From Bolinopsis microptera (Eukaryota > Ctenophora > Tentaculata > Lobata > Bolinopsidae), in the NCBI RefSeq assembly GCF_026151205.1, contig NC_087076.1, forward strand, positions 22,438,828-22,502,827: a stretch of DNA of 64,000 nucleotides, in the 5' to 3' direction. Positions 1-64,000 of the stretch are shown piece after piece. The first letter of the stretch is position 1, and each line of letters opens with the position of its first letter. The translations under genes and the position numbers were made by a program. A model generated the notes under the pieces. It was not told the origin of the DNA, made no database searches, and saw only the letters and a list, made by a program, of their open reading frames with translations.

Positions 1-61
1 AATGCCATTCCTTTGCATCATACTTTTAAATGTTTATGCAGTTTAAGAATGATATAAAAAT

Positions 62-145
62 ATATGGACACGTTCATTTAAGTTTGAGGATATTGGTAAA
101 CAAAAATAATAGTGTTTTTGACGATAGTGGCTTAATTTTGGCATT
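62..145 (+). repeat. Dispersed repeat, copy 1
   Basis: About 84 bases that recur with roughly 90% identity at 39318-39401 (both start ATATGGACACGTTCATTT and run to the GACGATAGTGG motif). No coding potential is evident; this is an unclassified interspersed repeat. Confidence 0.8.
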
Positions 146-245
146 TGTTAACCTATCTTGTTTAAAAGTTTTAAACATTAGCCACGTGACTCACCGTTTT
201 GGAAACAGAAATGAAACACCGCGCCAGAAGGAGTAGGGACCTTTT

Positions 246-1019
246 CCGCGTACAATTGGCAACATTCGGGGTTTGCGATAGCAAAATAAGTTTTTGGAAA
301 CACTTATGAAAGTTTCGGCAAAAGTGGAATGTAAAACATGAAATAAAATGTTTAAATAAATGAATAGTGAAGGTTTGATAAAAATTGAAGAAAACTGTAA
401 AAAATGGTACGTGTCAGAGCAAAAAAAGTTGGGAAAAATCGCAAAAATATGAGCCAAAAAAGGTGTATAAAATTGTTCATAACTTTTTTTGATCATGTTA
501 GGAAAAAAATTTTTTTAAGTGCAAAAAGCTGTAAATTTTGTGCGCGTCATAAATACAATCTTACGCCGCGCAAGACATTGGGATATGAAATATAAGTGCC
601 AACGCAATTTTGTTTCGCCATTCGCGTTGGATCATGACACGTATGATTTGTATCATTCCTGCGACTCTTGAATCTTTGCAACGCTAACTTTCTTATCACT
701 GTCAATTGCACTGTTTTTCTTTGTACTTAAACGATCACATTACCGTATTCAGTTGTTGCTGGCCTGTTCAAGATTTAACTTAACTAAGAAATATAAATTA
801 GGCTAAAACATATAAGATTGTAATGAATTTGTACATGACGTACAGGGTCTTGGACGTCGTTCGGATATAAGGTTTAAATTTCTTGGTCTGTTGAACCACA
901 GTTTTGTGAGACATAACAGATTTTGGATTTACATGTTTCATTTTCAAACAACCCCACCTAAGAAAAATAACACTTTACTGTGTAACTTGTACATTGTAAG
1001 GTAGATCCACATATCTTTA
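246..1019. other. No gene seen
   Basis: AT-rich sequence inside the 5.9-kb TIR element. Open frames are short and show no recognisable domain. Confidence 0.5.
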
Positions 1020-1021
1020 GC

Positions 1022-1096
1022 TATTTGACACTGGGATTCGAACCCTTGACCGTCTATTCAAATGGTGACAGCTTAGCCCACTCGGCCATCTAGTTT
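1022..1096 (-). repeat. tRNA-like fragment, probably SINE-derived
   Basis: On the minus strand there is an A-box-like TGGCCGAGTGGGCTAAGC (from 1088 down) and, about 30 bases on, a consensus B box GGTTCGAATCC. The acceptor arms do not pair, the T stem has mismatches and the anticodon loop would be too long. This looks like a degenerate tRNA-derived SINE head or tRNA pseudogene, not a working tRNA. Confidence 0.5.
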
Positions 1097-1339
1097 TGTT
1101 ACATAGTGTCTCTTCGTTTTCAACCACAACTAGAATGGTAGCTTAGGATGTTAGTTTTGACTTCTGATCACGCCTTTCTTACCTTTTGTGACAGATTACA
1201 TTTAACCGGGTTTACCCTTTCTAGCAAAATGTCAAGCACACCAGATTAACCGATTGGAGCGGAGAGTTGCGGATCAGTGGCAGCAGACTATCGTCCAATC
1301 AGTAAGTATTCATTTTTGTTATTTATTAAGTATTTATTT

Positions 1340-4300
1340 GCAAGTGTAATTGAACTGAAGTGATAGCTTAGGAACCATAATTCACAACATTCTGCCGACT
1401 CAAAACTTTGAAATAGTGACCAGAATTGATCGGTGATTCAGTTTTGAAGTTTAAAAGTGTAATTGAACTGGAGTGATAGCTTAGGAACCATAATTCACAA
1501 CATTCTGCCATATCAAAACTTTAAAATAGTGACCAGGATTGATTGGTGATTCAGTTTTGAAGTTTAAAAATGTAATTGAACTGGAGTGATAGCTTAGGAA
1601 CCATAATTAACAACATTCTGCCGACTCAAAACTTTGAAATAGTGACCAGGATTGATTGGTGATTCAGTTTTGAAGTTTAAAAGTGTAATTGAACTGGAGT
1701 GATAGCTTAGGAACCATAATTCACAACATTCTGCCGTATCAAAACTTTGAAATAGTGACCAGGATTGATTGGTGATTCAGTTTTGAAGTTTAAAAGTGTA
1801 ATTGAACTGGAGTGATAGCTTATGAGCTATAATTCACAACATTCTGCCGTCTCAAAACTTTGAAGTAGTGACAAGAATTGATTGGTGATTCAGTTTTGAA
1901 GTTTTGAAGTGTAATTGAACTGGTGTGATAGCTTAGGCACCACAATTCACAACATTCTGCCGTCTCAAAACTTTGAAGTAGTGACAAGAATTGATTGGTG
2001 ATTCAGTTGTGAAGTTTAAAAGTGCAATTGTGGTAATTTCTAACAACTATATAGTAGCTAACTTTATGCTCAAGTTTTATTTACTTACCATGACCACGTT
2101 ATTAGCTTAGGAACCATAATTCACAACATTCTGCCGACTCAAAACTTTGAAATAGTGATCAGAATTAATTGGTGATTCAGTTTTGAAGTTTAAAAGTGTA
2201 ATTGAACTGGAGTGATAGCTTAGGAACCATAATTCACAACATTCTACCGACTCAAAACTTTGAAATAGTGACCAGGATTGATCGGTGATTCAGTTTTGAA
2301 GTTTAAAAGTGTAATTGAACTGGAGTGATAGCTTAGGAACCATAATTCACAACATTCTGCCGACTCAAAACTTTGAAATAGTGACCAGAATTGATCGGTG
2401 ATTCTGTTTTGAAGTTTAAAAGTGTAATTGAACTGGAGTGATAGCTTAGGAACCATAATTCACAACATTCTGCCGACTCAAAACTTTGAAATAGTGACCA
2501 GAATTGATCGGTGATTCAGTTTTGAAGTTTAAAAGTGTAATTGAACTGGAGTGATAGCTTAGGAACCATAATTAACAACATTCTGCCGACTCAAAACTTT
2601 GAAATAGTGACCAGGATTGATTGGTGATTCAGTTTTGAAGTTTAAAAGTGTAATTGAACTGGAGTGATAGCTTAGGAACCATAATTCACAACATTCTGCC
2701 GTATCAAAACTTTGAAATAGTGACCAGGATTGATTGGTGATTCAGTTTTGAAGTTTAAAAGTGTAATTGAACTGGAGTGATAGCTTAGGAACCATAATTA
2801 ACAACATTCTGCCGACTCAAAACTTTGAAATAGTGACCAGGATTGATTGGTGATCCAGTTTTGAAGTAAGAAAGTGTAATTGAACTGGAGTGATAGCTTA
2901 TGAGCTATAATTCACAACATTCTGCCGTCTCAAAACTTTGAAGTAGTGACAAGAATTGATTGGTGATTCAGTTTTGAAGTTTTGAAGTGTAATTGAACTG
3001 GTGTGATAGCTTAGGAACCACAATTCACAACATTCTGCCGTCTCAAAACATTGAAGTAGTGACAAGAATTGATTGGTGATTCAGTTGTGAAGTTTAAAAG
3101 TGCAATTGTGGTAATTTCTAACAACTATATAGTAGCTAACTTTATGCTCAAGTTTTATTTACTTACCATGACCACGTTATTAGCTTAGGAACCATAATTC
3201 ACAACATTCTGCCGACTCAAAACTTTGAAATAGTGATCAGAATTAATTGGTGATTCAGTTTTGAAGTTTAAAAGTGTAATTGAACTAGAGTGATAGCTTA
3301 GGAACCATAATTCACAACATTCTGCCGACTCAAAACTTTGAAATAGTGACCAGAATTGATCGGTGATTCAGTTTTGAAGTTTAAAAGTGTAATTGAACTG
3401 GAGTGATAGCTTAGGAACCATAATTCACAACATTCTGCCGACTCAAAACTTTGAAATAGTGATCAGAATTAATTGGTGATTCAGTTTTGAAGTTTAAAAG
3501 TGTAATTGAACTGGAGTGATAGCTTAGGAACCATAATTCACAACATTCTGCCGTATCAAAACTTTGAAATAGTGACCAGGATTGATTGGTGATTCAGTTT
3601 TGAAGTTTTGAAGTGTAATTGAACTGGTGTGATAGCTTAGGATTCACAATTCACAACATTCTGCCGTCTCAAAACTTTGAAATAGTGACCAGAATTGATC
3701 GGTGATTCTGTTTTGAAGTTTAAAAGTGTAATTGAACTGGAGTGATAGCTTAGGAACCATGATTAACAACATTCTGCCGACTCAAAACTTTGAAATAGTG
3801 ACCAGGATTGATTGGTGATTCAGTTTTGAAGTAAGAAAATGTAATTGAACTGGAGTGATAGCTTATGAGCTATAATTCACAACATTCTGCCGTCTCAAAA
3901 CTTTGAAGTAGTGACAAGAATTAATTGGTGATTCAGTTTTGAAGTTTTGAAGTGTAATTGAACTGGTGTGATAGCTTAGGATTCACAATTCACAACATTC
4001 TGCCGTCTCAAAACTTTGAAGTAGTGACAAGAATTGATTGGTGATTCAGTTTTGAAGTTTTGAAGTGTAATTGAACTGGTGTGATAGCTTAGGAACCACA
4101 ATTCACAACATTCTGCCGTCTCAAAACTTTGAAGTAGTGACAAGAATTGATTGGTGATTCAGTTGTGAAGTTTAAAAGTGCAATTGTGGTAATTTCTAAC
4201 AACTATATAGTAGCTAACTTTATGCTCAAGTTTTATTTACTTACCATGACCACGTTATTAGCTTAGGAACCATAATTCACAACATTCTGCCGACTCAAAA

Positions 4301-4640
4301 CTTTGAAATAGTGATCAGAATTAATTGGTGATTCAGTTTTGAAGTTTAAAAGTGTAATTGAACTGGAGTGATAGCTTAGGAACCATAATTCACAACATTC
4401 TGCCGTATCAAAACTTTGAAATAGTGACCAGGATTGATTGGTGATTCAGTTTTGAAGTGTAATTGAACTGGAGTGATAGCTTAGGAACCACAATTCACAA
4501 CATTCTGCCGTCTCAAAACTTTGAAGTAGTGACAAGAATTGATTGGTGATTCAGTTGTGAAGTTTAAAAGTGCAATTGTGGTAATTTCTAACAACCATAT
4601 AGTAGCTAACTTTATGCTCAAGTTTTATTTACTTACCATG
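1340..4640 (+). repeat. 113-bp satellite array with 1,078-bp higher-order repeat
   Basis: About 29 tandem copies of a 113-bp unit, recognisable by GAACTGGAGTGATAGCTTAG and ACAACATTCTGCCG. A distinct block beginning CAATTGTGGTAATTTC interrupts the array near 2025, 3103, 4180 and 4573. The first three blocks are exactly 1,078 bp apart, showing a higher-order unit; the last follows after 392 bp. Single-base variants (GACTC/GTATC/GTCTC, GGAACC/TGAGCT) mark repeat subtypes. No ORF of note. Confidence 0.95.
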
Positions 4641-6058
4641 ACCACGTTATTATATCTACCTAGGATTAGAAAAATGTGCTTGAATGTGCTAGAATTCAAC
4701 CGAATCTACACGCATTTGATTCGATTTGTCACCGATTTACCTTGGACCAGCAAATCGGATTAAGTAGGATTGGAGGTACCTACAGCCTTATAATCAAATC
4801 ATCTTACTGATATAAAACTTTAAAGCTTTTGCGAAATTTTGCCCCATTTTGCGTTTTGCTCCGACCGAAAACAAGAAATACGGTATTTCTGCAATAGATT
4901 ACCAATATATGAACAACTTGCTGTGACTTTGGAGGATTGTTTAATAAATATGATAACGCAGTTTTAACAAAATTAATGTTAGTTAGTAAATTTCTCTACG
5001 TCTACGGTCAAATTCTACAATGAGATCGACTACCATTTTGGTCGGCTGGATTCGGGACCTTTTGAAGTTTGCGCGCGCGTTTTCTTGCCTCTTGGAGTAG
5101 GGACCTCAGTGCTGTGTACACAATGTTTCCCGCCTAATTTCAATGCAAGCCCAACGGTCATAAAACCATTACTATTCTACACTTTACTCCATCTTGACAT
5201 ACTAATTGGATACCAGTTTAACTGTTTATACTCTGACTCCTCTTGTTTACACTTTTAACTAATGTCGTACATATTTTCAGTTCCTCTAGTCGTCAACCGT
5301 GTGACACTACAGACAGTCAATGGGTGATAATTGAAACCGGAATATCCCACATTGTATTCCATCAGCAAGCATGGTAAAGCACCAAACGATGATGAATGAT
5401 GACATGGAAATAATGTTTCTAATTCAATGAATAACCCACAATGAAGATACATCGGACAAATCACTTCTTATATAGTTCTCTGCCGAAAAAACTAAACTTT
5501 ATCTTTTCGTATCAACCAAAGAAACATTTCTTATTACTAAAATGTCAAAACTGCCAAATATTAATTGTATAATAGAATATTATGCTCATTTGGAGAAATA
5601 AAGACTTTATTTGTAGAAATTTGTGTTAAAAACCGACAACGATTAAGTGAGATATATTTGCGCCAGATATGTAATATTTTTATCGGCGGACTGATTTCAA
5701 TATGGTATCTATTGTGATTTAAGACATCAATTTTGAGGAAAAATTTTAATATGTACGGTTAGAAAATCATTTCAGCTTTCTACACTTAACTGCACAATTT
5801 TTGTATTGTGTCTATCAGCCAAGAAATTGTTTAATGAAGACAAAAATTATGGGCGCAAATTCGTTCAATATTACCAAATGCGCGGAGGTTTCTTTTTACC
5901 ATTTTAACAGATTTTATCCGATTTTTAAAATTCTTTCTGTGTGATCATGTGTAAACCTTTATGAATACATTGGTGTACTTCATTTGTCAAATGAAAACGA
6001 ATAAACACACTAATCAAGCTGTCTAAGAGCGAGATGGCCGTATTTTCCCAATCTGCGC
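4641..6058. other. No gene seen
   Basis: AT-rich sequence between the satellite and the right end of the 5.9-kb TIR element. No supported gene or RNA. Confidence 0.5.
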
Positions 6059-6330
6059 GTGAAAAGGTCCCTACTCCTTCTGCCGCGGTGTGAAATTGAT
6101 TATTGCCTAAGTGTGACATTAAGGGCTTTTATGATATTTGTCCCGGCCCCTGTAACGCTGGGATGCTAGTGTTGGTGCAAAGTTCTATTTCAGAATTATA
6201 CACTCAAAGTGGTTTAATCCATTGGGATACTGATGTGGTAAATTAATTCAATTTTTTCATTGTCTGCATCAATATCCTATTGGATCTGATCATTTGGATG
6301 TTATTTATTTGGAGGGCTTCGACGCCCCAG

Positions 6331-6705
6331 GAAAAGTTACCGGCTGGTGTAGTGGTGGTACTAGAGTTGGTTTAATTTAAACAGACGGCTTGACCTCGCG
6401 CGCGACAACAAGCATGATTTGCACGCGTGGCGTATTCCAATGTTCAAGCAGCTTCTGCACGTGACACAATTCAGACAACCAGAGTACAGGAATCCGCAAA
6501 GTTAAAGTTGCAAACTTTTGATCGGCCCGAAAGGGGACTTTTCTGGAGATTTTGAGATAACTCAACAATTATAACCAATTACGTTGCCTTGAATTTTCCT
6601 CCTGGAGAGGTAACGTTACTTTTAAAAGAGGAACATGTTACAAAAAACCGGAAGTCTCCAACTCTTTTACTTTCAAAGTTAAGCCCCATCCGGTCAGGGT
6701 TCCTG
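6331..6705 (+). repeat. 370-bp interspersed repeat, copy 1
   Basis: Begins GGAAAAGTTACCGGCTGGTG and runs to CCGGTCAGGGTTCCTG. Nearly identical to 7945-8311, differing by small indels. No coding function recognised. Confidence 0.85.
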
Positions 6706-6940
6706 GGTGCAGCTGGCTGACGCCGAGTAGGGTGTTTTGGCCGTTCTAACATAAGACTTTTAAGAATTAAAGCAGCTGTATTGATCTTCCAAACCTACAA
6801 CTTTCAAGGGCTAGAATTCGCTGTATTTTACCGTTAAAACATAACTTGTACTGTTTAACTTCATGATTGGGCCGTAATTCAAAAGCAAATTGGCAAGAAG
6901 TGGTGCTCACGGTTTCACTTAACGTCACTTATCGCTCAGT

Positions 6941-6972
6941 TAATATATATATATATTAATATATATATATAA
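6941..6972. repeat. (TA)n microsatellite
   Basis: Two TA tracts that together form a near-palindrome, just left of the 860-bp MITE. Confidence 0.85.
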
Positions 6973-6991
6973 GAGCGACCATGGTCTTAAG

Positions 6992-7851
6992 TAGTAGAGG
7001 CTCTTACGGGCATTGTCTGCTCGATACGCTAGGGACCCCAGATACACCTTACTAGACGTATTTTTGACCGTAGAATCGATTAAAAGTGGTTTTAAGATGA
7101 TTGGACTGACTTTTTGGGGGTAAAATCGCAAAAAACAGATTTTTGGGCAAAAATAGGCCAAAAAAACCATGTTTTTTGATATTTTGAACAAGTTAATTTT
7201 GTTGGCATATCGGCAAAACTTGCATGGAGATAGCTAAAACACAGCCGCACAAGATGGTTTAAAAATTTGAAAAATCCCTCTATTTTTTTGGGGGTAAAAT
7301 CCAAAAAAGTGGTAAAAATGTTGACTTTTTTGCTTGAAGTTTGAATAATTTTTTGCAGTTGTATTAAATCAACCCAAAAATAGTCACATCGTGTTTGCCT
7401 ACATTTTTCCTTTCCGAGAAGTACCCACTTCATATACTTTATCGAAGTTTGAATATTGTCACTCCGCAAGCGTTTTTGCCAAATTTTCGACGCGCACTAC
7501 GCGCAAAAGCATTTAGTTGTTATCAATTGGCATCCGCGCGTTCATCATAAATTTCAAACAGCTATAACTCAGCGAGATTATGTCCGTTCTAGCTCATATT
7601 TTCACACCAAATAGAAAACAATGTAATCTTATTGCTGACAAAATATGAATATAATTACTTTATTTGCCTTAGAGTAATAGACTGTCAAAGTTTAAAACGC
7701 GCATTGGTATAGCACGTGACTAATAAGGCCAAATTTATACTTCTTAACATATTATCGATCCTTAGACATCATACTATTGTGTCCAATTAGCGGTTAGGTC
7801 TCTAAACTCGTAGCAGAAAACACGTCTTTTTGCCCGTAAGAGCCTCTACTA
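6992..7851. mobile_element. 860-bp non-autonomous TIR element (MITE)
   Basis: Perfect 21-bp terminal inverted repeats starting TAGTAGAGGCTCTTACGG (6992-7012 versus 7831-7851), flanked by the 3-bp direct repeat AAG (6989-6991, 7852-7854). The interior has no transposase. A 3-bp duplication would fit CACTA- or PIF-like groups, but the TIR sequence alone does not decide. Confidence 0.8.
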
Positions 7852-7944
7852 AAGCGACAGACAGCCTGCAGGCATTTGATCCGGATACGAAATATCCTTC
7901 AAGTGTTCGGCATTTAGTAGCCCTAATTGGTTACTTCGTACCCA

Positions 7945-8311
7945 GGAAAAGTTACCGGCTGGTGGTGGTACTAGAGTTGGTTTAATTTAAACAGACGGCT
8001 TGACCTCGCGCGCGACAACAAGCATGATTCGCACGCGTGGCGTATTCCAATGTTCAAGCAGCTTCCACGTGACACAATTCAGCCAACCAGAGTACAGGAA
8101 TCCGCAAAGTTAAAGTTGCAAACTTTTGATCGGCCCGAAAGGGGACTTTTCTGGAGATTTTGAGATAACTCAACAATTACCAATTACGTTGCCTTGAATT
8201 TTCCTCCTGGAGAGGTAACGTTACTTTTAAAAGAGGAACATGTTACAAAAAACCGGAAGTCTCCAACTCTTTTACTTTCAAAGTTAAGCCCCATCCGGTC
8301 AGGATTCCTGA
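7945..8311 (+). repeat. 370-bp interspersed repeat, copy 2
   Basis: Second copy of the 6331-6705 repeat. Its right edge abuts the truncated left arm of the fold-back element at 8312. Confidence 0.85.
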
Positions 8312-9610
8312 GAACCGCCAAACGGTGCCCGCGGGGCAGCCACGCCCATTGCCCATATTTGGTCCAAATTAGGCCCAATTTAGCCAAATACCCTGAAAAT
8401 GCCCAGAACCCAGGTTTAGGGTGCTCTACTTGTAGCTAGTGGTCTCCTGAACTCGTATATCATATATAAAATTTCATCAAGATTGGACAAAAATGACTGA
8501 GTTATGAGCCAAAAACCATATGCCCATATTTGGGCATACGCATCAAATTTGGTAGATTTCTTCCCATAAATTGGTCAAATATCAATATTTTTGAATGAGA
8601 CTTACTTTATATGAAAGGTAAGTCTAAACTACATATTCTATTATCAATTATTCTCTGTAAGTTATTGCTTTACATCTGTTTAAATGTGGACACTAAGGCG
8701 AAAATACCCCAAAAAATGAACAAAATTGCCCAAATCTTCGTTTATTATATTTGTTATTCGCGATATTCGCGGAATTGATTTCATTAATTTGGAAATAACT
8801 CAATCAGTTTTCAAAATTTTTGCATGAGATTTTCGGAATCGACTCTAAATCGCATTTTCACTTTATTCTAGGAAGCCGATTTTTGATTTAGGCCTCCAAA
8901 AAATGCGGCGGCAAAATTCAGAATTTGGCCACCAAATTTTTTTGGAGGCCTAAATCAAAAATCAGCTTCCTAGAATAAGGTGGAAATGCGATTTAGAGTC
9001 GATTCCGAAAATTTCATGCAAAAATTTTGAAAACTGATTGAGTTATTTCCAAATTCCTTCCTTCCTTGAAATTTTCCATATTAATGAAATCTTAATCAAT
9101 TCCGCGAATATCGCGAACGAAGATACGGGCAATTTTGTTCATTTTTTGGGGTATTTTCGCCTTAGTGTCCACATTTAAACAGATGTAAAGCAATAACTTA
9201 CAGAGAATATGTAGTTTAGGCTTACCTTTCATATAAAGTAAGTCTCATTCAAAAATATTGATATTTGATCAATTTATGGGACGAAATCTACCAAATTTCT
9301 ACCTGGGTTTTGGGCATGTCAAGGTATTTGGCTAAATTGGGCCGAATTTGGACCAAATATGCGCGTGGCTGCCCCGCGGGTTGACCATTGTTATTGATCT
9401 GGCCCGGCGCGCGCTACTTCGTAGCACTTGCCGCGCTACTTCGAAGAAATTTAGACGAGTAACATCCGTCAACTAAACCCCGCGGGCACCGTTTGGCGGT
9501 TCGGGTCCGGGACCCCCTCAAAAGTTCGGTCACTCGTCCTAGTTTGTTGGTCAACTACTATCTCGAAATCAAGTTTCACAACAAAATACCCATTGGCCCC
9601 CCCTCCCCCC
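8312..9610. mobile_element. Fold-back element, 5'-truncated copy
   Basis: Long inverted repeat centred near 8930, homologous to the complete copy at 52433-53789. The right terminus ends in a C-rich tract followed by TTAA (9611-9614), as at the complete copy; the left arm lacks its outer ~115 bases. The right arm carries a 97-bp insertion (9381-9477). No ORF. The arms could form a hairpin of several hundred base pairs. Confidence 0.85.
9381..9477. mobile_element. 97-bp insertion with 9-bp target duplication
   Basis: Interrupts the fold-back element exactly between two copies of CCCCGCGGG (9372-9380 and 9478-9486). The uninterrupted sequence is seen in related copies. The ends are weakly inverted (TTGAC / GTCAA, offset by a few bases). 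The short length and TSD suggest a tiny MITE. Confidence 0.65.
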
Positions 9611-9844
9611 TTAACAAGACTTTCATTTTGTCCGCTAGTAGGGGTTCTGCTCTGAAGGTCAGCCGGAGCTTGATTTCATGCCCACCGCTTGGTATTATTA
9701 TCCCCAATTATATCATGGGGAACGTCTTCAGTCTTGGCTTTGCATCTTCAATTGCTCCAGTAATCAATCCACCGTGGACCATGAAATAGTGGCACAGTTT
9801 ACTCACTTCTAGCGGGATGTGGCCACAAGTTAATGTAACTTAGT

Positions 9845-9880
9845 CTTAACCCTAACTCTAACCCTAACCCTAACCCTAAG
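9845..9880. repeat. Short interstitial telomere-like repeat
   Basis: Five imperfect CCCTAA units (one CTCTAA), the complement of the TTAGGG animal telomere repeat. Too short to be a telomere. Confidence 0.75.
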
Positions 9881-10420
9881 TACTAGTACTTGAATTACAA
9901 CACTTCAACAGCTGTAGAGATAAGAAACGTATCGGTATATATTTTACCTGGGGACCCCAGGCTATTATGTTCATAAACATAAATATAAATATAAATAAAC
10001 ATAAATATAAATAAAGATTCGGCGGAATGACAGGCTGAGCGCCGCCCAGTAATATATATTTTGATAAAATTTAAAATTTAAGTTTGGTGTGTAGATTAGT
10101 GTGGAAATAAAAAAGATATTTTATCATATCATATATTTTAATAATGTGACAATCAGATATTGTTACCATGGCAACACTACTGTCTCCAGTCTCCATAGAG
10201 TATATACCTTTATAATTAACCCCTTATCTCGTAGCAGACGGTAAAGCAATTGGCTGATTTCTATTTGTATTTTGATTGTCCTAAATGAAATTAGGCTAGC
10301 GGACAAAATAATTTCTATAAGTGAAGGTATTTTAGACCCTGGATCTAATTATCTGATCGGTGCTAATTGCTCAAGAATGATTTGTGTCTTGAGGATGTCA
10401 TTTTAACAGATCAGCAGCGG
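9881..10420. other. No gene seen
   Basis: AT-rich spacer with a small (CATAAATATAAATA)n-type stretch near 9975-10015; nothing else is recognisable. Confidence 0.5.
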
Positions 10421-10422
10421 GA

Positions 10423-10462
10423 TTAGCAAGTTATGACAAAGGAAATACTGATTTATTATTAT
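10423..10462 (+). repeat. 45-bp target repeat, left unit
   Basis: GATTAGCAAGTTATGACAAA followed by GGAAATACTGATTTATTATT. The same unit occurs at 15629-15675 and three times at 18229-18350. It marks the left edge of the RLE-type LINE. Confidence 0.85.
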
Positions 10463-10599
10463 AAAGGGTCTCAATAAGAGGTCTCGACTGCCTAGGCGTC
10501 AGACCTTGGCAGTCGGTAGTTTTCCTCTGGCCCGGGATCAGCTGACCCTAGGGACCAGAGGATAAAGGTGTAGAAACTATATGTATCTACAAAACTTTC

Positions 10600-11165
10600 A
10601 AGGTTGTTTTTACAAGAGACAGGGCTTGCTGCGCAAGGGAAGAAAAGCGGGAGAAACACTCACAAATTATACAAATAAATATTATAAAACATAGCAAAAA
10701 GAAATTCAAACAATCCTACACTACTACAAATGTTTATTACATACTACAATGTGATACATGATAATTATATGCTGTATAGACAAGAAACAGGGCTTGCAGG
10801 GCAAGAGATGGATCAAAGGGACTAGTCACAGAGTGTAATATACAGTGATTCAGCAAGAACCCATTGCTGAATCTGGCACACAAAATACCACAATCAATAC
10901 AAAAATATACAATATTATATCAAACAATATGTTTATACAAGAATCAGGGCATGCAGAGCAAGAGAAGAAAAATAAGAGAAAACTACCATCAACTGTATAT
11001 ACCGTAGTCCATCAGATAGGTAATCATTACTAATACACAAATCAGCAGGGCTAACAACAATATAAAATCCATAATAAATACTCAATCTACCCAATATACG
11101 AGTTAAAAATTGTATAAACAAGAGACAGGGCTTGCATAGCAAGGGAAGAAAAATAAGAGGACCAG
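10600..11165 (-). repeat. Four diverged repeats in the LINE 3' UTR
   Basis: Repeats begin near 10613, 10778, 10936 and 11118, each with AGGGCTTGC...GCAAG, so each can form a short CTTGC/GCAAG hairpin. Spacing is about 160-180 bp. They lie downstream of the LINE stop codon, where such elements carry the RNA structure bound by the RT; that role here is inference. Confidence 0.7.
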
Positions 11166-11247
11166 GTAAAAAGTGTTTATTAGAGTACCCAGTGAAAATT
11201 AAACTTTAAAAAAAGAGTATTTACAGTGTATTATACACTCAAATATA

Positions 11248-14200
11248 TTATATGTCTAAGACCATCCTGAGAATCCTGGCTGATCCAAGCAGAGCTGTCT
11301 TCTGGAGATTAGAGATGCTCAGATTGCAGTGGACTGCGTCGAGGTGTTTACGAAAGTTTATGGTGATAGTTCCTAATGCGCCTATCACCACAGGGACGAT
11401 TGTGACCTTTCGTAAATTCCAGTTCTTCTTAATTTCTCTTTTCAGGTCTTGATATTTCAGAATCTTTTCTTGTTCTCTATCCAAGATCCGGGTATCTCCT
11501 GGGACTGCAACGTCAATGATGGTTGCTGCGTTGGTTACCTTGTCTACCAGGAGGAGATCCGGTCTACAGTGTTCGATAACGTGGTCCGACTGGACATGGA
11601 AGTCCCACAATATCTTGACTTGTCCGTTCTCCAGCACCTTCTCTGCCCGGTGTTCGTACCACTTTTTACTGCGTGGGAAGCCGTATTCCTTGCACAGACT
11701 CCAGTGCAATGCGGCAGCTACTTTGTCATGCCGACACTTATATTCTGTCTGTGAAAGTTTTGGGCACCCATTCAGTATGTGGTCTATTGTCTCGTAATGA
11801 TTTCTGCAGAGTCTGCAGAGGGGAGAAGAGCCAGGTGTTTTGTCAATCCTGTGCTTCACGTAATTAGTCCTAAGTGCTTGGTCTTGGGCTGCTATCAACA
11901 ATCCTTCTGTCTCCTTCTTCAAATCTTGTTGGGTGAGCCAGTTCCAAGAGGTTAACGGGTCTGCTGTACCCATCATCTGCCTTGGGAACTGTCCGTGCAT
12001 CACTTTAGCAGTCCATTTCTCCTTGCGGATTTCCTCGCGTTGTGTTCGGTCAATATCTTTCTCTATCTCTTCACCCAAGAGTATCTTGTCTTTGACAAAG
12101 TAGTCCTTCAGAGCAATCAGTTCTGGGTCTCTACTTCTCACCACATAAGTGGTGAGTGCATTCTCCTCTCTCTTAACGACTTCCTCTATACTATGTAGCC
12201 CACGGCCACCCAGTTGACGGCTGACGTATAACCGATCAACATCTCCTTGGGGGTGGTGAGCTCCATGTATCCTCATCAGTTTCCGGGTCTTGACATCTAA
12301 GGCTTTGGTCTCCCCAGCATTCCATGAGAGAATTCCAGCTCCATATCTTATCACAGGTACAGCCCAGGTGTTAATCGCTTGTATACTATTCCTGCCATGA
12401 AGCTGGGATTTCAAAACCTTTTTAACTCTTCTGATATACTCTTTTGTAACCAGTGCTTTCATCTCTTTGTGCAGTATATCATTGGCTTCTAGTATTCCGA
12501 GATACTTATAGCCGTCGTCCTCCAACTCATGGATCTGTTCACCTGTGGGTAGGGAGATGCCTTCAAAAACGGCTCTTGCTCCCTTCTTCACCTTCACCAC
12601 GGCACATTTCTCTAGCCCAAATTCCATTTTTATGTCACTGCTGAACTCTGCTGTGGTATTAACCAGTGTGTGCATTTCGTCTTCACTCTCGGCATACAAC
12701 TTGAGGTCGTCCATATATAGCCTATGCGACACTTTCGGTTGACCTCCTCTCTCCAGAGAGTATCCTATGTCATGCTTATTCAAAAGAATGGACAGGGGTA
12801 TAAGACTAATGATAAAGTGGATAGGTGAGACTGAGTCTCCTTGGAATAGACCTCTATTAATTTTAATTCTCCCAAGGGAAACTTTACCAAGCATCAGGTT
12901 AACATACGATTGTTTGAAGGAGGCTTCAAACAGGTCTATGATGCATGAAGAGATGCCACACATGGTCAAACAAGATAGAATCCAGGAGTGTGGGACGCTA
13001 TCATACGCCTTCTTGTAGTCTATAAACGTCATGTTCAGGTTCCGCTTCCTTCGTTTACAGTTCTTCAGGATGAGTTTGTCTATCATTAACTGTTCTTTAC
13101 ATCCTCTACTCTTCTTCTTGCACCCTTTCTGCTCAGGGGGGAGGAGATTTTGCTGGTCTAAATGGTGGTAAATGGAATCTGAGATTAGACCAGTGAACAG
13201 TTTCCACATAGCTGATAAGCAAGTAATCGGTCTGAAATTGCCTGGGATGGGTCCTTTCGAGTGGTCCTTGATGAGCAGGTACGTGCGTCCCAATGTCATC
13301 CAGTCTGGGATATCAGCGTTGGTTAGGCAATTCATAAGTTGATCTGCAATCCTATTGTGGAGTTCATTAAAGTGCTTTATCCAATAAGCATGCAGTCCGT
13401 CTGTACCAGGAGAGGACCAATTAGTCATTTTCTTCACTCTATCTGCAACCAGGGTGTTAGTTATAACAAACTGTCTCTGTTCATCTGCTGAGGCTAGTGC
13501 TGTTCTGACATCCGGTAACCATTCAGCATCACTGTTGTGTTCAACCGGCTGCTCCCATATGTTCTTCCAGAACTTCAGACAAGAATCCTTGTCAGCCTCA
13601 GGGTGGGAGATATCCTGTTCTTCAGGGTTTGTTTGAAGGTTTCTGTAGAACTGCCTCTGGTTGTTTCCAAACAACTTGTTCTGGTGGTATCGTTCGCATC
13701 TTTTATTAAATCTCTTTATCTTAGCTGCTTTTGCGCGAAGACGTTGCTTGAGCTCCTCAATGATGCATGGTATACCCTTTTTCTTCAACAGAGGGTGACG
13801 TCTGTTGAGCCCTTCTAGTATTTTTTGTTTAAGGGTAGTACCTTTCTTCTTCTCCTCAAGGTAGGAGATGTCTTTCCTAACCTGGGTAATCTTATCTTCG
13901 ATTCTTCTTTTCCATAGTGGAGTTTTCCGTTTCCCTGTATTCTTATTTGCAGGTTTTTCACCAAGTCTTTCGCTGACTAAATGTGCCCCTGCAAGCAATA
14001 GGGTGTTGGTTTCAGTGATTGAAGAAGTTGGAATCTCTGCTATACATGAGTTGATGAGAGATGTTTCCTCCATAAGCTTCTTTCTGTTCACATGTCTCAG
14101 GGGCTTGGTTTCTATCACTGAAGGGTCTTCTAGGAGCCTTTTTAGCCGTTCAATGATTGCCTCCTTGTCAAAATCAGGTACCGTTGTGGTGGGGGTGAGT

Positions 14201-14655
14201 TCTTCGGCGGCGACAGTTGGGATAGTTGCATCCCTCAACGTCCTGATTGCTTGGGAGACTGTGGGTAAAGCTTGAGTTGTCGTTGTTGGAGCCTCTTCCA
14301 CTACGCTAGGTGGAAGAGTACCTCGAATCTCCAGTAGTTCTATGTCTGAAAGGAGATTATTATTTCTGATTGACCTTGCTTGGTCTGCCAATCTTTGTTC
14401 CGTACAAGTGAAGAGTCCGGCATCATCCCACAGTGATCGGAGTCTTCTCCTGTAACCAGAGCGGGATGGTTGGCTCTGGTAATACAGCGTCATGAGCTGT
14501 ATGTTGTCCTCCTTGCTCCACGTGTGCCGAGTGGAAGTCTCCGTGCGAGCCTTCCTGTCACGTCGAGCTGGAGGGATGATGTTAGGTTGTTGATCCTGCT
14601 CTGACCCATTAGTAGGGAGAGTAGGAGAGTTTGAAAAATTTGAGAGAGAATTCAT
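11248..14655 (-). CDS. RT/restriction-like endonuclease polyprotein (R2/R4-type LINE)
   Basis: An intact 1,135-residue ORF. The N-terminal part has a Myb/SANT-like stretch (WSKEDNIQLM near residue 45). The central reverse transcriptase shows the expected blocks in order: WSSPGTDGLH, NFRPITCLS, FIDYKKAYDSV (catalytic Asp), GLFQGDSVSP and YMDD (catalytic Asp pair). The C-terminal part has a CCHC-like knuckle (CRLCRNHYETIDHILNGC), RHD, and the PDLLLV...IDVAVPGD signature of the restriction-like endonuclease of R2-type LINEs. It nicks target DNA and primes reverse transcription there. No internal stop or frameshift is seen, so it is a recent and possibly active copy. No N-terminal zinc fingers were spotted, unlike canonical R2. 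Confidence 0.95.
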   Translation of the reverse strand: MNSLSNFSNSPTLPTNGSEQDQQPNIIPPARRDRKARTETSTRHTWSKEDNIQLMTLYYQSQPSRSGYRRRLRSLWDDAGLFTCTEQRLADQARSIRNNNLLSDIELLEIRGTLPPSVVEEAPTTTTQALPTVSQAIRTLRDATIPTVAAEELTPTTTVPDFDKEAIIERLKRLLEDPSVIETKPLRHVNRKKLMEETSLINSCIAEIPTSSITETNTLLLAGAHLVSERLGEKPANKNTGKRKTPLWKRRIEDKITQVRKDISYLEEKKKGTTLKQKILEGLNRRHPLLKKKGIPCIIEELKQRLRAKAAKIKRFNKRCERYHQNKLFGNNQRQFYRNLQTNPEEQDISHPEADKDSCLKFWKNIWEQPVEHNSDAEWLPDVRTALASADEQRQFVITNTLVADRVKKMTNWSSPGTDGLHAYWIKHFNELHNRIADQLMNCLTNADIPDWMTLGRTYLLIKDHSKGPIPGNFRPITCLSAMWKLFTGLISDSIYHHLDQQNLLPPEQKGCKKKSRGCKEQLMIDKLILKNCKRRKRNLNMTFIDYKKAYDSVPHSWILSCLTMCGISSCIIDLFEASFKQSYVNLMLGKVSLGRIKINRGLFQGDSVSPIHFIISLIPLSILLNKHDIGYSLERGGQPKVSHRLYMDDLKLYAESEDEMHTLVNTTAEFSSDIKMEFGLEKCAVVKVKKGARAVFEGISLPTGEQIHELEDDGYKYLGILEANDILHKEMKALVTKEYIRRVKKVLKSQLHGRNSIQAINTWAVPVIRYGAGILSWNAGETKALDVKTRKLMRIHGAHHPQGDVDRLYVSRQLGGRGLHSIEEVVKREENALTTYVVRSRDPELIALKDYFVKDKILLGEEIEKDIDRTQREEIRKEKWTAKVMHGQFPRQMMGTADPLTSWNWLTQQDLKKETEGLLIAAQDQALRTNYVKHRIDKTPGSSPLCRLCRNHYETIDHILNGCPKLSQTEYKCRHDKVAAALHWSLCKEYGFPRSKKWYEHRAEKVLENGQVKILWDFHVQSDHVIEHCRPDLLLVDKVTNAATIIDVAVPGDTRILDREQEKILKYQDLKREIKKNWNLRKVTIVPVVIGALGTITINFRKHLDAVHCNLSISNLQKTALLGSARILRMVLDI

Positions 14656-15187
14656 ATCATAACTGGGGGACTAAGTATACTTACTTAGTATACCCCCTAG
14701 AGAGTTGGCAGGGAAAACAGAGCACTGAGCGTTGCCCCGCGTCGCCCAGCTCCCCAGGTAGCTACCTCCTGGGTAGTAGACCCGTTAGTAACCATTTAAC
14801 CCATGGCCACGCATCCTTTTGTCACGAGTCCACAACTTAAGATTGGGGGACTTATGCGGGTCAGTCCATGCCCGATAAGAAAACCACTAGGTGTCAATTG
14901 CACCTAGTCAACAAACCAAGAGCTAGAGCAGAAGGATACAAGAATTTAACCAACGAGAGGCAAGAAAGGGAATTAACCGGGGGACAATTAACAAACAATA
15001 CAATGAAATATAAAATGATTACAATGTTATAATTACTCGAGTATAGTAACATTATAGATAGTAATATTTCCAAAGGAATGATATTCTTTCAGTACCAGCA
15101 GTCTGTGCTGCTATGATATGGAATAAAAATCAGGGGATATATTATCTTAAAATACTGCTTTCTCAGTTACAGATATTTTTCTTGGTT

Positions 15188-15262
15188 TTTCCATTTTGTG
15201 CTTTTTTTTTCTTTTTTTTTTCTTTTTAACTTTTTTTGTAATTTTCTTTTCTTTTTTCCCTC
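15188..15262. repeat. T-rich low-complexity tract in LINE leader
   Basis: Long runs of T broken by C and G within the 5' leader of the minus-strand LINE (A-rich on the element's sense strand). Confidence 0.7.
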
Positions 15263-15611
15263 CTAAACATGAATATTAAGCAAGTACAAAATCTCATGAT
15301 AACATTAAGTGATGTTGAGAAGGGACATAAGAGCCTGAGGTTCTGGTGGTCTACAGGTGTTTCACCAGCTGTTTGATCAAGTTCTAGCCCGTTACTTGGA
15401 CTAGTAACGGGGGAACTAACAGTGTTAATAGTTTAAACTTTGTGCTATAACTGAACCTCAGGAAGAAGACATCTGGCAATGCCAGGGAGTGAGTAGCTCT
15501 AGCCGGCAGCCATCCAATGGACTGCTGCCGTTACCGACCCCGGGGGTGCTGACCACGAGTATCAGCCTCGGACCCACTACTCACTAGCTCTGGTGTTCTG
15601 AGCGGGGGCCT

Positions 15612-15676
15612 TATTATTATTATTATTAGATTATCAAGTTCTGACAAAGGAAATGCTGATTTATTATTATTATTAT
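15612..15676 (+). repeat. 45-bp target repeat with (ATT)n, middle unit
   Basis: A TTATTATTATTATTA run followed by the GATTATCAAGTTCTGACAAA unit and a second ATT run. It separates the two LINEs and is the shared insertion target. Confidence 0.85.
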
Positions 15677-17848
15677 GCCTACCCGACAAAAAGACAGTCC
15701 GAGCGCAGACAAAATGAACGTGTTAATCCCAAACCATGGATACTGCCCTGGCTTGAAGAAGCTATAGAACGTAAAAATCAGGCATATCATGATTTTGTTA
15801 AGGAACCAGTTGATAGGAACCAGCTAAAATATGACCGTTTGAAAAAGTTTTGCACCAAACACGTTGACAAAGCCAAAAACATACACTACAAAAAATTCTT
15901 TGAACAACACAAAGATAATTCTAAGAAGCAGTGGCAGATGATTAACGGACTTCTGAATAGGAAACCAGCCAAACCTACATCGATAAAACTGTCGGACGAA
16001 AACGGACAAGTCAGCACTCCGGCAGCAGTAGCAGAAAAATTTAATGATCACTTCTCAAACATCGCTCCAAAAATTAAATCTGAAATTAGTAGTAGGACCA
16101 CTTTCGATCCTGGTGGGGCCCAGGGGACACTACGTAACCCTTCTCCAAATAGTATCTACATAAAACCAGTCACAACTACCGAAGTTCAAGACGTTATTAA
16201 CCTATTTAAGAATAAAGCTACTCTTGACACCAAAATCCAACCACTCAAAATTGCCAACAGCTGTCATAATTTTACCACTGTATTGGCCCACGTTGTTAAC
16301 AGCTCGTTCGAACAAGGGGTCTTTCCCCAAGCCTTGAAAACGGCAAAAGTAGTTCCTGTACATAAAGGTGGGTCTAAAACTGACATCAAAAATTACAGAC
16401 CGATATCTCTACTTGCCACTTTCTCAAAAGTCTACGAAAAGCTTATGCACAATCGAGTCATAAATTTCTTGGATACCTACAATATTCTTTGTGAAAATCA
16501 ATACGGCTTCCGCCCAGGTAGGTCTTGTGAACATGCACTTCTTAATGCTAAAGACAGAATCCTCAATTCAATGTCTAAAAAGCAAGTTACTTTGCTCCTT
16601 TTGATTGACTTTAGCAAAGCCTTTGACCTTGTGGATCACTCCATACTCCTGAATAAGCTCGAGCACTATGGCATAAGAGGTCTAGCTTTAAACTGGTTTA
16701 AATCATATCTTATGAACAGAAACCAGTTTGTATCAATTGGATCCTCTGAATCCTCAGCCAATCCAATTATTTACGGTGTACCCCAAGGTTCAATTTTGAG
16801 ACCTCTCCTTTTTATAATCTACATAAACGATCTTCCTCAAATATCAGAAATAGCTAATTTCATCATGTACGCAGATGATGCAAACATTTTCCTAACAGGA
16901 GAAAATATAAACGAGGTTTATGATAAGCTCAAAATTCTTAGCGATGTCTTAGTTAAATGGGTAGATAGCAACGGATTAGCTCTAAATCTTAAAAAAACGA
17001 ATTATATGATCTTTTCTCGACAAAGAAACCTCATTTATCGCGATGTAGTAATATCTGGTGTCACAATCGAAAGAAAAACAGAAGCCCGTTTCTTAGGTGT
17101 TATAATAGATAACAAACTGAACTGGTCGCAACATATTTCTGCCATGAAAATGAAAATGGCCAGATACATTGGAGTCATGTACAAACTTAAAAAATATTTG
17201 CCTCTGGAAGCACGTTTACAAATATATCACAGCTTTGTGCAGTCTCACCTTAATTACTGCTCCCTCGTCTGGGGTTTTGCTGCCAAATCCCATATAGAAA
17301 CACTATTTGTTAAACAGAAAATGGGTCTTAGAGCAATACTACCAGGTTTTGTTAATTACTGGTACAAAGATGGTACACCACCAGCAAGTACCAAGTCTGG
17401 TTTCTATGTACACAAAATATTGACAGTTCATAGTATCATCGTAAAGAACGCATTAGTTTTTATACATAAGCTAAAAAACTTCCCAAGTCTAGTGCCTCCC
17501 TCTATAAAGAAAACAATACCTAACAGTGCACCAATATTTAACGTCGCCGATCCGGATTCGAGTCTTACAACTTTATGGTCAGATGAATACAGTAAACACC
17601 CTTACAATAATTCAGTATTCTACAAAGGTCCACTATTAGCAATAAACAGATATAGTGTCGCAGCAACTTCCTTGCCAAGTCTATTCAACCTTAACATCTA
17701 CAAAAGGTGCATAAAAAACATGCTCATTGATCAACAAAACGAGGGCATTGCAGACGAATGGCCTAACTTTATGCTATACAATATTACGGGACTAAGGAAA
17801 TCAGAGCGCAACATCAACCGTAATGCTAATAATAACTCTGTCCCATAA
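15677..17848 (+). CDS. Reverse transcriptase of CR1/L2-like LINE (5'-truncated)
   Basis: An open frame of about 720 codons. The apparent ATG at 15653 lies in the flanking target repeat, so real element coding begins near 15677. RT blocks are clear: NYRPISLLATFSKVYEKL, QYGFRPGRSCEHAL, LLIDFSKAFDLVDH (catalytic Asp), YGVPQGSIL and YADDANIFL (catalytic pair). The block after GSIL reads RPLLF where the family usually has GPLLF. The region after the RT (FLGVIIDNKLNW, LNYCSLVWG) is typical of CR1/L2/Jockey-type elements. The endonuclease half is absent, so the copy cannot be autonomous, but the surviving frame has no stop. Confidence 0.9.
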   Translation, partial: AYPTKRQSERRQNERVNPKPWILPWLEEAIERKNQAYHDFVKEPVDRNQLKYDRLKKFCTKHVDKAKNIHYKKFFEQHKDNSKKQWQMINGLLNRKPAKPTSIKLSDENGQVSTPAAVAEKFNDHFSNIAPKIKSEISSRTTFDPGGAQGTLRNPSPNSIYIKPVTTTEVQDVINLFKNKATLDTKIQPLKIANSCHNFTTVLAHVVNSSFEQGVFPQALKTAKVVPVHKGGSKTDIKNYRPISLLATFSKVYEKLMHNRVINFLDTYNILCENQYGFRPGRSCEHALLNAKDRILNSMSKKQVTLLLLIDFSKAFDLVDHSILLNKLEHYGIRGLALNWFKSYLMNRNQFVSIGSSESSANPIIYGVPQGSILRPLLFIIYINDLPQISEIANFIMYADDANIFLTGENINEVYDKLKILSDVLVKWVDSNGLALNLKKTNYMIFSRQRNLIYRDVVISGVTIERKTEARFLGVIIDNKLNWSQHISAMKMKMARYIGVMYKLKKYLPLEARLQIYHSFVQSHLNYCSLVWGFAAKSHIETLFVKQKMGLRAILPGFVNYWYKDGTPPASTKSGFYVHKILTVHSIIVKNALVFIHKLKNFPSLVPPSIKKTIPNSAPIFNVADPDSSLTTLWSDEYSKHPYNNSVFYKGPLLAINRYSVAATSLPSLFNLNIYKRCIKNMLIDQQNEGIADEWPNFMLYNITGLRKSERNINRNANNNSVP

Positions 17849-18228
17849 GCACGCCATCACAGAATCAATTTCACTGCATACCATCTCAGTTACACTGCCA
17901 TCAATTCGCCAGCAAAAACGGCATGACGCTATGCGACTGATAACAGTCGTTAAATTTTAAAAATTTTGGAATAGCTAGCTAGCAGTATGCGCCTGTTTCC
18001 ACTCTAACAACTCTAAAAGCATATTAATATGATAATTTCAACTAAAGGCAACTTTAAATGTGCTCAGCTATGTTTTGTTCGACAAGCTCTATTATATACA
18101 TTTTAATCGTTTTAATGAGATCTAATCTTGTATGAGTTTTGAGTTTGAATTGATAACACTTATTATATATATTATTTTTTGAGTAAACATTGGCTGGTAC
18201 TTCGGGCCGGTCCCCAACAAAAAAAAAT
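15677..18228 (+). mobile_element. 5'-truncated CR1/L2-like LINE
   Basis: Begins abruptly after an (ATT)n run and ends after a short A-rich tail, just before further ATT-bearing target repeats. It carries the ORF described at 15677-17848 and a ~380-base 3' UTR. There is no apurinic endonuclease domain, so the 5' half is missing. Confidence 0.75.
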
Positions 18229-18350
18229 TATTAGATTAGCAAGTTCTGACAAAGGAAATACTGAATTAATATTATTGTTATTAGATTAGCAAGTTCTAAC
18301 AAAGGAAATACTGAATTAATATTATTATCATTAGATTAGCAAGTTCTGAC
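18229..18350 (+). repeat. 45-bp tandem repeats with ATT runs, right units
   Basis: Three consecutive units of TTAGATTAGCAAGTTCTGAC followed by AAAGGAAATACTGA and a TTATTA run; the third is partial. They match the units flanking both LINEs. Confidence 0.9.
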
Positions 18351-19810
18351 ACAATGAACTGGTCAGAACGGTGACCAGTACAAATCACAATGCTGGCAAG
18401 CATTACCGTCGCCCTTATATTCACAATACTATTTACCCCTATACTAGTATATCCCCTTTATTGTTTTCCAGGCATTAAGACTCATCGAAAGTAGTTCAGC
18501 AGGTACCTATATTTAAGTTCAAAACATTCTAATTCAATGTTAAAGATGACAGGAATAAGAAATAGTTATGTGGAGGTTTTTAAGAAATTTGCGCAAAATA
18601 CGCGCCAGCATGTTATACGAAATTAGGTAAAAAACCCAAAATCGCCATATTCAGGTGCCTTAAAAACCATGTTAAAATTGAGTAAGAGATCTGAAACTTT
18701 GCAGGGCGTCTAGACCTTGTCCAAATCGACTGTAAAAAAAATTTCATGTTTCAGGAGTATCGGGAAGTGGGTTTTCTGGAACCCCTGTTTTACAACAGAT
18801 TGTCGTGAAGTATAGTATAGACGCTTTTGCAGTCAATTTGCAGTCAATTGTAGCCTACATTTAAGTGTCCGTAGATTCAAAAGTATAAAAGATACAGTCA
18901 TTTCGAACCACAGGTTTTAAAGATAATTGTTTATACTTTAGTTTACATTATATCAAAAAATAATTTATCTTCATCATCATCACTTGATGACGTCATCAAA
19001 TTAAGTGTTTTTAAAACTTGATTTTTGACAAAGTAACAACTTTTCAAATCGATTTTAAACCATTAAGGAGTAATTTTATTCAAAATCTGAGGACATTTTT
19101 ATCTTAGATAATTGTTCAAGCATTCTGAAAATCTACCGGAAAAGTTTCTTACTTTGCTCCTTCATAAAGATATTCGCTATTGAAGTAAGTGCTTTTTTGA
19201 AGAATAATTTTATAAAAACACAAAAGTTGTGAATTAGTATTCTCTGGTGTTGGGCTATCCCTTGGGTTGTGGAGCTCAATTTTGCTTCCTAAAGGTCTAA
19301 ATTGTGTTATAGGCTAGTTTTAAAGTTGAAAATCAAAAAGTTGCACACGTGGGGACACGCCCAATTTGATAGAAAATTGCTAAAATTACTGAAAATTGCT
19401 GTTTTCACCATTTTTATCAACTTTGGAGTCCCGTTGTGATCCAAGTTCTATATGAAATCTTCTGAAACTTTGCATGCTTATTAAACTATATATAAAATAC
19501 TGCTATGCAAAAATTTACGGTGATTCAATATTGTATCCGCACGCAACGTCCGCTCAAAGTTTGCACGTGCGAAAGGTGAGAATTTTGCTCATTCGTGATT
19601 TCGAATAAATTCTGCTTTCCCACGATATTTAAATGGCATTATATATGAATTTAATGCCAACTTGAATGAGTAAAAAGTGCCATATTCAGTCAGGTAAAAT
19701 TTCGAAATCGATGAAATTACCTCCTAATTATTAATATAAATATTAATTAAGTTATGAGTTTACATTTCGGCTTTGTAAATTATCCTGACATTATAATCAA
19801 AAAGAGATGA
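18351..19810. other. No gene seen
   Basis: AT-rich sequence with only short open frames. Nothing recognised on either strand. Confidence 0.5.
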
Positions 19811-20143
19811 TATTTGACCAAAACCCATAATCATGGGTAGAGTGTACCGCTGCCAGTGTCTCTCTTTTCCAAACAAAAGGAAATGATATTAATTTGAATA
19901 ACCGTCCGAAAATGCAAATTGATACCGAGAATGAAATCGGTCGCTCGCTTTTTCCAATCAATAAGCTTTATATTACAATTCGTAAGCCGTGATCGAATGG
20001 AAAAAGCGAGCGACCGATTTCATTCTCGGTATCAATTTGCATTTTCGGACGGTTATTCAAATTAATATCATTTCCTTTTGTTTGGAAAAGAGAGACACTG
20101 GCAGCGGTACACTCTACCCATGATTATGGGTTTTGGTCAAATA
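19811..20143. repeat. Near-perfect 146-bp inverted repeat
   Basis: The left arm 19811-19956 is the reverse complement of the right arm 19998-20143 with at most a few differences; the spacer is 41 bp. The outer ends read TATTTGACCAAAACCC. No clear target duplication was found. It ends 76 bases before the predicted start codon of the repeat-peptide precursor, so it would lie in that gene's promoter or 5' leader. Confidence 0.9.
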
Positions 20144-20219
20144 CAGCATAACAAATATAACCCTCACTTACATTTCCAGAAAATCGTATCTTGCAGCAAA
20201 TCACTTTATTCACCAAACT

Positions 20220-20783
20220 ATGATGAAGCTCACCAATACCCTTATTTGTCTGACCCTTGTAGTCCTTGTCACTTGCAGAACCCTCGAGCTGGAGGACGAC
20301 CAAACAATTGGGTGGGGCAAAGCAGAGGAGGATGAGCAAACAATTGGGTGGGGCAAAACAGAGGAGGATGACCAAACAAGTGGTTGGGGCCGGGCAGAAG
20401 CAGCTGAGGGGAACATGGGTGGAGGTGCTGAGCTTGCGGAGGGGAATATGGGTGGAGGTGCTGAGCTTGCGGAGGGGAACATGGGTGGAGGTGCTGAGCT
20501 TGCGGAGGGGAACATGGGTGGAGGTGCTGAGCTTGCGGAGGGGAACATGGGTGGAGGTGCTGAGCTTGCGGAGGGGAACATGGGTGGAGGTGCTGAGCTT
20601 GCGGAGGGGAATATGGGTGGAGGTGCTGAGCTTGCGGAGGGGAACATGGGTGGAGGTGCTGAGCTTGCGGAGGGGAACATGGGTGGAGGTGCTGAGCTTG
20701 CGGAGGGGAATATGGGTGGAGGTGCTGAGCTTGCGGAGGAGGAGCAGCACTTTGGTCTTGGAGCAGGAGAGGGAATATTTTAA
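20220..20783 (+). CDS. Candidate secreted neuropeptide precursor with GW-amide-like repeats
   Basis: Starting at the ATG at 20220 the product is 187 residues. Residues 1-19 form a signal peptide: hydrophobic core LICLTLVVLV, likely cleavage after VTC. Residues 25-60 are three 12-residue repeats, each acidic residues, Gln, then a short GWGK or GWGR block (QTIGWGK at 28 and 40, QTSGWGR at 52). In cnidarian precursors such as the anthozoan RFamides, an acidic stretch precedes an N-terminal Gln (which cyclises) and Gly plus one basic residue gives C-terminal amidation. By analogy this would release pQTIGW-amide twice and pQTSGW-amide once. Residues 62-171 are ten 11-residue AEGNMGGGAEL repeats (33-bp units) without basic sites. 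The function is inferred; a secreted structural or mucus protein is the alternative. An upstream in-frame Met at 20133 would bury the signal peptide. Confidence 0.6.
   Translation: MMKLTNTLICLTLVVLVTCRTLELEDDQTIGWGKAEEDEQTIGWGKTEEDDQTSGWGRAEAAEGNMGGGAELAEGNMGGGAELAEGNMGGGAELAEGNMGGGAELAEGNMGGGAELAEGNMGGGAELAEGNMGGGAELAEGNMGGGAELAEGNMGGGAELAEGNMGGGAELAEEEQHFGLGAGEGIF
20400..20735 (+). repeat. 33-bp coding minisatellite, 10 units
   Basis: Ten 33-bp repeats inside the precursor gene, each containing GGGGAACATGGGTGGAGGTG or the AAT variant (units 2, 7 and 10). The length divides by three, so copy-number change preserves the frame. Confidence 0.95.
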
Positions 20784-21011
20784 ATCCGGTCTAACTCTAA
20801 AGAGACAACATTTAGTTGCTATAGTTACTAAATAGTTGCTATAGTTACTAGATAGTCGAGAACATTACATCTTTTATAGGGCTTTAGATTATCATAACTT
20901 TTTTAACGCGAATGATACCGAGACTTAAAGGGTGATACCTGACTTTAACCGGTATTTATTAAATGATCATTTATAACTATAACTTGATTATGATATGCTA
21001 ATTCTGTATTA

Positions 21012-21017
21012 ATTAAA
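21012..21017 (+). promoter_or_regulatory. Possible poly(A) signal ATTAAA
   Basis: ATTAAA about 230 bases after the stop of the candidate peptide precursor. Position is plausible only. Confidence 0.3.
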
Positions 21018-21057
21018 GAATTAATTGTATTTGGAAAATAATGTTTTATTATTGTTA

Positions 21058-21325
21058 AGGGGTCGTTCACATATTACGTTATCAATATTTTGGCAATTTT
21101 TACCCCCCCCCTCCCCCTCCGTAATCAACCGTAATCAAGACCGAACCCCCCCCCACTTACTAAACGAAAATTGGTTTAAAAAACGAAAATTTTGATTACA
21201 TAATTAACGAAAATTGTCCAATTGGTATTTCGAAAATCGGTAAAAAATTAAAATTTTGATTACGTAATCAACGACCCCCGTAATCAACCGTAAGCATTTG
21301 AAACCCCCCCCCCCCTCGCGGCTGA
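21058..21325. repeat. MITE-like sequence with C tracts and GTAATCA repeats
   Basis: Starts GGGGTCGTTCACATATTACG and contains several TTGATTACG/CGTAATCAA inverted motifs and three poly-C tracts. This resembles small DNA-element remnants, but ends and target duplication could not be fixed. Confidence 0.35.
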
Positions 21326-21359
21326 TTACCAAATATCATTTGCATCAGCCTTACTAGCC

Positions 21360-22628
21360 TGTCACGTGACCAAAACGGTTTTTTGCCCATAACTCTCCGT
21401 GGAAGCATTTTTACCCTACGTCATGTGGGGTGATTCGGAATCAGCGTCCAAAAATACACCGATTCAGATCAATTTCACACCCAAAGGGCCTTTTCACAAG
21501 AATTTTCTTAAAATTTGGGCGAGCGATTTAGTAGGAGCGGTCGCAACTAGATCGGCGGTGGGCCTCGCCGAACTGTGAATGATTGACGTGCGCTGCGCAG
21601 TAAAGACACGCATAAAGCCGTATTACATACATATTGCAATAAACTGTTAGTGTTGACTAACTGCTGCAAATGGCGCGTGCGCGACAGCAGCAGTTTCTCT
21701 GCACTTTAGTCCCCCTGTGTCCAAAGTTCTACCAGCTCAGCTGTGAGCTCACTAGTCACTTCTGAACAATCCAGTTATCCTCTAATTTTATTCCTAATTG
21801 AAACACTGCATTAAAAATAATCAAATTCATAACCAAAATCAAATTTCAAGCTTCTATGAAACACCATCAATATCGAAAAGTAGACAATCCGTGCAAGTAA
21901 CCATGGTAACGCTCCAATTCCACTGCAATTACACATTTCAAATTGTACAAACTATCATATAAGGGATTTACAGACCTTGGAAACGCTCAAAGTTCAAAAC
22001 CTTCTTGATCGCGGAGAGCTGCATCAAAGATATTTTCAAAGTCAAACCGAAGACAAATTCCTTGAATATCTTTACAAATGCTAAGAGTATCCATTAAAAT
22101 ACAAATGATTATAGTATTTAGGTACCAATTCTATTTCTAATCGAATAAGATAAAAAATGTTCATAAATGACCTCTTCAATTCTCGCATTTAGTATAAAAA
22201 AGATACCACAAGTTATGTGTTTGAAACTTTTGAATTATAAAACATAGTTAGGGCTTTGGAATTAAATGAAAATTACAGTCTACTTAGATTAAAACAAAGC
22301 TGCATGAACAATGAACAGTGAAGAGTGCATGAATAATTTGAATATTCGTTTAAAAAAAGGGCTTAATATTGTATAACTATAAGACGAGAGGATAATAGAT
22401 CTATGAGGTTATTTCTTTTCACAATCTTGATCTTATATCACTAATCATCAGTCACAAACATGCTTGAACAAATCTCAAAAAACACGTACATCATCTCCAA
22501 TGAAACGTACCTTCAATATAAAGCAAAATAGTCAAAAATACATTATCGGAAAGATGAGTTGTTACATCACGATCTACAAAAAGTGCATCTCCAGACACCA
22601 TAAACTGTCAGTTACACTATTTCACTAG
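21360..22628. other. No gene seen
   Basis: AT-rich spacer between the peptide precursor and the convergent CYFIP 3' end. No supported coding region. Confidence 0.5.
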
Positions 22629-22800
22629 ATGTCACATCATATCGCACATGTCAAATCATATCGCGCACGTGTCAAAACATATCGCGCATGTGTCAAGTTA
22701 TGTCGCGCACGTGCCACATCATATCGCGCACGTGTCACATCATATCGCGCACGTGTCAAATCGTATCGCGCACGTGTCACATCATATCACGCACGTGTCA
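22629..22800. repeat. 21-bp minisatellite starting at the CYFIP stop codon
   Basis: Eight or so units of TGACACGTGCGCGATATGATG (minus strand sense, imperfect). The TGA that ends the CYFIP frame at 22798-22800 is the first base triplet of the first unit. Confidence 0.9.
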
Positions 22801-22959
22801 CTGGATGTTACGTATGGGTGGAGGGAAGTACTTGACCTCCTGCATAGGGATTGTGGAGCTGACTGAGCCGTCACTGGAACTGTACTTGTTGAGCACGCCG
22901 AATATCCTGTTGTTCATCAGCTGGATGTGTCGGATCCGGTCCACTAGCTTCTTTATACT
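22798..22959 (-). CDS. CYFIP: CYFIP (Sra-1/PIR121), last coding exon
   Basis: Terminal exon of 54 codons including stop. The acceptor reads CATACTATTGCAG before SIKKLVDRIRHIQLMNN, and the phase is 0, matching the donor at 25570. The sequence corresponds to the conserved C-terminus of CYFIP proteins: a DRIR...Q..N..IF..LNKY helix followed by a short loop and FPPPI, then the end. CYFIP is the large subunit that pairs with NCKAP1 in the pentameric WAVE regulatory complex, binds active Rac and controls Arp2/3 actin nucleation in the cytoplasm. The stop codon overlaps a minisatellite unit. The rest of the gene lies to the right on the minus strand and beyond the window. Confidence 0.88.
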   Translation of the reverse strand, partial: SIKKLVDRIRHIQLMNNRIFGVLNKYSSSDGSVSSTIPMQEVKYFPPPIRNIQ

Positions 22960-23005
22960 CTGCAATAGTATGGGATCAGGTTAAGAGGGGGATTTGTTTA
23001 AAACA

Positions 23006-23247
23006 TACCTTACTCGGGAATATTATAGCGGGTTAATTTATGACTGGGAAAATTAATGACCGGGAAAAATATGGCGGAATTTTCCAAAACCCACCAAGCA
23101 TCAAAATGTATTACTATTAGTTTACCTTATTCGGGAACATTATAGCGGGTTAATTTATGACTGGGAAAATTAATGACCGGGAAAAATATGGCGGAATTTT
23201 CCAAAACCCACCACTTTATCCCAGTCATAATATTCCCGAGTAAGGTA
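23006..23247. mobile_element. 242-bp MITE with internal duplication
   Basis: Inverted ends TACCTTACTCGGGAATATTA at 23006 and its reverse complement ending at 23247. A ~90-bp internal block starting at 23007 is repeated from 23124 almost identically, so the left terminal part is present twice. It lies in the last CYFIP intron. Confidence 0.8.
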
Positions 23248-23403
23248 GATACGAAAAGTTTGTTTTAGCAGGAGCTTTCAAAATACATGTGTAAATCGTC
23301 TTCAGCTAGGGATGATGTTGTGAAGGGGTGACTATATATGATGGAGTGGTGTCGATGATGAGGGGTGTGTGATGTGCATTTAAAAAACATAATTTTGAAA
23401 TCA

Positions 23404-24100
23404 GGGGGGGGTTCACCCTGATTTTTTTGTGAAACTTAGTTTCGAGATAGCAGTCAAATTTCAGAATTTGGCCGCCAAATTTTTTTAAAGACCTAACTCA
23501 AAATTCTAATACAAAACTTAAGGTCATGAGGCGATTCTACGTCGATTCTGAAAATTCATGAAAAAATATTGAAACCCTATTGAGTTCTATTGTTTTGAGC
23601 GAAGTCAGTTTTGCAAATATCGCGAACTGAGATATGGGCGATTTTGTTCATTTTTTGCAACTATTTGAACACAGAATCCACAGTTAGGTATATATTGAGC
23701 TGATAATCATAGAGAATCTGTAGTATAGGCTTACCTTTCATATAAAGTTGGTTTCATTCAAAAATATTGATATTTGACCAATTTATGGGCCAAAATCGAT
23801 AAAATTTGGTGCATATGCCCAAATATGGTCATATGGTTTTTGGCTCATAACTCAGTCATTTTTTGTCCCATCTTGATGAAAATTCATACAAGTAGAGCAC
23901 TCTAAACCTGGGTTTTGGGCATGTTCAGGGTATTTGGCTAAATTGGGCCTGATTTGGACCAAATATGGGCGTGGCTGCCCCGCGGGCACCGTTTGGCGGT
24001 TGGGGTCCGGGACCCCCTCAAAAGTTCGGTCACCGGTCCTAGTTTGTTGGTCAACTGCTATCTCGAAACCAATTTTCACAAAAAATTCAGGGTGAACCCC
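23404..24100. mobile_element. Fold-back element, deletion derivative
   Basis: Inverted ends (GGGGTTCACCCTGA left, TCAGGGTGAACCCC right). The right arm is homologous to the fold-back elements at 8.3 and 52.4 kb; most of the left arm is missing after about 50 bases. The terminal bases differ from the TTAA-flanked copies, so this is a subfamily or a rearranged copy. Confidence 0.75.
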
Positions 24101-24732
24101 ACAATGTGATACTGTGTGACAAAGTTAAGATTGTCGTAGTAAAAGAAAGTTAATTTTCGATAAATTCATGTGAGGTACTATCGAAGTTCAAATTGTTGTG
24201 ATGGGTGACATGAAAATGACTGATAAGAGAAAGTTTTCATGTCAACTGTGCCATAATCCATAACAGCATGATGACTGTCAAAGTGTCGACCACTAGGTAC
24301 TTGGACGAACAAGTGTACCCGAGGTGTTCTGAGAGAATAAGGGGACAGGCTCGGGAACACGAACGCGCGCTAGCCGCTAGGGCAAAAAAGTGAAATGCAC
24401 AGCAAGCAAGCTATAAAAAGAAATTTGAAATGCCGTTTGGGCCTAATGCAGTGAGCCAGTAAGGTACGGTCGAAGGAGCAAGTGTGCAAGAGTGGAGTAT
24501 GGGGTCAGGTTTAAAGGATTGAGAGGGTGTAGTTAAAACTTAGGAGTTCTAAATCCTAATCAACTTGGCGTCCAATAGGGGACATTTCAAGAGGGTGCAT
24601 TTCAATTGTGGGCAACTGTGACCATAACGCAGGTACTGCAAAAATTACCACAACAAAGTGATCTCAGTCAAATAGGCGAGGGTAACTATTAGCATACTAG
24701 GGAGCAGAGTAAGATTAATTGTAAGAGAACGC
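24101..24732. other. CYFIP intron sequence, nothing recognised
   Basis: Unique-looking intronic sequence between the fold-back derivative and a minisatellite. Confidence 0.5.
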
Positions 24733-24992
24733 ATGCAGATTGCAGCCCCCACCTCCGCATGCAGTCCCCTTCCTCCGCAGTCCGCATGCAGTCCCCTTCC
24801 TCCGCATGCAGTCCCCTTCCTCCGCATGCAGCCCCCCACCTCCGCATGCAGTCCCCCACCTCCGCATGCAGTCCCCAACCCCCTGCGCATGCAGATTGCA
24901 GCCCCCACCTCCGCATGCAGTCCCCCACCTCCGCATGCAGTCCCCAACCCCCTGCGCATGCAGATTGCAGCCCCCACCTCCGCATGCAGTCA
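24733..24992. repeat. CCTCCGCATGCAG minisatellite
   Basis: About 15 units of a 17-20-bp repeat containing CCTCCGCATGCAGTCCCC, with a second-order ~70-bp unit marked by GCGCATGCAGATTGCAGCCC (three times). Long open frames here are repeat artefacts. Confidence 0.9.
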
Positions 24993-25065
24993 CTATGAGT
25001 TTTACACTCTCCCTTATTTTACAGTCAGTGGCGTACACACCATATACTGTACACTATTTCACTAA

Positions 25066-25362
25066 CTGTCACATGTCACATGATGTCACATGATTTCACA
25101 TGATGTCACATGATGTCACATGATGTCACATGATGTCACATGATGTCACATGATGTCACATGATTTCACATGATGTCACATGATGTCACATGATTTCACA
25201 TGATGTCACATGATGTCACATGATGTCACATGATGTCACATGATGTCACATGATGTCACATGATGTCACATGATGTCACATGATGTCACATGATGTCACA
25301 TGATGTCACATGATGTCACATGATGTCACATGATGTCACATGATGTCACATGATGTCACATC
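25066..25362. repeat. Decamer array (GATGTCACAT)n
   Basis: About 29 near-perfect tandem copies of TGATGTCACA with a few TGATTTCACA variants, in the last CYFIP intron. Followed by GCGCACGTGTTACTGGATGT, which resembles the CYFIP stop-codon region. Confidence 0.97.
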
Positions 25363-25521
25363 TTTGTGCGCACGTGTTACTGGATGTCACAAGGGGCTAG
25401 AGACCTGTTATTACACCAGAACCGGATGTAGATTATAGATATCCGTTGCAATATGTTTCTAACCCATCCTAAAAGCCCGTTTAAAGTCACCCAAATCAAC
25501 AGAACATAACAGTTAATTCAG

Positions 25522-25569
25522 CTCAGTTACTTACAATTCCACAATATATTCCATATTTAGGTTACTTAC
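25522..25569 (-). repeat. Duplicated CYFIP donor region
   Basis: The last ~20 exon bases plus GTAAGTAAC (ending about 25561) are repeated about 35 bases further into the intron with small changes (ATGGAATATATTGTGGAATT then GTAAGTAACT). Use of the outer donor would add about 35 bases and break phase. Confidence 0.8.
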
Positions 25570-25717
25570 AATTCCACAAGAAATTCCATCTTTAGGTTTC
25601 TCGTCGAACACCCTGAGCAGGTGATAGGAGAAGTCGAGAGAGTCGAACCTGTGTTGCTGTCCCAGTATCGTGATAATAGTCAGGGCAGCCCAGTGTAATC
25701 CTTCTCCAAACATCTCC
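25570..25717 (-). CDS. CYFIP: CYFIP, penultimate coding exon
   Basis: 148 bases. The acceptor TGTATTTGTCAG precedes G-GAG-ATG-TTT; the first base completes the GA left by the exon at 62858-62962. It encodes FGEGLHWAALTIITILGQQ followed by HRFDSLDFSYHLLRV, the best conserved signature of the CYFIP C-terminal region. It ends in phase 0 at GGAATT|GTAAGT, compatible with the last exon. The segment DEKPKDGISCGI just before the donor is less conserved. Both splice sites have a nearby duplicated copy: a second donor at about 25534 and a second acceptor plus exon start at 25765-25815. Phase matching shows the inner pair is the functional one. Confidence 0.9.
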
Positions 25718-25737
25718 CTGACAAATACACAGTTTAA

Positions 25738-25813
25738 GGGGGGGGGGGGGGGGGGGGGGGGGGCGAGTGTAATCCTTCATCAAACATCTCCCTGACAAAT
25801 ACACAGTTTTATC

Positions 25814-25841
<28 letters not shown>
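25738..25841. repeat. Poly-G tracts and duplicated CYFIP acceptor
   Basis: Two G runs of about 26 bases flank 25765-25815, a near-identical copy of the acceptor and first ~27 bases of the penultimate CYFIP exon (GTGTAATCCTTC, then CATCTCCCTGACAAATACAC). G runs this long are error-prone, so lengths may be inexact. Confidence 0.85.
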
Positions 25842-25844
<3 letters not shown>

Positions 25845-25944
25845 CTCTCTAACAGCTCTCTAACGGCCGACATGCTGTGGCGAATCGTTGCCCCCCCCCC
25901 CTAGGAGAGGGGTGAGGCGGCTAGGAGAGGGGTGAGGCGAACAT

Positions 25945-26230
25945 GTCCGTAACACTCCATTAGTAACCATGGTAACGCTCCATTAGTAACGCTCCATTAG
26001 TAACCGTGGTAACGCTCCATTAGTAACTTTCCATTATTAACGCTCCATTAGTAACCTTGGTAACGCTCCATTAGTAACGCTCCATTAGTAACGATGGTAA
26101 AGCTCCATTAGTAACACTCCATTAGTAACCATGATAACGCTCCATTAGTAACGCTACAATAGTAACCATGGTAAAGCTCCATTAGTAACGCTACAATCTA
26201 CATTAGTAACCATGGTAACGCTCCATTAGT
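25945..26230. repeat. CCATTAGTAACCATGGTAACG minisatellite
   Basis: About a dozen imperfect 15-23-bp units built from GCTCCATTAGTAACG and CCATGGTAACGCTC. Confidence 0.9.
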
Positions 26231-29200
26231 GATGCGACTAGGAGAGGGGTGAGGCGGCTAGGAGAGGGCCAGGGGTGAGGCGGCTAGGAGAGGGGTGAGG
26301 CGGCTAGGAGAGGGGTGAGGCGACTAGGAGAGGGTTGAGGCGACTAGGAGAGGGGTGAGGCGGCTAGGAGAGGGGTGAGGCGGCTAGGAGAGGGGTGAGG
26401 CGGCTAGGAGAGGGGTGAGGTGGCTAGAAGAGGGGTGATGCGACTAGGAGAGGGGTGAGGCGGCTAGGAGAGAGGTGAGGCGACTAGGAGAGGGATTAGG
26501 CGACTAGTAGAGGGGTGATGCTACTAGGAGAGGGGTGATGCGGTTAGGAGAGAGGTGAGGCGGCTAGGAGAGGGGTGAGGCGGCTAGGAGATGGGTGAGG
26601 CGGCTAGGAGAGGGATTAGGCGACTAGGAGAGGGGTGAGGTGACTAGGAGAGGGGTGAGGCGACTAGGAGAGGGGTGAGGTGGCTAGGAGAGGGGTGAGG
26701 CGACTAGGAGAGGGGTGAGGTGGCTAGGAGAGGGGTGAGGCGGCTAGGATAGGGGTGAGGCGGCTAGGAGAGGGGTGAGGCGGCTAGGAGAGGGATTAGG
26801 CGACTAGGAGAGGGGTGATGCGACTAGGAGAGGGGTGAGGCCACTAGGAGAGGGGTGAGGCGACTAGGAGAGGGGTGATGCGACTAGGAGAGGGGTGAGG
26901 CGGTTAGGAGAGGGGTGAGGCGGCTAGGAGAGGGGTGAGGCGACTAGGAGAGGGTTGAGGCGACAAGGAGAGGGGTGAGGCGGCTAGGAGAGGGGTGAGG
27001 CGGCTAGGAGAGAGGTGAGGCGACTAGTAGAGGGGTGATGCGACTAGGAGAGGGTTGAGGCGACTAGGAGAGGGGTGAGGCGGCTAGGAGAGGGGTGAGG
27101 CGGCTAGGAGAGGGGTGAGTCGGCTAGGAGAGGGGTGAGTCGGCTAGGAGAGAGTTGAGGCGACTAGGAGAGGGTTGAGGCGACTAGGAGAGGGTTGAGG
27201 CGGTTAGGAGGGGGTTGAGGCGACTAGGAGAGGGTTGAGGCGACTAGGAGAGGGGTGAGGCGGCTAGGAGAGGGGTGAGGCGACTAGGAGAGGGTTGAGG
27301 CGACTAGGAGAGGGGTGAGGCGGTTAGGAGAGGGGTGAGTCGGCTAGGAGAGGGTTGAGGCGACTAGGAGAGGGGTGAGGCGGCTAGGAGAGGGGTGAGG
27401 CGACTAGGAGAGGGTTGAGGCGACTAGGAGAGGGTTGAGGCGACTAGGAGAGGGGTGAGGCGGCTAAGAGAGGGATGAGGCGACTAGGAGAGGGTTGAGG
27501 CGTCTAGGAGAGGGGTGAGTCGGCTAGGATAGGGTGATGCGACTAGGAGAGGGTTGAGGCGGCTAGGAGAGGGGTGAGGAGACTAGGAGAGGGGTGAGGT
27601 GGTTAGGAGAGGGGTGAGTCGGCTAGGAGAGAGGTGATGCGACTAGGAGAGGGGTGAGGCGGCTAGGAGAAGGGTGAGGAGACTAGGAGAGGGGTGAGGT
27701 GGTTAGGAGAGGGTTGAGGCGACTAGGAGAGGGGTGATGCGACTATGAGAGGGGTGAGGCGGCTAGGAGAGAGGTGAGGCGACTAGGAGAGGGGAGATGC
27801 GACTAGGAGAGGGGTGAGGCGGTTAGGAGAGGGGTGAGGCGGCTAGGAGAGGGGTGAGGCGGCTAGGAGAGGGGAGATGCGACTAGGAGAGGGGTGAGGC
27901 GGTTAGGAGAGGGATTAGGCGACTAGGAGATGGGTGAGGCGGCTAGGAGAGGGATTAGGCGACTAGGAGAGGGGTGATGCGGCTAGGAGAGGGGTGAGGC
28001 GACTAGGAGAGGGGTGATGCGACTTGGAGAGGGGTGAGGCGGTTAGGAGAGGGGTGAGGCGGCTAGGAGAGGAGTGAGGCGGCTAGGAGAGGGGTGAGGC
28101 GACTAGGAGAGGGTTGAGGCGACTAGGAGAGGGATTAGGCGACTAGGAGAAGGGTGATGCGACTAGGAGAGGGGTGAGGCGGCTAGGAGAGGGTTGAGGC
28201 GGCTAGAAGAGGGGTGAGGCAGCTAGGAGTGGGATTAGGCGACTAGGAGAGGGGTGATGCGACTAGGAGAGGGGTGAGGCCACTAGGAGAGGGGTGAGGC
28301 GACTAGGAGAGGGGTGATGCGACTAGGAGAGGGATGAGGCGGTTAGGAGAGGGGTGAGGCGGTTAGGAGAGGGGTGAGGCGGCTAGGAGAGGGGTGAGGC
28401 GACTAGGAGAGGGGTGAGGCCACTAGGAGAGGGGTGAGGCGACTAGGAGAGGGGTGATGCGACTAGGAGAGGGGTGAGGCGGTTAGGAGAGGGGTGAGGC
28501 GGCTAGGAGAGGGGTGAGGCGACTAGGAGAGGGGTGAGGCGACTAGGAGAGGGTTGAGGCGACTAGGAGATGGGTGAGGCGGCTAGGAGAGGGGTGATGC
28601 GACTAGGAGAGGGGTTAGGTGGCTAGGAGAGGGGTGAGGCGACTAGGAGAGGGGTGAGGCGGTTAGGAGAGGGGTGATGCGACTAGGAGAGGGGTGATGC
28701 GACTAGGAGAGGGGTGAGGCGGCTAGGAGAAGGGTGAGTCCACTAGGAGAGGGGTGAGGCGGCTAGGAGAGAGGTGTGGCGGCTAGGAGAGAGGTGAGGC
28801 GACTAGTAGAGGGGTGATGCGACTAGGAGAAGGGTGAGGCGGCTAGGATGGGGTGAGGCGGCTAGAAGAATGGTGAGGCGACTAGGAGAGGGATTAGGCG
28901 ACTAGTAGAGGGGTGATGCTACTAGGAGAGGGGTGATGCGGTTAGGAGAGAGGTGAGGCGGCTAGGAGAGGGGTGAGGCGGCTAGGAGATGGGTGAGGCG
29001 GCTAGGAGAGGGATTAGGCGACTAGGAGAGGGGTGAGGTGACTAGGAGAGGGGTGAGGCGACTAGGAGAGGGGTGAGGTGGCTAGGAGAGGGGTGAGGCG
29101 ACTAGGAGAGGGGTGAGGTGGCTAGGAGAGGGGTGAGGCGGCTAGGATAGGGGTGAGGCGGCTAGGAGAGGGGTGAGGCGGCTAGGAGAGGGATTAGGCG

Positions 29201-31905
29201 ACTAGGAGAGGGGTGATGCGACTAGGAGAGGGGTGAGGCCACTAGGAGAGGGGTGAGGCGACTAGGAGAGGGGTGATGCGACTAGGAGAGGGGTGAGGCG
29301 GTTAGGAGAGGGGTGAGGCGGCTAGGAGAGGGGTGAGGCGACTAGGAGAGGGTTGAGGCGACAAGGAGAGGGGTGAGGCGGCTAGGAGAGGGGTGAGGCG
29401 GCTAGGAGAGAGGTGAGGCGACTAGTAGAGGGGTGATGCGACTAGGAGAGGGTTGAGGCGACTAGGAGAGGGGTGAGGCGGCTAGGAGAGGGGTGAGGCG
29501 GCTAGGAGAGGGGTGAGTCGGCTAGGAGAGGGGTGAGTCGGCTAGGAGAGAGTTGAGGCGACTAGGAGAGGGTTGAGGCGACTAGGAGAGGGTTGAGGCG
29601 GTTAGGAGGGGGTTGAGGCGACTAGGAGAGGGTTGAGGCGACTAGGAGAGGGGTGAGGCGGCTAGGAGAGGGGTGAGGCGACTAGGAGAGGGTTGAGGCG
29701 ACTAGGAGAGGGGTGAGGCGGTTAGGAGAGGGGTGAGTCGGCTAGGAGAGGGTTGAGGCGACTAGGAGAGGGGTGAGGCGGCTAGGAGAGGGGTGAGGCG
29801 ACTAGGAGAGGGTTGAGGCGACTAGGAGAGGGTTGAGGCGACTAGGAGAGGGGTGAGGCGGCTAAGAGAGGGATGAGGCGACTAGGAGAGGGTTGAGGCG
29901 TCTAGAAGAGGGGTGAGTCGGCTAGGATAGGGTGATGCGACTAGGAGAGGGTTGAGGCGGCTAGGAGAGGGGTGAGGAGACTAGGAGAGGGGTGAGGTGG
30001 TTAGGAGAGGGGTGAGTCGGCTAGGAGAGAGGTGATGCGACTAGGAGAGGGGTGAGGCGGCTAGGAGAAGGGTGAGGAGACTAGGAGAGGGGTGAGGTGG
30101 TTAGGAGAGGGTTGAGGCGACTAGGAGAGGGGTGATGCGACTATGAGAGGGGTGAGGCGGCTAGGAGAGAGGTGAGGCGACTAGGAGAGGGGAGATGCGA
30201 CTAGGAGAGGGGTGAGGCGGTTAGGAGAGGGGTGAGGCGGCTAGGAGAGGGGTGAGGCGGCTAGGAGAGGGGAGATGCGACTAGGAGAGGGGTGAGGCGG
30301 TTAGGAGAGGGATTAGGCGACTAGGAGATGGGTGAGGCGGCTAGGAGAGGGATTAGGCGACTAGGAGAGGGGTGATGCGGCTAGGAGAGGGGTGAGGCGA
30401 CTAGGAGAGGGGTGATGCGACTTGGAGAGGGGTGAGGCGGTTAGGAGAGGGGTGAGGCGGCTAGGAGAGGAGTGAGGCGGCTAGGAGAGGGGTGAGGCGA
30501 CTAGGAGAGGGTTGAGGCGACTAGGAGAGGGATTAGGCGACTAGGAGAAGGGTGATGCGACTAGGAGAGGGGTGAGGCGGCTAGGAGAGGGTTGAGGCGG
30601 CTAGAAGAGGGGTGAGGCAGCTAGGAGTGGGATTAGGCGACTAGGAGAGGGGTGATGCGACTAGGAGAGGGGTGAGGCCACTAGGAGAGGGGTGAGGCGA
30701 CTAGGAGAGGGGTGATGCGACTAGGAGAGGGATGAGGCGGTTAGGAGAGGGGTGAGGCGGTTAGGAGAGGGGTGAGGCGGCTAGGAGAGGGGTGAGGCGA
30801 CTAGGAGAGGGGTGAGGCCACTAGGAGAGGGGTGAGGCGACTAGGAGAGGGGTGATGCGACTAGGAGAGGGGTGAGGCGGTTAGGAGAGGGGTGAGGCGG
30901 CTAGGAGAGGGGTGAGGCGACTAGGAGAGGGGTGAGGCGACTAGGAGAGGGTTGAGGCGACTAGGAGATGGGTGAGGCGGCTAGGAGAGGGGTGATGCGA
31001 CTAGGAGAGGGGTTAGGTGGCTAGGAGAGGGGTGAGGCGACTAGGAGAGGGGTGAGGCGGTTAGGAGAGGGGTGATGCGACTAGGAGAGGGGTGATGCGA
31101 CTAGGAGAGGGGTGAGGCGGCTAGGAGAAGGGTGAGTCCACTAGGAGAGGGGTGAGGCGGCTAGGAGAGAGGTGTGGCGGCTAGGAGAGAGGTGAGGCGA
31201 CTAGTAGAGGGGTGATGCGACTAGGAGAAGGGTGAGGCGGCTAGGATGGGGTGAGGCGGCTAGAAGAATGGTGAGGCGGCTAGGAGACGGGTGAGGCGGT
31301 TAGGAGAGGGGTGACGCGGCTAGGAGAGGGGTGAGGCGGCTAGGATGGGGTGAGGCAGCTAGAAGAGGGGTGAGGCGGCTAGGAGAGGGGTGAGGTGGTT
31401 AGGAGAGGGTTGAGGCGACTAGGAGAGGGGTGAGGCGGCTAGTAGAGGGGTGAGGCGGCTAGGAGAGGGTTGAGGCGGCTAGGAGAGGGGTGAGGCGGCT
31501 AGGAGAGGGGTGAGACGGCTAGGAGACGGGTGAGGTGGCTAGGAGAGGGGTGAGGCGACTAGGAGAGGAATGAGGCGGCTATGAGAGGGGTGAGTCGACT
31601 AGGAGAGGGGTGAGGCGGCTAGGGGATGGTTGAGGCGGCTAGGAGAGGGTTGAGGCGGCTAGGAGAGGGGTTAGGCGGCTAGGAGAGGGGTGAGGCGGCT
31701 AGGAGACGGGTGAGGCGGCTAGGAGAGGGGTAATGCGGCTAGGAGAGGGGTGATGCGGCTAGGAGAGGGGTGAGGTGGATAGGAGAGGGGTGAGGTGGCT
31801 AGGAGAGGGGTGATGCGGCTAGGATAGGGGTGAGGCGGCTAGGAGAGAGGTGATGCGACTAGGAGAGGGGTGAGGCGGCTAGGAGAGGGGTGAGGCGGCT
31901 AGGAG
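26228..31905. repeat. 5.7-kb 20-bp minisatellite with 2,398-bp segmental duplication
   Basis: About 284 tandem units of GGCTAGGAGAGGGGTGAGGC with recurrent variants (GACTAGG, GATTAGG, GTTGAGG, GGTGATG). The variant order from about 26480 to 28878 is repeated almost base for base from 28879 to about 31275, including the one-base-short unit (GGATAGGGTGATG) near 27530 and 29930. One difference seen is GTCTAGGAG versus GTCTAGAAG. It lies in the 37-kb CYFIP intron and is not coding. Confidence 0.97.
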
Positions 31906-32229
31906 AGTAATCAGAGAGCGGATAAACGGAGCAACAGTTCATCTAATTACCGGGAGAACCAGGGACAAAAGGATTATTTTTCCCGTTGTTGTCGGTCAAG
32001 AGGTACACTTCGAGTAGATGGATCTGAAGAGTTTTATTGTGTATCTATACCTTGTTATTGTGTATCTATACCCCGTTGATTAGATCGACTGTTGGATTTA
32101 TTTTGGCCAAAAATCGCGATACCGCGAATTTTAACAGACTATACATTAAACTATACATAAAATTTGTCGCAAATAATGGGAAAAATCGCGACTCCGTACA
32201 TGCCGCGATTTCCTTTTGTCCCTGGGGAG
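31906..32229. other. Intronic sequence with inverted copy of lectin exon edge and a dispersed repeat
   Basis: 31990-32066 is an inverted copy of the intron/exon boundary at about 32563-32640. 32110-32225 contains a copy of the CGCGATTT dispersed repeat (also at 33.9 and 39.1 kb) running up to the presumed acceptor of the first lectin exon. Confidence 0.6.
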
Positions 32230-32380
32230 GACCAGATAAAATGGTGTGGAACTGTCAGATGCGAAGAAGGAAACGTTCTGGTTGGACTGTGGTGCAACTG
32301 GAACTCTGGAACTGCGATAAGAATTTCCGTGCAGAGCAATGACTACTTCAACCTAGGGGAAGTCGTGATATACACTTTAG
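32230..32380 (+). CDS. Fucolectin-type domain, C-terminal half (exon A)
   Basis: Open exon encoding QIKWCGTVRCEEGNVL, then VGLWCNWNSGTAIRISVQ and NYFNLGEVVIY-like residues (as written, NDYFNLGEVVIYTL). This matches the end of the fucolectin/tachylectin-4/pentraxin-like (FTP, F5/8C-type) fold: a Cys-Gly strand, a variable Cys, then a loop and the L.EV.V terminal strand. It ends in phase 1 at ACTTTAG|GTAAGT, matching exon B. The acceptor is probably the AG at 32228-32229 after TTTCCTTTTGTCC; AG at 32234-32235 is an alternative. FTP domains bind sugars (often fucose) and occur in secreted or cell-surface proteins. Upstream exons were not found. Confidence 0.65.
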
Positions 32381-32559
32381 GTAAGTTTCTTAAATTCACG
32401 ATAAATATTTAAACACGCTGATAAAGTGATAAGTATAGTCGAGGCAATCAAGGAGGCTCAATGACAATAGTTACAGAGATAAAACAATGCCTCGTAAATC
32501 AGGGGTTCTCGAGTTGGGAATACAGTAAATCTATCTCTATTATAATATATATAAAACAT

Positions 32560-32640
32560 TAACAAGGTATAGATACACAATAACACCGCTCTGTTCTGTT
32601 CAGATCCATGTACTCGAAGTGTACCTATTGACCAACTACA
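32560..32640 (-). repeat. Exon B boundary, partner of the inverted copy at 31990
   Basis: The region spanning the intron end and first exon B bases (GTACACTTCGAGTACATGGA on the minus strand) recurs on the plus strand at 31990-32066 with few changes. Confidence 0.8.
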
Positions 32641-32919
32641 AAACGAACTACCAATACACGGTGCAAGGGCTCTCAATGAAAATGACGGTAAAACAGCTGA
32701 ACTGGTGCACGACAAGAAAACAGAGACCTTCTTCCGCTCCACCACAACCGAAAACCCCTGGATTGAAGTTAGTTTCAATGAGGTAGCCCTAGTTGGGATT
32801 GTTAAAATGGTCAACAGATTGGTTTGATCTCATGTCCGGTGCAGGGGCAGACACCAAAGTAGAAGCTTTAGGAACTGCAGGCACGTTAAACAGTGCGTGT
32901 GGTATAGTGGTTGGTCTTG

Positions 32920-32956
<37 letters not shown>

Positions 32957-33111
32957 AGAGCTGGAGAGTAAGGATGAGACGTACTATGTGGACTGCAGAG
33001 GAGCTGCAGCAATGGATATCAGACAGACTGATGTGGACAATACACCTAATGAGATGAATGTAGCGGAGGTACAAGTGTTCGCGGTGGTTCAACAAGTTCA
33101 ACCAGTCCAAG
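32604..33111 (+). CDS. Fucolectin-type domain exon B, frameshifted
   Basis: The acceptor TTCTGTTCAG precedes a codon split 1/2 with exon A (D-PCTRSVPIDQL). The first part (NDGKTAELVHDKKTETFF, then ENPWIEVSFNEVALVGIVKM) is the start of a second FTP domain, with the W-I-E-V strand. Coding then shifts frame near 32815: VNR in one frame continues as DWFDLMSGAGADTKVEALG in another, and ends YYVDCRGAAAMDIRQ...MNVAEVQVF, the typical FTP C-terminus. It contains a (GAAAGT)n stretch coding for Ser-Glu repeats (32919-32959). The exon ends CAAG|GTAAGC, phase 1. One extra base or a two-base loss explains the shift; it is a pseudogene or contains a sequence error. Confidence 0.65.
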
Positions 33112-33864
33112 GTAAGCTATAGGGCCTGTCATGATATCATGAATCGCTTAGGTTCCACCAGGATCTGGTAGTCCTCATAATTCTGCGGCCTCTATGTATC
33201 GTCATCTCGCACAACTCCGTAAGACCCTTGTGAGTTAGGCATGTGAAAATTTGCAGCCTTCCAGACATTGATTGGGTTAACGAGGTGTCGTACGTCACCT
33301 CAAGATCGGGTGACAGGGGGCTGACCAGGCCAGAACCCAATTGATTGGGTCTGAGGTCACGTGATTATGAGCCTGAGGTCACGTGACTGTGACGTCACCA
33401 GAGCTTGTTCTCCGTTTCCCGCTCATTGGACCAAGTGAGCTTGCATGCTTGTGAATGTGGGTGTAAGTACAGCTGTACTGTAGTTTATATCTAATTACCC
33501 CCTATTATAGAAACCGTACATTTATTTTCTGACAGAAAGGTAGAAATTTACCAAAATATCAACATTGTTATAAACTTATTTTGATGAACATTACTGAACT
33601 AAAATTGCACGAGAAATCGATTAAACTCTGTTTCAGAGCTCAACAATGCTTCCTCATGCCTTAAAATCCATGTTTAATCGATACAATCAACATTATGATC
33701 CTGTTGATTAATTAGTAACAGGTAACAAATACGCAGAAACAACCATCACACCTATACATTGCATTCTAAACAATAACGGGTCGATTTCAAGTGACCAATA
33801 ATGGCCGTGATGATACGTCATGTGTTCCTGATCATTGCATCATAAGTAATCAAGAGACAAGAGC

Positions 33865-34005
33865 GGCAAGGACAAAAGGAAATCGCGGCACGTGCAGAAT
33901 CGCGATTTTTCCCATTCCCTGCGACAAATCGCGACTTTTGACGTTTGCCGAGACAAACAGGTCTTCGCGAAAAATTGCGATTATTCCAGTTCTCTGAGGA
34001 CCAAA
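33865..34005 (-). repeat. CGCGATTT dispersed repeat, copy
   Basis: Minus-strand copy of the repeat also at 39080-39217 and partly 32110-32225. Motifs GACAAATCGCGA, GGGAAAAATCGCGA and CGCGATTTCCTTTTGTCC are shared. Confidence 0.8.
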
Positions 34006-34236
34006 TTTGCGCATTCTCCTTTAAATCCAAGGGCCAAACATCACGTTCTTTATAATTATAAGGAACTAATCACATCCACAGCCTTCCGAATGTAGCTGTA
34101 CGGACCGAAAAAGTATTTCCGGCTCATAATGCTCAGGGAAGCATGAACATGAACAAAAGTAGTTTCCAGAAAAGTGCCTCAATATGTAAACTTACTCTCC
34201 TTGTTTCCATATAAACATAACTTTTATAATAATTCT

Positions 34237-35876
34237 TACGGGTAAACCGCCCCTAAAATGTCACCCACCCCTAAAACGCCACTCTTGATTGATTGGATCC
34301 CATCTTCTTAGAAAGTATCTTACCTAATCATTTGTAACTCCTAAACATAAAAAAAATATCATTCAAACCCTGCCACATCCTGAAATTGAATCTAAATGAT
34401 GCCATAAGGGCATTTTTTTTCACTTTGTACGAATTTTTTACTTTTGAAAAAAAGCGCACAATTTTATAACTCTGGAATTCATTAATATTAACTCGGTTTT
34501 GGTCTAGGATAGTGATATTTACATATTTTAGCAACTTTGTACATATGACTGGAGATATGGAAAGTTATACATTACTCAATATTACTACCCTTCCCTAAAA
34601 TGTCACCTGGCCGCCCCCTAAAATGTAATTTTATCAGATTCTGGCTTTGAGACTACAAGCACCATAAAATGGAGGTACCAGCCTATTCAACATCATGTTT
34701 AGCATCTAATGGTAATATTGGAAAGCTTTGGCAGCTCAAGGAATTAGTTTTATTTTATTAATCGCAATAAACATCCCCTAAAATGTCTAATTATCCCCCC
34801 TAAAATGTCATTTTAACCTGATCAAATTACTCAGGCTTTTCCTAAGATGCAATGCATACTCACATTTCGTTAATAGTTGATGTTAATAATTAACAAGTGC
34901 CAAAACAAGAGCTATTATCGCACACCATGCGAACAAAATACAAATTTGACATTTTAGGGGAGAAAAAAATTATATTTTAGGGGGCATATCATAGGTTTAC
35001 CATAAACTAGTAAGTACCAAAACCGTAGTTTTTGACATTCAATCTTGCTAAAAGCAGTCAAATCTAGTCTATAGAGAAGGTCAGATCGATTACTGGGTTG
35101 GCTTAGTTAACTACAGGTCACTAAAATTGCCAAAATGCAGGATGATGTTAAAAATCCCAAAAAATGCAATTAAAACATGCAATTTGCACTAGGTTAAAAT
35201 CACATTGAATCCATTTCTTTTGTGCCAATTGTTAGTTTATAACTAGATAATCTAACTACAGGTGTAAATTTTGTTGACTGAGTTACTGTTTTGCCGTAAG
35301 TTCTGGGTATTCAAAAAAAAGTCCCCAAAATGTCACAAAAAGTAAATTGACTAAATTCCACCATTTTTTTTCAACAGAGAGAGAAATTCTGGTCGACACC
35401 TCTCAGAAATAGGTTATATTTGTCCCAGAAGTGATTAAAATTAATAATTGAGCAACATTCTGAGTGCTACACAACCTGTTTTAGCTGACGTTTTAGGGGT
35501 GGTGCACGTGACATTTTAGGGGGTGATTACGGTTTTGAGGTACTTCCTTTAGTGAGTGAATGTTTTCAAGTAGCTTAATGTTTTAATAAGACAAAACAAA
35601 TAGTACTAGTGACAAAAGATAAATCAGGCCTCCTGTACATTTTGTAATTATCACACATATAGAGTTGACATTTTAGGGGTGGTGTTTTAAAAGTGACTCC
35701 ATTTCAACGTCAAAAAAATTGTACCTGATTTTATTTTCAAATCTCCAAATCTTCCTGGCAGGCTAGAAAAAGGTTTAAATATTATTCCTAGACACTTCAG
35801 AACCCTGTAAATTTAGCCCTAACTCGGCAATCTGGGCCCAAAAAACAGGTGACGTTTTAGGGGCGGTTTACCCGTA
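34237..35876. mobile_element. 1.64-kb TIR element with dispersed CCCCTAAAATGTCA motifs
   Basis: TIRs TACGGGTAAACCGCCCC at 34237 and the reverse complement ending at 35876. The sub-terminal motif CCCCTAAAATGTCA recurs about a dozen times: in plus orientation near 34249, 34264, 34593, 34613, 34777, 34797 and 35323, and in minus orientation near 34952, 34976, 35490, 35507, 35669 and 35850. It has no ORF and is nested inside the hAT-like element. The target duplication is not resolved (AT-rich TATAATAATT on both sides). Confidence 0.8.
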
Positions 35877-36314
35877 CGTAATAATTATAATAATTTTCTA
35901 TTATCACTAGAAGCCGCACAGACCTACTAATACTATCTACACACAAACCAACTAGTAATTTGCATTACCCTATTCGTGTAACAACATCACGAAGAAGAGT
36001 CTGTTTAGATCTTAACACTTAAGATTATTAATATAGATGCTATTGTTTTGCCTGACGAGCCTGTTGCTCCCTATTTTGCAAGCTAACAAGCTAGTTAACG
36101 AATTTATGACATCTAACTTAGCTCTGCAAATACATTATATTTCGCCGCAAATTCACCGCGATTTTGCCTAGATTGACTTGTCCGGCGCCTGTTAGCGTGT
36201 AGACCGCTCCTCTATCGTTGTTTTGAGTGTCCGATCGAAAACCAAATCTTAGGGTACACGAGACGTGTAAGCCTGTGAGCGTGTTTGATATCACGACAGG
36301 CCCTAGGTAAGCTA

Positions 36315-37917
36315 CTTATAGTAAGTTAAATACAGAACTTGAAAAACTGTTATCTTCGAATTTCGCCTGATTTTGTAAATCCTGTGTCAATTTGTAAATC
36401 AAATTCGTAAGATGGCGCATACAGCTTGATCAGGCTTGGATGCCTTGTTATCTACACTGATGAGTAACGCCAATGGTACAGGAACAACTACAATATTGTA
36501 GGAATACAAAATGCAGCCGTATTTCTTATGTGGATGGCGGCTCAATTTACTGATCCTTGCGTTTCATATCATATTCCATACTGATTATGAAAACCATTTT
36601 TATTTCTATGCAACCCTATTTGCACACGCTAGTCGCTACAGCCTACACAGTACATAATGGCGGGTGACTGGTGTACTACCGACTATGGTGACAGTATTAT
36701 TGTAAATGTATACTGTATAGTGTATACCATATATTACTACTAGTATGGTAGCCTAACAACAACACAACAATGGCGAACCTAGCAAGCTAGGATCGAGGGG
36801 CCGATCTCCTTTTCTTTTGCGGTGCGGCCACGGTCCTTTCGGTACAGATTTCCCTGCAGCATAGTCGGGACGCAACCCCCGCCACTTGACCAGTCTAGCG
36901 CCGCGCACCAACAGTCACTTAATCCAGAATATCGCGCAAAATAACTTTACTAAGATAATGACCATAGCAACTTAACGGGGTGACCCCCCCCCCCCCTTAA
37001 CGGGCCGGCGACAACTGTGCGCAGGTATTGACCGTACGTGCTGTAAGTGTAACGAAATTCTAGTTTAACAATGAAGCAATCAACACGGAAGCCGTGCTCC
37101 AACAGTTGTAGTTGTACCTAGACCTAGGTTACAATGTATTTGGATTATCCAGGTATTCGTTTAATTTGCCTATACTTAATTCCTAGGAGTACATTTGCGC
37201 ACTCCAGCAGCAAATTCAGGGTAGCAAGCTTCTACTTGTTATTGTATTGGTGGACGTATTGTATTCGGATAGAAATTGTATTACAATACACAAAAGGGCA
37301 CCCGTGGCTTTTACTATTCACCCAGTAATGCGCTTGTACGTGACATGTTTTATGGTTTTTATGTTTCAGTAGCTAGATACATATTTTAAACACGTTTTAT
37401 CAAATTAATGCAGTTAACTTTCATCTCTCCATTTGTTGAACGGCGGCTTTAGTCAATCACACAGGCGTACTTGTCGGGCGATGAGTAGAATTTTAAAACA
37501 GTTTCCTGCTTAGTAGTAGTAGTAGCTTTGACAAGTGCACTCTGCAAGAGTGTGGTCAGTTTTAAATTATGCTCAATCATTATCGTTATTTAACAGGTGC
37601 TTTATGAAAAGTCATTGAGTTGCCTTTTTCAAAGAAATTGCAAATACGTTTGCATACTAATTACTAATCCACTTTAAACGCAGCTATTGTGTAGAAAATA
37701 CTAGTAGTGTAGAGATCGAGTTCGCATGTGTATTTAGTTTTTTAATTCTAGTTTCTTTAGTAATTTTAGTTTTTTAAAGAATTCACGTTAAAAGTTGTTA
37801 AAGTTGAATATGGAGCTGTGTCAACTGATTCCAGACTGATTTCTTTAAAGTACCTGATTCCATCTCCTGATTTTGGGACAAAAATTTAAATCTAGGATAC
37901 GGAGACAATTAAATTAT
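36315..37917. other. No gene seen
   Basis: Intronic sequence with a poly-C run near 36985 and no recognised gene on either strand. Confidence 0.5.
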
Positions 37918-38476
37918 GGTCATTCGAGCGTAGACCATGGCCTATCGGGCGCCTATTGGGCGCCTATCAGACGCCTATCGGGCGCCTTGCCATGGCCAAT
38001 ACTACATCACATTGTGTTTGACCGGTTTACAACTTGAAGGTACGTGACACGATCAATATTTGGACTGATTTTACTTGTATATTGAAAATAAGAATGCATT
38101 GCTTGTCACACATAAATGTATGTGTACTAGTTGTAGTACTGACTTACTGACACCTCCAGTCTCCAGAGTCTAACATAGCACTAGCAGTGCACAGCTGTAA
38201 CTTGGCAACAACACTGTGATGTAGTATTGGCCATGGCAAGGCGCCCGATAGGCGCCCGATAGGGGAACCGGTCACTGCGGCGGAAGTCACTGCGGCGGTG
38301 TACAGTCCGGCGGAGGACGGTACAGCGGAAGACGGTACGGCGGTACTTTCCAAAAAGGTTGGACGGTACGGCGGATCACATGACACCCACTTTACGGCTG
38401 CACGACGGCCAGGCCCCCTCATTATTCGGGGTCCCACGGAGATCAGATCATGTCACCAATTAGTGACGTATAATTA
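37918..38476. mobile_element. Deletion derivative of the MULE-type element
   Basis: Both ends match the element at 53840-55670 but in inverted orientation: GGTCATTCGAGCGTAGACCA at 37918 is the reverse complement of the sequence ending at 55670, and GACGTATAATTA at 38465 matches the start at 53840. It includes the GACGGTACGGCGG-type sub-terminal blocks and arrays of GGGCGCCTATC. No transposase. Confidence 0.75.
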
Positions 38477-39079
38477 AGGATGTGATCCATCAGTAGAATT
38501 TAATTGACCTAGAAATGGGCTAGATACAGAGTGGAGTTCACATGTCAACTCTGTTCACATAATATTATTAGTTAAATTGTGTTAATACTTTACCATAACT
38601 TTACCATACTACACGTAATGAAACAAATAAACCCTGTTTACAATGAGATAACATCACGTGATCGAATCACGTGTTTTTATAACAGGGCTAGAGATTAAGG
38701 GGTATGGAGCACACTGCTTTTCATGTGTTTTATAGACTGACCATTAGTTCCTTTACACAAATTGTACTACTAGTCTTAACTATAATATTAAAGATTATCT
38801 TTTTTGGGGACCGAGGGCTCGTCGTCCGAGTATAAAGCTGACACTCCTAATCACTATGCACTACGTTCATAGAAATATTTCCTTTACCCTCATGAGATGT
38901 TGTCCGTATATATTGTCTTAAAAATTGATCAATGTTCTCATTGTTCCAAATCTCATGATTCAATTTCACTTAACAAATTAACTCCTTACTAACCTTATGC
39001 CTAACTTACCTTATGCCTAACACGCATTACACATTATTTTATTTCCTCATCTTTGCCTTTGTTGATTGTTCATCTTCTC
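38477..39079. other. No gene seen
   Basis: AT-rich spacer without a supported gene. Confidence 0.5.
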
Positions 39080-39217
39080 GCACAAATGATCGCAATCTGT
39101 CGCGAGGATCTGAGAAAATCGCGATTTGTCGCTGCAAACGTCAAAAATCGCGATTTGGCGCGGAGAATGGGAAAAATCGCGATTCCGCACGTGTCGCGAT
39201 TTCCTTTTGTCCTTGAA
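39080..39217 (+). repeat. CGCGATTT dispersed repeat, most complete copy
   Basis: GATCGCAATCTGTCGCGAGG followed by three AAATCGCGATT(T) motifs and ending CGCGATTTCCTTTTGTCC. Internal inverted CGCGATTT/AAATCGCG motifs could form hairpins. Confidence 0.8.
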
Positions 39218-39317
39218 TTATATACCTAAAAACACATGCCTTTGGCACGTACGTCTCACATCCTAACATCCTTAGATACGACAACCCCCTTTAGCAAGAG
39301 CTCCCGTCCCTTATGTG

Positions 39318-39401
39318 ATATGGACACGTTCATTTGAGTTTGAGGATATTGGTAAATAAAAATAATAGCGTTTTCGACGATAGTGGAGCTCAATTTTAAC
39401 A
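39318..39401 (+). repeat. Dispersed repeat, copy 2
   Basis: Second copy of the repeat at 62-145. Confidence 0.8.
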
Positions 39402-39541
39402 ATTTTAGATTAATTTGTCAATGACACTGAAAATGTGACAAAATTAACTTTCCCTGCCCCAACAATATCAAGATAGTGCACGTTAAAATTGGCATACGTA
39501 GGGTGCTTTATTACAGGTATATTAATCGATATTAATGCAAT

Positions 39542-39917
39542 CTTCCACACTTGCATTCTACCGTCCTACTGCACTCAGTCCTAGTTAGGTGTCAGCACTA
39601 CACTACATATACCGGCCTACCATCCCACATCCTCACTTCCACACTTGCATTCTACCGTCCTACTGCACTCAGTCCTAGTTAGGTGTCAGCACTACACTAC
39701 ATATACCGGCCTACCATCCCACATCCTCACTTCCACACTTGCATTCTACCGTCCTACTGCACTCAGTCCTAGTTAGGTGTCAGCACTACACTACATATAC
39801 CGGCCTACCATCCCACATCCTCACTTCCACACTTGCATTCTACCGTCCTACTGCACTCAGTCCTAGTTAGGTGTCAGCACTACACTACATATACCGGCCT
39901 ACCATCCCACACATCCT
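39542..39917 (+). repeat. 94-bp tandem repeat, 4 identical copies
   Basis: Units start CTTCCACACTTGCATTCTAC at 39542, 39636, 39730 and 39824, exactly 94 bp apart and apparently identical, so recent. Not coding. Confidence 0.97.
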
Positions 39918-40421
39918 CGGCTTTGATCAAATAATTTGAGGCACAGTGTATAACACTATAACTATAGTTGGCATTTCTGTTGGACAAAAACGTTTTGGCA
40001 ATATATTGGCAGTTGGGATAGTGCTAAGCACTCTAAACTATAAAGGTGCATGGGAATGTTGGATTATGGTATGGTTGTCATATTGTTGGTGTGGCGTCCG
40101 CAATATTATCAGTCGCCTTTGAAAATCTACTACAGATTTTCTTTCTGTATATCACTATACAGTTCCTCTTTAGAAAAAGTGCATGTGACAAGTAACGAGA
40201 CAAGGATGCTCTAGGATCAGGAGCGACAAATGATCAATTGTTCTAGACGTGAGGCTTTCTGCAGTAACGGCCCTAGCGAACAGGGGGGTGGTTGTTCGCT
40301 TGAGTACTATGATGCGGTTATACAAGTCTGGCAAAACAATTTGTGACCTGCCTATTGGCCGGGCGCCGCCGTAGACTCAACACATGGTGTGTGGGGTATT
40401 TACCTCGGGCACACACCTTAA

Positions 40422-40840
40422 TCTCTCGACCGGCGGGTCACACCCAAATCTCCTGCTCCAACTCTTTCAAAGGCTGGTACCCTACTACTACGTGGCCAGA
40501 AGGAAATTCTTGTAGGAACTCTTAATGTACGAACAATAAGAGAACAATACAAGAGGGATGAGCTGGGTGTATGCATGAGGGATAGTGGCGTACATATTTT
40601 GGGCATTCAGGAGCATCGGGTAGTACATAGCACTGAAATCGAGTATCAAGATCTTGGAAGCTCTCACCTCATAACAACTTCGGCATGGAGAACCAGCAAT
40701 GGGGCGGCTGCTGGTGGGGTTGGTATTGTCTTGGACAAAAAGACAGTATTCAACTCATTGACTAGTGTATACTCACATGACAGGAGGACGATGGTAGCCA
40801 ACTTTGCAGGGAACCCGGTCACAACTGTTATTGTGACTTA
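40422..40840 (+). pseudogene. RTE-type LINE ORF, 5' part (endonuclease start)
   Basis: Open frame without an obvious ATG: ISRRRVTPKSPAPTLSKAG, then GQKEILVGTLNVRTIREQ, GIQEHR and GGVGIVLDKK. This is the N-terminal part of an apurinic/apyrimidinic-type endonuclease as in RTE/BovB LINEs (LNVRT and the QE catalytic Glu block). It stops being LINE-like at GTGACTTA, where the 8.9-kb insertion begins; the frame continues at 49728. The true 5' end of the LINE lies to the left and was not defined. Confidence 0.85.
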
Positions 40841-40999
40841 CCCAACGCGAGCTGACTACTCAGAATGCGCGAGCACGTCAACATAAAAATTTTTCGCGCC
40901 CTACAAACTTCGGTAGACCTTATAATTTGCAACTGAACGCTTGCGTATGTCGTAGTTCAAGCTGCGCGCGCGGTATGAGTATTTTCATTGCATCATACA

Positions 41000-42640
41000 A
41001 CATAAATTATCGGATTATAAGTAGAAGCTATTTGTACAGGGATTTTCTCATCGATACTTTAAATGACTAATCTTTAAAAAACAAGGTCGATTCTTATACA
41101 ATTACAATATATTTTGCATATGCGCGTTAAATCAATTCGTTATCATGTAATAATGTGTGTCATACTTAAAGCTAGGAATATTTGTGTAATATGGATTTTC
41201 ATTCTAAAACATGGAAAGATTTCATCAATTAATGTAACTTGGTACCATATGGTTTATTTGATCTTATATGTTATCGATTTATATAGTTTTACGTTATCGT
41301 GTATCATGTATTGATAGTTATACATTATTATTATACAACGAGTCCAACCCAGCGCGCGTTTTGGTAGTTTATAAACCTACAAATAATTTTATCCCCTGAT
41401 AAACTCCAAGATATTATACATCAACGGATTATAATCTCATTGTATCGTCACATAACATGATACCATGACCTAAATTTTGACAAATGGCTAAGCTCTTGAC
41501 AAAAATTATAACCTGTAAAAGTCATAAAAATGATAACTTCACATAATCGGGTGGAAATCATGCTTTTTAAAATTTTTCACGAAAGTTTTTAACAGCATAT
41601 TGTTTATCACATTTTTTTACACAAGATTTGAATCATGTTGTAATTTTGTTTTCCAATATTTTGATCAAAAATAATTTTTATTTGGATTTCAAAGTACACA
41701 CTACGCCGCGCAGTTAGAAATCGTAATTGTTCTGAACAAGTGAGATTTGAGATTTAATCATTATTTTCACAAGTGAGTCGATATATTGCAATCCCATCTC
41801 TTTTCGTTGCTGCTCACAGCATAGAGCTTCAATGCTCAAACCGTATATCTAGTTGATAGTAAAGTAGTATAGAAGTAGTAAAGTAGTATAGAAGCTGTTT
41901 CGTTGCACATTGAAATACAGATATTACTAAATGATCTTGAGAGGTTATTTAATGTAATCGATTTAGTGTTACTGCCTTTAAGCTGTGATGTGCTGGAGAC
42001 TACTAAAACTTGTTCTAGTATAGAAAAGCACAGCGGATTTTGCTATCATGTTACACTTTTGTAGATCAGGATCGAATTTGAACGTATTACTCCTAAACAG
42101 ATTATTTCAATCCTGCATTATATGGAAATATCGATAACCCATTCGAGCCTTTTTTTAAATGTGTTTATGTTTTTGAAAAAGTATATTATTGTGATACTTC
42201 CATGTATTAAATCGTTTAAATGGTATGGTAAAGAACAGTACACAGATACTTATTCTTTGATGCCCCGAAACACATTCCTAGCTCTAGATCTGCCTTACAT
42301 TTCAATAATGGCTCTTTCATCACATTTGCTTGATAACTGCTGATTTGTAATGCTTAAAATTGATCCCACTCAGTTTGACTATCTTAGGTTAGCTGTAATA
42401 TCGAACTCGACAGTAGCTTCCTCTGTCATGTCGGAGATCTCAGGAGACGACTGGGTATTTTGTGTCAAGAAGAGGTTAACCTCCCACTTAACAAGATAAA
42501 CATCAAATTCATAGGTTTGTCTCTATTTTGATGGTTACTGATACAGCAGTTCATGTGTTTAAAATGTATGGGTTAAATTCTAATTAAATTCGGTAATAAA
42601 TATTACTGCAAATGTTGTAAACGGTAAAACTATTGTGTAT
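41000..42640. other. AT-rich interior of the 8.9-kb insertion
   Basis: Long AT-rich stretch. Only short open frames with no recognisable domain. Confidence 0.5.
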
Positions 42641-42656
42641 AAGACAGTCAATTATC

Positions 42657-42796
42657 TCAGGAGTGCCAAAAAGGTACCGTTTAATCGAGAGGACTTCACT
42701 GATGACAGAGATGTGGAAAAGACTACGTCCTTCTCTGGAAAACTACAAGGATAAAATACCCACCTTCTTCGGGAAAAGTCCATCATATGCGAAAGG
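42657..42796 (+). other. Possible exon inside the 8.9-kb insertion
   Basis: Good acceptor (TCAATTATCTCAG) and donor (GCGAAAG|GTAAAT) enclose one open frame: RYRLIERTSLMTEMWKRLRP followed by LENYKDKIPTFFGKSPSY. The product is not recognised. It could be an exon of a captured gene or of an intron-containing transposase. Confidence 0.3.
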
Positions 42797-42929
42797 TAAA
42801 TCGTTTATTTTTGAAAACCCGATCACGATCAAAGCATATACAATTTGGGCATGTCCCAGCCAACTTAAGCCGAAAATCTGGCTTTGAAATCTTTAATTTG
42901 AAAATACCCAAAAATGTAGTTAATATACC

Positions 42930-43730
42930 CCTCCACCATACCAGATCGATTTTAAGTCAGCCAAGGCATAATTACTGCCCAAAAAGCCTGTTCCAAATTT
43001 GTCTCAATTCTGTTCCAGAATCCCAACTTCTCTGAAACCAAAATGGAACATTGCCCACAAAGCCTTTTCTGAGGACGCTAGGGCCACCAAACTTTTCAAG
43101 GACACTCCTGGTATCGATACCAATCGTTTCTGATCGCCTTCAACTCAGTTTAGGCGATTTTATGGTAAAGTTCATTTTTGTTCATTTCATAAACCAGGGG
43201 ATCATTTTGCACTAAAAAGGTTTTTTTAAAGTTGAACAAAAAATGTCACAATTTGATGTGTGAAAATAGTGCTTTCGATGTGAAACTGGATGATTCTTGA
43301 CGCACCCTATCCCTTCGGTGGAGTATTAAATTTCAAAGAAAAAAACTTCTGAGTTGCTGAACATGTTAGTAAACAATATGCCCCTCTACCATACCATATC
43401 GATTCCATGCCAGTCCAGGCATAATTACCGCTAAAAAGCATGTTTCTAAATTTGTGTCAATTGTTTCCACCATCTCAACTACTCTGAAATAAAATAGAAA
43501 CATTGCCCCAGAGCCCTTTTTGAACATGCTAGGCACACCAAACTTCTCAGGGACACTCCTGGTATCAAAACCGACCGATTCCAATTGGTTTTAGCCCAAT
43601 TCAGGGGATTCTAGGAAAATGTTCATTTTGTGTTCATTTCATTCATTCCATGAACCAGGGGAGTATTTTGCAAGTCTAAGTGGCTGGAAATGTTAGTACA
43701 TGTGTCCTTCTACCATACCAGATAGATTCC
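42930..43730 (+). repeat. Tandem repeat, 325-450-bp units
   Basis: Units start CCATACCAGATCGATT at about 42936, 43389 and 43712. The third continues at 45696 after the nested element. Shared blocks include GGACACTCCTGGTATC and CCATCTCAACTACT. Confidence 0.8.
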
Positions 43731-43734
43731 AAGT

Positions 43735-45695
43735 GGACACGTTCAAAAAAAGGTGGCACTAGAGATTGATTTTTTTTAAATGAGTTTTAAAAATGGTCAT
43801 TGCTCTTTGTTGGTTGATATATCTATCTATACCTTTAGAAATTCGATTAAATTTCATGATCCTGAAATCACGGAGTCTGTAGTGCTTATATCACAGGAGT
43901 TATCGTTATTTGTGTGCCAATGATTCAAAAATCACACAATTAGAAATGCAAGATGAATCAACACTAGATAATCTGAAAAGTACTATTCACAAAGACGCCA
44001 AAATTGATATGGTGACTATAATGCATGTAAGGAATAAAATGTCTTATCTGAAATTGTTATTGGTGCCAAAATGATTCAAAAATCACAACTTAAACATTGG
44101 AAATGAGCCTATTTTGAGCAGTGATTATTGAATCATCTTACGTTTTTATTGGCTTTCTATCATTTGTTAGGGTACAAAATAGTATTAAATAGTATTAAAA
44201 CCAGTTAATATGATTCAAAAATCAAATTTTCGTTATTGGTGCGCTATTAAGTCTCACTATAGTAAGCCTTAAATTAAGTGCACAATATGACAACATATAT
44301 CCATTCTATGGTTCTTATTATGTGATTTTTGAATCCCTGTCTAAGCTTATACCATGTTGAAGGCCTTTGAGCGATAATTTTTGATCTGGGTGGTTAAATG
44401 ATTCAAAAATCACACAAATCTGGCTACCAACTATGTAATTTTCTTTAAAGTATGACAATTGAATCATATGTAATGTTCAAGTTGTAATGACATTTTGAAA
44501 AGAAAGGTAATGAATCGATAATCACATTTCAAAAATTCAATTAAGTATTATACGTAACTGATTGATTCATTTGTCACAGTATGGAGACAAAATTATCATG
44601 GCTTGAGTAGTAAAAGTACTTGCCTAGTTTAATCAGTTTAAAATGAGTGTTTTGTGATTATTGATTCCACTATTACTCTAATAACGAACTTCTCCATGAC
44701 CATAAACAAGTGCAGTGTCACAACAAATTACTGCAGATTTACTATGAATACCAACCTGATATAGAGCCAAAAAGTGATGTTGTTGTGAAACCAGTATTTC
44801 TGGTACCCATAGGGGATTTGAAATCAACTTATAAATCAAATGTCATTCCTCAAAGTATCATAATCAAACCCCGGGCGAGTCCAAAATTAGAAACCTGAGT
44901 ATTGATTCATATGAAATATGAATATCTCTTAAACGATAAAATTTCCTGAACCAGATCACAGATCTGACTCGCTATGTCTGTTCAGACATGTTTGTCTGCC
45001 AGATCGTGGTACCTGAGTCCCTTCATTGCCGTGCATTGAAATCACACAATAACACACAAAGCTAGAATCACGGCAAATCGACATTCATCGCTTTTTCATC
45101 GGAGTACTAATGGACAGTGTTCAAATGGACAGTGTACATTCCCCTGATACAGCATAATTTCAATACATGCTCATTTATGTGATTTTTGACTCATTATGGC
45201 ACTTTTAACCATCTAAATTCTCTAAATATTAGTTAGCATGATATAATTGACATTGATAGAGTTCATTGTTACAATCATTCCGTTGATATTCATATCACAT
45301 TCATCATTCTAAAATACTTAGTCAGAATTAACCCTGTATGTGATAATTGCATCGTAACTCCACATTTAACCGGTGATTCTTTGCACTTTTAACACTCAGC
45401 TATCTCAAAAAGGTTCAATAATCACATTGAGAAGCAGGACACACTCACAGAATGTAAATTCATGATTAGAGGTGCAAGAAATGAATATTTTGTGATTTCT
45501 GGCTCATATCTGCACAATTAACAGATATAAAGAGATGAATGACTTTATTATGTGACATTTGAATCTTTTTGGACCACATTAAAATTTGGTTAACTTTCAT
45601 AGCATACTCCTTGAGATACAAGTATTTTAAAATGCTTCACACAATTTTGGCAGTGAAAAATCAATCTCTAGTGCCACCTTTTTGTGAACATGTCC
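43735..45695. mobile_element. 1.96-kb TIR element with TGATTCAAAAATCACA motif array
   Basis: TIRs of about 42 bp (GGACACGTTCAAAAAAAGG at left, reverse complement with few changes at right), flanked by the 4-bp duplication AAGT (43731-43734, 45696-45699); the host repeat is continuous if one copy is removed. The interior has about 15 copies of TGATTCAAAAATCACA or degenerate forms in both orientations (for example 43921, 44072, 44211, 44321 reversed, 44399, 44511, 45176 reversed, 45490 reversed). No transposase. A 4-bp duplication is known for Sola- and Chapaev-type elements, but the family is not identified. Confidence 0.85.
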
Positions 45696-46260
45696 AAGTC
45701 AGTACAAGCATAAATACGGCTGTAAAAGCATGTTTCCAAAATTGTATCAAATGTTTCCACCATCTCAACTACTATTTTCATTTTTGTTCATTTTCCATAC
45801 ATTCCATGAACCTGGGTAATGTTATTTGAGTTTTGATGGCTCTTAGGCCTAGTTTTTACCTACATCCATCTTAGAAAACCGAATTGAGGCTTCCCAGCAC
45901 TTAAATACAGCCAATACTTCGATGTGCCCATGTTCCAAAAATCTGGATTCTCAGGAGGATTATTGTGCCAAAATTGGGACATTTTGGAACATTGGTAACA
46001 TCGGTTCTAGACATGTAATGATTCTCAAACTTGGTTTGAGTGGTCCTAGGACTAATATAAACACTTTCCGACCCATTTTAAACCATTCTGAGCACTTAGA
46101 GAAGAATGTTCATTTTCGTTCATTTCTGGTCATTCCATGGGTAGTTTTATACGACTTTTTATGGTTCCTAGGCCTAGCTTACGGCTATATCCATCTTAGA
46201 AATCCGAACTGAGCCTTCCGAGCACTCAAATACGGCCAATACTGCGATGTACCAATGTTC
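45696..46260 (+). repeat. Tandem repeat continued
   Basis: The remaining part of the unit interrupted at 43734, then another diverged unit sharing GTTCATT.....CATTCCATG and AGCACTTAAATACAGCCAAT / AGCACTCAAATACGGCCAAT. Confidence 0.65.
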
Positions 46261-46274
46261 CAAATTTATGGATT

Positions 46275-46410
46275 CATCTACTGGCGGCTGGCGCGAATTC
46301 GATTTTCGGTAAAAACCACATCAGTTTTCAAATTTGAGATATTTTTAGCGCGCGGCGCGCGCACTGCGTGTTAAATTTTAAATTTACGCCAGCTAGCAGG
46401 TGTCAGATTT
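46275..46410. mobile_element. Possible ~135-bp MITE
   Basis: Imperfect inverted ends (CTGGCGGCTGGCGCGAATT left; right reverse complement CTGCTAGCTGGCGTAAATT) enclosing GCGCGCGGCGCGCGC. Too short for an ORF; target duplication not clear. Confidence 0.45.
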
Positions 46411-47360
46411 ACTGGTTATAATTGTGGGAAGTCCATCTATGTTTATTATTAATAATTTGTGGTTGACTATTTATTTTCCCCAGGAAACTTACTCACGTGC
46501 GAAAGACGAACTCTAAGAATTGGAGAATAACGGCAGTAGACAGCAGCTAACTTCCCCTGTACTCAACGACATTGAACAATAGACATGAAATGACTCGCTG
46601 ACCCCCTACAAAGTACTTGTGCTCGGAGGCAGAATTTGGCATCGTTTGGGTCGAGAGATTTCCAAGGGTAATGATACAGTTAAACTGTATAAAAATACCT
46701 CTCTAAAACAACTTTCTCCTGGTCGGCCATGTCCCTCATCCTGCACTTGAGCCCTGCTGAGGTCACAAGAACATCGGAGCACAAATGAGCGAGAAACGGG
46801 GAAGCCTTAGCTTCCGGGTCAAGGACTGCATCACTAGCACCTACCTATTGAACCTATTGATAGGTTTAAAAGTAGGCATCTTCACGCAATCTGCGGACCA
46901 CCTCCTAGCAGCGAAATACGGATATACCCTCCCTATTACATGCGTTCAACCGGCACCCGAACCACACGCTGTTTCTTAGACACAACTTCCCACTTAAATC
47001 AGTGTCCTGTCGCATCAACTGGCATCGGCAAGTGGCGACACTGTGTAGACTCAACCCTGAGCTTGATCAGAATCTTCAGTCACAAACCTGACACCGTTTC
47101 GGGGCTTGCAATACGGTTTTCTGTCAGGCTCCCAGCAGTTTCTTTTGGACCACCATCTCATCTGACAATCACCCGAGGATACCTGCCAGAGCTCGCAATT
47201 TACGACGAGTTAGCTTATGGCACCTCTGGCTGTTAAGTGAAATCATAAAGCTCAAACAGCTCTCATCTCCCATTCTCTCTTCCTAGACAGCAGACCTGGG
47301 AGAAACTCCTTCTAGCCGGACGTCACGCGTGATGTACGAGAAACTACGGACAGGTGTGTA
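46411..47360. other. Unassigned interior of the 8.9-kb insertion
   Basis: Contains open frames of 60-100 codons (46785-46979, 46940-47236) and a short open stretch at 47285-47352 ending at an ACAG|GTGTGT donor. None matches a known domain. Confidence 0.4.
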
Positions 47361-47513
47361 CCTATACTTTTTAAAATTACACATTTCGTCTGGATTGTGA
47401 TTCACTGCAAAACAAGTCGCAGGTTCCAATTGTAGAACTATAAAATTTTAATAATTCATGGTTGATTATACGGCCTAAGCGGTATACAAATAAAGCGTTA
47501 TTATTATTATTGC
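47361..47513 (+). mobile_element. Possible LINE/SINE 3' tail
   Basis: Ends with CGGTATACAAATAAAGCG followed by (TTA)n, the usual look of a CR1/L2-type LINE or its SINE at the 3' end. No coding part left. Confidence 0.4.
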
Positions 47514-48127
47514 CTCTAATCCTCAGGGTACTCCTACTTGCGTGCGAAAGACAAAGGCAGCAAGAATCGAAGAACAGAACCCCGACCACACTGCTTGTGA
47601 GAAATGAGCAGCTCTTGATCTAGGACAAAAAACTTTCTTCTGTTTAATATCTAAAACGTGTTACGTGTGATATTACACCAACTTTTGATTAATAATACGA
47701 AACTTTATACCTTATAAAGTATGATATTTAAACACGAAAATTTACATTCTGAAATTGGTATAGTGTTCCTTTAACTGTTCCTTCAACTTTCATCGTAGCT
47801 TTTTTCAAAATATTCTTCAGTGCCATCAACAAACAGATTTTTTCATTTGACTGAACTGTGCCATATTTGATATTGCCTCTGTATTTTATAGGGAAAATTT
47901 TTTAAATCTTGCAAGTTGATGTAATTAAGTTTTAAGTTAACGTATTATAGATATGTTAACACTAGTTTATGTTTCAGTATTTAAATTGTTTCCATTTATA
48001 GTTTAACCGATCCCTGTTGTAGAGTTATCAGATCTTTACTTAGGATAAACAATATAATATGAAGTTCGATAATAATATTAATAAACATTAATTGTATTCA
48101 CTGTTTTCTAGTCATCAAAATTCAGAT

Positions 48128-48938
48128 CAGGAGGTGACCGGGACATGATTTTAGGCCTGACCGGGACCGGGACCGGGATAAAAAATGTGGCTTGACCGGG
48201 ACCGGGACTGAGATTATCAATTTACCGTGACCGGGACCGGGACCAATAATTTCTGGGATTTCTATCTTACCGGGACCGGGACCAGGACCGGGACCAACAA
48301 TACAATTTTTTCGGGATGACCGGGATTTTACCGGGATGACCGGGACCAAAACTGGTATTCTCATATTGAAAGCTGCAACTTTCATTTACATTATAATTGA
48401 ACAATTTGAATAAGTAATAACTAGAATATTAAATTAGAAAAAAATAGAAAAAACCCGTCAATATGGGGCATGGGCCTAATGTACTACACCAATAATGTTC
48501 ATGTACTGATTACTCAAGTTCTTCCTCATTCCTCAGTCAATGATCCCTCATTATTCAACAGTTTCATTCTCCAATTGACAATTGGGCGTAGCCCGAGTTG
48601 AAAACTTGTTAGTTTGCACTTATGAGTTATGTAACGATATTAGTTACCTAAACTTGTTTAGCAATTTTAAACATTGTTTTATTTGGCTCAGAGGTTGTTT
48701 TAAGATGAAATTCACAATGAATGAAGTAAAAACTTAAAATCACAGTGAATGAAATTATGTAAAAGATCCCGGTCAAAATCCCGGCAAATTTGAGTGATTG
48801 ACCGGGACCGGGACCAAGAATCCTGAATTGACCGGGATCATAAATCAGCATTTGACCGCGACCGGGATGAAAAATGTGACTTGACCCGGTTGACCGGGAC
48901 CGGGATAACTCAAAATTGCCAATCCCGGTCACCTCCTG
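48128..48938. mobile_element. 811-bp hAT-like MITE rich in GACCGGGA motifs
   Basis: TIRs CAGGAGGTGACCGGGA at 48128 and the reverse complement ending 48938, flanked by 8-bp near-identical duplications ATTCAGAT (48120-48127) and CTTCAGAT (48939-48946). CAGG-type ends and an 8-bp duplication fit the hAT superfamily. The TIR motif TGACCGGGACC is repeated about 20 times in the two terminal thirds. No transposase. Confidence 0.85.
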
Positions 48939-48946
48939 CTTCAGAT

Positions 48947-49601
48947 CGGGGTAATATATTTATAATGTACAAAATGATACGCTCTCGAACGCACGCTTCC
49001 TTTTCCTCACCTTCGCATCTTTGATCTTGTTAAGTAAAACACATAGTAAGGTTCCCCAGAAATGTCCTGTAAACTTGACTTTTTATTTAGGCCGGTAAAA
49101 ACCCACAACTGACTGAGGTTTCGAAATACAGCCAAGAACTCAGATATGACACAATCAATTTTATGTGTATGAAACAAATTTTCAACTGTCTGGCGGCGAT
49201 CAGCATGTCATACTGACTAAACTCTAATCGGTTTATGAAAATTACATCCCGGTTAATGAAAAGCGTAGCCTGGAGTTCCCGCTCCCAGGTAAAATACATA
49301 CATAAATGAGGACCGCCAAGCAAGGAATGAAGAACGAAATTAAATATTATCTAATCGATTACAAATCTTGCAGATTCCTGAAATTAAATGTAAAATGCAG
49401 CTAAACTCGTGCATCTAATAATAATATGACAATATGATAGAATTGTAATAATGCTACATGCTACGCGCGCTAAAACGATGAATCTAATCTAAATCTAGTA
49501 ACCATATCAACGCGCAGTAACCATAGTAACGCGCTCGATTCAATTCCAGTATATTGCGACGAGTGTTTACATCACTAAATTAGCTGTAACTTTGTGTGAT
49601 T
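48947..49601. other. No gene seen
   Basis: Right part of the 8.9-kb insertion, AT-rich. Confidence 0.4.
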
Positions 49602-49659
49602 ATGGACGATCGTGCTAAATTTAAGGCGCTGTGGCTAAAATCGTCCACTGAACCAACAG
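49602..49659 (+). other. Possible outward-reading first exon
   Basis: ATG followed by DDRAKFKALWLKSSTEPT and a consensus donor (AACAG|GTAAAA), 66 bases from the right end of the 8.9-kb insertion and reading outward into the LINE. May be chance. Confidence 0.25.
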
Positions 49660-49727
49660 GTAAAATTTCAGAGAGATCGTCCCCAGCGCTCATTTTCACC
49701 TCGCGAATGATCAGCTCGCAGTGGGTA

Positions 49728-52298
49728 TAGCCCGACAGAGGGGGCGACTGTCGACGAAGCAGAAAACTACTACGACAGCCTTGGTGGTGCCATCGACCAG
49801 ATACCAGCCCACAACTTACTATTCGTTGTAGGAGACCTCAATGCGCATGTCTCATCATCAGGAAACTGGACATCCTTCCACAAGGGTCCAGCAAACCGAA
49901 ATGGTAGACTGCTAGAGGATATGCTGTTGGAGCGACAGCTAGAAATCACAAACACCAGATTTCAGAAGCGAAGAGGTAAACTCTGGACATATCTCTCAGA
50001 TATGAGTCAAAGTAAATCTCAAATCGACTTCATCATTTGCCGGAAGAAATGGCGGAACTCCGTCAAGAACTCCGAAGCATATGGTAGTTTCCACAGTATT
50101 GGCTCGGATCACAGAGTAGTCGTAGCAAGGGTAAAGCTTAGTCTACGGATAAGCAAGACGGAGAAGAGGGCTCCGGTTCTGGACTGGTCTAAACTTAAAA
50201 CTGATATCGCTCTACAAGAGAGGTACACAGTGGAAGTTAAAAACCGCTTTTCCATACTTGAAAAGGATGATCAGACGGCAACAGAAAGGTACCAATGCTT
50301 TATTGATGCGAATAGGACAACTTCTCGACTTTTACTACCTGAAAAGGAGAAAAAGAAAAGATGTAAAATCTCAGCGACTCCAAGTGTTGAGATTGCCAGG
50401 CTGAAGCTGAGGGAATGTAGCATAAAATACCACTCAGATGCTACAGAAGACAACCGAATAGCTGTTCAAGAGGGCAAACAGAAGCTAGGCGATGCTTATC
50501 AAGCAGCCAAAGAGCACCTGCTGGAGGGGCAGGTCCGGGAACTGGAGGAAGCAAGTTGGCAGGGCAGACATGCTAAAAGCTGGACCATGATCAACAAGAT
50601 CACAGGTAAAGCTCCATCATATACTGGCAAAATCAAGGGAAACTCACCAACGGAAAGGGTTCAGAAATGGAAGGACTATTTTGCTACTCTTCTCGGCTCA
50701 CCACCGACGGTAGAGAACGCGGAAGAGGATATTGATCCAGTCCACCCACCTCTGAATATCGGAACAGAACCGTTTACGTTGGATGAGTACAGGAAAGCAA
50801 AGTCCAGCATAAAGGAAGGGAAAGCATGGGGTGACGACAACATAGCCCCAGAAGTCTTAAAACGATGCGACCTTGATCAAATTGTCTTAGACTTCTGTAA
50901 CAATGCTCTATTGAAAGGTGAGAAACCAGACCAATGGTCAACTGCCAACATCATACCAATTCCAAAGAAGGGCGACCTTAGCGAACCAATGAACTATCGG
51001 GGAATAAGCTTGTCATCCCTAGTTGCCAAGTCTCTAAACAAGATGGTTCTAAACCGGTTGAAGCCAGAAATCGAGACAATTCTGCGTAGAAACCAGAATG
51101 GATTCAGACCAGGAAGGTCAACAACTCAACAGATATTGGTACTGAGACGTCTTATAGAGGGTGTCAAGAGTCGGAAACTGCCAGCTGTTCTGACATTTAT
51201 AGACTTTAAGAAGGCTTTCGACAGTGTACATCGTGGGAAAATGCTAAAGATTCTAGAAGCTTACGGCATTCCAGTCAAAATCGTGCAGCTTATACGGCTC
51301 ATGTACGAGAAGACAATGGCCAAAGTCCTAACTCCAGACGGAGAAACTGAATTGTTCGAGATACTTGCAGGTGTGTTACAGGGTGATACCTTAGCACCTT
51401 ACCTCTTTGCAATAGTCATCGACTACTGTATGAGGCAAGCCATAGGCGATGATGCGGAGCGACTTGGACTCACCCTCGAACGTAGAAAAAGCAGAAGAGT
51501 GGGGCCCAAGATCATCACCGATGTGGACTTTGCAGATGATATAGCACTTATATCTGAGGACATGGACAAGGCTAACGAGTTCCTGCTCAGAGTAGAATCG
51601 GCGGCAGCAAGCTTGGGACTACACATAAACGAAGGCAAGACCAAGGTCATGACACTGAATATGGAGGATCGATCTAGCGACCTACAAAGTCGATCCGGGG
51701 AAGCCATAGAAAATGTAGATGATTTCATCTACTTAGGCTCCTGGATTGAGAGCACAGATAGGGAGATAAGGGTTTAGAAAGGGAAAAGCGTGGGGTGCCC
51801 TACATAGACTGAAGGATATCTGGAAATCCAAACTCTCAAAGAGCCTAAAGATTAGATTGTTCATAGCGGCTTGTGAATCAGTACTGCTCTACGGATCAGA
51901 AACCTGGACACTGACAAAGGCTCAAGAGAAAAGTTTGGACGGGACATACACAAAGATGTTGCGTATGGTGCTGGGTATCTCATGGAAGGACAAGGTCAGC
52001 AATATAACTTTGTATGGTAGCCTCCCAAGGCTGTCAAACAAGTTACGAAGCAGGAGATTAAAAATGGCGGGACACTGCATCCGACATCCTGAGCTACTTG
52101 CCAGTGATTTAGTCTTATGGGAACCTACGCACGGTAGAGCACAGCAAGGCCGACCAAGACAAAGCTACTTGTCTATGTTACTGAAGGAAGTTGGGACAAA
52201 CTCTAAAGAGGAACTGCGAACCCTGATGCGGGACAGGGATATATGGAGGGGGTTTTCTGGCGTAGATCGGACTTAGCTCCGACATAGTAGTAGTAATC
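49728..52298 (+). pseudogene. RTE-type LINE ORF, 3' part (endonuclease end, RT), frameshifted
   Basis: Continues from 40840. Endonuclease: AENYYDSLGGAIDQIPAHN, the GDLNAH block, then IDFIICRKKWR and SDHRVV (catalytic SDH). RT: MNYRGISLSSLVAKSLNKM, QNGFRPGRSTTQQI, FIDFKKAFDSVHR (catalytic Asp), LAGVLQGDTLAPYLF and DFADDIALI (catalytic pair). After FIYLGSWIESTDREIR a stop and one-base frameshift occur at about 51772-51782; coding resumes as KGKAWGALHRLKD and continues through LLYGSETWTLT to GRPRQSY, stopping at 52276. The 3' end has TAGTAGTAGTAAT, matching the short 3' repeats of RTE elements. The copy is dead: one large insertion and one frameshift. Confidence 0.9.
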
Positions 52299-52432
52299 GA
52301 TCCAAACTACGAAAAATACCTTTTAATCTGATGACGATTACCTAACTCTTATAATAACTGATGTGACAAAGTAAACATATCTTGCCCCTATTTTGAAGAA
52401 CTATACCTCTATTAGAATACTATGAAATTTAA

Positions 52433-53789
52433 GGGGGGGGGTCAATGGGTATTTTTTTGTGAAACTTGATTTCGAGATAGTAGTTGACCAACAAACTAGG
52501 ACCAGTGACCGAACTTTTGAGGGGGTCCCGGACCCCAACCGCCAAACGGTGCGCGCAGGGCAGCCACGCCCATATTTGGTCCAAATTAGGCCCAATTTAG
52601 CCAAATACCCTGAACATGCCCAAAACCCAGGTTTATGGTGCTCTACTTGTAGCTAGTGGTCTCCTGAACTCGTATATGAAATTTCATCAAGATTGGACAA
52701 AAAATGACTGAGTTATGAGCCAAAAACCATATGCCCATATTTGGGCATACGCACCAAATTTGGTAGATTTCGTCCCATAAATTGGTCAAATATCAATATT
52801 TTTGGATGAGACTTACTTTATATGAAAGGTAAGCCTAAACTACATATTCTCTGTAAGTTATAGCTTTATATCTGTTTAAATGTGGATACTAAGGCGAAAA
52901 AACCACAAAAAATGAACTAAATTGCCCATATCTCGGTTCGCGATATTCGCGGAATTGATCTCACCAAAATTGTAACAACTCGATCAGTTTTCAAAATTTT
53001 TGCATGAAATTTTTGAAATCGACTCGAAATCGCATTTCGACCTTATTTTAAGAACGGATTTTTGATTTAGGCCTCAAAAAAAATTTGGCGGCCAAATTCT
53101 GAATTTCTGTAATATAATTTTGGAATTTGGCCGCCAAATTTTTTTTGAGGCCTAAATCAAAAATCCGTTCTTAAAATAAGGTCGAAATGCGATTTCAAGT
53201 CGATTCCAAAAATTTCATGCAAAAATTTTGAAAACTGATTGAGTTGTTACAATTTTGGTGAGATCAATTCCGCGAATATCGCGAACCGAGATATGGGCAA
53301 TTTAGTTCATTTTTTGTGGTTTTTTCGCCTTAGTATCCACATTTAAACAGATATAAAGCTATAAATTACAGAGAATATGTAGTTTAGGCTTACCTTTCAT
53401 ATAAAGTAAGTTTCATTCAAAAATATTGATATTTGACCAATTTATGGGACGAAATCTACCAAATTTGGTGCGTATGCCCAAATATGGGCATATGGTTTTT
53501 GGCTCATAACTCAGTCATTTTTTGTCCAATCTTGATGAAATTTCATATACGAGTTCAGGAGACCACTAGCTACAAGTAGAGCACCATAAACCTGGGTTTG
53601 GGGCATGTACAGGGTATTTGGCTAAATTGGGCCTAATTTGGACCAAATATGGGCGTGGCTGCCCTGCGCGCACCGTTTGGCGGTTGGGGTCCGGGACCCC
53701 CTCAAAAGTTCGGTCACTGGTCCTAGTTTGTTGGTCAACTGCTATCTCGAAATCAAGTTTCACAAAAAAATACCCATTGGCCCCCCCCC
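52433..53789. mobile_element. 1.36-kb near-perfect fold-back element (TTAA target)
   Basis: The whole element is one inverted repeat: arms 52433-53103 and about 53119-53789, very similar, with a centre near 53111. It starts with a G run (AAGGGGGGGGG) and ends with the matching C run, flanked by TTAA on both sides (52429-52432, 53790-53793). TTAA duplication is typical of piggyBac and Kolobok transposons. No ORF. Related copies lie at 8.3-9.6 and 23.4-24.1 kb. Confidence 0.9.
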
Positions 53790-53839
53790 TTAATCATCAA
53801 AAGTTTTCGATAAACTAGTTATTTTGCCAGCAACATCAC

Positions 53840-55670
53840 TAATTATACGTCACTAATTGGTGATATGATCTGATCTCCGTGGGACCCCTAATAATAAGGG
53901 GGCCTGGTCGTCGGCCTCTCCACTTTACTTTGGACAGTACGGCGGTACTACTACTACTAGAAACTGTACCTAAGACAGAACTTACACATTTAACTTGTTT
54001 CTACATAGAAACCTATAAGTTTTGTTCTAGATTCGCATTACAAGTTTTATTTTTTCTTTTCCCTTTATCATTTTGTATAATTCTTGTTAGTTTAGTTGTT
54101 CATTTTTTTTATTCAGGGCTTTGCAGACAATGTAAATCGAGAATATTGAGTTGTTGAAAATCAAAAAGTTAATATAACTTGTCACACTCAATAGCAATAA
54201 TATCTAAATCCCACAAATCATTATCAAGAAGTTACAGCAATCAATAATTCGCATAACACTTCTGAGCAGATCCAGGTAAGTCAAGACATCATCTTCGTAA
54301 GAGTGGTAGTTCTACACGATGCGGTGAATCCTCATGTCCTTGTCGCTGTGAGCTTTCTTCCTCTTCGTTGGGTTCTCTCCGACCAGGTAGGCTGCGTGCT
54401 TCCCATCTGTTGAACTCTGCTCCATCTGAAGTGCTGTGATGAAGTTGTAGATGGTGGGGTTGGAGTGTCCAAGGATAGTGGAGAACTTCTTGTTCCAGGA
54501 CTCCACGAAGTTGTTCGTTCTGTTCATGTGGAAGTGGGTCCGATCGTAAGCGTTCCAGGTCGTAACTCGCTCGTACTGCTCCTTGTAGCCAAGTCGCTGG
54601 ACAGCCCGCATCACCGCTTGACACAGATGAAAGTAGCAGCCGTCAACTTGTGCGGAAGGGAAGATGGCAGATAAGGCATTCCGGAGAGCTAGCTCGTAGT
54701 CCACCATGATGTTGTCTGGAGAGAAGTTGCCAAGACTGTCGAGGGCTTCGAAGGCTTTCTTGTAGATGGGGGTATCCTTGTGGGTGAGGAGGATGTAGAT
54801 GCAAGGGAAGACCCAGGTAGCGTCCTCGTTGAAGTTTACCATCTCAGCGTGAATGGTGAGGAGTTGGTAGAAGAGCTGAGGAGAAGAGGAGAAGGTCGCG
54901 TCCACGTACCAAGAGCTGCTGTCCTCCAGGGCTCGCAGGTTCTTCTCCGCGTCCCAAAGATGATAACTCGTTGCTCGTCGTCTTTGTTCTTTTGTTATCA
55001 AACTGGAGCATAGGTTCGCCTTTGATCCGCTTTATATACTGTTTGCCTCTATCATTATCTACGTTTCACTGAGCAACCTCTCTTCTTGGCTACAGTTGAT
55101 CAGATTCCTGGATGCGATCCCTCGTGACGTGTTCTCATGCCCTTGTTATGACCCATTGCATCTCGGCGCAGTGATATGAGTGTTATCTCACCGTAACAAG
55201 CTCATCATGCACTCGCTTAACCACCGTTGTGCAGACCGGACGCGATCTGATACGAACCAGAAAGTGGAACAAGAACTGTTCTTAGCAATCACAATGTTTA
55301 TGTTAAACTTTATCCAATTTAATTTTAATTAAAATTGATTTCGAAGTAACAAAGAGGAAAATAGAACTTTTAAAGCTAATCGATTTTGTTATATTAGCAG
55401 TGCTAGGTCTATCTTATAGGTACAGTTTCTAGTAGGTTTAGTACCGCCGTACTGTCCAAAGTAAAGCGGGTGTCATGTGATCCGCCGTACCGTCCAACCT
55501 TTTTGGAAACTACCGCCGTACCGTCCTCCGCTGTACCGTCCTCCGCCGGACTGTACACCGCCGCAGTGACTTCCGCCGCTGCGTCCTATACCCGCCCGAT
55601 AGGCGTCTGATAGGCGCCCAATAGGCGCCCGATAGGCGCCCGATAGGCCATGGTCTACGCTCGAATGACC
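53840..55670 (-). mobile_element. MULE-type element with degenerate transposase
   Basis: The transposase relic lies between inverted blocks: CTTTACTTTGGACAGTACGG at about 53924 and its reverse complement at about 55465, followed on both sides by TAGAAACTGTACCTA. Outside these, asymmetric sub-ends are shared with the 37.9-kb derivative (see there). No convincing 9-bp duplication, so the outer limits are set by homology between the two copies. Confidence 0.75.
54312..55001 (-). pseudogene. MULE transposase fragment
   Basis: A 229-codon open stretch with the MULE transposase core: SSSWYVDATFSSSPQLFYQL (first catalytic Asp in VDATF), PCIYILLTHKDTPIYKKAF, IMVDYELALRNAL (second Asp), GCYFHLCQAVMRAVQRLG, and NRTNNFVESWN (catalytic Glu). 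It cuts and inserts DNA as a DDE recombinase. Complete MULE proteins have an N-terminal DNA-binding zinc finger and often a C-terminal SWIM zinc finger; neither is present, and the stop follows soon after the Glu, so this is a truncated relic or the middle exon of a split gene. The D, D and E residues are all kept. Confidence 0.85.
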
Positions 55671-55676
55671 TAAATT

Positions 55677-55713
55677 ATTATGTGCCCTTTAATTTTAAAG
55701 GGCACATAATTAA
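55677..55713. repeat. Short perfect hairpin
   Basis: TTATGTGCCCTTTAA is followed by its reverse complement TTAAAGGGCACATAA with a spacer of about three bases, just outside the MULE-type element. Confidence 0.8.
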
Positions 55714-56495
55714 TTAATTAATTCGTGAAATGGTGTTAAAATCTTTGAGAGGACCCGAGCAATTCAAACTTTACTCGTCTCTCTTAGTCCCACTTAGTCC
55801 AAACCCCCGCTTCCCACGAGAAGCATTTAAAATAATTGATTTAAATGGTAAGGCTAATGGTACTGGTTCCCTGCATTATTAAATTAAGGCTGCAGAACTA
55901 ATTACAGGAAATCTAATTAAATGTTCCAACAAAACATCATTGTTCGTCCAAACAAATTTAATGGATCACATACCATTCACTATATCTATCTACTATATGT
56001 TAGCAAGGCTCTCAATCGGATTAATTAAACTACCTAGTGGGAAAAGTAGTAGTAGTAGTAGTAGTGTTGTCATGGTAACTACTAGTGACAGTAGTAGTAG
56101 TAGTAGTGGTAGCGGGAAAAGCGACGTTCCGTTTTCTTGTTTTCTTGTTGTGCGTGTCTAGTCTAGGCATTGTGTGCTAAATTAATGCACATATTCAAAC
56201 ATATCCCTGAACAGAGCTTACTTCAAATAATTCCGAGAATTCTGTGTAATTCTATCAGGTCTGTAAGCAAGTATTTCCAGTCATATTGATGGATGTTTCC
56301 GTAAATAAATGTGATCTATGCATGACCTGTTCTCAATTGTTGTAAATCAATTGTTTTTTAATCATGTGTATATTCGTAAATAATCTTATAATTTGAATCA
56401 CAAGCATGTTAGTTTGTTAAAGTGGAAGGTGTAGTATCCACACTAATTTTATCGTAGTATGATACAGTATATAGTAAGCAATAATAAAAGCTCGT
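55714..56495. other. No gene seen; (AGT)n microsatellites
   Basis: AGT trinucleotide runs at about 56046-56066 and 56091-56112. Otherwise AT-rich and unassigned. Confidence 0.6.
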
Positions 56496-56502
56496 TTAGA
56501 CG

Positions 56503-56655
56503 TAGGTTAGTGACGTAGGTTAGTGACGTAGTTAGTGACGTAGTTAGTAACGTAGTTAGTGACGTAGTTAGTGACGTAGTTAGTGCCGTAGTTAGTAACG
56601 TAGTTAGTGACGTAGTTAGTGACGTAGTTAGTGCCGTAGTTAGTGCCGTAGGTTA
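56503..56655 (+). repeat. 12-bp minisatellite (GTGACGTAGTTA)n
   Basis: About 12 units of GTGACGTAGTTA with GTAACG and GTGCCG variants, bounded by longer TAGGTTAGT units. Confidence 0.95.
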
Positions 56656-56659
56656 GTTT

Positions 56660-58440
56660 CACTAATGTGATAAAATGACCTTCATCTTATTAGTAACCTA
56701 ATTACAACACTATAAATTATAGCAGTAGAAACCAGGCAGCAGCTAAACTAGAGCGGCATTTAAAAACCTGTTTATCTGTTAGTTATTTCTAGTGACGATT
56801 AGGTTTAGTTGTCGTTTCAAAGTTAATTTAAATTAGGTAGACCGATTGGGTTTATAATTATTTTCCCTAGCTACCCTGTCTAGGAAAAGTCAAAATTGGG
56901 TTCAGTTGTCCGGTAGCCTTCTGTAACAACCTCAATAAGCAACCTCAATAAACAACCTCGCTCCCCTCACTCTCCTCACGTCCGACAATGGCTCTTATCG
57001 CTAATATACCTGTGTTTGCCTGGTAAATACAGTATATTCGCCACTTCTGACGCGCGCAACAATTTACGTAATAACTTTGCAGGGAAAACCACAACTTTTC
57101 AGTATCTAGTGTAACCACATAGTCACGCGACGCAATTTTCCTTGACAACAGTAGTCTTCCTTACCTTACCTTGTATAAAACACGTCGTGTTTTAAAGAGT
57201 TCTGGGCTTTTGGTCCACTTTAGTTTTTTATTTTGACAATTCGTTTTAATTCTTTTTAACCGTCAGGGATAAACAGTAGTACTGCATGGCCTGGTCTTAC
57301 TTTTATAGTTTTCGATGCTTCTGGCATTCTTTCGATTGTTGACCTGCATCCATATCTATATATATATATGGTCTTTATCAATGTATAAATAACTCAATTT
57401 CACTCGGAGGCAAAGTTTTTAGCTTTGGGAAAATCCTACAGGAAGCTTTGAAGTTGAGTGATTAAATCGTACTTAAAATGTTGATATTGCCAGGGAATGC
57501 TATCTGTGTGTTCATTGTGAGAGTACACCTACTGTCATACTCCTTACAGGTTCTAAGGAACCTCTTGTTTCATAACAAGTCCCAGAACCACACCCGGCAA
57601 ATGAAGTAAAGTAAAATTCGTAACGTCACATCATCAAACATGTCTACTCCCTCGATTGAGTCCCTCAATTCCTATGAATACTTCATTAGAAACACTCAAT
57701 ATAATGTAACTCATCTAATGGTGTAATCGTTCAAGCTTTACACTTGAATCATTTTCCATTGTCTCGATTTCGTATAGTGAGCCTGTGAACTAATAGCATT
57801 GTTGAAATTTAGATGTGTAATAACACTGAACGGCGATTGAGAGTATAAAACTCACGTTTTTGAGGGTAAGGTTTATGTCGAATTTATTCTCAAGGTTGAG
57901 GAGAAATGTTTATCGTTATGTTCATGTTTGGACTACGAATTCTCTTCATTCATACAGCATCTTGTTATGTTCATTGCGCTGATTCAGGGAAGCATTTTCT
58001 TTAGGCGAGAATCAAGTTCTGCATCGAGATTATATCCTTAATTTAAATTTGAGTAATTATTGGGGAAGTTGCTTTAAGATGTGATTGAATAATTTTCCTA
58101 TTTGTATTTTAAGCTGAGCGGCTTATCAAGTGGCAACGGTCTCTCCACTGAATCTCAAATGATTACACTAGTGTATCTTTGGCACAATAGCTATGCATAA
58201 AACTGTATGCGTAAAACTGATCACAGTCTACAGAGGGTTGGAGGGGGTCTAAAATTGACCAAAAGTGATACGTGAATTCGCCATCACTAATGAACAGAAC
58301 AAGATGCTGTATGATAGTGGCCAATTTATGGTCCACCAACATTCCCTACATGATTATCAAATCACTGTTAGCAAACTCTTAAATTGTGTTCTTAAATCAA
58401 TATTATTAACCCTTTCGCAATTAGGGACCTAAATCCAGAA
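56660..58440. other. Upstream region of the SLC18B1-like gene
   Basis: AT-rich; (TA)n near 57357. No TATA box or 5' exon could be assigned with confidence. Confidence 0.4.
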
Positions 58441-59811
58441 ATGGCAGACCGACCCTCAGAGCCTACCTCTACCGTGGTGGATACGTTTACAGCTCGAAGA
58501 AAGCTTATAACGTTCATCTCCATCTGCGCTTTTCAAACGGTTACATTCCTTAACTTCAACCTTCCTTACAGCTTCCTCCCGCTCTACAGCGAAGACCGGA
58601 ACATCTCCACCGCCTTGACTGGAGTAATTCTGGGTGGCTCCCACATTGGCTTGATATTTGGCCCCATATTCCTCGCCACCTTTCTTCTGGCCAAGTTTAC
58701 TACACCTGTGGTCATGTCCCTTTCTGCCGCCTGTCTTGGTCTCTTCACCTTGCTCTTCGCTCTGCTGGATATAGTTCAAGACTTGACTGTCTTCAAAATC
58801 CTAGCGGTGCTGGATCGTTTCCTGATTGGAATGCTAGGCGGCTGTATCAACACTATCATATTTTCAGCTCTACTTGCCATCTACCCTGATAAAGTTGGTG
58901 TTGTTACCTCCATTGGGGAGGCAGTGCTAAATGGTGCGGTGGCTTGTGCTCCTTTCATCGGGGCTGTGCTCTATTCTTCTAGCGGCTTCAAATTAGCGTT
59001 CATAGTTCCTGGAGCTATAGTGATGGTAAGCTCAATTCCTGCGACATTTTTCCCTAATTTTAGCAAGAAGGATCTCAAAGAAAATGAAGAAGTGAGCCTA
59101 GCTACTGAAAACTGGTCCTCATTTCTAGATCCTTGGCTGTTGTTCCCTCTTTGGCATTTGGCATTTGGCCAGATCCTCATGACCTATCACATGCCTCTTC
59201 TCTCAGTGTACGCAGAGCACACGTTCGGAGCAGACGTGGTCTGGTCCGGAACAGTCCAACTTGTCAGCACAGCAGTGGTTTGCATTTTCTCCCCACTATT
59301 AGGTATGCTCATTGACAAGTTTGGGCCCTGTAAAATGATGCTAGCCTCATGTGTTCTCCTCCCGCTGGTGTATGTCTGTGTGGGGCCCCTCCCTCTCCTC
59401 ACCTTCCTCGCCCCCTCCAGAACACAACTCATCACCTCCCTCGCCTTCTTAGGACTTGCTGTCCCCATGGCCTGTATCTCTGCTCTGCCGGTTATGTTTA
59501 ATGTGTACCGCGCGGCTCACCACGGCCACCTGCCCACGTGGGTTGTTAACTCGCTGGTTTCTCTTTACTGTGCTGCTTTCCCTACCGGCATCTTCATAGG
59601 GACCACTGTGTCGGGATTCATTGCTCCGTACGCTTCATTTGGCTGGTCTACTGGAATACTGGGGTTGATTTTCATTGCGGAGTCCATTGTTTGTGCCATC
59701 TACTGCTTCAAGGTTATGCAAATGGACAAGAAAATAGAGAAACCCAAGAAAAGAGCAAATGCTATCAAGTATACGACTATTTCCAAAGGGGAAAGCGATC
59801 CTGAGGGTTGA
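58441..59811 (+). CDS. SLC18B1-like: SLC18B1-like MFS transporter, intronless
   Basis: A complete 456-residue ORF; the ATG sits in a good context (GAAATGG). About 12 hydrophobic segments are visible: residues 20-45 (TFISICAFQTVTFLNF), then the usual pattern of two six-helix halves joined by a charged loop near 205-225 (SKKDLKENEEV). The first half has FKILAVLDRFLIGMLGG, YPDKVG and GFKLAF; the second has FLDPWLLFPLW, SPLLGMLIDKFGP and VGPLPLL. These match SLC18B1, a vesicular polyamine transporter of the major facilitator superfamily that uses the proton gradient; the substrate here is inferred. Absence of introns suggests a retrogene or loss of introns. It lies inside the 37-kb CYFIP intron on the opposite strand. 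Very different from surrounding DNA in GC content and free of repeats. Confidence 0.85.
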   Translation: MADRPSEPTSTVVDTFTARRKLITFISICAFQTVTFLNFNLPYSFLPLYSEDRNISTALTGVILGGSHIGLIFGPIFLATFLLAKFTTPVVMSLSAACLGLFTLLFALLDIVQDLTVFKILAVLDRFLIGMLGGCINTIIFSALLAIYPDKVGVVTSIGEAVLNGAVACAPFIGAVLYSSSGFKLAFIVPGAIVMVSSIPATFFPNFSKKDLKENEEVSLATENWSSFLDPWLLFPLWHLAFGQILMTYHMPLLSVYAEHTFGADVVWSGTVQLVSTAVVCIFSPLLGMLIDKFGPCKMMLASCVLLPLVYVCVGPLPLLTFLAPSRTQLITSLAFLGLAVPMACISALPVMFNVYRAAHHGHLPTWVVNSLVSLYCAAFPTGIFIGTTVSGFIAPYASFGWSTGILGLIFIAESIVCAIYCFKVMQMDKKIEKPKKRANAIKYTTISKGESDPEG

Positions 59812-59872
59812 ACGTGGACTGTCGGTGCGCTATATAGCATGTTCACTGAATTTTATAAACTTTGTGGGCTGT

Positions 59873-59878
59873 AATAAA
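59873..59878 (+). promoter_or_regulatory. Poly(A) signal AATAAA
   Basis: Canonical AATAAA 62 bases after the transporter stop codon; another at about 59938. Confidence 0.7.
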
Positions 59879-60130
59879 ATTGAAGCATGAATTTATTAAA
59901 TGTATTCAATTTGTATAGTCATTGTTCTTATTTGTTAATAAATATGATTTACTGTTAACAAATTAGCTAGTTGCAAAATTAAAGATTCGTCGGAGAGGCT
60001 GGTGCCAATACAAATGATAACATTATTCAATAAAACCTTTTTCGAGAGAAGGATTATTCTGACCTGTCTGGTTTTACCATGTTTAGCCGTTAGCGGGTGG
60101 GTACACTACATGTACAACCGCCCTCTTACT

Positions 60131-60162
<32 letters not shown>

Positions 60163-60370
60163 ACACTACACCACCCTTTCTTATTGGGGGGGGGGGGGGG
60201 GGGTGGGTACACTACACCACCCCCTCTTATGGGGGGGGGGGGTACACTACATCACCCCCTCTTATAAGGGGGGTGGGTACACTACACCACCCCCTCTTAT
60301 GGGGGGGGGGGGGGGTACACTACATCACCCCCTCTTATTGGGGGGGGGGGGGGTACACTACACCACCCTT
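60131..60370. repeat. Poly-G/GTACACTACACCACC minisatellite
   Basis: Six diverged units of a G run (7-30 bases) plus GTACACTACACCACCC and TCTTAT. G-run lengths may be misread. Confidence 0.9.
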
Positions 60371-60404
60371 TCTTATTTGGCTGATAGCCGGCTGGGTAGT
60401 GGTA

Positions 60405-61187
60405 GCATCGCTACCTGGGGGCCCCTGCTACCAGAGGGGCCCCTGCTACCTGGGGGCCCCTGTTACCTGGGGGCCCCTGCTACCAGAGGGGCCCCTGCTA
60501 CCTGGGGGCCCCTGTTACCTGGGGGCCCCTGCTACCAGAGGGGCCCCTGCTACCTGGGGGCCCCTGTTACCTGGGGGCCCCTGCTACCAGAGGGGCCCCT
60601 GCTACCTGGGGGCCCCTGCTACCTGGGGGCCCCTGCTACCAGAGGGGCCCCTGCTACCAGAGGGGCCCCTGCTACCTGGGGCCCCTGTTACCTGGGGGCC
60701 CCTGCTACCAGAGGGGCCCCTGCTACCAGAGGGGCCCCTGCTACCAGAGGGGCCCCTGCTACCTGGGGGCCCCTGTTACCTGGGGGCCCCTGCTACCAGA
60801 GGGGCCCCTGCTACCTGGGGGCCCCTGTTACCTGGGGGCCCCTGCTACCAGAGGGGCCCCTGCTACCTGGGGGCCCCTGTTACCTGGGGGCCCCTGCTAC
60901 CAGAGGGGCCCCTGCTACCTGGGGGCCCCTGCTACCTGGGGCCCCTGTTACCAGAGGGGCCCCTGTTACCTGGGGGCCCCTGCTACCAGAGGGGCCCCTG
61001 CTACCAGAGGGGCCCCTGCTACCTGGGGCCCCTGTTACCAGAGGGGCCCCTGTTACCTGGGGGCCCCTGCTACCAGAGGGGCCCCTGCTACCAGAGGGGC
61101 CCCTGCTACCAGAGGGGCCCCTGCTACCAGAGGGGCCCCTGCTACCAGAGGGGCCCCTGCTACCAGAGGGGCCCCTGCTACCTGGGG
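60405..61187 (+). repeat. 18-bp minisatellite (CCTGCTACCNGNGGGGCC)n
   Basis: About 43 units of two alternating types: CCCTGCTACCAGAGGGGC and CCCTGCTACCTGGGGGCC. Long glycine/proline-rich frames through it are artefacts. Confidence 0.95.
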
Positions 61188-61203
61188 TTTCTCTGGCTGT
61201 CAG

Positions 61204-61303
61204 CTGTAAGAATAAAAGATATCTCCTGGTTGGAGAAAATGAGATAGTTTGCGGAGGAGATGGTGTCTGGTCCAGTGCTCCAGAGTGTAACCATGGTAAC
61301 TAA
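61204..61303 (+). CDS. Sushi (CCP) domain, terminal exon
   Basis: After an acceptor GGTTTCTCTGGCTGTCAG, the frame CKNKRYLLVGENEIVCGGDG continues VWSSAPEC and stops soon after. Cys, a G-spaced Cys, G.W and P.C match the second half of a sushi/CCP module of a secreted or surface protein. It cannot be linked to other exons in the window; the FTP exons at 32 kb on the same strand are a possible but distant partner. The minisatellite ends immediately before the acceptor. Confidence 0.55.
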
Positions 61304-61309
61304 CCAGAG

Positions 61310-62303
61310 TGTAAGAAAATAGGCAAGAAGTAAGATCAGAGTAAGAGTAACGTGAAGTTATTCAAATATTCAAATAATTAGATAAATATATGAATTTATA
61401 ATAATGAATCTAATTTTGGATAGAAAAGGAAGTTATATGGCTAACTTCTCTTTTTTACTCCTCCCTAACCCTAAAAGCAACAAAAACGTGACTATTTATA
61501 CTCCCCCACGTGGTCACGTTGATAGCAAGCGACAGAGCCGCAGAGCGGCTACAAGCGGCTACAAGCGGCTACAAGCGGCTACAAGCGGCGACAGAGCGGC
61601 TACAGATATTCAGCATATCTGCCATTTGGTCACGCGACCTACTGTTCAGGTAACAAATAGGAGTGTATTATATGCACAAATAAGAGGGTATATGCACGAA
61701 TAGGAGGGTATATGCACGAATATGAGGGTATATGCACGAATATGAGGGTATATGCACGAATATGAGGGTATATGCACGAATGTTAAAACTGAATTTTTGA
61801 CATAAAGCGAAGCCAGCAATATTAATAAGGTGAGCTATCAGCTATATTGTGACAACGTTAAGGGAGAGATCTTGAGTTTAACTTAATAAAGATTACTTAT
61901 TGGCTTTACATTTATTGTGAAACATTATCTATTTTCACTATTCAGCCACAAATTTGAACACATTTACGTCCGAAGTGATTGCGTCTAATCAGCCACGAAG
62001 CTAACATAAATGTGACGAATGCTAAAAAATTGATATGATATTTGTTTAGTGGGTTTGAATCAATAATTTAAAAAGTTTAAGAATAAAGATAATAGTTTAA
62101 GACGGATTCGGGATTGGTATCAAGATGTTTAATACCGATCATGCAGGAGAGAATGTGTAATTAATTATGAGAATATGTAATTAATCACATAATTGATCGG
62201 TAGAAAACATTTAAATGATAGATATCTGCTCTTGTCTAGACATCTGTACAGTTGCTATAGCAACTATAGCAACTATAGCAACTAGAGTATTGAGTGTTCA
62301 GTA
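61310..62303. repeat. Spacer with short tandem repeats
   Basis: Contains CGGCTACAAG decamers (61546-61590), six GAGGGTATATGCACGAATA 19-mers (61684-61782) and ATAGCAACT repeats (62255-62283). No gene was recognised. Confidence 0.7.
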
Positions 62304-62510
62304 ATGAAGGAGGTGCTTCGTAATCACAGGGCTGCCTCTCTGTCAAGAGACCAGAGAGAGTGTATATCTTACGTTTTAAACATTAACGGAGGACAATTCT
62401 CAACTTCCATCCCCGGGCTAAACTGGATTTTATCCTTCGTTAGTTTGCCGGCCTTGTTTGGGGCACTCACTCTACGACCTTTATTAGAGGACCTTGTAGA
62501 GATGGGTTAG
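62304..62510 (+). other. Unrecognised open frame
   Basis: 68 codons with a hydrophobic middle (LNWILSFVSLPALFGALTL) and acidic end (LLEDLVEMG). No family was recognised; may be chance or part of an exon. Confidence 0.2.
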
Positions 62511-62528
62511 AATGTGAACAAAGTAGTC

Positions 62529-62632
62529 CGGCTGCAGTTACAGTTACTGAGTTACAGCTGCAGTTACAGTTACAGCTGTAGTTATAGCTGCAGTTACAGC
62601 TGCAGTTACAGCTGCAGTTACAGCTGCAGTCC
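62529..62632. repeat. GCTGCAGTTACA minisatellite
   Basis: 12-bp repeats of CAGTTACAGCTG, followed by a small inverted repeat (CCTGTCATCTCTA at 62632 and TAGAGATGACAGG at 62695). Confidence 0.9.
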
Positions 62633-62741
62633 TGTCATCTCTAACAATATTACCCAGAGTCTTGGAACATATTTCTTAAAAAACCCAGCATATTTAGAGA
62701 TGACAGGTCAGGAATAAAAGCTCGGAAAAATAAAATTAACC

Positions 62742-62850
62742 CTGGTAACCCTGGTAACCCTGGTAACCCTGGTAACTTACTCGTAAGAGTTCTGGGAACC
62801 CTGGTAACCCTGGTAACCCTGGTAACCCTGGTAACCCTGGTAACCCTGGT
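62742..62850. repeat. AACCCTGGT minisatellite with duplicated CYFIP donor
   Basis: 9-bp AACCCTGGT units interrupted by 62771-62800, a copy of the exon end and donor found at 62849-62877 (77-bp shift; AACTTACTCG...AGAGTTCTGGGAACC). Confidence 0.9.
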
Positions 62851-62857
62851 AACTTAC

Positions 62858-62962
62858 TCGTTAGAGTTCTGGGAACCAGCCCCGCTCATGAGAGGAGACA
62901 TAGCAATGAAGAGCTGCATGGCACTCCACAACCTGTGAAACTCTTTACACTCGTCCATGTAC
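62858..62962 (-). CDS. CYFIP: CYFIP, internal coding exon
   Basis: 105 bases: one base completing the previous codon (AT+G), 34 codons and two bases (GA) that continue at 25717. The acceptor is CACCTTTTGCAG and the donor is GA|GTAAGT. It encodes YMDECKEFHRLWSAMQLFIA then MSPLMSGAGSQNSNE. FHRLWSAMQ is the conserved CYFIP block that comes just before FG.GLHWAG in the family, so order and phase agree although the next exon is 37 kb away. The donor end is duplicated in the adjacent minisatellite. Confidence 0.9.
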
Positions 62963-62973
62963 CTGCAAAAGGT

Positions 62974-63672
62974 GGGAGGGTTAGTGAGGTTAGTGAGGTT
63001 AGTGAGTTAAGTGAAGTTAGTGAGGTAAGTGAGGATAGTGAGGTTAGTGAGGTTAGTGAGGTTAGTGAGGATAGTGAGGTTAGTGAGGTAAGTGAGGATA
63101 GTGAGGTTAGTGAGGTTAGTGAGGTTAGTGAGGATAGTGAGGTTAGTGAGGTTAGTGAGGTGAGTGAGTTAAGTGAAGTTAGTGAGGTAAGTGAGGATAG
63201 TGAGGTTAGTGAGGTTAGTGAGGTTAGTGAGTTAAGTGAAGTTAGTGAGGTTAGTGAGGATAGTGAGGTTAGTCAGGTTAGCAAAGTTAGTGAGGATAGT
63301 GAGATTAGTGAGGTTAGTGAGGTTAGTGAGGTTAGTGAGGATAGTGAGGATAGTGAGGATAGTGAGGTTAGTGAGGTTAGTGAGGATATCGAGGTAAGTC
63401 ATGTTAGCGAAGTTAGTGAGGATAGTGAGATTAGTGACGTTAGTTAGGTTAGTTAGGTTAGTGAGGTTAGTGAGGTTAGTGAGGTTAGTTAGGTTAGTGA
63501 GGTTAGTGAGGATAGTGAGGATAGTGAGGATAGTGAGGATAGTGAGGATATCGAGGTAAGTCAGGTTAGCGAAGTTAGTGAGGATAGTGAGGTTAGTGAG
63601 GTTAGTGAGGTTGGTGAGGTTAGTGAGGATAGTGAGGTTAGTGAGATTAGTGACGTTAGTTAGGTTAGTGAG
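62974..63672. repeat. 9-bp minisatellite (CTCACTAAC)n filling a CYFIP intron
   Basis: About 77 units of GTTAGTGAG (plus strand) with GATAGTGAG and AAGTGAG variants; a block near 63275-63440 recurs near 63530-63660 (TCAGGTTAGC/GATATCGAGG). It occupies nearly all of the 719-base intron between two CYFIP exons. Confidence 0.97.
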
Positions 63673-63681
63673 GTTACTCAC

Positions 63682-63827
63682 ATGACACCGTTAGGAGGGT
63701 TGTCCCCTATCCAACCCTCGTTGGAGAGATAAGATCTCAGCTTCTCCAGTACATAGGACAATATAGAGAGGTTCTTACAGAGTCGCTCCCTTGCTAACTG
63801 CAAACTGTCCCGTGCAATGTCTACTTG
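63682..63827 (-). CDS. CYFIP: CYFIP, internal coding exon (most 5' in window)
   Basis: 146 bases: 48 codons plus AT, completed by G of the next exon. The acceptor is TTGTCCCTCACAG and the donor is AT|GTGAGT. Encodes QVDIARDSLQLARERLCKNL, then SILSYVLEKLRSYLSNEGW and IGDNPPNGVM, an amphipathic helical stretch followed by a loop. Its identity rests mainly on phase continuity with the FHRLWSAMQ exon. Further 5' exons lie beyond position 64000. Confidence 0.8.
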
Positions 63828-64000
63828 CTGTGAGGGACAAGTTTAGTGTTTAATTACTAACGTCTGTCAAATAATCCCGTGTATTCAAAACACCTAGTAA
63901 CAGGAATGTTACTAGGTGCTACTAGGTAACGGGATTAATGCACTGGGAACCGACCGGTCTGGGGTCTTTTGGATATCGAAATATTTTACAAATAGCACAA

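Follow-up and report, generated by a model that had tools for sequence, protein, structure and literature searches.

The stretch of DNA analysed here, referred to as the window, spans 64,000 nucleotides (C5:22438828-22502827 of a 264.65-Mb assembly in 232 contigs) and carries on its forward strand a single-exon gene whose frame runs unbroken, in the ORF translation, from the ATG at 20220 to the stop codon at 20781-20783. The parts of the gene and of its 5′ noncoding region, in window coordinates, are as follows.

10190..10462, + strand: noncoding block conserved between the window gene and its two closest paralogues, within the first 5′ piece (10057-10462) and now ~10 kb from the coding sequence on its upstream side
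18284..18385, + strand: second 5′ piece, 96% identical to L002 1313-1414
20138..20219, + strand: third 5′ piece, reaching the ATG, with acceptor-like sites (splice sites by eye)
20220..20783, + strand: precursor coding sequence, single exon, 187 aa plus stop (ORF listing; purifying selection against two paralogues)
20220..20276, + strand: predicted signal peptide (by eye; a comparable segment in all six family members)
20301..20321, + strand: unit 1, QTIGWGK, predicted pQTIGW-amide with the amide-donor Gly and a basic Lys (translation)
20337..20357, + strand: unit 2, QTIGWGK, predicted pQTIGW-amide (translation)
20373..20393, + strand: unit 3, QTSGWGR, predicted pQTSGW-amide (translation)
20409..20738, + strand: ten tandem 11-aa units GNMGGGAELAE, a private expansion (repeat spacing of 33 nt, comparison with relatives)
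20745..20762, + strand: C-terminal island QHFGLG after EEE, possibly an FGL-type peptide, with Ala next instead of a basic residue (Q..G.G invariant in all six family members)

The N-terminus, MMKLTNTLICLTLVVLVTC, resembles a signal peptide by eye, with a basic residue, a hydrophobic core and V-T-C ahead of the expected cut, and is followed by three 12-residue units, ELEDDQTIGWGK, AEEDEQTIGWGK and TEEDDQTSGWGR, spaced 36 nt apart, each of which sets the amide-donor Gly directly before a basic residue. The ten GNMGGGAELAE copies behind them vary solely at one codon, which is AAC or AAT, and this near-identity points to a recent tandem expansion of the Gly/Met array. The protein closes with the tail EEEQHFGLGAGEGIF, which is absent from an earlier note on this DNA; what that note had described, namely the coordinates of the open reading frame, the three 12-residue units ending in GWGK, GWGK and GWGR, and the ten 11-residue Gly/Met units, was recovered by translation. 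It should be added that other frames across the repeats are also open in the ORF listing, for 156 aa on the reverse strand and 167 aa on the forward strand; since tandem repeats with periods divisible by three hold other frames open, an open frame alone is weak evidence, and relatives of the gene were therefore sought. A Pfam search of the protein at E 0.01 found no domain, and an Rfam search of the window at gathering thresholds gave no match.

The window gene shares a conserved 5′ noncoding block with its two closest paralogues, which lie on contig C2 and are labelled L002 and L004. In the window this block is split into the three pieces listed above and parted from the coding exon by inserts of about 7.8 kb (10463-18283) and 1.75 kb, so that the window copy may be poorly expressed. 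The first insert carries reverse-transcriptase-like ORFs at 11248-14655 (-) and 15653-17848 (+), recognised by eye, and at the end of the second lies a palindromic element (~19790-20143) of at least 354 bp, whose two 152-nt arms are 99% complementary. From 1837 first-look candidates for this element 40 places were scored, and in 25 of them, the window's own included, identity is 99-100%, which indicates that the element has recently been mobile; pieces related to it also occur downstream of the L002 gene. A donor-like AG|GTATTT near 10326 is conserved and an acceptor-like TTGCAG ends at 20196 (both by eye). Given that both sites are kept, the insertions may lie within an intron of the 5′ UTR, which, again by eye, would measure about 250 nt in L002 and 9.9 kb in the window gene.

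Elsewhere in the window, a short repetitive stretch at 24645-25065 is open on both strands (104 and 110 aa) and is probably a minisatellite, and a minus-strand fragment at 54312-54842 carries MULE / Mutator-type transposase domains. A single-exon MFS transporter gene occupies 58441-59811 and is adjoined, at 60014-61303, by a repeat-rich ORF that ends with a Sushi-domain match just below the cut-off.

Relatives in the same assembly

Protein searches of the assembly returned five relatives of the window gene, giving a family of at least six genes. The search with the window protein produced 61 matches, the first four rows of which are the family itself, and the search with the L004 protein produced ten rows: five from the window gene, L002 and L004, three from new ORFs clustered 11-14 kb before L004 on C2, and two weak ones on C6 (E 0.565), which were rejected as relatives, being a Lys/Glu-rich stretch that lacks the conserved islands described below. 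The relatives are the following.

C2:9994735-9995031 (L002): 98 aa, four QTIGWGK units, one Gly/Met unit
C2:20009420-20009647 (first cluster gene): 75 aa, ENGQTIGWGRK ... EEEQSLGLGYG, no Gly/Met unit
C2:20010591-20010818 (second cluster gene): 75 aa, DDGQTFGLGHK ... EEEQHFGVGKR, no Gly/Met unit
C2:20012729-20012947 (third cluster gene): 72 aa, DNDQAFGLGVK ... EEEQGFGFGNK, no Gly/Met unit
C2:20023816-20024022 (L004): 68 aa, one QTIGWGR, degenerate Gly/Met unit

A Pfam search of these five proteins at E 0.1 gave just three matches, none of which reached the cut-off and all of which fall in the repeat protein of L002. When the six proteins are aligned, each begins with a signal-peptide-like segment, and nine columns are invariant, six of them accounted for by two Q-x-x-G-x-G islands with one Q and two G each. 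The N-terminal island, placed after the signal peptide, reads QTIGWG, QTFGLG or QAFGLG across the six members, and the one near the C-terminus reads (E/D)Q(H/S/G)(F/L)G(L/V/F)G, with a dibasic site after it in only one of the six genes. Among the N-terminal units of all six genes, eleven in number, nine have the form QT(I/S)GWG(K/R), the others being QTFGLGHK and QAFGLGVK. Both the invariant columns and the identity by region indicate that the core is conserved above the spacers: mean pairwise identity among L004 and the three cluster genes is 0.53 for the N-terminal island, 0.65 for the C-terminal island, 0.45 for the signal peptide and 0.26 for the spacer, in regions whose borders were chosen after the alignment had been viewed, which favours the islands. 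L002 and the window gene were omitted from this measure because they are near relatives of L004. The Gly/Met array, on the other hand, is by sequence comparison a private expansion: of the unit that it multiplies, the relatives carry a single copy or none.

These comparisons bear on the earlier note's proposal of an amidated peptide precursor. The five relatives support a secreted precursor in which conservation lies in the GWG(K/R) units and not in the Gly-rich repeats. Retention of the Gly-rich repeats with loss of GWG(K/R) had been named in the note as a pattern that would speak against its proposal, and the opposite was observed, GWG(K/R) being present in three of the five relatives and GLG in the other two, with a Gly/Met unit of any sort in only two.

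Purifying selection is apparent among the three closest paralogues. Over the 57 codons alignable without gaps, dN/dS among the window gene, L002 and L004 is 0.11, 0.19 and 0.25, the lowest value being that of the window gene against L002. Differences by codon position in the three pairwise comparisons are 1/3/8, 6/5/16 and 5/6/15 (Fisher p 0.0013, 7e-5 and 0.0011), so that third positions account for 8/12, 16/27 and 15/26 of the substitutions. The 57-codon set is made up of 21 codons from the signal peptide region, 11 from the last unit, the 12 that come directly behind this unit and the 13 at the C-terminal end, and leaves out the Gly/Met array and the other units. Constraint within it is uneven: against L004, four replacement changes and one silent change fall in the last 13 codons, and four replacement and four to five silent changes in the 12 codons that follow the unit. 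The last unit differs between L004 and L002 by three silent changes and a Lys to Arg replacement.

Like the bias towards third codon positions, the rarity of the repeated core goes beyond chance. Exact matches to (D/E)QTxGWG number eight in the whole 264.65-Mb genome, three in the window gene, three in L002, one in L004 and one on C6, and the reversed pattern used as a control gave none. The C6 match was discarded as a family member, since it sits inside an MTHFR gene.

Ctenophore setting and the probable link to FGLa

The earlier note had placed the gene in a cnidarian setting, and this did not hold: glutamate receptor and NPWa evidence mark the genome as that of a ctenophore, and the medusozoan pattern QPPG(V/A)WG has 0 matches in it. 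From 32 matches to the ligand domain of glutamate receptors, six loci were taken, and five of these were compared with the PDB. Three (L010, L011 and L012) matched only ML032222a, which we take to be a Mnemiopsis protein, or in the case of L012 also 4zdm, presumably a Pleurobrachia protein, at E 1e-25 or better (120, 113 and 185 bits, respectively). For the full ORF of L014 mammalian chains come first (195 bits), with 182 bits for ML032222a across the 256 residues of its chain; the S1 part alone gives 118 bits for ML032222a, 82 bits for the 'kainate-like protein' 4zdm and 55 bits for mammalian receptors. The full ORF of L009 has mammalian kainate receptors as its best PDB matches, with no ctenophore chain among the best 60 of 387. 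Identity to ML032222a is 85/110 positions in L012 and 55/110 in L010, and no examined locus is identical to it. Judged by their sequences, these loci place the genome among the ctenophores, near Mnemiopsis, a placement that is well supported for the phylum. Four ionotropic glutamate receptor genes, each a single open frame of 765-949 codons, lie within 27 kb at C12:11782391-11809362 (L011, L014).

A genome search with two B. mikado peptides yielded an NPWa-like exon on C13 (L015 1510-1593, - strand; C13:11682731-11682793), where GSDIKLAPGGGNPWGRK aligns with IGSDIKLVPGAGGNPWa at E 0.09; VWYa was not found in this search, in which one candidate was scored. A COX1 search of the assembly for a mitochondrial contig found none.

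In Bolinopsis mikado, amidated peptides from 13 precursors have been identified by mass spectrometry, FGLa among them, with the Mnemiopsis gene ML030511a (Hayakawa et al. 2022, PMC9525235), and the antigen for the FGLa antibody was Cys-QAFGLamide (PMC9525235). The pattern QAFG(L/F)G has four matches in the present genome, three QAFGLG and one QAFGFG, against two for the reversed control, which puts most of these matches at chance level. The QAFGFG match, on C34, lies in a 140-codon frame that has no clear signal peptide, and among the QAFGLG matches the one on C10 is flanked by stops within a degenerate GGTTTAGG-like stretch and the one at 8.94 Mb on C2 lies in a frame of 23 codons only; all three were set aside, although they might belong to separate exons. 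The only QAFGLG copy in a signal-peptide-like ORF is that of the third cluster gene (C2:20012729), in the place where its relatives carry QTIGWG or QTFGLG. In tblastn among the fetched loci, run with composition correction off, the window protein matches this gene at E 0.01 (0.001 in the reciprocal direction), L004 at 8e-8 and the first cluster gene at 7e-12. The window gene thus appears homologous to the QAFGLG gene, through a direct link that is weak and an indirect one, via L004 and the cluster gene, that is strong.

As QAFGLG occurs in a cluster gene with a signal-peptide-like start, either the FGLa gene itself or one closely paralogous to it is very probably a member of the family, to judge by the pentapeptide and the gene context, and the GW-amide genes would be its relatives. 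The cores in the window gene are QTIGW, QTSGW and QHFGL, the QAFGL core being absent from it and present in a paralogue, so that the gene would be a relative or variant of FGLa and not FGLa proper. The peptide type, which the earlier note could not name, is in this way narrowed to an FGLa-like ctenophore family; the mature peptide itself is still a prediction.

Predicted products and competing readings

In the mechanism proposed here, the signal peptide would direct the precursor into the secretory pathway, where cleavage at the acidic residue (D or E) that precedes Gln would set the N-terminal end and cleavage at the one basic residue behind Gly the C-terminal end, giving QTIGWG or QTSGWG once the basic residue has been trimmed. 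Glutaminyl cyclisation and peptidylglycine amidation by PAM would then yield two copies of pQTIGW-NH2 and one of pQTSGW-NH2, and a longer form beginning just after the preceding Lys is also conceivable. The tail, with its C-terminal island, may give a fourth, FGL-type peptide, e.g. pQHFGL-NH2, and the Gly/Met array would be a recently expanded spacer. The products would be released from neurons or from neurite-less secretory cells and would act on GPCRs. Acidic residues have been described as major sites of cleavage in B. mikado, pyroglutamate at the N-terminus is documented for ctenophores, and PAM is expressed in peptidergic cells of Mnemiopsis (PMC9525235). In the present genome a search for Cu2_monoox_C gave five rows, all over the cut-off, the best of which is a PAM-like gene (L030 268-3351; C8, around 11550860) with Cu2_monoox_C and NHL domains and peptidyl-glycine alpha-amidating monooxygenase as its best PDB match; it is apparently intronless, the two catalytic halves being read in a single open frame of more than 1000 codons.

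Some features of the family run against a simple set of processing rules. The acidic residue before Gln, which the earlier note had pointed out, is found in 8 of the 11 N-terminal units of the six genes and so is not universal; in the remaining three the position is taken by Gly, which a simple acidic-site rule does not accommodate. Likewise, the donor Gly is followed in two family members by H-K or V-K, where a basic residue would be expected to come at once.

It has further to be asked whether the precursor is one of signalling peptides at all. The gene could encode a secreted, Gly/Met-rich structural or glandular protein, of mucus or colloblast glue, in which the GWG units are mere low-complexity repeat, and indeed the ten GNMGGGAELAE units make up 110 of the 187 residues, and 57 of the 61 matches to the window protein, those outside the family, cover mainly the Gly/Met part of the query. 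That array, however, shrinks to one unit in L002, is degenerate in L004 and is missing from the three cluster genes, while the Q-x-x-G-x-G islands are kept in all six members and the five relatives measure just 68-98 aa, which makes a structural role highly improbable. A secreted amidated peptide might also act outside signalling, for instance as an antimicrobial or defensive product of gland cells in the epithelium or the pharynx. Its genes are few and in part arranged in tandem, their products are secreted, and the spacers change fast, as is the case in many defence peptides; the predicted products, on the other hand, are neutral pentapeptides, neither cationic nor cysteine-rich, and antimicrobial peptides are usually one or the other. 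FGLa was observed in B. mikado in cells that have no visible neurites (PMC9525235) and the cells that showed it in Vallicula had large vacuolar structures (PMC10826244), which would suit gland cells, but it was placed among the amidated peptides with a proposed neuroendocrine function (PMC9525235), and we regard a role outside signalling as very unlikely.

A different question, compatible with the best explanation of the family, is whether the window copy is a decaying pseudogene and the other members alone make the peptide. The two insertions, with their reverse-transcriptase-like ORFs and the palindromic element, that part the 5′ block from the coding exon favour decay; the intact frame, the low dN/dS against L002 and the retained donor-like and acceptor-like sites, by which a 5′ UTR intron may contain the insertions, oppose it, so that loss of function at this copy, while deserving consideration, seems unlikely. 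Among the six family genes, the window copy is the only one to encode pQTSGW.

We therefore consider it likely that the window gene is a secreted precursor of short amidated signalling peptides, processed as proposed, and one of at least six FGLa-like ctenophore paralogues. The sequences themselves show the structure of the gene, its paralogues, the purifying selection, the conserved islands, the ctenophore origin and a PAM gene in the genome; use of the signal peptide, processing, modification, expression and a receptor are inferred. A bolder extension, offered tentatively and at somewhat less than even chances, is that of a radiating ctenophore family of pQ-x-(I/F/L/S)-G-(W/L/V/F)-amides with two peptide sites per small precursor, in which single members multiply one site; the window gene would then fall in a GW-amide branch, that of pQTIGW-NH2 and pQTSGW-NH2, whose receptor would be distinct from that of FGLa. 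Were this so, the contexts QAFGLG-VK and QHFGLG-AG would imply that ctenophores expose the amide-donor Gly at places that have no adjacent basic residue.

Comparison with known amidated peptides

It is mostly by their peptides that ctenophore neurons have been recognised. The six genes, with their apparent tie to FGLa, provide concrete, short and cheaply synthesised candidates with exact [M+H]+ masses, namely 586.2984 for pQTIGW-NH2, 560.2463 for pQTSGW-NH2, 583.2987 for pQHFGL-NH2, 569.2830 for pQHFGV-NH2 and 517.2769 for pQAFGL-NH2, which could be sought in the public B. mikado peptidome (PXD030145). The gene cluster is also a case showing at which positions a ctenophore peptide is conserved. 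All other animals may have the ctenophores as their sister group (PMC10232365), and the peptide, if correctly read, would add to the signals of one of the oldest animal nervous systems. What appears to be new, on the sequences compared, is the GW-amide variant within the FGLa-like family, FGLa itself being already known. QTIGW has no literature match, though the family may already be listed in Mnemiopsis or B. mikado precursor tables or in Sachkova et al. 2021; for the variants IGW, SGW and TSGWG, the literature matches listed are, by title, insect peptides or unrelated. The words GW, IGW and SGW are absent from the available text of the cnidarian and review papers PMC9545775, PMC7523074, PMC6909153, PMC8638164 and PMC11087051, and GW-amide is absent among the 10 of 13 B. 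mikado precursors named in the main text of PMC9525235.

The GW-amide end recalls the bilaterian APGWamide and AKH-type GW-amides, two residues being common. The other residues and the layout of the precursor differ in those bilaterian systems. With the cnidarian Wamides (GLWamide, LRWamide, QPPGVWamide) and the placozoan PRWamide the window gene shares the non-basic, often acidic residue before a cyclising Gln as well as the single basic residue after the amide Gly, cf. placozoan DQPPRWGR (PMC9545775), but the core sequence is another one, and in the published clustering ctenophore precursors show no similarity to cnidarian ones (PMC9525235).

Nearer at hand, the gene resembles B. mikado NPWa, VWYa, RWFa, WTGa, NVFa/NIFa, TFQa, LNSa and PARa in having a secreted precursor, an amide-donor Gly and acidic or basic cleavage sites (PMC9525235), and NPWa also in its Trp-amide end; the published peptides IGSDIKLVPGAGGNPWa and ARVYKGYNGGNRVWYa have no motif in common with QTIGW (PMC9525235). 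The likeness to ctenophore FGLa lies in the family member that encodes DNDQAFGLG shortly past its signal peptide and in the QHFGLG at the tail of the window gene and of L002. The N-terminal peptide of the window gene differs from FGLa in carrying Trp for Leu before Gly (QTIGW, QTSGW), in being repeated three times and in having one basic residue directly after it.
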